Source: a virus. From it: a DNA stretch of 24,466 nucleotides. The DNA lies in the IMG/VR virus record IMGVR_UViG_3300006875_000158, positions 1 to 24,466 of that record; one strand, written 5' to 3'. Shown here piece by piece: positions 1 to 24,466 of this stretch. Made by a program: the position numbers and the translations under genes. The stretch's first letter is position 1; each line of letters opens with the position of its first letter. The notes under the pieces were generated by a model that saw only the letters and a list, made by a program, of their open reading frames with translations, did no database searches and was not told where the DNA came from.

Positions 1-89
1 GCAACAAAACACTCAACAATGCCCTTAGCCTCGTCAATTGAAACCTGACCAGGCATCGCTTTGAAATTGAAAGTCTCCGAAACCGGCAT
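1..89 (-). CDS. Probable prohead protease, N-terminal fragment (runs off the left edge)
   Basis: Only the first 29 codons are present. The ATG (87-89) follows a strong Shine-Dalgarno, GAGGTGG, read on the minus strand just upstream. The fragment begins MPVSETFNFKAMPG and ends with the stretch AKGIVECFV. A short beta-strand lead followed by a G-I-V-E-x-F-V pattern is how many HK97/XkdF-type prohead proteases start, where it precedes the conserved G-N-x-D segment. That segment would lie outside the window. The position directly downstream of the portal-MuF gene on the same strand agrees with the usual portal-protease-capsid order. In that family the enzyme cleaves scaffold and capsid termini inside the prohead. 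The call rests on position and a short motif; another small head protein is possible. Confidence 0.5.
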   Translation of the reverse strand, partial: MPVSETFNFKAMPGQVSIDEAKGIVECFV

Positions 90-153
90 ATTCCACCTCG
101 TGTAAGCAAGACAATCATAAGACAGTCTCGCTTGCTGTAGGGGAAGTTCGAAT

Positions 154-173
154 ACCTATTTCAGTAAATAGGT
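154..173. repeat. Perfect 8-bp inverted repeat (hairpin) between portal and protease genes
   Basis: ACCTATTT (154-161) and AAATAGGT (166-173) flank the 4-base loop CAGT. On the plus strand it is followed by GTTTT, on the minus strand by no T-run. It could therefore act as a weak terminator for plus-strand transcripts converging on the head operon, or as an RNA-processing or stabilising hairpin in the minus-strand message. An 11-base direct repeat, TTTCAGTAAAT (159-169 and 176-186), overlaps the hairpin and the portal stop codon. The rest of the 96-base gap (90-185) shows no other convincing signal apart from the protease ribosome-binding site. Confidence 0.4.
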
Positions 174-185
174 GTTTTCAGTAAA

Positions 186-2501
186 TCAGGAGAACTTCAG
201 ACGGCAACGACAATTAATCGTAAGGTTCGGAGGTGCTGTTGGGTCTCCGGGGAATCGGAGCACTGAACCATCAGCCATAAATCCTTCGCCGAGTCCGACG
301 CTCTTGCCGTGAAGAACCTGATGTTCGTTTCGGACGCGCGAATCACGCCTCGTCAGCCAAGTCTTTTTAGTTACCCGTAACTGCTTTCCCGCCATATAGA
401 CGCCAGCATTGAAGGCAGTCTGAGATTCGTGTTCCGCAATCAATCGTCGACGCTTGCCGAGCAAGTTGGCAAAGATTGCTACAAGAGCCGCACGAAGAAT
501 ACTGAGCCGGTCTTCCTCGTCTTCGTTGGCAATTGCCATAGCCACAAGGAGAGCAGCCGCAATTTCTTCCTTGGTTGTCTGATTGACCTTCTGGGTGCGG
601 GCGACCTGCTCCGCTACATACCTCTTGAACTCTTCCTCATCTAGTTCATTCGGTTCGCCAGATTTGCTGAATGATAGTTCAGCAGCATCATTGACAATAG
701 CCGAGTAGACGGGCGCTAAGTCATCAGCAAGTTGGCGATTCCAGATGTTCTCATCAAACACATCATCGGTACGGAGTTCACGACTATTCATTAGTCGCTT
801 GGCTTTTGCTCCAAGTGCCTTTTCTAGGACAACCCGTTGTTGTCTTTCGAAAAATCGCTCCAAGTTGCGGTCAAGGATTTCAGCCCACCGTTCTGAGGTC
901 TGCTCTGCTTTGATGTCCCATTCGTCAATAACTTGGGTATCCATCTTGGTCTCGAATCGACCATGACGTGCTGAGAGTTGACCAGGAGCGCCTTGAGCCG
1001 GAGGGGCGACTGCTTCAATTTCTGGACCAGGCGATGCGCCGGGGGCAATCTGGTCAGTCGGACCCGGCTCACCGGCTGGAGTTGCCGGACCAGTTACCTG
1101 CTCTTCTGGAACGGTCTGTGCTTCTTGTCCAATCATCGGAAGACCCGGAGGCTGTGCCTGTCCTTCAGCGGGAGGAACAGGTGCTCCAGCCATTTCTCCC
1201 CCTGCCGGAGGTGCTCCGCCCGGAGGCGCTGCGCCCATATCAACCGGTTGCACCTGACCGGTCTCAAACGGCTTTTCGGTGTTAGCAATAGGAGCCATAT
1301 TCGGACTAACTAGGAGACTGTCAGCAAGTTCTGACTCAACAGTCTTGCGACCCGTGACCTTGCGATATTCATTCACGCTGATGAGACCAGCCTGAAATTC
1401 ATCCATCGAATAACGCTCACGCTCTTGCTTGGCGATAATCAGAATGGGAATCTGACCTGTCTCGAAGTCAACATAAAACTTGTCATCAAGTTCATCAAGA
1501 CCACGAGCAATCTGCTCAAGGTGAGGCATCATCGTTTCCATCCAGAAAACACGAAGTTCCTCAGCGGCGTTATTAAAGGTTCGGCCAGCCGCATTTCCAA
1601 TAACAGATTCCGGAACGCCAAAGGCAGCCAGAATTTCTTCCTTCGTCAACTGGCGCATTTCTACATAACTTGCATCCCGAGGGGATGACGATGTATCGAT
1701 GTAGTCAGCACCATCATCGGATGAGATGACCGTAATAGCGCCCGTGCGGTTCAGGTTTCCTCGGAACCGACTTCGGAGTTCATCTTTATCATCATCATCA
1801 ATCTCTGAGCGAAGAACTAGCAAGCCACCCGGACGACCATCATTAAGCAAGAAATTACGGTTATAGAGTTTGGAGAGATTCTCAATCTCAATAGCAATTC
1901 CTGCTGACTCCATTGGAGTCAAAGACAAGTAGGGGTCAATCGGGTGGGGTCGCCGAATCCACAGAACATCATCGGGCGGAACAATGACTTTCTCACCAGT
2001 GGGCATTTGAACTTCGTAGCCAGCAACAAACCTTTTCGCATCGGGAATTGGTGAGGTGAACTGAGGTGGGAGAAGGTTTAGGGCAATGAGTTTGCCGGAG
2101 CGCCCACGAATCTTTTCAATAAAGACGCCACGGGTGCTCATCAAAAGTTGACTAGACATCCGATAGCGGAAGATAAAACTGTTTTCGCCCTGATTGGCAC
2201 GACTATTTAGTAGGTCAAGTATCTCGTGCTTACGGGTAAGAATTTCGCCATTGGGGTCATTGTCTTTGCGAAGAATGATGGGCAGTCGCGCTTGGTTGCC
2301 AGCGATGGCATCAATGCATCGGTTAACCCAAGTAACCTTCTGCATTCCTTCGCGATAAGCGCGCTCAATGTCCCACGAATCACGATAACCCTTTCCAGCG
2401 ATGGCGGGATTATTGGCAATTGGCGAGCCGGGTCCAAGGTTCGCTGCCTTCCCCTCCATTGAGGTGCCGAGGCTTTTCGTATTTCGTGAATTCCAAGCCA
2501 T
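186..2501 (-). CDS. Portal protein fused to a MuF-type minor head domain
   Basis: The product has 771 residues. Residues 1-400 form an HK97-type portal (the dodecameric DNA channel at the head vertex): an N-terminal helix region, a central stretch beginning SAGIAIEIENLSKLYNRNF, and the typical TKEEILAAFGVPESVIG segment followed by FNNAAEELRVFW. Residues 402 to about 510 are a low-complexity linker rich in Pro, Gly, Ala and Gln. A charged helical region follows, and the last ~57 residues carry the MuF/SPP1-gp7 signature: RRDSRVRNEH, then LHGKSV, then INCRCRL with Cys764 and Cys766. MuF proteins are minor head components ejected or packed with DNA. Separate portal and MuF genes are the usual state; a single fused chain is less common. 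The start (2499-2501) has a weak ribosome-binding site and lies two bases past the stop of the upstream small gene, so translational coupling is likely. Confidence 0.9.
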   Translation of the reverse strand: MAWNSRNTKSLGTSMEGKAANLGPGSPIANNPAIAGKGYRDSWDIERAYREGMQKVTWVNRCIDAIAGNQARLPIILRKDNDPNGEILTRKHEILDLLNSRANQGENSFIFRYRMSSQLLMSTRGVFIEKIRGRSGKLIALNLLPPQFTSPIPDAKRFVAGYEVQMPTGEKVIVPPDDVLWIRRPHPIDPYLSLTPMESAGIAIEIENLSKLYNRNFLLNDGRPGGLLVLRSEIDDDDKDELRSRFRGNLNRTGAITVISSDDGADYIDTSSSPRDASYVEMRQLTKEEILAAFGVPESVIGNAAGRTFNNAAEELRVFWMETMMPHLEQIARGLDELDDKFYVDFETGQIPILIIAKQERERYSMDEFQAGLISVNEYRKVTGRKTVESELADSLLVSPNMAPIANTEKPFETGQVQPVDMGAAPPGGAPPAGGEMAGAPVPPAEGQAQPPGLPMIGQEAQTVPEEQVTGPATPAGEPGPTDQIAPGASPGPEIEAVAPPAQGAPGQLSARHGRFETKMDTQVIDEWDIKAEQTSERWAEILDRNLERFFERQQRVVLEKALGAKAKRLMNSRELRTDDVFDENIWNRQLADDLAPVYSAIVNDAAELSFSKSGEPNELDEEEFKRYVAEQVARTQKVNQTTKEEIAAALLVAMAIANEDEEDRLSILRAALVAIFANLLGKRRRLIAEHESQTAFNAGVYMAGKQLRVTKKTWLTRRDSRVRNEHQVLHGKSVGLGEGFMADGSVLRFPGDPTAPPNLTINCRCRLKFS

Positions 2502-2503
2502 AT

Positions 2504-2683
2504 TTATTCAGACCCCAACAGGTAGCCAAAGAGACCGCAAGCAGTTCCAGCCACGATAAAGCCCGCGGCTGGTAAAATCATGTAAGCACCAACACCTGTC
2601 AATAGTATAAACGCAAACATTAAGGAATTAGCGGTTAGAGCACGCCAGTTACGAACTCTTGATAATGCAAAGATTTTTTTCAC
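2504..2683 (-). CDS. Small two-helix membrane protein, function unknown
   Basis: The 59-residue product starts with the GTG at 2681-2683, chosen because GAGG lies five bases upstream. A GTG further up (2722) would add 13 residues but has no ribosome-binding site. The N-terminus is short and basic (MKKIFALSRVRNWR). Two hydrophobic segments follow, around residues 20-36 and 39-56, rich in Gly and Ala with G-x-x-x-G spacing, and the chain ends in Ser-Glu. It is the first gene of the minus-strand head operon and stops two bases before the portal ATG. A holin or another phage membrane protein are options. Size and topology would fit a small holin, but the head-operon position does not particularly support that and no endolysin is beside it. 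The function is open. Confidence 0.6.
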   Translation of the reverse strand: MKKIFALSRVRNWRALTANSLMFAFILLTGVGAYMILPAAGFIVAGTACGLFGYLLGSE

Positions 2684-2741
2684 GTTCACCTCAAAGCGCC
2701 TGCTGACACTAATGTATCGCACTAGAGATTAGGAAGGCGCA

Positions 2742-4046
2742 ATGGCTGATTGGGACAAGATTCTAAAGTATCTAGAGCCGAAGACACCTGAGTACTGCCC
2801 TGAGGTTCCTTCAATAACTCAAAAGGTCTTCCTCCGTACTTATGCTCTTGAGGCACTCTTTGGCGGAGCAGCCGGTGGAGGCAAGTCAAGTGCCTTGCTC
2901 ATGGCGGCACTCCAGTATGTAGACGTGCCGGGGTATTCGGCTATTCTTTTCCGTCGCACCTACGCCGACCTTGCGCTTCCCGGAGCCATCATGGACCGCT
3001 TTACCTCATGGATGGCTAAATATGACGATGTCCGCTGGAACTCCAATAATTACACCGCCGTGTTCCCATCAGGAGCCAGAATCTCATTTGGTTACCTAAA
3101 TAATCAGCAGGACTACCTCAGATATAAGGGCGCTGAATTTCAGTTCATCGGGATGGATGAGGTGACCGAAATTAGAGAATCTGACTATCGGTACCTATTC
3201 TCCCGTCTCCGCCGACCCGCAAAAGGGTCGTTGGCGCAGGTCCCCCTCCGAATGCGAGCCGCATCGAACCCAGCCCCAAACTGGGTTCGTCAACGCTTTA
3301 TCGTTGAGGGGCAAAATCAAGGGCGGATATTCGTTCCATCTAAACTCCACGACAACCCCGGCATTGACGCAGAGTCATACCGGCAGGCGCTTCAAGCCCT
3401 TGACCCTGTTGAGAGGCGTCGTCTTGAGGAGGGAGACTGGTTCAGTACCAGCCTCGGAAGCCTCTTTGAGCGGGAAAACTTCATAATTATTGACCCGCAC
3501 GAGGTCCCCCAAATCGCTTCCAATGCTAGAGCAGTCAGGTTTTGGGACCTTGCGGCAACTGAGCCATCACATTCCAACCCGAATCCTGACTGGACAGTAG
3601 GAACACTTGTCCTATTAGATGGGGGTGTAAGTTACATTCTTGATGTCAAGAAGGCTCGGGTAAAGGGCGAGAAAGTTGAACAACTCATTGCGCAGACTGC
3701 CTATGAGGACGGACCGTCGGTTGCGATTCGAATGGAGCAGGAACCAGGCTCTAGTGGAAAAGCCCTCGTAGACCAGTATGCGAGGTATGTGCTGCCGGGT
3801 TATGACTTCATTGGCATCCGGTCAACGGGAGACAAAATTACACGTGCTCGCCCATTTGCCGCTGCCGTAGCCAACGGTAATGTCAGAGTCGTTCGTGGGT
3901 CATGGTTAACGGAGTGGCTTGACGAATTTGCTTCTTTTCCCGAAGCATGCGACCATGACGACCAAGTTGACTCTGCCGTCGGAGCGTTCACACATTTGAC
4001 AGGGTTAGGGTTGCCTCAAAGACGGAGAGCGTCTATAATCCTCTGA
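2742..4046 (+). CDS. terL: Terminase large subunit (packaging ATPase and nuclease)
   Basis: The 434-residue product is normal length for TerL. The ATPase half has Walker A GGAAGGGKS (41-49), Walker B FQFIGMDE ending in Asp139-Glu140, and a coupling-type SNP (175-177). The RNase H-like nuclease half shows Asp269 in RFWDLAAT, the acidic MEQEPGSSG stretch (Glu332) and DHDDQVDSA (Asp406-Asp410). It pumps DNA into the prohead through the portal and cuts the concatemer. The ATG follows AGGAAGG at a good distance. It diverges from the minus-strand portal operon across a 58-base gap (2684-2741), which holds both ribosome-binding sites and no convincing promoter. No small-terminase gene is recognisable nearby. 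The last codons carry a promoter for the next operon. Confidence 0.95.
   Translation: MADWDKILKYLEPKTPEYCPEVPSITQKVFLRTYALEALFGGAAGGGKSSALLMAALQYVDVPGYSAILFRRTYADLALPGAIMDRFTSWMAKYDDVRWNSNNYTAVFPSGARISFGYLNNQQDYLRYKGAEFQFIGMDEVTEIRESDYRYLFSRLRRPAKGSLAQVPLRMRAASNPAPNWVRQRFIVEGQNQGRIFVPSKLHDNPGIDAESYRQALQALDPVERRRLEEGDWFSTSLGSLFERENFIIIDPHEVPQIASNARAVRFWDLAATEPSHSNPNPDWTVGTLVLLDGGVSYILDVKKARVKGEKVEQLIAQTAYEDGPSVAIRMEQEPGSSGKALVDQYARYVLPGYDFIGIRSTGDKITRARPFAAAVANGNVRVVRGSWLTEWLDEFASFPEACDHDDQVDSAVGAFTHLTGLGLPQRRRASIIL
4011..4039 (+). promoter_or_regulatory. Sigma-70-type promoter at the 3' end of terL
   Basis: TTGCCT (4011-4016), a 17-base spacer, then a perfect TATAAT (4034-4039). Transcription would start near 4046, at the terminase stop codon, about 30 bases ahead of the ATG of the first recombination-module gene. 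A consensus TTGACA at 3996-4001 has no -10 at usable spacing. The location, just ahead of the start of a tightly packed operon, supports a real promoter, but this is a sequence match only. Confidence 0.5.
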
Positions 4047-4077
4047 ATACCAACTACGAAATTTGCTAGGAGTGAAA

Positions 4078-4593
4078 ATGACTGAAAATGCTGTCTTGTC
4101 ATGGCGCACAGCCGTGGACGAGTTTCAACAGGCAATTCTCGTTCTTGATGAGCGAATGAATGCCCATAGAACGAATGCGGACAACTCCGTTGATGACGAA
4201 TGCGAACTGCTGGTTCGGCTATCCAATTTGAAGACTCAAATTGCGGTGCTCTACGACGACCAAGTCAAGCACCTGATGGACAAGATGACGGAGACGGAAC
4301 TGGTTACCCTGAATAGTGGTGAAACCATTGAAAAGAAATGGTCAAAAGACCGCAAGGGCTGGAAGCATAAGGACTTAGCGTCCGTTGTTGCTTCCCGTAT
4401 TGAAAATCTCGCTATCGATATGGATACTGGTGAGCGAGTAATGAGTTCGTCCGAAATGATTACGAAGTTGCTGGATTTTGTCCAGCCCTCGTACTGGCGA
4501 GTAACTGCGCTCAACGAAATCGGCATTAATGCTGATGACTTCTGCGAGGCAGGCGATTCCAAACCATCACTCTCTATTAGGAAGGCAAATTAA
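4078..4593 (+). CDS. Conserved-looking phage protein of unknown function, first gene of the recombination module
   Basis: The 171-residue product starts at the ATG at 4078, with TAGGAG five to six bases upstream. A TTG at 4063 extends the frame but lacks that support. The sequence is mostly helical and charged: a possible coiled-coil N-terminal half (about 8-80), a lysine- and tryptophan-containing KKWSKDRKGWKHK stretch (about 97-109), and a more globular C-terminal part. I recognise no catalytic motif. Its stop overlaps the start of the Rad52-type gene (TAATG), so the two are probably translated together. Genes beside phage annealing proteins often encode ssDNA-binding or nuclease-modulating partners, but nothing here proves that role. 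Confidence 0.75.
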   Translation: MTENAVLSWRTAVDEFQQAILVLDERMNAHRTNADNSVDDECELLVRLSNLKTQIAVLYDDQVKHLMDKMTETELVTLNSGETIEKKWSKDRKGWKHKDLASVVASRIENLAIDMDTGERVMSSSEMITKLLDFVQPSYWRVTALNEIGINADDFCEAGDSKPSLSIRKAN

Positions 4594-5297
4594 TGAATGA
4601 CAATATGTATGACCGTCTGTCCGAACCATTTCCGGAGGAGATGGAGCGAACAGTTCAGAAGAGTGGCACACGACTGACATACCTTCCGGTTTCGGAAATT
4701 ATCAACCGGATGAATCGAATCTTTGGACCGACCGGCTGGACGCATCAGGTTTTGTCATGTGGACGCGACGCCATTGATAATGACTGGGTTGTTGCTCATG
4801 TGCGAGTTTCCGTCTCCCATGAGGGGAAGAACTCAGACTGGCATTACTCAAGCCACGATGGATTCGGTGGCGTGCGCGTCAAGCGAACTAAGAATGGTGA
4901 CATCGTTGACCTTGGCGATGAGTTCAAGGGAGCCGTATCTGATGCCATGAAAAAGGCATGTCAGCATTTCGGCGTTGGTCTTTATCTTGCTCGTGACGCT
5001 GAAGCAATTGAGGTGGACGAGGCAATGCACGCACCTGTTGCGCCCGCCCCTGCTCCGATGTCCGTGAGCCTCAAGGATAAGTATGACCGTTTCATTGAAG
5101 TTAGGGCATTGCTGACAGATGAGCAGGTCGCCAGCCTTCGTGAATATTGGAATTCCTACAGCGATGGGCGACCGGTTCCGAAGCCTTCGGAGTTCACCGA
5201 AAAAGAACTTGAGGTCTTGACTGTTGAAGCCCTGCGCCTCCAGTTCAATGGTGTCGTTCAGGCTCAGGTTGATGGAGAAGAAGCAGAGGGGGAGTAA
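4593..5297 (+). CDS. Rad52-family single-strand annealing protein
   Basis: The product has 234 residues. Residues 10-130 match the Rad52/Rad22 core seen in phage recombinases: PFPEEM near the N-terminus, TYLPVSEIINRMNRIFG followed by a GW (30-49), a strand-rich middle, and the signature DEFKGAVSDAMKKACQHFG leading into LYL. The C-terminal ~90 residues are an acidic, poorly conserved tail after a Pro/Ala linker (APVAPAPAP). Such proteins anneal complementary single strands made by a partner exonuclease, serving replication and concatemer formation. The partner is the next gene, joined by a TAATG overlap. AGGAAGG precedes the start. Confidence 0.85.
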   Translation: MNDNMYDRLSEPFPEEMERTVQKSGTRLTYLPVSEIINRMNRIFGPTGWTHQVLSCGRDAIDNDWVVAHVRVSVSHEGKNSDWHYSSHDGFGGVRVKRTKNGDIVDLGDEFKGAVSDAMKKACQHFGVGLYLARDAEAIEVDEAMHAPVAPAPAPMSVSLKDKYDRFIEVRALLTDEQVASLREYWNSYSDGRPVPKPSEFTEKELEVLTVEALRLQFNGVVQAQVDGEEAEGE

Positions 5298-6049
5298 TGC
5301 TCACAGCGCCCCCTCATCTTTCCCCTTCATCCATCAATACATTCCAGCAATGTCCGCTGAAGTTTAAGTTCAGCAAGATTGACGGGCTGATGGAGCCTCC
5401 GACTGTTCATACACTGCTCGGTAACTTTGTGCATGACATCTTGGAATCGCTCTACAACCTTTCTATCGACCAAAGAACCATGCCTGTAGCAAGGGCGTTG
5501 GCACGGTCGCATTGGGAAGAAACTTATGAAGCGAAGGTGGAATCACTTTCTCTTAATAAGCATGATTTCCGCTGGAAAGCGTGGTGGTGTGTAGAGAACC
5601 TCTACAAAATTGAGGACCCCATCGAAACCTGTCCTGCCGGTATTGAGTACGAAGTTAATGGTCAGATTGAAGGTGTAACAGTCAAGGGTTTCATTGACCG
5701 ATTTGAAGTTCTTGACGACAATACATTGCTCATTTCAGACTATAAAACCGGCAAAGTCCCCAGTCCAAAATATATGGATGACAAGTTCCAGCAACTTTTC
5801 ATTTATGCCGCAATGGTAGATGCGCTCGGTGTTGGCTCAGCGTCTCGGGTTTCGCTAATGTATTTGGTGGCACCTAAGGTGCTTTCGCGCGATGTAACGC
5901 AGGAAAGTATTGAAGCAACAGTAGAAACAATCGTCTCTACTAAGAAGCAAATTGACATTTATTGCGAAGAAGAGAACTTCCCAGCCAAACAAAGTGGCTT
6001 GTGTAATTTTTGCCACTTCAAGAAAATGTGCCCTGCGTGGGTGAGATAG
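5297..6049 (+). CDS. Cas4/AddB-like PD-(D/E)XK exonuclease with a probable iron-sulfur cluster
   Basis: The product has 250 residues. It opens with the RecB/Cas4 lead LSPSSINTFQQCP (Cys19), then GNFVHDILE with His46. The nuclease core is GFIDRF (Asp134) and ISDYKTGK (Asp148, Lys150), followed by a QLFIYA helix typical of the RecB family. The C-terminus has CNFCHFKKMCP: Cys236, Cys239 and Cys245, which with Cys19 give the four ligands of the AddB/Cas4 [4Fe-4S] cluster. It is expected to resect DNA ends for the Rad52-type annealer encoded just upstream. The start overlaps that gene's stop (TAATG) and has GGGGGAG as ribosome-binding site. A CRISPR role is unlikely, as no other cas gene is present. 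Confidence 0.9.
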   Translation: MLTAPPHLSPSSINTFQQCPLKFKFSKIDGLMEPPTVHTLLGNFVHDILESLYNLSIDQRTMPVARALARSHWEETYEAKVESLSLNKHDFRWKAWWCVENLYKIEDPIETCPAGIEYEVNGQIEGVTVKGFIDRFEVLDDNTLLISDYKTGKVPSPKYMDDKFQQLFIYAAMVDALGVGSASRVSLMYLVAPKVLSRDVTQESIEATVETIVSTKKQIDIYCEEENFPAKQSGLCNFCHFKKMCPAWVR

Positions 6050-6056
6050 AGGAATT

Positions 6057-6566
6057 ATGAATGACGATTCATTTGCACGTCTTGTAGCAGAAGAAGTAAA
6101 GAACAAGGTTTCTCGCAGTCAGCGAGAGATTTTGCTCCAGAAGGAAAACTGGGATAAGTGGCGGAGAGCGTTGATTGCCCTTATTGAGACTCTTCAAGTG
6201 CAACTTGACAATATTAGCGAGGACCAAGATGCGGACAAAGAGCGGTATGGGCGATTGGGTCCAGACGGCACTCGTTTGCTTGCTACGGCAATCGCTGATT
6301 ACGAACAGAGGCGTTCAAAGATTGAGCGTTTTAAGTTCCATGTAGAGCGTCGACTTGATGAAGTTGAGCAGATGATTACAACTGGTTCGTTGCCAGAAGC
6401 CGACCCACTTAAAAATGCGGTTCTTTACGAGAATGCTATCAAAAAGCATAAGTCAATGATTGAAGAGTTTGATATTGAGCCTACTCCTATCGATTTAGCG
6501 CTCTGGAATGCTCTTGATGGTGTTTGGGCTTTCAGCAAGATTAAGGCTGAGGACATTCTTGAGTGA
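6057..6566 (+). CDS. Helical protein of unknown function
   Basis: The product has 169 residues. The start at 6057 has GAGG six bases upstream and lies seven bases after the exonuclease stop. The sequence is rich in Glu, Lys, Arg and Gln, predicted mainly alpha-helical with likely coiled coil from about residue 20 to 130 (for example LIETLQVQLDNISEDQD and IERFKFHVERRLDEVEQM). It has no cysteine, no membrane segment and no catalytic motif that I recognise. The position between a recombination nuclease and an HNH protein suggests a part in DNA metabolism. Confidence 0.7.
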   Translation: MNDDSFARLVAEEVKNKVSRSQREILLQKENWDKWRRALIALIETLQVQLDNISEDQDADKERYGRLGPDGTRLLATAIADYEQRRSKIERFKFHVERRLDEVEQMITTGSLPEADPLKNAVLYENAIKKHKSMIEEFDIEPTPIDLALWNALDGVWAFSKIKAEDILE

Positions 6567-6596
6567 TACGGTTAGTCCGTGAAACGCGGAAAGCCG

Positions 6597-6917
6597 ATGA
6601 AACGCACGCCCCTCGCAAAGAGGTCAGCCAAGCGTCAGGAAGTCTATAAAGAGCGCATACCGCTTGTAAAGCGCCTGCTTAAAGAGCGTCCATGGTGCGA
6701 AGCATGCCCTGTCTTTGCTAAGCACGACAAGGTAGTTGTTTATATTCGACGTCCAAGTCAGGACATCCACGAGTTGAAGCGTCGGAGCCAGATGGGTTCA
6801 ATTCTTGACGAGAGCAATCTATTGGCAGTATGCCGTGAGTGCCATCGGCGTATTGGAAATGAACCGCAGTTGGCATTTGACCTTGGACTCTCTATTCACG
6901 GCTGGGAAGAAGACTAA
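6597..6917 (+). CDS. HNH endonuclease-like protein
   Basis: The product has 106 residues from this ATG, which has GGAAAG four bases upstream. A GTG at 6579 would add six residues, but it has no ribosome-binding site and sits inside a small ACGG/CCGT hairpin; it cannot be excluded. The N-terminus is very basic (KRTPLAKRSAKR). A zinc ribbon is formed by WCEAC (two Cys) and CREC (two Cys). The HNH residues are His in DIHEL, Asn in DESN and His in CRECH. This is the common layout of small phage HNH proteins, which nick or cut DNA and in several phages assist packaging or junction processing. The neighbours are recombination genes, so a role in recombination intermediates is plausible. Confidence 0.85.
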   Translation: MKRTPLAKRSAKRQEVYKERIPLVKRLLKERPWCEACPVFAKHDKVVVYIRRPSQDIHELKRRSQMGSILDESNLLAVCRECHRRIGNEPQLAFDLGLSIHGWEED

Positions 6918-6926
6918 GGCTCAGTC

Positions 6927-7463
6927 ATGAAATCAATTCTTGGTCTTGACCTCTCCTTGACAAGCACCGGCTACAGCGGATGTGGCAAGAGTGGAGCGAT
7001 TTCATCTAAATTCAAGGGAGTAGAGCGCCTAGATGACATTAGTCAACAACTTCATAATTTAGTTACAACATTACCAAATGACACAGTTGTCATTATAGAA
7101 GGCTATTCATTTGCAAGTCGTCATTCACAGGCTCACGCAATTGGAGAACTCGGTGGCGTCGTAAGGCTGACCCTTCATCGGTTGGGCATTCCGTTCATAG
7201 AAGTTCCACCCACCTGCCGAGCAAAGTTTGCAACTGGACGCGGAAATGCATCAAAGAATGAGGTTATTTCTGCGCTCTCAGCAAGAACAGGAATTATTTG
7301 GTCCGGTAAAAGCGCCGACGATGAGGCTGATGCATGGATTCTAGAAGAGATGGGCAGATGCATTGTGGGCAACCAGCGTTACGACTGGCCCAAAGCAAAC
7401 CTTGATGCCCTAGACAAGATAGACTGGTCACTTATTAAGAACTATGGAGATACTAATGAATGA
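6927..7463 (+). CDS. RuvC-like Holliday-junction resolvase
   Basis: The product has 178 residues. The RNase H fold acidic residues are all visible: Asp8 in ILGLDLSLTSTG, Glu58 in VVIIEGYSF, and the C-terminal cluster SADDEADAW (Asp131, Asp132, Asp135). In this superfamily they bind two metal ions and cut branched DNA. Phage RuvC-like resolvases debranch replicating or recombining DNA before packaging. AAGG precedes the start by about nine bases. It completes the set of annealer, exonuclease, HNH protein and resolvase. The next gene begins inside its last codons. Confidence 0.85.
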   Translation: MKSILGLDLSLTSTGYSGCGKSGAISSKFKGVERLDDISQQLHNLVTTLPNDTVVIIEGYSFASRHSQAHAIGELGGVVRLTLHRLGIPFIEVPPTCRAKFATGRGNASKNEVISALSARTGIIWSGKSADDEADAWILEEMGRCIVGNQRYDWPKANLDALDKIDWSLIKNYGDTNE

Positions 7464-7674
7464 CGACATCGTGACACGACTATTAGATTTCAAGCCATTG
7501 AATGACGCTGATTTAGCGAGACTCATGCTGGATGCCGCCGACGAGATTGAACGACTGCGGGCCGAAGTCAATCTTTGGATGGGGTCGGCAGAACTCTTTG
7601 CAGAGTCCGACCCGAAGTTTGAGGCGTTCCGGTTTTATTTCCGTGCGAGAACAAAGGCGGTGCGTGGTGAGTGA
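7456..7674 (+). CDS. Small protein of unknown function, DIVTRL-type N-terminus
   Basis: The 72-residue product starts at the ATG at 7456, which has GGAG six bases upstream. An ATG at 7444 is less well placed. It overlaps the end of the resolvase gene by eight bases. It begins MNDDIVTRLLDF and continues with the helical AADEIERLRAEV. This is a recurrent pattern among short phage proteins of unknown role, with a D-I-V-x-R-L lead and an A-A-x-x-I-x-x-L-R coil. No motif suggests an enzyme. Confidence 0.65.
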   Translation: MNDDIVTRLLDFKPLNDADLARLMLDAADEIERLRAEVNLWMGSAELFAESDPKFEAFRFYFRARTKAVRGE

Positions 7675-8050
7675 CGGCCCGAACCTCTACCTGATAGCCG
7701 AACTAGATGCCAACTGCGCAGTCATGGGGGCGTACTACTGCGGAGAATGCCTCCAATGTCAGGCATCTGCTGAAATTAGACGGTTGCGCGCTGAGCGCGA
7801 CCACTGGAAATCCCAATATGCCTCAGCGATGAAAATGATTGATGAACTGGATATTGAACTTGAGCGTTTTCATGAGGACTATAACCTCATTCAATTAGTT
7901 GCTCGCTATGGAAGTCATAGTGCTCTCGTTGACGCTTGGGGCGAGGATAAGGCGAGCATCGTACATGCCGAATTAAGTGAAGCAGAAAAACGTCACCGGT
8001 CATATCAGTGGAACCAAATTATGAGACAAGCAAAGGCAGACAATGACTAG
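7667..8050 (+). CDS. Helical protein with a CxxCxxC motif, function unknown
   Basis: About 127 residues from the GTG at 7667 (or 7664). AAAGGCGG lies just upstream, and the start overlaps the end of the previous gene. The open frame reaches back to 7532, but that stretch runs inside the preceding gene and reads like its shadow, so I exclude it. Near the N-terminus is YYCGECLQCQA, three cysteines that could bind metal. The helical EIRRLRAERDHWKSQY and a longer coil follow. It has no recognised family. The last eight bases overlap the next ATG. Confidence 0.6.
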   Translation: MSDGPNLYLIAELDANCAVMGAYYCGECLQCQASAEIRRLRAERDHWKSQYASAMKMIDELDIELERFHEDYNLIQLVARYGSHSALVDAWGEDKASIVHAELSEAEKRHRSYQWNQIMRQAKADND

Positions 8051-8387
8051 AAGTCGCCCAATAAGTCAGGTCGAAGTTGAAGAGGAAATCATGCGTCTTA
8101 CTGACCTGCTGGAACAGGAAACAGAAGCGTTTGAGACACTCGCTGTTGACTCCTCAGTAAAAGAAGCAAATTATAAGTCCACTTGGGCGAAAGAATACCT
8201 TGGCGCTAAAGGCTCCATTAAAGAGCGTGAGGCATGGGCAGACTACAAACTTGAGGACCTAACGCATCAGTACAAAATCAGCGAGGCGCTCGTCAAGGCT
8301 AAGAGAGAAAAACTCCACTCCCTCAGGACATCAATCGATGCCCTACGGACGCTGGCTGCAAACGTGAGAGCGCAGGTGATGCAATGA
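8043..8387 (+). CDS. Coiled-coil protein of unknown function
   Basis: The 114-residue product starts at the ATG at 8043, inside the end of the previous gene, with AAAGG upstream. It is almost entirely charged helix: EVEEEIMRLTDLLEQETEAF, then a KYLGAKG-like middle (KEYLGAKGSIKEREAWADY), then KREKLHSLRTSIDALRTL. The 4-3 hydrophobic spacing suggests a coiled coil. Its stop overlaps the ParB-like start (ATGA), so it may be translated stoichiometrically with the ParB/PAPS-reductase cassette. No function can be assigned. Confidence 0.65.
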   Translation: MTRSRPISQVEVEEEIMRLTDLLEQETEAFETLAVDSSVKEANYKSTWAKEYLGAKGSIKEREAWADYKLEDLTHQYKISEALVKAKREKLHSLRTSIDALRTLAANVRAQVMQ

Positions 8388-9160
8388 GACATCAAGTAGA
8401 CGAGTCACTCAAAGACCTTTTAGTTGAAGTATCAACACTGGTTCCACTAGAGAACAACCCACGGCGAGGAAATGTTGAGGCAATCCTTGCGTCATACCGT
8501 GAGTTCGGTCAACTTAAGCCCATCGTCGTTCGCCCAAATGATGATGGAACAGCAACCGTTATCGCTGGAAATCATCAACTCCAAGCCGCTAAAAAACTCG
8601 GCTGGACACATATTGCTGCCGTAAAGTTTGATGCTGACGATTCCCGAGCAGTGGCATTTGCTCTAGCAGATAACAGAACAAATGAACTTGGATACACCGA
8701 AGCATCTGCCCTTAATGCTCTTCTTCAGGAAGTTAGCACCAACTACAGCGACCTGCTTGACGGGATGGGCTGGGATATGTTTGAGATGGCGTCCATCAGT
8801 GAGCAGGCGCGTCGTATTGAGATTGCTCAAGACTCCGAACCAGGCTATGTGGCTCCAGTAATCATTAATCCGATTACAGAAGAGCCACCTGCAATCGCCG
8901 TTCAGGAGACTGAAGATGGTGGGCGAATTGTTCCAGCACAGGATGTTGACAACCGCAAGGTAGCGACGACCGGAAGTACATTGATTGGGGCGTCTGGTGT
9001 AAAGAACGCTGTCGTCCAATACAGCCTTGTCTTTGACAATGTTGAACAGCAGACAAAGTGGTACTCGTTCATGCGCTGGCTTCGTTCTGACCCAGCAATT
9101 GATGGAGACACGTTTGCCGAGAAACTCATTAATTTTATTGACTCACACGCGGACTACTGA
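8384..9160 (+). CDS. ParB-fold protein, first of two in the cassette
   Basis: The product has 258 residues. The ParB/Spo0J N-terminal fold is clear: PLENNPRRGN (21-30), FGQLKPIVVR (41-50), the box IAGNHQLQAAKKLGW (60-74) and LADNRTNELG (94-103). The last motif is characteristic of ParB domains that elsewhere are joined to DNA methylases, yet no methylase domain follows. Instead there is a linker and a C-terminal domain with QYSLVFDNVEQQTKWYSFM, ending at the stop. ParB-fold domains bind and hydrolyse CTP in chromosome partition, and in other families act as nucleotide-processing or nuclease domains. Which applies here is unknown. It starts at ATGA with AGGTGA upstream and is followed two bases later by the PAPS-reductase-like gene. 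Confidence 0.85.
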   Translation: MRHQVDESLKDLLVEVSTLVPLENNPRRGNVEAILASYREFGQLKPIVVRPNDDGTATVIAGNHQLQAAKKLGWTHIAAVKFDADDSRAVAFALADNRTNELGYTEASALNALLQEVSTNYSDLLDGMGWDMFEMASISEQARRIEIAQDSEPGYVAPVIINPITEEPPAIAVQETEDGGRIVPAQDVDNRKVATTGSTLIGASGVKNAVVQYSLVFDNVEQQTKWYSFMRWLRSDPAIDGDTFAEKLINFIDSHADY

Positions 9161-9162
9161 CG

Positions 9163-10326
9163 ATGACAAGACAACGAATGTTCCTAGACATCAACTGTGT
9201 TGAAGCGGCGCGTGAACGGATACGTCATGTGTACGACACCTTTGACACCGTTTGTGTTCAGTTTTCGGGTGGAAAAGACAGCACAGCAGTGCTTTACCTC
9301 GCCAAGGAGATTCATGAAGAGCGAGGTCTTGGACCGGTAAAAGTCATTTTCCGAGACGAAGAAATGGTGTCGCCTCTGGTTCTTAAATACATTGAAGAGG
9401 TTCGACAATATGACTGGGTTGACATGGAGTGGTACTGCATGCCAATGGGTCAAGAAGTCTGGGTTCTAGGTCGGCGAGAGTTCTGTTTGCTGTGGTCCGC
9501 AAAGCGTGAGCGAGAAGGTCGTTTGTATCGCCCAATTCCAGAATGGGCAATTACCGCTGAGCACTTTGGCTTGACACGAGACCAAGTCCTTCCAGAGTCA
9601 ATTGACTACTACACAATGCAGGGAAAAACCGGACGAGTCGCATTCCTGACCGGAGTTAGGGCGAATGAGTCAATGATTCGCTATCGCGCATGCGTTCAGA
9701 AACTCCATGAGAACTACATCAATGTTCCCTTCAAAATGAAGAAGTCAATACCTTTACGGTTTGCGAAAGTCATTTATGACTGGACAACGAATGATGTTCT
9801 TAAGTTCATATCCGAGGAGCATGGGGCAAATTATTGCGAGTACTATGACCATGCCGCGGTCGCTGGCGCCAACACACGCGTTGGCATTCCGCTTCATTCT
9901 GTGGCTATCCGGCGCATTAAAGATGTGGTCAATACGGAGCCAGAGTTTTATGACCGGCTTGTGGAGTGCTTCCCTCATATTGATGCTCAGAGACGACTTT
10001 GGTCAGAGTTTGATATTGAACTGATGATTGAGATGTACTCATCACGTGGGTGGAAGGGCGTTGAATACTGCATCAACGAAAATATGTTGACTCCGGGTCT
10101 TCGCCAGAGAGCATTAGCATTTTCAGCAGAATTTCGTAAAAAGCACAAACTTGACCCATACTCCTACCCAGTAAGTTGGCTTATTCGTAATCTGTTGCTA
10201 AATGAGTTCAACATCAGTTCGGTAACACCAGTCGGACCAAAAACAAAAGCACATACAATGCGTTTAGCCGAAGCGCAAGAAATGGCTGAACTAGACGCCC
10301 TTGACTATCAGGATGATTCACGATAA
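9163..10326 (+). CDS. PAPS-reductase / DndC / IbrA-like ATP-pyrophosphatase
   Basis: The product has 387 residues. The PP-loop SGGKDST (35-41) binds ATP. FRDEE (63-67) follows the second strand. GVRANES with Arg173 (164-173) is the motif shared by DndC and IbrA-type proteins, and PLRFAKVIYDWTTNDVLKFI (197-216) matches the sulfurtransferase-like helical region. There is no C-terminal ECGxH of true PAPS reductases and no CxxC for an Fe-S cluster; its cysteines are scattered. Classical sulfite production is therefore unlikely, and activation of a substrate by adenylation is more likely. Length and the long C-terminal extension resemble the IbrA/YbdN group, which is typically paired with a ParB-like IbrB. 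Here a ParB-fold gene lies on each side. The stop overlaps the next start (TAATG). The ribosome-binding site is weak. Confidence 0.85.
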   Translation: MTRQRMFLDINCVEAARERIRHVYDTFDTVCVQFSGGKDSTAVLYLAKEIHEERGLGPVKVIFRDEEMVSPLVLKYIEEVRQYDWVDMEWYCMPMGQEVWVLGRREFCLLWSAKREREGRLYRPIPEWAITAEHFGLTRDQVLPESIDYYTMQGKTGRVAFLTGVRANESMIRYRACVQKLHENYINVPFKMKKSIPLRFAKVIYDWTTNDVLKFISEEHGANYCEYYDHAAVAGANTRVGIPLHSVAIRRIKDVVNTEPEFYDRLVECFPHIDAQRRLWSEFDIELMIEMYSSRGWKGVEYCINENMLTPGLRQRALAFSAEFRKKHKLDPYSYPVSWLIRNLLLNEFNISSVTPVGPKTKAHTMRLAEAQEMAELDALDYQDDSR

Positions 10327-10913
10327 TGAAACTATTAAGAGGAAAACATCAAATGATTGGCAATGGGGAAATGCAATGGGTGGACCCGAATTCTCTTCGG
10401 CTCGCCCCATGGCGCACGACCTATCTACTAAAGCCAGATTTAGAAATCCTTGCTCGGTCGCTTGAAGATTATGGGTGGCTCCAGCCTCTCGTAGTTCAGG
10501 CTCAGACAGGTGTCGTAATTGATGGCAACTATCGATATGAAGTTGCCTCAAATCTAAGCAAACTCTCCAAGGCAACAGGTGGACGAGTTCCTGTCATTAT
10601 GGTGGACTGTGACGACATTGAGGCAATGCTCCTCCATGCTCGGCTGAACCGAGGAAGAGGAAATGTCGTAGCGAGGAAACTTTCTCGTATTGTTCAGTCG
10701 CTCCTGCGGTCTCGCAAGTATGGTGAACCGGATATCAAGAGGGCACTAGGAATGTCAGCCGATGAAATGGACCTAATGGTTGACGGAACAATGCTCAAAG
10801 ACAAAAAAATTGGCGAGCATAAGTACTCGGCGGCTTGGGTCCCAGTGGAGGCTCCGGCAGGAACTGTGGATAAGGCGATGTCAATTGAGCGTCCGCCCAA
10901 TAGCGACGGATGA
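10326..10913 (+). CDS. IbrB-like ParB-fold protein, second of two in the cassette
   Basis: The product has 195 residues. The ParB fold is seen in LARSLEDYGWLQPLVV (42-57) and GVVIDGNYRYEVAS (62-75). These are followed by LHARLNRGRGNVVARKLSRI (103-122) and a helical C-terminus with ALGMSADEMDLMVDG. The R-L-N-R-x-R-G segment after the ParB box is the arrangement I associate with IbrB-like partners of IbrA/PAPS-reductase-like proteins. It is shorter than, and clearly divergent from, the first ParB-fold protein, so it is not a recent duplicate. The start at 10326 is coupled to the upstream gene by TAATG. An ATG at 10353 with AGAGG upstream is an alternative that removes nine residues. It ends the long tightly packed operon. 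Confidence 0.85.
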   Translation: MKLLRGKHQMIGNGEMQWVDPNSLRLAPWRTTYLLKPDLEILARSLEDYGWLQPLVVQAQTGVVIDGNYRYEVASNLSKLSKATGGRVPVIMVDCDDIEAMLLHARLNRGRGNVVARKLSRIVQSLLRSRKYGEPDIKRALGMSADEMDLMVDGTMLKDKKIGEHKYSAAWVPVEAPAGTVDKAMSIERPPNSDG

Positions 10914-10915
10914 TA

Positions 10916-10941
10916 TTTACCAGAGATAGGTCTATGGTAAA
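10916..10941. repeat. Hairpin after the ParB/PAPS cassette
   Basis: TTTACCA (10916-10922) pairs perfectly with TGGTAAA (10935-10941). Inside, after a G-A mismatch, AGA pairs with TCT around the loop TAGG. It lies three bases after the stop of the second ParB-like gene and ahead of the next ribosome-binding site. No T-run follows, so it is not a textbook terminator. It may be an attenuator, a message-stabilising hairpin or a protein-binding dyad. Confidence 0.45.
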
Positions 10942-10965
10942 GTTGGTTGGAGGATTGGAGTACGT

Positions 10966-11154
10966 ATGCCCGTTCCCACAGTCAACCCCGACATTGAACC
11001 TGGTGTTAGAGAAGGTCGCCGTCCGGCGTGGTGGCGTCGCGCTCTGGCATTTGTCCTTCGTGGCATGAACCGTCGTCTGGGAGGCGCAGGGAACCCCGAG
11101 GGAGCAGGACGAGACCTCCTTCCGGACCGATTCCGCCGAGGGCGCCTCGCTTAA
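10966..11154 (+). CDS. Small arginine-rich protein of unknown function
   Basis: The 62-residue product starts at an ATG with GGAG six bases upstream (and GGAGG further up). It is strikingly rich in Arg, Gly and Pro: EGRRPAWWRRALAFVLRG, then MNRRLGG, ending RDLLPDRFRRGRLA. GC is visibly higher than in the neighbours. It could be a nucleic-acid-binding or small virion protein; nothing in it decides this. It stands between the early cassette and the glycosyltransferase, with intergenic gaps on both sides. Confidence 0.6.
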   Translation: MPVPTVNPDIEPGVREGRRPAWWRRALAFVLRGMNRRLGGAGNPEGAGRDLLPDRFRRGRLA

Positions 11155-11205
11155 TCAAAACCTTCTGCTATTGTTGGGCGCTAAGCGCTCACTAAGGGGC
11201 TACTA

Positions 11206-12279
11206 ATGGGAAGAGTCTTGAAAATTGGTATTGCGTCGACCGATTGGTCGCGCTCTATGGTTGACAATGCTGGTCATCCGGTTCCTGGAGGCGCAAATTG
11301 GGTACGCCTTCAACAAAACCGTCGTCATATGAAGTATGTGACCGTCTCTGGTCTGCTTGTTCATAGTCCGACCAAGGGTTTTGGAATTCTGGATTGGAAC
11401 AAAAAAGCGCACTATGACTGTAAAGTCATTATTTTACAGCGACTGATGTTCAAGAATCTTGTTGAGAAACTTGACGATAGGCATAAATATGGTCAGGTCA
11501 TCATCAATGATATTGACGACTGGTACTGGGGTCTTCACGAAGACAACCACGCATACAAGTTGACACACCCTGACTTCAATAAAGACGAGAATATTGACCA
11601 CTACAAAAAAATTATTGAAGCATCTGACGGCGTAACGGTTAGTACGCCATTCCTCAAGAACAAATTTGAACAGGAATTTGACTGTCAGCGCGTTGATATT
11701 ATTGAGAACTGCGTAACAATGATTGACTTTCGAGTCCGGTATCACCGTTCACGCAGGGCAAAGGTTGGCTGGGTGGGGTCTACTTCGCACCGCTCTGGCG
11801 ACTTAGAACTTCTTGATGGGGTGCTCGGTGCTGGACCGTGGAGGCTTCATCACTCTGGGCATGTTAATGGGGCGGTTCATTTTGCCGACAAAGTTGGGGT
11901 GCGGCGAGAGGGTGTCACTCTCAGTCCAATGTTCCACCCTAAGGACTATGCCCGACTTTCATTTGAATTTGATATTGGCGTAGCGCCACTCAATGATATC
12001 CCCTTTAACCACGCTAAGTCATGGATTAAGGCTATTGAATATGCGTCTGCGGGGATTCCGGTAGTGATGTCTGACGTTGGTGAATATCGACGACTTCATG
12101 ACCAGTATGGAATCGGGAGGCTCGCATCTACCAAGGATGAGTGGATTGACCATCTTATGGAACTTAAGGATTACACAGCGCGAACACCTGAGGCGGCGCG
12201 AATCCGGAAGCAGGTCAAAGAACTGGATGTGTCAGTAATGGCTAAAAGATGGGATGAGGTTATTTCATCCTATCTATAG
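11206..12279 (+). CDS. GT-B-fold glycosyltransferase
   Basis: The product has 357 residues. A first Rossmann-like half contains VIINDIDDWYW (98-108) and ASDGVTVSTPFLKN (139-152). The linker into the second half is KVGWVGSTSHRSGD (186-199), a GT4-type glycine-rich strand-turn. The donor-binding region is FDIGVAPLND (255-264), HAKSWIKAIEYASAGIPVV (269-287) and SDVGEYRRL, where the Lys/Glu pair of helix KSWIKAIEY is typical of retaining GT-B enzymes. It transfers a sugar from a nucleotide-sugar donor. The acceptor is unknown: virion protein, phage DNA or a host surface glycan. It lies at the head of the late structural genes, which favours a virion protein. AAGGGG precedes the start. Confidence 0.85.
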   Translation: MGRVLKIGIASTDWSRSMVDNAGHPVPGGANWVRLQQNRRHMKYVTVSGLLVHSPTKGFGILDWNKKAHYDCKVIILQRLMFKNLVEKLDDRHKYGQVIINDIDDWYWGLHEDNHAYKLTHPDFNKDENIDHYKKIIEASDGVTVSTPFLKNKFEQEFDCQRVDIIENCVTMIDFRVRYHRSRRAKVGWVGSTSHRSGDLELLDGVLGAGPWRLHHSGHVNGAVHFADKVGVRREGVTLSPMFHPKDYARLSFEFDIGVAPLNDIPFNHAKSWIKAIEYASAGIPVVMSDVGEYRRLHDQYGIGRLASTKDEWIDHLMELKDYTARTPEAARIRKQVKELDVSVMAKRWDEVISSYL

Positions 12280-12302
12280 CCTTCTCTTAGGAGAACACTT
12301 CT

Positions 12303-12316
12303 GATAGTAAACTATC
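12303..12316. promoter_or_regulatory. GATAGT/ACTATC dyad before the neck genes
   Basis: GATAGT and ACTATC are separated by AA. Just upstream, a second hairpin, TTCTC (12282-12286) and GAGAA (12291-12295) around TTAG, follows the glycosyltransferase stop. The dyad lies 19 bases ahead of the ATG at 12336. It may be an operator or an RNA structure; no clear promoter is visible beside it. Confidence 0.3.
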
Positions 12317-12335
12317 GGTGAGGAAAGGCGCATTT

Positions 12336-12965
12336 ATGCTCGTCAATATCACCGAAATTGAGCGCTACATGGATGTCAAGTTATCCCCGCGCCAGAATCA
12401 TGCTGCTGGATATATCCTTGAGGGTCTCCAGAGCGAACTTGAGTCCTACCTGCGTAGACCAGTTGAAGTAGGTACTTTCACTGAGAACTATAGGGTTGAA
12501 TCGTCCAATGTTGGACTTCCCACATCATCATTCTTTTATGACACCTCTCTTGGAACGGACCAGCGAGTCCAGACGTATCTTCAGCCCCCCTACACGGTGT
12601 ATGTCCGCAACTCGCCCGTTGTCTCGGTCGCATCAGTAACTGTGACTGCGCCGACGCCCGGAAGCGTTCCCGAAGTATTGGTCGATGGCACTGATTACAT
12701 TGTGCGGAGATACGGCATAGATGTCTACAGAACTTTTGCTAATGACAATATTGAGGTCGTCTATGATGCCGGTCTTGATGGTGAACAAATTAAGCACTTT
12801 AAGTTGATGATTCTGCGAGCGGCATCAAGGGAAATGCAGAATATGCACGACGATGTCGTTGGAATTAAGGACTTGGAGACAAGGAATACCGCACCGCTCA
12901 CAACCGGATTTACACCTGAGGAACTTGCCTCGGTTCGTCGTTGGCGTAGGGTTCGGGTGGCGTGA
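12336..12965 (+). CDS. Head-tail connector (neck adaptor) protein
   Basis: The 209-residue product starts at the ATG at 12336, with AGGAAAGG about eight bases upstream. A GTG at 12318 is in frame but overlaps that ribosome-binding site. The helical N-terminus (ITEIERYMDVKLSPRQNHA) leads to YILEGLQSELESYLRRPVE, the pattern of HK97 gp6/SPP1 gp15-type adaptors that form a ring under the portal. An all-beta insertion follows (residues 45-150), then helices ending in a basic tail, RRWRRVRVA. Place in the gene order (before tail completion, terminator and sheath genes) agrees. The stop overlaps the next GTG. Confidence 0.75.
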   Translation: MLVNITEIERYMDVKLSPRQNHAAGYILEGLQSELESYLRRPVEVGTFTENYRVESSNVGLPTSSFFYDTSLGTDQRVQTYLQPPYTVYVRNSPVVSVASVTVTAPTPGSVPEVLVDGTDYIVRRYGIDVYRTFANDNIEVVYDAGLDGEQIKHFKLMILRAASREMQNMHDDVVGIKDLETRNTAPLTTGFTPEELASVRRWRRVRVA

Positions 12966-13396
12966 AAGTAAAAATAGATATTGATTGCGACGCCGATGAC
13001 GTCATTCGGCGCCTTGAGGGAATGAAGTTACGCGCAACCAACTTTAAACCGCTGTTTTGGTATGCGCGCCTAGAACTCCAGAGGGCAAATGCTGAAAACT
13101 TTGGGGCTGGAGGCTTACCCACCGGAAGTAAGTGGGAACCAAGAACTCGCCCCTATCCGTGGCCTCTCATGATTAGGACTGGCAAATTAATGGATTCTTT
13201 GTTGAGTCTATTTGGTCCGCCAAACAATATTGACAATACAAATGCGCAATTTGGAACAAGCGTTGAATATGCAAAGTTCCATCAATATGGAACCACTAAA
13301 ATGCCAAAAAGAAAGATAGTCTTTGAGCCGAGAGGATTCGCTAGAGATTTGGCTGAAAAAGCGGCTTCCTATGTGGCGAATGCGAGGGTCCCATGA
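12962..13396 (+). CDS. Tail completion / virion morphogenesis protein (HK97 gp10 or Mu gpG type)
   Basis: The 144-residue product starts with GTG at 12962, overlapping the previous stop (GTGA); the ribosome-binding site is weak, so translation is probably coupled. The N-terminal beta strand with DADDVIRRLEGM is followed by a helix. The C-terminal VEYAKFHQYGTTKMPKRKIVF has the Y-A-x-x-H-Q-x-G ... P-x-R pattern typical of gp10/gpG-like proteins of head-tail joining. WPLMIRTGKLMDSLL is the matching central element. The stop overlaps the next ATG. Confidence 0.75.
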   Translation: MKVKIDIDCDADDVIRRLEGMKLRATNFKPLFWYARLELQRANAENFGAGGLPTGSKWEPRTRPYPWPLMIRTGKLMDSLLSLFGPPNNIDNTNAQFGTSVEYAKFHQYGTTKMPKRKIVFEPRGFARDLAEKAASYVANARVP

Positions 13397-13992
13397 CAAT
13401 GCAAGGTGCTCATAAGGCAAAATACTTTGTCAATAGTTATCTAGAGAGCGACCTTCCGTCGCGCCTGATTACCTACCGTAATGAGTGGAATCTTGACGAC
13501 GAGGAACTTCCGGAACCCCTGAAGTATATGGTCCACGAGCCTATTGCGATTGACCATTGGCCGACATTGATTACCGCAGCGATTTCAATGAATGGTTTGA
13601 CTCGTTCTGATTACACTCATCTTTTTGACCCTCAGTTTCGCGTTGATTACGCCATGCGTACCTATGTCTGGGTAAAAGATGACAACGCCGAGTTGTGCAC
13701 CATCAAGAGGGACAGGCTCGTAACTGTGCTTCGGTCAGCATTTCTTGACGCGCCAAGTCTTAACCGATGTGGCGATGAGGATAACCTTGAGGTATTTATT
13801 GACGAGTCGTCAATCCGTGAGGAATACTCGGACCTAACCCTCATTAAGGGTGAAAGAGTTATGGCTGGCGCCTATATCGCATATACGTTGACCGTCAATG
13901 AAGTGTCACGAGTCAAACCTCTGTCTGATACATCTACCTATGAGGTCGAAGTGCTTCGCGTAGCAATTGACGAAGATGCCGACGATATCTAG
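13393..13992 (+). CDS. Probable tail terminator / neck protein
   Basis: The 199-residue product starts at ATGA, overlapping the stop of the preceding gene, with GAGGG upstream. It has mixed alpha-beta content and no catalytic motif. It is assigned by position only: the gene between gp10/gpG-like and sheath genes in myoviruses usually encodes the terminator that caps tube and sheath and joins them to the neck. Recognisable segments such as EPIAIDHWPTLIT and YAMRTYVWVKDD fit a small beta-rich terminator, but I cannot name the family. Confidence 0.55.
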   Translation: MTMQGAHKAKYFVNSYLESDLPSRLITYRNEWNLDDEELPEPLKYMVHEPIAIDHWPTLITAAISMNGLTRSDYTHLFDPQFRVDYAMRTYVWVKDDNAELCTIKRDRLVTVLRSAFLDAPSLNRCGDEDNLEVFIDESSIREEYSDLTLIKGERVMAGAYIAYTLTVNEVSRVKPLSDTSTYEVEVLRVAIDEDADDI

Positions 13993-14055
13993 AACTGTTC
14001 CACTAGAACTAAGTAGCATTCAGTCACAATAGTTAGCGAGTTCAGTAACGGCTTA

Positions 14056-14088
14056 CAAGATTAGGCGTATAAACACGGTATAATCTTG
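14056..14088 (+). promoter_or_regulatory. Promoter-operator ahead of the sheath gene
   Basis: TATAAT lies at 14079-14084, about 50 bases ahead of the sheath ATG. A perfect 8-base inverted repeat, CAAGATTA (14056-14063) and TAATCTTG (14081-14088), is placed so that one arm falls at the -35 position and the other on the -10 box. No consensus -35 is visible, which suits an activator-dependent or phage-controlled promoter. The gap 13993-14133 (141 bases) is the longest untranslated stretch of the plus strand here. It also holds a direct repeat CTAGAACT (13989-13996 and 14003-14010) and nothing gene-like. Confidence 0.5.
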
Positions 14089-14133
14089 AAAGTAATGAAC
14101 TGAGCGAATCGCTTCTACTCCGGAGGAAGGCAA

Positions 14134-15594
14134 ATGCCCGGTATTGTCGTAAATACATCTGTTCGCACCGGACCGTCAACTACGAATGTTTCGCCCACGG
14201 CGACATGGTTTGTTGTTGGTCTCACCGAACGTGGTCCGGCTGCTGACCCCAAGAAAGTCACCAGCATCGCTGACTATGAGTCTGTCTTTGGCGATTACAC
14301 CTCGTATGGCGATGTGTACGAGCAGGTGCAGACCTTCTTCGAGGAGGGTGGCGCTGAGGTCTATGTTTCGCGAGTCGTTGGAGCATCTGCTACTGCTGGC
14401 GTCAAGGTTCTTGATAACGACGCCGCTGGTACGGCAATTACGCTCGTCGCCGCTGGTCCGGGCAGTTGGTCGTCCAACCTCTCGGTAACCGTGACGACGC
14501 TTGGCTCGGGTCATGTTCTCAAGTTGTACCTCAACGGTGAATTTGTTTATAAGACCGGCGAGTGCACCTCGGTTGCCCAGATGGCGAACAAGATTAACTC
14601 GTCGGCACTTGCTGGCAAGTACATCACCGCTACCGCTGGAACCGGAACTATCGCTGTCGTGTCGTCGCCCGCTTCGTTCAGCGCCGGTGATGACAACCGC
14701 GCGTCCATCGTTGACCAAGATTGGCTTGATGCGATGGACGCATTCGGCTACGAACTTGGTGCGGGTGCTATTTCGCTTCCGGGATTCGTGACTGCGGGCA
14801 ATGTTGAGGCAACGCATGAGGCTGTTCTTGCCCACTGCTACGCAAACCATCGCATGGCAATCCTTTCGACGCCTAGCGACTTTGACGAGACTGACGCGGG
14901 CGACCACTCGGAATACCTCGCCTCGGTTGATTATGCGGAGTACGGCGGATTGTTCTTCCCGTGGGTGACGATGAACCTTGAGGATGGCACTTCGCTGACC
15001 ATTTCGCCAGAGGGCTATGTCGCCGCTAAGCGGTCGCTTGCCTTCAATCGCATTGGACCTTGGTCTGCGTATGCTGGTGCGGTTTCGGAATCGAACTTCA
15101 TCACCGGTCTGGCGCAGACGGTTACCCGAGCGATTGGCAATACCCTTGATGAGTCTCGGTGTAACGCTCTGCGAATCTTCAACAACGCTGTTCGTGTGTA
15201 CGGCGCTCGCTCGCTGTCGTCGGATGAGGATAACTTCCGATTCCTCAACAGCCGTGAGATGCTGAACTACATCACCGTTCAGGCGCAGGCTCAGTTGGAA
15301 GACCTCGTCTTCTCGCCGATTGACGGACGCAACGCCCTCTTCACGCAGGTCAAGGGTCGCCTCATTGCGATGCTGGAGCCGGTGCGAATCGCTGGCGGTC
15401 TGTACGAAGCGTTTGATGCCAATGGCAAGCGGATTGACTACGGCTACTCCGTTGTCGTGAACGACGCCATCAACCCCGTCTCGCAGTTGGCTGGAGGTCT
15501 CGTGAAGGCCAAGGTCGGCGTGCGAGTGTCCGCAATTGGTGACCAGATTCAGGTCGATGTCACCAAGTCGAATCTCACCGCATCAGTCGTCTGA
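14134..15594 (+). CDS. Contractile tail sheath protein
   Basis: The product has 486 residues. The N-terminus is MPGIVVNTSVRTGP and then ATWFVVGLTERGPA, followed by SIADYESVFGDYTSYGDVYE and FFEEGGAEVYVSRVVG, the classic sheath domain I pattern. The C-terminal domain has GRNALFTQVKGRLIAML and DYGYSVVVNDAINP, ending in strands that donate to the neighbouring subunit in the handshake mesh. The protein polymerises around the tube and contracts on infection. The ribosome-binding site GGAGGAAGG is the strongest in the window, and codon choice is strongly biased, as expected for an abundant protein. Two stop codons follow in tandem (TGA TAA). Confidence 0.95.
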   Translation: MPGIVVNTSVRTGPSTTNVSPTATWFVVGLTERGPAADPKKVTSIADYESVFGDYTSYGDVYEQVQTFFEEGGAEVYVSRVVGASATAGVKVLDNDAAGTAITLVAAGPGSWSSNLSVTVTTLGSGHVLKLYLNGEFVYKTGECTSVAQMANKINSSALAGKYITATAGTGTIAVVSSPASFSAGDDNRASIVDQDWLDAMDAFGYELGAGAISLPGFVTAGNVEATHEAVLAHCYANHRMAILSTPSDFDETDAGDHSEYLASVDYAEYGGLFFPWVTMNLEDGTSLTISPEGYVAAKRSLAFNRIGPWSAYAGAVSESNFITGLAQTVTRAIGNTLDESRCNALRIFNNAVRVYGARSLSSDEDNFRFLNSREMLNYITVQAQAQLEDLVFSPIDGRNALFTQVKGRLIAMLEPVRIAGGLYEAFDANGKRIDYGYSVVVNDAINPVSQLAGGLVKAKVGVRVSAIGDQIQVDVTKSNLTASVV

Positions 15595-15606
15595 TAAGGA
15601 GTAGTA

Positions 15607-16065
15607 ATGACCGGTAAAATTGCACAGCGTCAGATTGTCGCCTCCATCAAGCCTTCGGCTGAGGGCAATGCTGAGACGCCCCCGACGGTGGGAACCGACA
15701 TGGGTCTGGCGTACTTTGCTCAGGTGACTGGTGGCGAAATCACCGCTTCGGTGGAAAAGATTTACATCGGTGGAAAGTTGTTCCCCGAGGTTCTCTGCGC
15801 TCCTGCTGAAATCGGCGACATCACCCTGACCCGTCACTACGCCCCCGATATTGATGCCTCGTTCCTTGGAGCGATTCGTCAGATGGTCGGTCGTGCGTAC
15901 TACGACATTCAGGTCGATGAGTTGAACTGCAATGTGGCTGTTCCGGAACTCCAGCGCACCTACGCCAAGGCTCTCCTTGTCGGTGTGACTGAGCCGGAAG
16001 GTGACGCGGCTTCTGGTGCTCCGGCAACCTACTCGCTTACCTTCAGCATTCAGTCCGTTAAGTAA
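15607..16065 (+). CDS. Tail tube protein
   Basis: The product has 152 residues. It lies directly after the sheath gene with AAGGAG upstream. The sequence is mostly beta, with VGTDMGLAYFAQVTGGEI, KIYIGGKLFPEV, GDITLTRHYAPDID and YYDIQVDELNCNV. The D-I-T-L-T-R segment is common in gp19/XkdM-like tubes. It forms stacked hexamers inside the sheath through which DNA passes. Codon bias is as strong as in the sheath. A strong hairpin follows 27 bases after the stop. Confidence 0.85.
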   Translation: MTGKIAQRQIVASIKPSAEGNAETPPTVGTDMGLAYFAQVTGGEITASVEKIYIGGKLFPEVLCAPAEIGDITLTRHYAPDIDASFLGAIRQMVGRAYYDIQVDELNCNVAVPELQRTYAKALLVGVTEPEGDAASGAPATYSLTFSIQSVK

Positions 16066-16092
16066 TACCTCAAACAACTTAAGAAATTGGCT

Positions 16093-16118
16093 ATAGGGGT
16101 ACCGCTAGGTGCCCCTAT
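16093..16118 (+). terminator. Strong hairpin after the tube gene (possible terminator or attenuator)
   Basis: ATAGGGGTACC (16093-16103) and GGTGCCCCTAT (16108-16118) form an 11-base-pair stem, with one G-T wobble, around the loop GCTA. It is the most stable hairpin I found. No T-run follows (the next bases are TGTCATG), so it may reduce read-through only partly, or protect the 3' end of an abundant sheath-tube message. It sits where expression should drop from structural to chaperone level. Confidence 0.5.
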
Positions 16119-16139
16119 TGTCATGCTAGCGTGCCGTTC

Positions 16140-16655
16140 ATGAGCGACTCCATGTTTGAAACCCCGTCTGAACCTGCCCCCAAGAAGGCAGGCATCAAGG
16201 ACGAAAAAGCCCCCTCGGTGCTTGACCAGTTGAAAGCCGTGCTTTCCAAGAAGGTTGAGCGCGAGCCTGTTTTTATTGAAATCCCCGAGCGTCCGGGTGT
16301 GACAATTCAGGTTTCTCCCAATATCACCCAGCATCAGTTGCGTGCATGGCGAAAGAATGCCGGAGAAGACACCAAGAACGGTCTAGATGCCACCAAGTTC
16401 GCCTGTGCCGTTATTGGGCATACATGCACCGGAATCTTCGTTAATAACGAACAGGTGGTCAATGAGGATGGAATTGGCTTGACTTTTGCCTCTGATGCAA
16501 TCCTTCAGATGACTGACACGACTCGCCCGATTCCTGACTGTGTGCGCGCTTTCTTCGGCATTGACCCGCATGTGGAAAGCGCTGCGCTTGCTGTTCTTGA
16601 AGCCGCTGGATACTCGGACACGGTTGAAACCGTGGACCCTACGAAGGCGTCCTAG
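16140..16655 (+). CDS. Tail assembly chaperone, zero-frame product (gpG-like)
   Basis: About 171 residues from the ATG at 16140; a GTG at 16131 is in frame and a later ATG at 16152 is possible. None has a Shine-Dalgarno sequence. The acidic Pro/Lys-rich N-terminus (EPAPKKAGIKDEKAPS) leads to FIEIPERPGVTIQVSPNITQ and then a helical body. It lies between tube and tape measure, the universal position of the chaperone that coats the tape measure during tail assembly. A second open frame continues past its stop in the -1 frame. The missing ribosome-binding site and the hairpin upstream suggest low-level or coupled translation. Confidence 0.8.
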   Translation: MSDSMFETPSEPAPKKAGIKDEKAPSVLDQLKAVLSKKVEREPVFIEIPERPGVTIQVSPNITQHQLRAWRKNAGEDTKNGLDATKFACAVIGHTCTGIFVNNEQVVNEDGIGLTFASDAILQMTDTTRPIPDCVRAFFGIDPHVESAALAVLEAAGYSDTVETVDPTKAS

Positions 16656-16837
16656 AAGAACTTCAGTCCGACGGACGCATCCAGACAGCCGCCCGTCTGG
16701 GCGAACTATGGGGAACTGACCCCATCAAATTACTTGACTGTTCTGAAGAAGAATGGTTAATCAGATACGCGTGCGCAAAGATTATTGAGGCTGACCGCGC
16801 CGAACAAGAGCGTAAAATGAAAGCACAGCAAAAATAA
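16628..16837 (+). CDS. Tail assembly chaperone, -1 frameshift extension (gpT-like)
   Basis: This frame is open from 16628 to the TAA at 16835-16837, in the -1 frame relative to the upstream chaperone gene. It has no start codon with a ribosome-binding site. Its product from the overlap reads EELQSDGRIQTAARLGELW, then IKLLDCSEEEWLIRYACAKI and a charged tail. The E-E-W-L-x-R-x-A segment is typical of chaperone frameshift tails. The shift must occur between 16628 and the zero-frame TAG (16653-16655). The best candidate is GGACCCT (34 to 40 in 16634-16640), where only the second tRNA re-pairs well. A conventional slippery heptamer such as GGGAAAA is not present. Confidence 0.75.
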   Translation, partial: NRGPYEGVLEELQSDGRIQTAARLGELWGTDPIKLLDCSEEEWLIRYACAKIIEADRAEQERKMKAQQK

Positions 16838-16866
16838 CGCTCTTGTCCATCTAGCAGAGGCTTGAC

Positions 16867-19800
16867 ATGGCTGACGAACGCGTCGTAATTAAAATAGATG
16901 TCAAAGCCGATACCTCTGCGATTGACCGCGTCCAGCGCAAACTTGCTGCCCTCTGCGCTCAGGCAAGCAAATGTGATGACACATTTAATGGATTAAGCGG
17001 TGATATTGATAAGACCTCTGAGAGCCAAAAACGCCTCGGCAGAGAGTCGGATAGCACCTCCAGCAAATTAAAGAAAACTGGCAGAGAGGCAGGAGCGCTC
17101 TCCAAGATTCTTAAAACTGGTCTCAAGTTCGCGATGATTGGTTCTGCAATTGAAACTGCTGCGCTAGCCGTTGCCCTGTCGTCGGTTAATGGCTTGCTGG
17201 CAACCGGACGATTCTTAGTTAAGTCATACCAAGTAGTCATGTCGGGCCTGGCGAAAGCCGCAGCAGTCGCTGGTATTGCGCTAGCAACGGTTGCTGCTGC
17301 GCAGAAGCAATATATCGCTGCCCAGCAGGCGGGTCGCTATGGAGGATTTCAGGGGGCGGCTATTGCCCTACGCACGATGTCCGCTGATGCCCGTCTAGCC
17401 GGACTCAGTATGAAGAGTCTAAATTCAGCGTTTGCAGCAGCATCGAAGAATGCACGGGTGACCGGTGGTACAACCAGCGCGATTGCTGGATTGATGGACT
17501 TTGCAGCAGCCACTGGTGACATTGAAAAAGGTGTTACTTCTGTAGCAACCCTTGTTTCTCTGATTCAGAAAGGAGGTGTCGGAGGCGCAGGGGTCGCTGA
17601 AGCCGCGAAGCAACTAGGTCCTGAGTTTGAAAAGGCTTTTAAAGAGGTGTCACGGGGTGGAAAAGCATCTGCTCAAGAAGTGCTTAAAGCATTTTCTGGT
17701 GGTGATATGGCTAAGAAGGCGGGGATAGGCGGAACATTTGCCGCTATGCAAGGAACGCTGATTGGGCAATTTAAAGCGTTCATGCAACAAATGCAGACAG
17801 AAGCATCAGACCTTGGTGCACGATTCATTACGCCAGTTCAAGTTGCTTTTGAAAAAATACGCACGATAGTTATACGCACATTCACGCAAATCTCGCCATT
17901 ACTATCTGACTTTGCTAATGGTGGACTATTGGGGAAAGTAGTTAACGGAATTGACAAAATAGCGCAATTCCTCGTGAAGTTGATGAGGGAGTATGTCCCA
18001 GCAACACAGAATTTCTTCGGAAAGTTAAAGGGATTCTGGGATGGGCTTGTTTCTGGATTTGAGCGGTTTAATGCCTATCTCCGTGGACTCAGTGAATCAA
18101 GCAAGATAATTAATCGGTTTTTCGGGAAAATTCTCAAGGCTATTGGGGGCGGGCTGAAGAAAAACTTTGAGCAGTTTGCTGTTCAAGTACAAAAAAATGA
18201 AGGCAACCTTGATAAGTGGGGCGATTCAATTGTTCGGCTCATAGACGCTATTTTTGAGTTGTCACGCGCATTTAGGGACGCTTTCTTCGCTGCCCTTCCG
18301 GCTATTACAAAAATTGCCGATGCCCTTACTCTGGTTCTAAACATCGTCAGCGGAATCATTAGTGGTCTAAGCAAATTGGGACCTTTGGGCGGTCTTGCTG
18401 GATACATGGGTTTACCGCTACTGATGGGCGGAATGGGACGAATGGCGAAGGGAGGGTCGTTCATCGGACCCGGCATGAAAAAGATGTACGGGGTAGCGAC
18501 CAGTCCTCTCGGATTGACAGCAATAGGCGCTCTTGGCACTCAGGCTCTAACGAATAATCGTGGCTCAGTGGTTGAGACTGGTGGCGATATTGCTACCGGC
18601 GCAATTATTGGGTATGGGGCAACAAAGGCGATTGGCGGTGCTGGAGGAATACCCATGCTCGGCGCATATGCCGGACCGGCTGCCCTTGCGACGGCTGGTG
18701 CCGTTGGCGCATACACAGCAGGAAACATGGTTGGAAGTGCTACATACCGTGCAACTGGAGGCAACAGGGCAGCAACTGTTGGCGCTGCCGGTGCTACGGG
18801 CGCAGCCGTTGGCGCGGCAACAGGAGCGGGCGTGGGCGCACTTCTTGCTGCTCCGACACTAGGCACTTCAGTCATTATTGGCGCGATTGCTGGTGCGCTT
18901 ATTGGCGGAGTCGCAGGATGGATGCAGGATGGGAAGTTTAAAAAGCAAGCAAAAAAGGCTGCTGGACAATTTGTTGATAACTATGTAGGCGTAATGGAAG
19001 AGGCGCTTGCTAATAATGATGTTGATTCGGCGCGTCAACTTCTGAATGACTTTGGCAAAGAAGCCAGAAATATGGCTAATGACCAAGTGAAGTCAGGGAC
19101 TGCACTTAAAGAGGCAAATAAGAAGTTTTACGAACAAAATAAGAATGTCATTGATTCCACAACATTAATGATATCTAGATTCAAAGATTTGGAACGAATT
19201 TCTGGTCTCACTACTGAAGAGGTTCAAAATCTAGCAAATACAGCCGAGGTTGACCTCGGAAATAGCATGCTAACGCTGTCAGACATTCTTGCTGCGACAG
19301 GTATTGCTACCGCCCGCTTTGGCGATGATTTCAAGTACGCAATGACGGATATTTATGCGTCGGCTACATCCAGTATTCGCCAGACTCTTGAACTCGTTCA
19401 AGCACCGGATATCTACGCTGCCGCTGGGCGCGCATTTGGAGAGAAGGGACGTGCTAACACCGTAACGGACGAAGACCGCGCTGCATTCTTTGAGGATATT
19501 TTTCAGCAAAGTCTCCTAATGGCTGGTGGCGACCCGATTCAGGCTTACCTCAATATGCAACGTGAATATGGGACAGCCGCGCGTCCCGGTGGGCAGTTCT
19601 CGGTCATGCAGGGAGGGAAAAAGGGCGACCTTTACGGACTAGCAGATGTCTTCTTTGGTGGAGGCGGAGCCGCAATGTTTGGTGGCGCCATGGGACAACT
19701 TGGCGCTGGCGCAGCCGGATTAACTGCCGAAAATATCATTGCTGAAGCAGCAAAACTGAACCTTGATATCGGCATGAGCAAGGAAAGTTTGACTGCTGAA

Positions 19801-20556
19801 CTTATTAAAATGGCACAGAATGACCCAACTAAGTTTGGTCAAATCCTCCAACAGACGTCTCAGGGAGGATTCCTCACAATGCCCGGTGGTTATGTGGGCG
19901 CAGGGGCAGATTTTAATAAGATAGTTGGTGACCAACTCACTAATGTTCTTGGTCCCCTTGGGGATAAATTGAATCTTCAGCAGACGACAAGCAAAACCAT
20001 GTCTGACGCTGCAACGGGGTTCAAGACCGCAGTAAACGACGTATTTGCAGTAGCCGTTGACAAGTTTGCTAGTGCCGTCGGATTTTTTGACGACAAGGGT
20101 GACACATCAACCCCCCGCCGAAACTTCGTCAATATGATGAATGTCCACAACCGAATTAATGGCGGTATTGCTGGGCGTCGTAGTATCACCTCTGGTGTTC
20201 GAGGCTTCAACCTCGGCTCCATGAACTCTGACCATGCTGCGGGTCGGGCATACGACCTCGTTGGGCAGAACCTCGGTCTGTATCAGGTGGGCGTTCGTGC
20301 TGGCGGCGGTTACGCCGAGTTCCATGGAACGGGCGCTCAGCGTCACCTCCATGTTGTACCCGGCATGGATAGTGCAATTGGAGATACGGCAACGCCCTAT
20401 ATGGGTGGAACAATCTCTACGCCGACGGCAACAACCAATAACAACAGCATCAATGTAACTGTCAATGCTTCACAAGGAATGGATGTTCAGGCGCTAGCAA
20501 ACGAGGTGATGGCTCGCATTGAAGCGGCTCAGGCATCTTGGTCGGAGCGGAGGTAA
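16867..20556 (+). CDS. Tape measure protein with C-terminal M15-type peptidase domain
   Basis: The product has 1229 residues. The N-terminus is charged and helical (to about 75). A long hydrophobic segment (about 85-145) and a second (about 479-520) resemble membrane-inserting parts of tape measures. Residues 570-690 are Gly/Ala-rich. Near the C-terminus is a peptidase M15-like zinc site: SDHAAGRAYD (His1123, Asp1130), an EFHG segment with Glu1151, and HLH (1160-1162). In tail-tip lysins of this kind the domain cuts peptidoglycan cross-links during DNA entry. The protein sets tail length and is threaded out at infection. The ribosome-binding site is AGAGG. The stop overlaps the next gene's ribosome-binding region. 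Confidence 0.9.
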   Translation: MADERVVIKIDVKADTSAIDRVQRKLAALCAQASKCDDTFNGLSGDIDKTSESQKRLGRESDSTSSKLKKTGREAGALSKILKTGLKFAMIGSAIETAALAVALSSVNGLLATGRFLVKSYQVVMSGLAKAAAVAGIALATVAAAQKQYIAAQQAGRYGGFQGAAIALRTMSADARLAGLSMKSLNSAFAAASKNARVTGGTTSAIAGLMDFAAATGDIEKGVTSVATLVSLIQKGGVGGAGVAEAAKQLGPEFEKAFKEVSRGGKASAQEVLKAFSGGDMAKKAGIGGTFAAMQGTLIGQFKAFMQQMQTEASDLGARFITPVQVAFEKIRTIVIRTFTQISPLLSDFANGGLLGKVVNGIDKIAQFLVKLMREYVPATQNFFGKLKGFWDGLVSGFERFNAYLRGLSESSKIINRFFGKILKAIGGGLKKNFEQFAVQVQKNEGNLDKWGDSIVRLIDAIFELSRAFRDAFFAALPAITKIADALTLVLNIVSGIISGLSKLGPLGGLAGYMGLPLLMGGMGRMAKGGSFIGPGMKKMYGVATSPLGLTAIGALGTQALTNNRGSVVETGGDIATGAIIGYGATKAIGGAGGIPMLGAYAGPAALATAGAVGAYTAGNMVGSATYRATGGNRAATVGAAGATGAAVGAATGAGVGALLAAPTLGTSVIIGAIAGALIGGVAGWMQDGKFKKQAKKAAGQFVDNYVGVMEEALANNDVDSARQLLNDFGKEARNMANDQVKSGTALKEANKKFYEQNKNVIDSTTLMISRFKDLERISGLTTEEVQNLANTAEVDLGNSMLTLSDILAATGIATARFGDDFKYAMTDIYASATSSIRQTLELVQAPDIYAAAGRAFGEKGRANTVTDEDRAAFFEDIFQQSLLMAGGDPIQAYLNMQREYGTAARPGGQFSVMQGGKKGDLYGLADVFFGGGGAAMFGGAMGQLGAGAAGLTAENIIAEAAKLNLDIGMSKESLTAELIKMAQNDPTKFGQILQQTSQGGFLTMPGGYVGAGADFNKIVGDQLTNVLGPLGDKLNLQQTTSKTMSDAATGFKTAVNDVFAVAVDKFASAVGFFDDKGDTSTPRRNFVNMMNVHNRINGGIAGRRSITSGVRGFNLGSMNSDHAAGRAYDLVGQNLGLYQVGVRAGGGYAEFHGTGAQRHLHVVPGMDSAIGDTATPYMGGTISTPTATTNNNSINVTVNASQGMDVQALANEVMARIEAAQASWSERR

Positions 20557-20559
20557 GCC

Positions 20560-21357
20560 ATGGGAAAGAAGACTCCCGCTAAGGAACGCGCAGAAAAGAA
20601 AAAGAAGCAGAAGAAAAGCGGTGGTTCAACTAAGCCAAGCGGTCTTATTAGTGACCTGCGTAAGATTGTTGTTAAACCGAGGACTCGTAATCGCTCGGGC
20701 ACTGCAACACGACTAGCCGCTCGTTCAGCCAATACCTCGCCTATTAAGGCTCCTGCCCAAGCGGGCATGCATACCATCAAAACGGCAGATGCTACGCAAC
20801 AGCAAATGTCATTTTATTTCCCGTTTACACCCCAACAACTTCAGTACTCAAATATTGGACCAGAACTGAGTGAAATTCAGCGTCCCGGCAAGACGCCAAT
20901 TATTGCCTTCAACCGATTTAAGGCTCGCCAGATTGCTCTAAAAATTACGCTTGCTGTACCGCAGGACGGTCTATTCACCGCAATTGATGACGATATGGAG
21001 TTCCTATTCAAAATGGCGAATAGCGCTCTCCCTGTTTATTTCACGAATATGGATAAGCAGGTAAGCAACCAACTTGGGTCAGCGACTGACTCCTCCAGTC
21101 CACGTCTCATGTGGTCAATCATTGACCTGAACTTTGCTTCAATACGGCGTAATGCGGATAATCAGGTAACAGTTGCTGAGGCTAATCTTACACTTGTTGA
21201 GAACATGAATCCTGTTGCCAAAATTGCTGAACTACCAGTGATTACTTATAGCGAGGCATTGCCCGTTACGCCTAAGAAATCATCTGGGAATAAAGAAGAG
21301 GACTACTTGACTATCTCGCAAGTACGTCAAATTATCATTACTGATACGCGAACATAG
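20560..21357 (+). CDS. Baseplate hub-adaptor protein (gpU/XkdP-like position)
   Basis: The 265-residue product starts at an ATG with GGAGGT upstream. The first ~30 residues are extremely Lys-rich (KKTPAKERAEKKKKQKK) and probably disordered. The body begins QMSFYFPFTPQQLQYSNIG and continues with ARQIALKITLAVPQDGLF, a pattern close to the N-terminal beta domain of adaptors placed between tape measure and hub. The C-terminal LysM domain found in XkdP is not apparent. It is expected to fix the hub to the tube end. The name rests on gene order plus a weak motif. Confidence 0.6.
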   Translation: MGKKTPAKERAEKKKKQKKSGGSTKPSGLISDLRKIVVKPRTRNRSGTATRLAARSANTSPIKAPAQAGMHTIKTADATQQQMSFYFPFTPQQLQYSNIGPELSEIQRPGKTPIIAFNRFKARQIALKITLAVPQDGLFTAIDDDMEFLFKMANSALPVYFTNMDKQVSNQLGSATDSSSPRLMWSIIDLNFASIRRNADNQVTVAEANLTLVENMNPVAKIAELPVITYSEALPVTPKKSSGNKEEDYLTISQVRQIIITDTRT

Positions 21358-21359
21358 CC

Positions 21360-23144
21360 ATGGCTTATTTTGACGATATAAATGAGGCGCTCTTTAAACT
21401 GGGTGACCTTGGAACTCTTGCGTCTCGTGACATAACGCAATCCATTACAGAAATGAGCGTGTCACTGACGCTCAGCGGTTCATCACAAGTAGCAGTAAGC
21501 GTTGTTGACCCAAACTTTGCATTCGCTAAGGCAAACTACTTCCAGATTCGTAGAGATATTTTCTATAGGGATATGTGGTTTGAAATCGCTGCGGTTGAAA
21601 CATCGCGCGGCGAGTCTATTCACCCCCTGTATTCGCTTGAATGTCGGTCAAAAGCAGTTCAGTTAATGAAGCGAGATAAAAAGCCAGAGGCATATCGTGG
21701 GATGACCGGATATGACTTTGCTCAGGCAATGGCAAAGAGATTTGCGCTTAACTTCGTCGGTGAACGGACAACTAAGAAGCAGTCTATCGTCAAGGGTAAG
21801 GGCAAGGATTCTGATGACTCTGTATGGACCGTGCTTCAGAGTCTTGCTGGAGAGCAGAAGTTCATTTGCTTCGAAACAGAGGGAACGCTGTTCTTTTGTT
21901 CAGAGAAGTTTCTTTTGGGTAAATGGGGTGACCCTAACTTTGCCTATGGAGACTTTAAGTTCATCCCGTTTGTCTATCCAGAACCGAATACCGACCTATT
22001 TCCTAGCGCCAAGGATAAGTATGTCCTTCTGGACCAGCCTCGTGTTCGGCGGTCAGACGACGATATCAAAGCCGCCGAAGGGTCAATCCTTGTAGATAGA
22101 GCGAACGGAATCAAACTACGTCCCGGTCAGACCATCTATCTCGCCGGTATTCCAGATTTTGAAGCGTTTTACATCATCACGGATGTCTCGTTTCGAGAAG
22201 GTAGTGCAGAACCCGTACAAGTTCAGTTCCGTGTCCCCGTTGACCCAACGAAGGAAAAGATTTCAACAAACGGAACAAAGCAGACACCGGGAGCAAATAC
22301 CCAGCCGAGCACATCGACGAACCCGCCACCGGGCGTGCCGAACATCAAAATTCCTGTTGCTCTTAGCCCAACAGCAGCAATGAAGTATGCTGAAGAAGTC
22401 TTGCGTCGTCAGCGGTTTAGGGGTCCAGGCGAGAAAATCAAGCGCGTTGTCTACGAGGCAATTTTAGGACTCCTTAATCGAAGAACAGCCGAGCAGGTCA
22501 TTGCTTCTATTAATAAGGATACCCGCATTACCGGCTATGCAAAATTGACAAGAGATATCGTATTCTCATATGTTCTCGGCATACCATCAACGCGATTTGG
22601 AGTGTCTGGTGGGTTGACAACCTCAGAGTCAGCCCGAGAAGAAGCGAATTTCATCAAACGGTTTGGCGCCCAGACGTCTACTCCAGTGCCGACCAAAACC
22701 TCTCAGTCGTCAAAGACTGGCGCTGATTATTCGTCAACTACACCGGGCGTTAAGTCGACAACGAAAACAAGTGCCGACCAATTGAGTTCAGGCTCAATCC
22801 CCATTCCAAAACAAGAAACGCCACCTAGTTCTCTGCCTAAGGTGAACCTTCCAGTTGAGGCAATCGTTGCCATTGGACAGGCATTGAGGCGGGATGCCCC
22901 CTCTGACATTGACGGTCCTCGTTATTCGAGGATTAATCAGGACATTATCGCTAATGCGCTGCAAATCTATAATATTCCTGACATTGCCAATAAAGCCAAA
23001 AAGATGAATACCTATTATAGTATTTATAGAGACCCCGCTTCTCAGTTCAAATATAATGCTCTTTACGCGTCGTGGCCGTATATCTCTGGGGGCGGTTTCT
23101 CTTCTATTAAACTTTCAGCGCCCTACACGATTAGGAAGCGATGA
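21360..23144 (+). CDS. Baseplate hub protein (gpD/gp27/XkdQ-like)
   Basis: The product has 594 residues. The N-terminal ~310 residues are the hub: strand-rich LTLSGSSQVAVSVVDP, FYRDMWFEIAAVE, MTGYDFAQAMAKRF and a central VWTVLQSLAGEQKFICFE, as in tail hub proteins that form a trimer holding the spike. After residue ~310 comes a Thr/Pro/Ser-rich linker and two helical stretches (about 340-410 and 495-560) separated by a second low-complexity linker. These stretches share a weak A-x-x-x-L-R-R pattern. Such extensions are unusual for a plain hub. The stop overlaps the next start (ATGA). No clear ribosome-binding site precedes the ATG; it starts two bases after the previous stop, so translation is probably coupled. 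Confidence 0.75.
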   Translation: MAYFDDINEALFKLGDLGTLASRDITQSITEMSVSLTLSGSSQVAVSVVDPNFAFAKANYFQIRRDIFYRDMWFEIAAVETSRGESIHPLYSLECRSKAVQLMKRDKKPEAYRGMTGYDFAQAMAKRFALNFVGERTTKKQSIVKGKGKDSDDSVWTVLQSLAGEQKFICFETEGTLFFCSEKFLLGKWGDPNFAYGDFKFIPFVYPEPNTDLFPSAKDKYVLLDQPRVRRSDDDIKAAEGSILVDRANGIKLRPGQTIYLAGIPDFEAFYIITDVSFREGSAEPVQVQFRVPVDPTKEKISTNGTKQTPGANTQPSTSTNPPPGVPNIKIPVALSPTAAMKYAEEVLRRQRFRGPGEKIKRVVYEAILGLLNRRTAEQVIASINKDTRITGYAKLTRDIVFSYVLGIPSTRFGVSGGLTTSESAREEANFIKRFGAQTSTPVPTKTSQSSKTGADYSSTTPGVKSTTKTSADQLSSGSIPIPKQETPPSSLPKVNLPVEAIVAIGQALRRDAPSDIDGPRYSRINQDIIANALQIYNIPDIANKAKKMNTYYSIYRDPASQFKYNALYASWPYISGGGFSSIKLSAPYTIRKR

Positions 23145-23452
23145 GCGAAAACGTCACAGTTCCCTCAAAAACCGCTGGTACGCCACTTGAGCCAGGTGGA
23201 CTATATCTAGGTATCGTCAGGCAGGTTTCCGGCACTCAGGTATTCGTAGAACTACCTCTCGTCAGTCCTGGCTTTGCGTTCGGACCATGCCTCGTTGTTG
23301 CCAACCGAGCATCGGTTACAACGACTTCATCTAGCGGATATCTGACCTCGGTGACGGTAACTAATACAGTACCGAATGTTGGCGACCGTGTTATCTGCGC
23401 CTTTCTTAATAATGAACGGTCAGAAATTGTCGTTCTTGGACGAGTCCTGTAA
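23141..23452 (+). CDS. Baseplate spike / OB-fold protein (gpV/gp5 N-terminal type)
   Basis: The product has 103 residues. After a short lead, GGLYLGIVRQVSGTQVFVEL is the first pair of OB strands, followed by FGPCLVVANR, a Ser/Thr-rich loop and PNVGDRVICAFLNNE with VVLGRVL at the C-terminus. The V-G-D-R-V-x-x-x-F ... I-V-V-L-G-R-V end is the hallmark of gpV/gp5 OB domains. It lacks the beta-helical needle of longer spikes, so it is a minimal version or needs a separate tip protein. ATGA overlap with the hub gene; AGGAAG upstream. Confidence 0.85.
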   Translation: MSENVTVPSKTAGTPLEPGGLYLGIVRQVSGTQVFVELPLVSPGFAFGPCLVVANRASVTTTSSSGYLTSVTVTNTVPNVGDRVICAFLNNERSEIVVLGRVL

Positions 23453-23479
23453 CTCGGCAAATAGTGGCAAAATAGAGGC

Positions 23480-23776
23480 GTGGACACCTTCAAATTTCCG
23501 ATTCGCTTTGCCAATGGCGGGGTTGAGAAGTTCATTGACGGAACAGACGAGTATTATTCGCACCTGTTGGCTCTTGTTGTTCAAATTCAGCCAGCGGACC
23601 TTCCGCTCAACCCTCAGTACGGCGTCACCGACCCCACATTTTCTGAATCGCTGATTCGCGACCTTGCTCTCAGTGTTGGTGGATTTATCCCAGAAATAAT
23701 TGTTGAAAACGCTGAGATTACCATTGAGGACAACGGAGAGTCTAGAATAGACATAGCCTTCAGCCAAAGGACTTAA
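23480..23776 (+). CDS. Baseplate wedge protein (gp25/W family)
   Basis: The product has 98 residues. It starts with GTG at 23480 and AGAGG immediately upstream. The fold is the lysozyme-like gp25/W type: FKFPIRFANGG, then IQPADLPLNPQYGV and FSESLIRDLALSVGGFIPEI, a pattern conserved in wedge initiators that contact the sheath. Length is normal. It is followed one base after the stop by the gpJ-like gene. The gap 23453-23479 shows no hairpin. Confidence 0.85.
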   Translation: MDTFKFPIRFANGGVEKFIDGTDEYYSHLLALVVQIQPADLPLNPQYGVTDPTFSESLIRDLALSVGGFIPEIIVENAEITIEDNGESRIDIAFSQRT

Positions 23777-23777
23777 A

Positions 23778-24466
23778 ATGACGTCTCCGGATTTCTCGGA
23801 ATATATTGACCTGACTATCAATGACCTACAGCCGGTCGACGTCTATACGCTCGCTCGTGACTACGCCCTTGTGGCTCTGCCGGAATTTGACCCACGAGTC
23901 GGCACGGTTGAAGATGCCATGCTCGAAGCAATGTCATACGTTTCTGGTCTTGTAAATGGTGCAGTTAATCGTCTTCCCAATGGACTGATGGAGGGGCTGC
24001 TTCGTCTTATGGGATTCTTCCGAGATGAAGCAACCTTTGCTTCTGGAAGTGTAGTCTTTACAACAATTGATACCGCTGGTCTAACAATCCCCTCGGGGAC
24101 TCAGGTGAGTTTTAGCGAAGCAACCGACGAGGGCATCGTTGTCCATGTCTATGAAACGACAGAGACAGTTGTAATTGCCGAAGGAGAGTCAACCTCTGAC
24201 CCCGTTCAAGTTGCGGCTATTGAGGCAGGAATTAAGCCAGTCATCTCAGACGGCGCATCAATGAATATTCTTACACCGATTGCCACTCTCTTTACAGCGA
24301 CATTTGATGGCTCATTCACGCAGGGAACGGAATCCGAAACTGACGAGGATTTTTTCCGACGAGCATCAACATATCTCGGAAGTCTCAGCAGGACGCTTGC
24401 TACGGCATCGCAAGTTACTGATTATTTGTTGACTACCTATGCCGACGCATACCGAGTGGCGACTTA
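23778..24466 (+). CDS. Baseplate assembly protein gpJ-like, N-terminal part (runs off the right edge)
   Basis: The open frame begins at the ATG at 23778 with AAAGGA upstream and continues to the window end (229 codons). It reads MTSPDFSEYIDLTINDL, then DVYTLARDYALVALPEFDPR and TVEDAMLEAMSYVSGLVN, followed by a beta domain containing IPSGTQVSF and the family signature GTESETDEDFFRRASTYL. This is the Baseplate_J pattern (Mu gp47/P2 gpJ). It builds the wedge with the W-like protein encoded just upstream. The C-terminal half is outside the window. Confidence 0.9.
   Translation, partial: MTSPDFSEYIDLTINDLQPVDVYTLARDYALVALPEFDPRVGTVEDAMLEAMSYVSGLVNGAVNRLPNGLMEGLLRLMGFFRDEATFASGSVVFTTIDTAGLTIPSGTQVSFSEATDEGIVVHVYETTETVVIAEGESTSDPVQVAAIEAGIKPVISDGASMNILTPIATLFTATFDGSFTQGTESETDEDFFRRASTYLGSLSRTLATASQVTDYLLTTYADAYRVAT

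What the first reader, a model, noticed from the sequence alone, without database searches (positions are those of the whole stretch)
8384..10913. ParB-fold / PAPS-reductase-like / ParB-fold triad in a phage operon
Three overlapping genes encode a ParB-fold protein, a DndC/IbrA-like PP-loop enzyme and a second, divergent ParB-fold protein. IbrA-IbrB-like pairs (one PP-loop enzyme, one ParB) are known; two flanking ParB proteins of different subtypes are less usual. The PP-loop protein keeps SGGKDST and GVRANES but has no ECGxH and no CxxC, so it is unlikely to be a sulfite-forming PAPS reductase. The first ParB carries the LADNRTNE motif otherwise seen with DNA methylases. Inference: a nucleic-acid modification or nucleotide-dependent switch acting on phage or host DNA, perhaps anti-restriction or anti-defence.
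Basis: partly seen in the sequence, partly recalled or inferred. Interest (0 to 1): 0.75.

Follow-up and report, generated by a model that had tools for sequence, protein, structure and literature searches.

The report
Phage ATP-enzyme with two ParB partners
This virus carries a trio of genes, an ATP-using enzyme usually labelled as a sulfur-metabolism enzyme plus two different DNA-partition-like proteins, that turns up together in several unrelated groups of bacterial viruses and probably marks or regulates nucleic acid rather than handling sulfate.

Summary
In detail: ParB1 (8384-9160), a PP-loop enzyme (9163-10326) and a second, different ParB (10326-10913) form a tight operon in a contractile-tailed phage. 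The trio is not a local oddity. It recurs in Arthrobacter, Mycobacterium (B3), Bacillus and Rhizobium phages and in Firmicutes, Treponema and Nocardia genomes. All 27 enzyme-bearing virus records of at least 60 kb examined hold all three genes; in 8 of them ParB1 lies more than 3 kb from the enzyme. The enzyme is unlikely to be a sulfite-forming PAPS reductase: 0 of 106 relatives have ECGxH and no cysteine is universal. Its model resembles FAD synthase (Z 16.8) more than PAPS/APS reductases (Z up to 14.7). It shares its invariant residues with IbrA but lacks IbrA's DUF3440 domain. ParB2 is IbrB-like; ParB1 has the domain that other phages fuse to DNA methylases. Best reading: an ATP-dependent, AMP-transferring nucleic-acid-marking module, with a transcription switch as close rival. 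Broad protection from restriction is unlikely: the window holds 0 GATC (72 expected) and 0 AGCT (95 expected). Function is inferred only.

The parts
8384..9160 (+). ParB1: ParB/Srx-fold N-domain (GNHQ in place of ParB's GERR, ADNR motif) plus a C-terminal VVQYxLVFDD...QQ domain
   Evidence: Pfam ParB_N 2.5e-9; phrog_723 4.5e-40 over residues 9-255; AlphaFold2 pLDDT 87.7, pTM 0.60; nearest solved fold ParB 7bm8, Foldseek E 1.1e-8; motif counts
9163..10326 (+). PP-loop ATP pyrophosphatase-family enzyme annotated 'PAPS reductase' (phrog_2302), with a helical C-terminal part and without DUF3440
   Evidence: phrog_2302 7e-77; Pfam PAPS_reduct 1.6e-8; AlphaFold2 pLDDT 90.1, pTM 0.85; nearest solved structure by VIA-align human FAD synthase 8rom Z 16.8, 3.2 A, 172 residues; invariant residues
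10326..10913 (+). ParB2: IbrB-like ParB/Srx-fold protein with invariant DGxxR and NRxRG-type motifs
   Evidence: phrog_2159 2.7e-30; aligned with annotated IbrB of a Streptococcus and an Escherichia phage; D66, G67, R70, N108, R109 in 70 of 70 rows
8043..8387 (+). 114-aa protein of phrog_1389 (unknown function); candidate fourth member in this phage clade only
   Evidence: phrog_1389 2.3e-12; median identity 72%, about as conserved as PP (73%); directly upstream of ParB1 (within 400 nt) in 128 of 152 loci where both are found, overlapping loci counted; directly upstream of ParB2 in G003, where the trio is dispersed (locus L372)
6579..7463 (+). context: HNH endonuclease (6579-6917) and RuvC-like resolvase (6927-7463) upstream of the module
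11206..12279 (+). context: glycosyltransferase (phrog_7162) downstream; in relatives it lies upstream or downstream of the trio

Best explanation
The trio is a conserved ATP-driven nucleic-acid-marking module. The middle protein is an adenylating (AMP-transferring) PP-loop enzyme, mechanistically closer to FAD synthase than to sulfonucleotide reductases. ParB2 (IbrB-like, with an invariant GxxR-type nucleotide loop) is its usual nucleotide-binding partner. ParB1, whose domain other phages fuse to DNA methylases, is the DNA-targeting arm. The module probably acts on phage DNA around recombination and packaging, because it sits among recombination or terminase genes in several lineages. Shown here: gene content and order, co-retention, shared invariant residues, fold, absence of a conserved catalytic cysteine, association of the ParB1 domain with methylases. 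Inferred: that AMP transfer is the chemistry, that nucleic acid is the substrate, that the three proteins form a complex, and the timing.
For: Co-retention: all 27 PP-bearing virus records of at least 60 kb that I examined hold all three genes. ParB1 is over 3 kb from PP in 8 of the 27 (G003, G004, G015, G017, G020, G026, G046, G047); in G003 and G004 ParB2 is also some 68-69 kb away. Searching with ParB2 instead, 22 of 22 loci found lie in PP-bearing records: 10 already known, one, 11 new (one of these only a PP fragment at the contig end). Six named phages with PP hold ParB2; two cluster-B mycobacteriophages without PP hold no full ParB2. Chemistry: 21 positions including SGGKDS, D65, E67, W111, R123, GxRxxESxxR, DW and Y228 are invariant in 98 sequences; the most conserved cysteine column reaches 79%, and ECGxH occurs in 0 of 106; closest fold by VIA-align is FAD synthase, Z 16.8 against 14.7 or less for APS/PAPS reductases; the best profile hit in the PDB is also FAD synthase (E 9.2e-4). 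DNA link: the ParB1 domain is fused to DNA methylases. A terminase gene directly follows the module in Mycobacterium B3 and in seven Firmicutes-type loci, lies one gene on in Arthrobacter Kovu and four genes on in an M. abscessus prophage. Possible tailoring enzymes: a phrog_11826 methyltransferase in Nocardia with similar proteins in two phages, an acetyltransferase in Kovu, and glycosyl-, methyl- and acetyltransferase genes just before the IbrA-type enzyme of Microbacterium phage Hendrix.
Against: No biochemical data. Foldseek ranks a Vibrio PAPS reductase just ahead of FAD synthase, so the FAD-synthase preference rests on VIA-align and a weak profile hit. The only functional label on relatives is 'co-activator of prophage gene expression'. 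Total loss of GATC and AGCT in the window argues against any modification that shields the genome broadly. No fused PP-ParB protein was found in 241 loci. In 25 of 153 IMG/VR loci with full flanks no ParB2 lies within 3 kb. In nine virus fragments of 27-44 kb no full ParB2 and only three ParB_N matches were found. The ParB1 N-domain is common (423 phage records against 120 for the enzyme), and I ran no random-virus control for how often both ParBs occur without the enzyme, so part of the ParB1 co-occurrence may be coincidence. Many of the 27 records are related to each other.
Confidence: 0.4

Rival explanations
1. A nucleotide-dependent regulatory switch: the IbrA-like enzyme and the ParB-fold proteins bind phage promoters and activate late or lysogenic genes, without modifying DNA.
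For: Relatives are annotated as IbrA/IbrB, co-activators of prophage gene expression (the underlying E. coli eib work is recalled, not read). All 21 fully invariant PP positions are shared with IbrA-like proteins. Both ParBs match ParB/Noc folds or profiles. [quoted passage not shown]
Against: A fully conserved PP-loop active site is odd for a pure regulator; the ParB1 domain is joined to methylases elsewhere; in this clade PP is nearly as conserved as the terminase (median 73% against 82%).
Confidence: 0.3
2. A weapon against host or competitor: the module acts on host nucleic acid or on a defence component, and phage DNA is spared because it lacks the target sites.
For: Absolute loss of specific palindromes in the clade (107 of 1359 palindrome tests at or below 0.1 of expectation, 0 of 20778 non-palindrome tests).
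Against: Ordinary avoidance of host restriction explains the losses. Partial Mantel tests on 28 dereplicated loci give no firm link between palindrome loss and the trio's sequences: missing-set r 0.20 for ParB1 (32 of 500 permutations as high), 0.07 for ParB2 (98), 0.18 for PP (15); log-ratio profile r 0.07 (120), 0.04 (158), 0.10 (65) (six tests). B3 mycobacteriophages have the module and an excess of GATC.
Confidence: 0.12
3. A Dnd/Ssp-type phosphorothioation enzyme set.
For: PP-loop plus ParB-superfamily partner; weak DndC profile match (5.4e-5, 22.3 bits against a cut-off of 290.4).
Against: DndC has a cysteine dyad and a 4Fe-4S cluster held by cysteines, one of which was shown to be needed (PMC10853773 and PMC11662687, passages); the window protein has no CxxC and no cysteine is conserved across the family. 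No desulfurase, DndD or DndE family appeared among the 27 window proteins scanned with PHROGs or the 10 scanned with Pfam.
Confidence: 0.04
4. A true PAPS reductase, i.e. an auxiliary metabolic gene for sulfate assimilation.
For: Pfam and PHROG names; the reading given to viral cysH in papers (PMC9301287, passages; PMC6145125, passages).
Against: No ECGxH cysteine in any of 106 family members; no sulfur gene among the window proteins scanned; recurrent ParB partners.
Confidence: 0.02

Closest known systems
IbrA-IbrB pair (PP-loop protein with DUF3440 plus ParB-fold protein; 'co-activators of prophage gene expression')
   Same: Same PP-loop invariant residues; ParB2 aligns with IbrB and the order is the same.
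   Different: No DUF3440 in the window protein, nor in four triad phages, a Clostridia triad and an intein-bearing relative scanned; an additional upstream ParB1; nearest cellular relatives over long stretches only 35-37% identical.
FAD synthase / FMN adenylyltransferase (PAPS-reductase-like domain)
   Same: Closest solved fold over residues 6-242 by VIA-align, Z 16.8, 19% identity; shared DW...D...YCxxYD stretch.
   Different: FMN binding untested; extra helical C-terminal part; recurrent ParB partners.
PAPS/APS reductase (CysH)
   Same: PP-loop fold, Pfam PAPS_reduct; Z 14.7 or less; first in Foldseek.
   Different: No ECGxH segment in the family; no sulfur gene among the window proteins scanned.
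DndC/SspD with DndB/SspE
   Same: PP-loop enzyme working with a ParB-superfamily protein.
   Different: No conserved cysteine dyad or Fe-S cysteines; no desulfurase or DndD/E seen in the window.
Phage ParB-methylase fusions (phrog_498 and others)
   Same: Same ParB1-type N-domain.
   Different: Here the ParB1 protein has no methylase part and stands beside a PP-loop enzyme.

Membership tests
PAPS reductase (CysH) | PP-loop/PAPS_reduct domain | tested here: met
   Pfam PF01507 1.6e-8, 35.2 bits over cut-off 22.5
PAPS reductase (CysH) | C-terminal catalytic ECGxH cysteine | tested here: not met
   0 of 106 family members, window included
PAPS reductase (CysH) | sulfate-assimilation context | tested here: not met
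   no sulfur gene among the 27 window proteins scanned with PHROGs or the 10 with Pfam; the record may be a fragment
DndC | DndC profile above curated cut-off | tested here: not met
   TIGR03183 22.3 bits against 290.4
DndC | cysteine dyad and Fe-S cysteines | tested here: not met
   no CxxC in the window protein; most conserved cysteine column 79% in 98 sequences
IbrA | shared PP-loop active-site residues | tested here: met
   21 invariant positions over 98 sequences, 54 phage-type and 44 cellular/IbrA-like
IbrA | DUF3440 domain | tested here: not met
   absent in the window protein; present in L107, L090, L089, L088 and absent in L083, L084, L085, L086, L133, L369
IbrB | IbrB-type ParB downstream of the PP-loop gene | tested here: met
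   alignment A1 with annotated IbrB of two phages; survey
IbrA-IbrB | activation of prophage genes | not testable with these tools
   needs expression data
FAD synthase | PAPS-reductase-like FMN adenylyltransferase fold | tested here: met
   8rom Z 16.8, rmsd 3.2, 172 aligned; a shared fold shows no function
FAD synthase | FMN binding and FAD formation | not testable with these tools
   none
CTPase ParB | ParB N-domain fold | tested here: met
   ParB1 against 7bm8 Foldseek E 1.1e-8; ParB2 profile against Noc 7ol9 2.3e-10 (no model of ParB2 was made)
CTPase ParB | GERR nucleotide loop | tested here: not met
   ParB1 GNHQ in 48 of 67; ParB2 R70 kept in 70 of 70, the loop being GFHR or GYHR in 37
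CTPase ParB | parS site and ParA partner | not tested
   not searched

The most novel reading that the evidence does not exclude
The trio is the core of an undescribed, sulfur-free nucleic-acid modification system: a FAD-synthase-like enzyme transfers AMP to, or adenylates and substitutes, a group on DNA (or a DNA end) at places chosen by ParB1, licensed by ParB2. Interchangeable tailoring enzymes (methyl-, acetyl-, glycosyltransferases) and, in Firmicutes-type prophages, an imported small molecule (phage-borne SSF transporter) vary the product. A share of viral 'cysH auxiliary metabolic genes' would then be DNA-modification genes.
Probability: 0.25. Interest if true: 0.88.

Novelty: new variant of a known kind. 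Interest (0 to 1): 0.6.

Why it matters
Viral genes called cysH are often reported as auxiliary metabolic genes; one survey found them in 65% of Baltic sediment stations and read them as viral involvement in sulfur cycling (PMC9301287, passages). I did not test which sequences such surveys counted. It also turns a poorly understood pair, IbrA-IbrB, into a testable three-part system in culturable laboratory hosts (Mycobacterium smegmatis B3 phages, Bacillus subtilis phages).

Tried and rejected
(1) Motif over-representation as a footprint of the module. Prompted by the published GATC/GGATCC excess in B3 mycobacteriophages (PMC4841201, abstract and sections 13-14), which I reproduced on 49-kb stretches (Heathcliff 3.87, Ares 1.37, Zemanar 1.09). 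Other module-bearing phages do not share it (window 0.00, Bacillus 0.42, Kovu 0.70, Rhizobium 1.68, prophi79-1 2.24), so it is not a general signature. (2) Missing palindromes as a ParB-specified target: partial Mantel tests on 28 dereplicated loci gave nothing firm. No relative shown to lack the trio was found to serve as control: of 13 terminase-anchored records searched whole (of 80 loci found), 12 hold all three genes; G049 holds none, but it ends about 11 kb past its terminase, while in its near relative G048 the trio starts about 14 kb past it. (3) Protein fusions joining PP to a ParB: none in 241 loci. (4) Solitary PP in 'group 2' phages as evidence against a trio: the two group-2 records over 60 kb (G003, G004) carry ParB1 and ParB2 elsewhere; nine fragments of 27-44 kb mostly lack them, which a fragment cannot settle. 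(5) Single origin of the triad: a quick tree of 70 of 106 rows puts triads in at least three deep places, with at least four label changes forced and long-branch warnings, so I claim no origin. (6) A model of the complex was not possible with the tools; ParB2 was not modelled (two jobs only). (7) Literature: no paper describing the three genes as one system appeared in the listings; the library holds open-licence papers only. (8) DndC is not among the rows listed by VIA-align; that is no evidence of difference.
Full report
WHAT IS THERE. The window is a whole IMG/VR virus record of 24,466 bases, possibly a fragment, from a contractile-tailed phage: portal, terminase large subunit, exonuclease, HNH, RuvC, then the three genes of the finding, then a glycosyltransferase, head-tail proteins, sheath, tube and tape measure. 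The three genes lie on one strand. Counting from the 114-aa gene upstream of ParB1, the junctions are a 4-nt overlap, a 2-nt gap and a 1-nt overlap. ParB1 matches phrog_723, the enzyme phrog_2302, ParB2 phrog_2159.

IT RECURS. In named phages the same set is seen in Arthrobacter phage Kovu (gp5-gp6-gp7), Mycobacterium phage Heathcliff (gp1, gp4, gp5), Bacillus phage 031MP002 (80, 81, 85), Rhizobium phage L338C (gp088-090) and M. abscessus prophage prophi79-1 (92/93, 95, 97). tblastn finds the enzyme in 120 phage records and ParB2 in 98. The genus tallies agree for Mycobacterium (55 and 55), Arthrobacter (12, 12), Bacillus (6, 6) and Rhizobium (4, 4), but not for Streptococcus (21 and 10); Microbacterium (5) is named only in the enzyme's list and Faecalibacterium (3) only in ParB2's (tallies only, records not matched one by one). 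The ParB1 N-domain is commoner: 423 records, 60 of them with a place covering 80% or more of ParB1.

SURVEY. Profiles built from alignments A1-A3 were run over 241 loci. Of 153 IMG/VR loci found through the enzyme, 83 have both ParBs within 3 kb, 28 ParB2 without ParB1, 25 no ParB2 although both flanks are full, 17 cut flanks. Of 61 genome contigs with an enzyme hit over 80 bits, 15 have both, 41 ParB2 without ParB1, 3 no ParB2 with full flanks, 2 cut (19 weaker hits of the 80 fetched were left out). Many IMG/VR loci are close relatives, so these are not independent events.

CO-RETENTION WITHOUT LINKAGE. Where the enzyme stands alone the trio can still be in the genome. G003 (105.7 kb) and G004 (137.8 kb) hold the enzyme, ParB1 about 19 kb away and ParB2 about 68-69 kb away in linear coordinates. 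G015, G017, G020 and G026 keep enzyme and ParB2 together, with ParB1 40-85 kb off. In G046 and G047 ParB1 is about 9 and 7 kb off. Altogether 27 of 27 enzyme-bearing records of at least 60 kb hold all three: 13; four (G037, G039, G040, G042); ten (G046-G048, G052-G058). Searching with the window's ParB2, 22 of 22 loci lie in enzyme-bearing records, 11 of them new. Searching with ParB1, 10 of 11 loci do; the eleventh (L281) ends inside ParB1. Starting from the terminase, 12 of 13 records searched whole hold all three and one (G049, cut short) none (13 of 80 loci were given). Results against: in nine fragments of 27-44 kb no full ParB2 was found and ParB_N in only three. Ares and Zemanar, two cluster-B mycobacteriophages, lack the enzyme and a full ParB2; Ares has a weak ParB2 match (9.8e-5) near its left end. 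I ran no control on unrelated viruses of the same size.

THE ENZYME. Across 98 sequences, 54 phage-type and 44 cellular or IbrA-like, 21 positions are invariant: R19, S35-S40 (SGGKDS), D65, E67, W111, R123, G164, R166, E169, S170, R173, D206, W207, D211, Y228, R239. C225 is kept in 53 of 54 phage-type sequences but is N or P in 40 of the 44 others. ECGxH occurs in 0 of 106 rows, CxxC in 2 of 106, neither of them the window. The AlphaFold2 model is confident (pLDDT 90.1, pTM 0.85). VIA-align puts human FAD synthase first (8rom Z 16.8, 3.2 A, 172 residues, 19% identity; 8ron Z 16.6), then APS/PAPS reductases and yeast-type FMN adenylyltransferases at 14.7 or less. Foldseek alone ranks a Vibrio CysH (4.1e-7) just before FAD synthase (5.5e-7). 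The best sequence-profile hit in the PDB is FAD synthase too (9.2e-4), through the PP-loop and a DW...D...YCxxYD stretch. DUF3440, which marks IbrA, is absent from the window enzyme and from those of Kovu, Heathcliff, 031MP002, L338C, L133 and L369, and present in four IbrA-type proteins, one of them from Microbacterium phage Hendrix.

THE PARB PROTEINS. ParB1's N-domain aligns with Noc/ParB, but the GERR nucleotide loop reads GNHQ in 48 of 67 sequences. Its model matches ParB structures over about 150 alignment columns, and in the viral library both full-length phage ParB proteins and DNA methylases. ParB2 keeps G67 and R70 of a GxxR loop and N108-R109 in 70 of 70 sequences; its profile matches Noc and ParB well and free serine kinase only weakly. 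One plausible reading is a nucleotide-binding ParB2 and a catalytically altered ParB1; that the GERR loop binds CTP in ParB is recalled, and the reading is inference.

CONSERVATION AND CONTEXT. In this phage clade the enzyme is the second most conserved of 13 window proteins compared, median 73% identity against 82% for the terminase, 72% for the 114-aa protein, 53% for ParB1, 47% for ParB2 and 44% for the sheath (overlapping loci counted). A terminase gene directly follows the module in Heathcliff and in seven Firmicutes-type loci, one gene on in Kovu and four genes on in prophi79-1; in 031MP002 the module is at the right end and the terminase genes at the left end of the record. In the Rhizobium phage they are far apart. 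Relatives carry extra genes in or beside the module: a phrog_11826 methyltransferase in Nocardia with similar proteins in prophi79-1 and 031MP002, an acetyltransferase in Kovu, and glycosyltransferase, methyltransferase and acetyltransferase genes just before the Hendrix enzyme.

RESTRICTION SITES. The window contains 0 GATC (72 expected from trinucleotides) and 0 AGCT (95 expected). In 87 sequences of at least 9 kb (window included, many related), 68 have at least one 4-bp palindrome at or below a tenth of expectation; over all tests 107 of 1359 palindromes and 0 of 20778 non-palindromes do. The missing words differ between relatives. The simplest explanation is escape from host restriction, which speaks against a modification that protects the genome broadly. 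It does not exclude a sparse or purpose-specific mark.

MECHANISM. I commit to an ATP-dependent AMP-transferring, nucleic-acid-directed module at 0.4, with an IbrAB-like transcription switch at 0.3. Neither is shown. A sulfite-forming reductase and a Dnd-type phosphorothioation set are disfavoured by residues and context.

NOVELTY. The component families are annotated in public phage genomes, and the IbrA-IbrB pair is known. In the listings I found no paper treating the three genes as a system. I therefore call it a new variant of a known kind, with interest mainly because a widely reported class of viral 'cysH' genes may be misread.

Noticed in passing
window 1-24466; loci L004-L243 of at least 9 kb: Complete absence of particular 4-bp palindromes: GATC 0 (72 expected) and AGCT 0 (95 expected) in the window; all 22 loci of at least 9 kb without a nearby ParB2 lack GATC; missing words change between relatives.
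   Followed up: partly
L124, L125, L133, L134, L137, L142, L143, L148, L160, L164 (fragment in L120): Firmicutes/Treponema-type loci carry a sodium:solute symporter family protein (Pfam SSF in the three scanned: L133, L142, L164; the rest by similarity to L133) upstream of ParB1 and the enzyme, in eight of the eleven also a second PAPS_reduct-type protein, and in seven a terminase small subunit just downstream. No ParB2 was found at L160.
   Followed up: partly
L369:385-2487 (G047) and G051: The PP-loop gene is one open frame of 700 aa with an insertion of roughly 310-320 residues just before the residue equivalent to C92; it matches LAGLIDADG_3 above cut-off and Intein_splicing below cut-off: an apparent intein.
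   Followed up: partly
L282 (Mycobacterium phage Heathcliff, B3): GATC is 3.87 times over-represented in the B3 phage with the trio, against 1.37 and 1.09 in two cluster-B phages without the enzyme; the published B3 excess (PMC4841201) was left unexplained there.
   Followed up: partly
window 8043-8387; L372: The phrog_1389 protein is about as conserved as the enzyme and travels with ParB1, or with ParB2 in G003 where the trio is dispersed; possible fourth member.
   Followed up: partly
L015, L022, L031 and others, between ParB1 and the enzyme: Five loci have an inserted gene that looks to me like an HDAC-type deacetylase (by eye; no PHROG hit for the one scanned) and 13 a gene of the group of L005:5480-6001, which matches phrog_1590 and weakly an HNH family.
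   Followed up: no
L088 and record MH183162.1: Microbacterium phage Hendrix ends with glycosyltransferase, methyltransferase, acetyltransferase and an IbrA-type enzyme, and begins with an IbrB-like ParB, adjacent if the genome is circularly permuted.
   Followed up: partly
L043:3961-5220: Several loci with a solitary enzyme have an NGQHR-motif protein (phrog_5931 in the one scanned) near it, reminiscent of the DGQHR motif of DndB (resemblance recalled).
   Followed up: no
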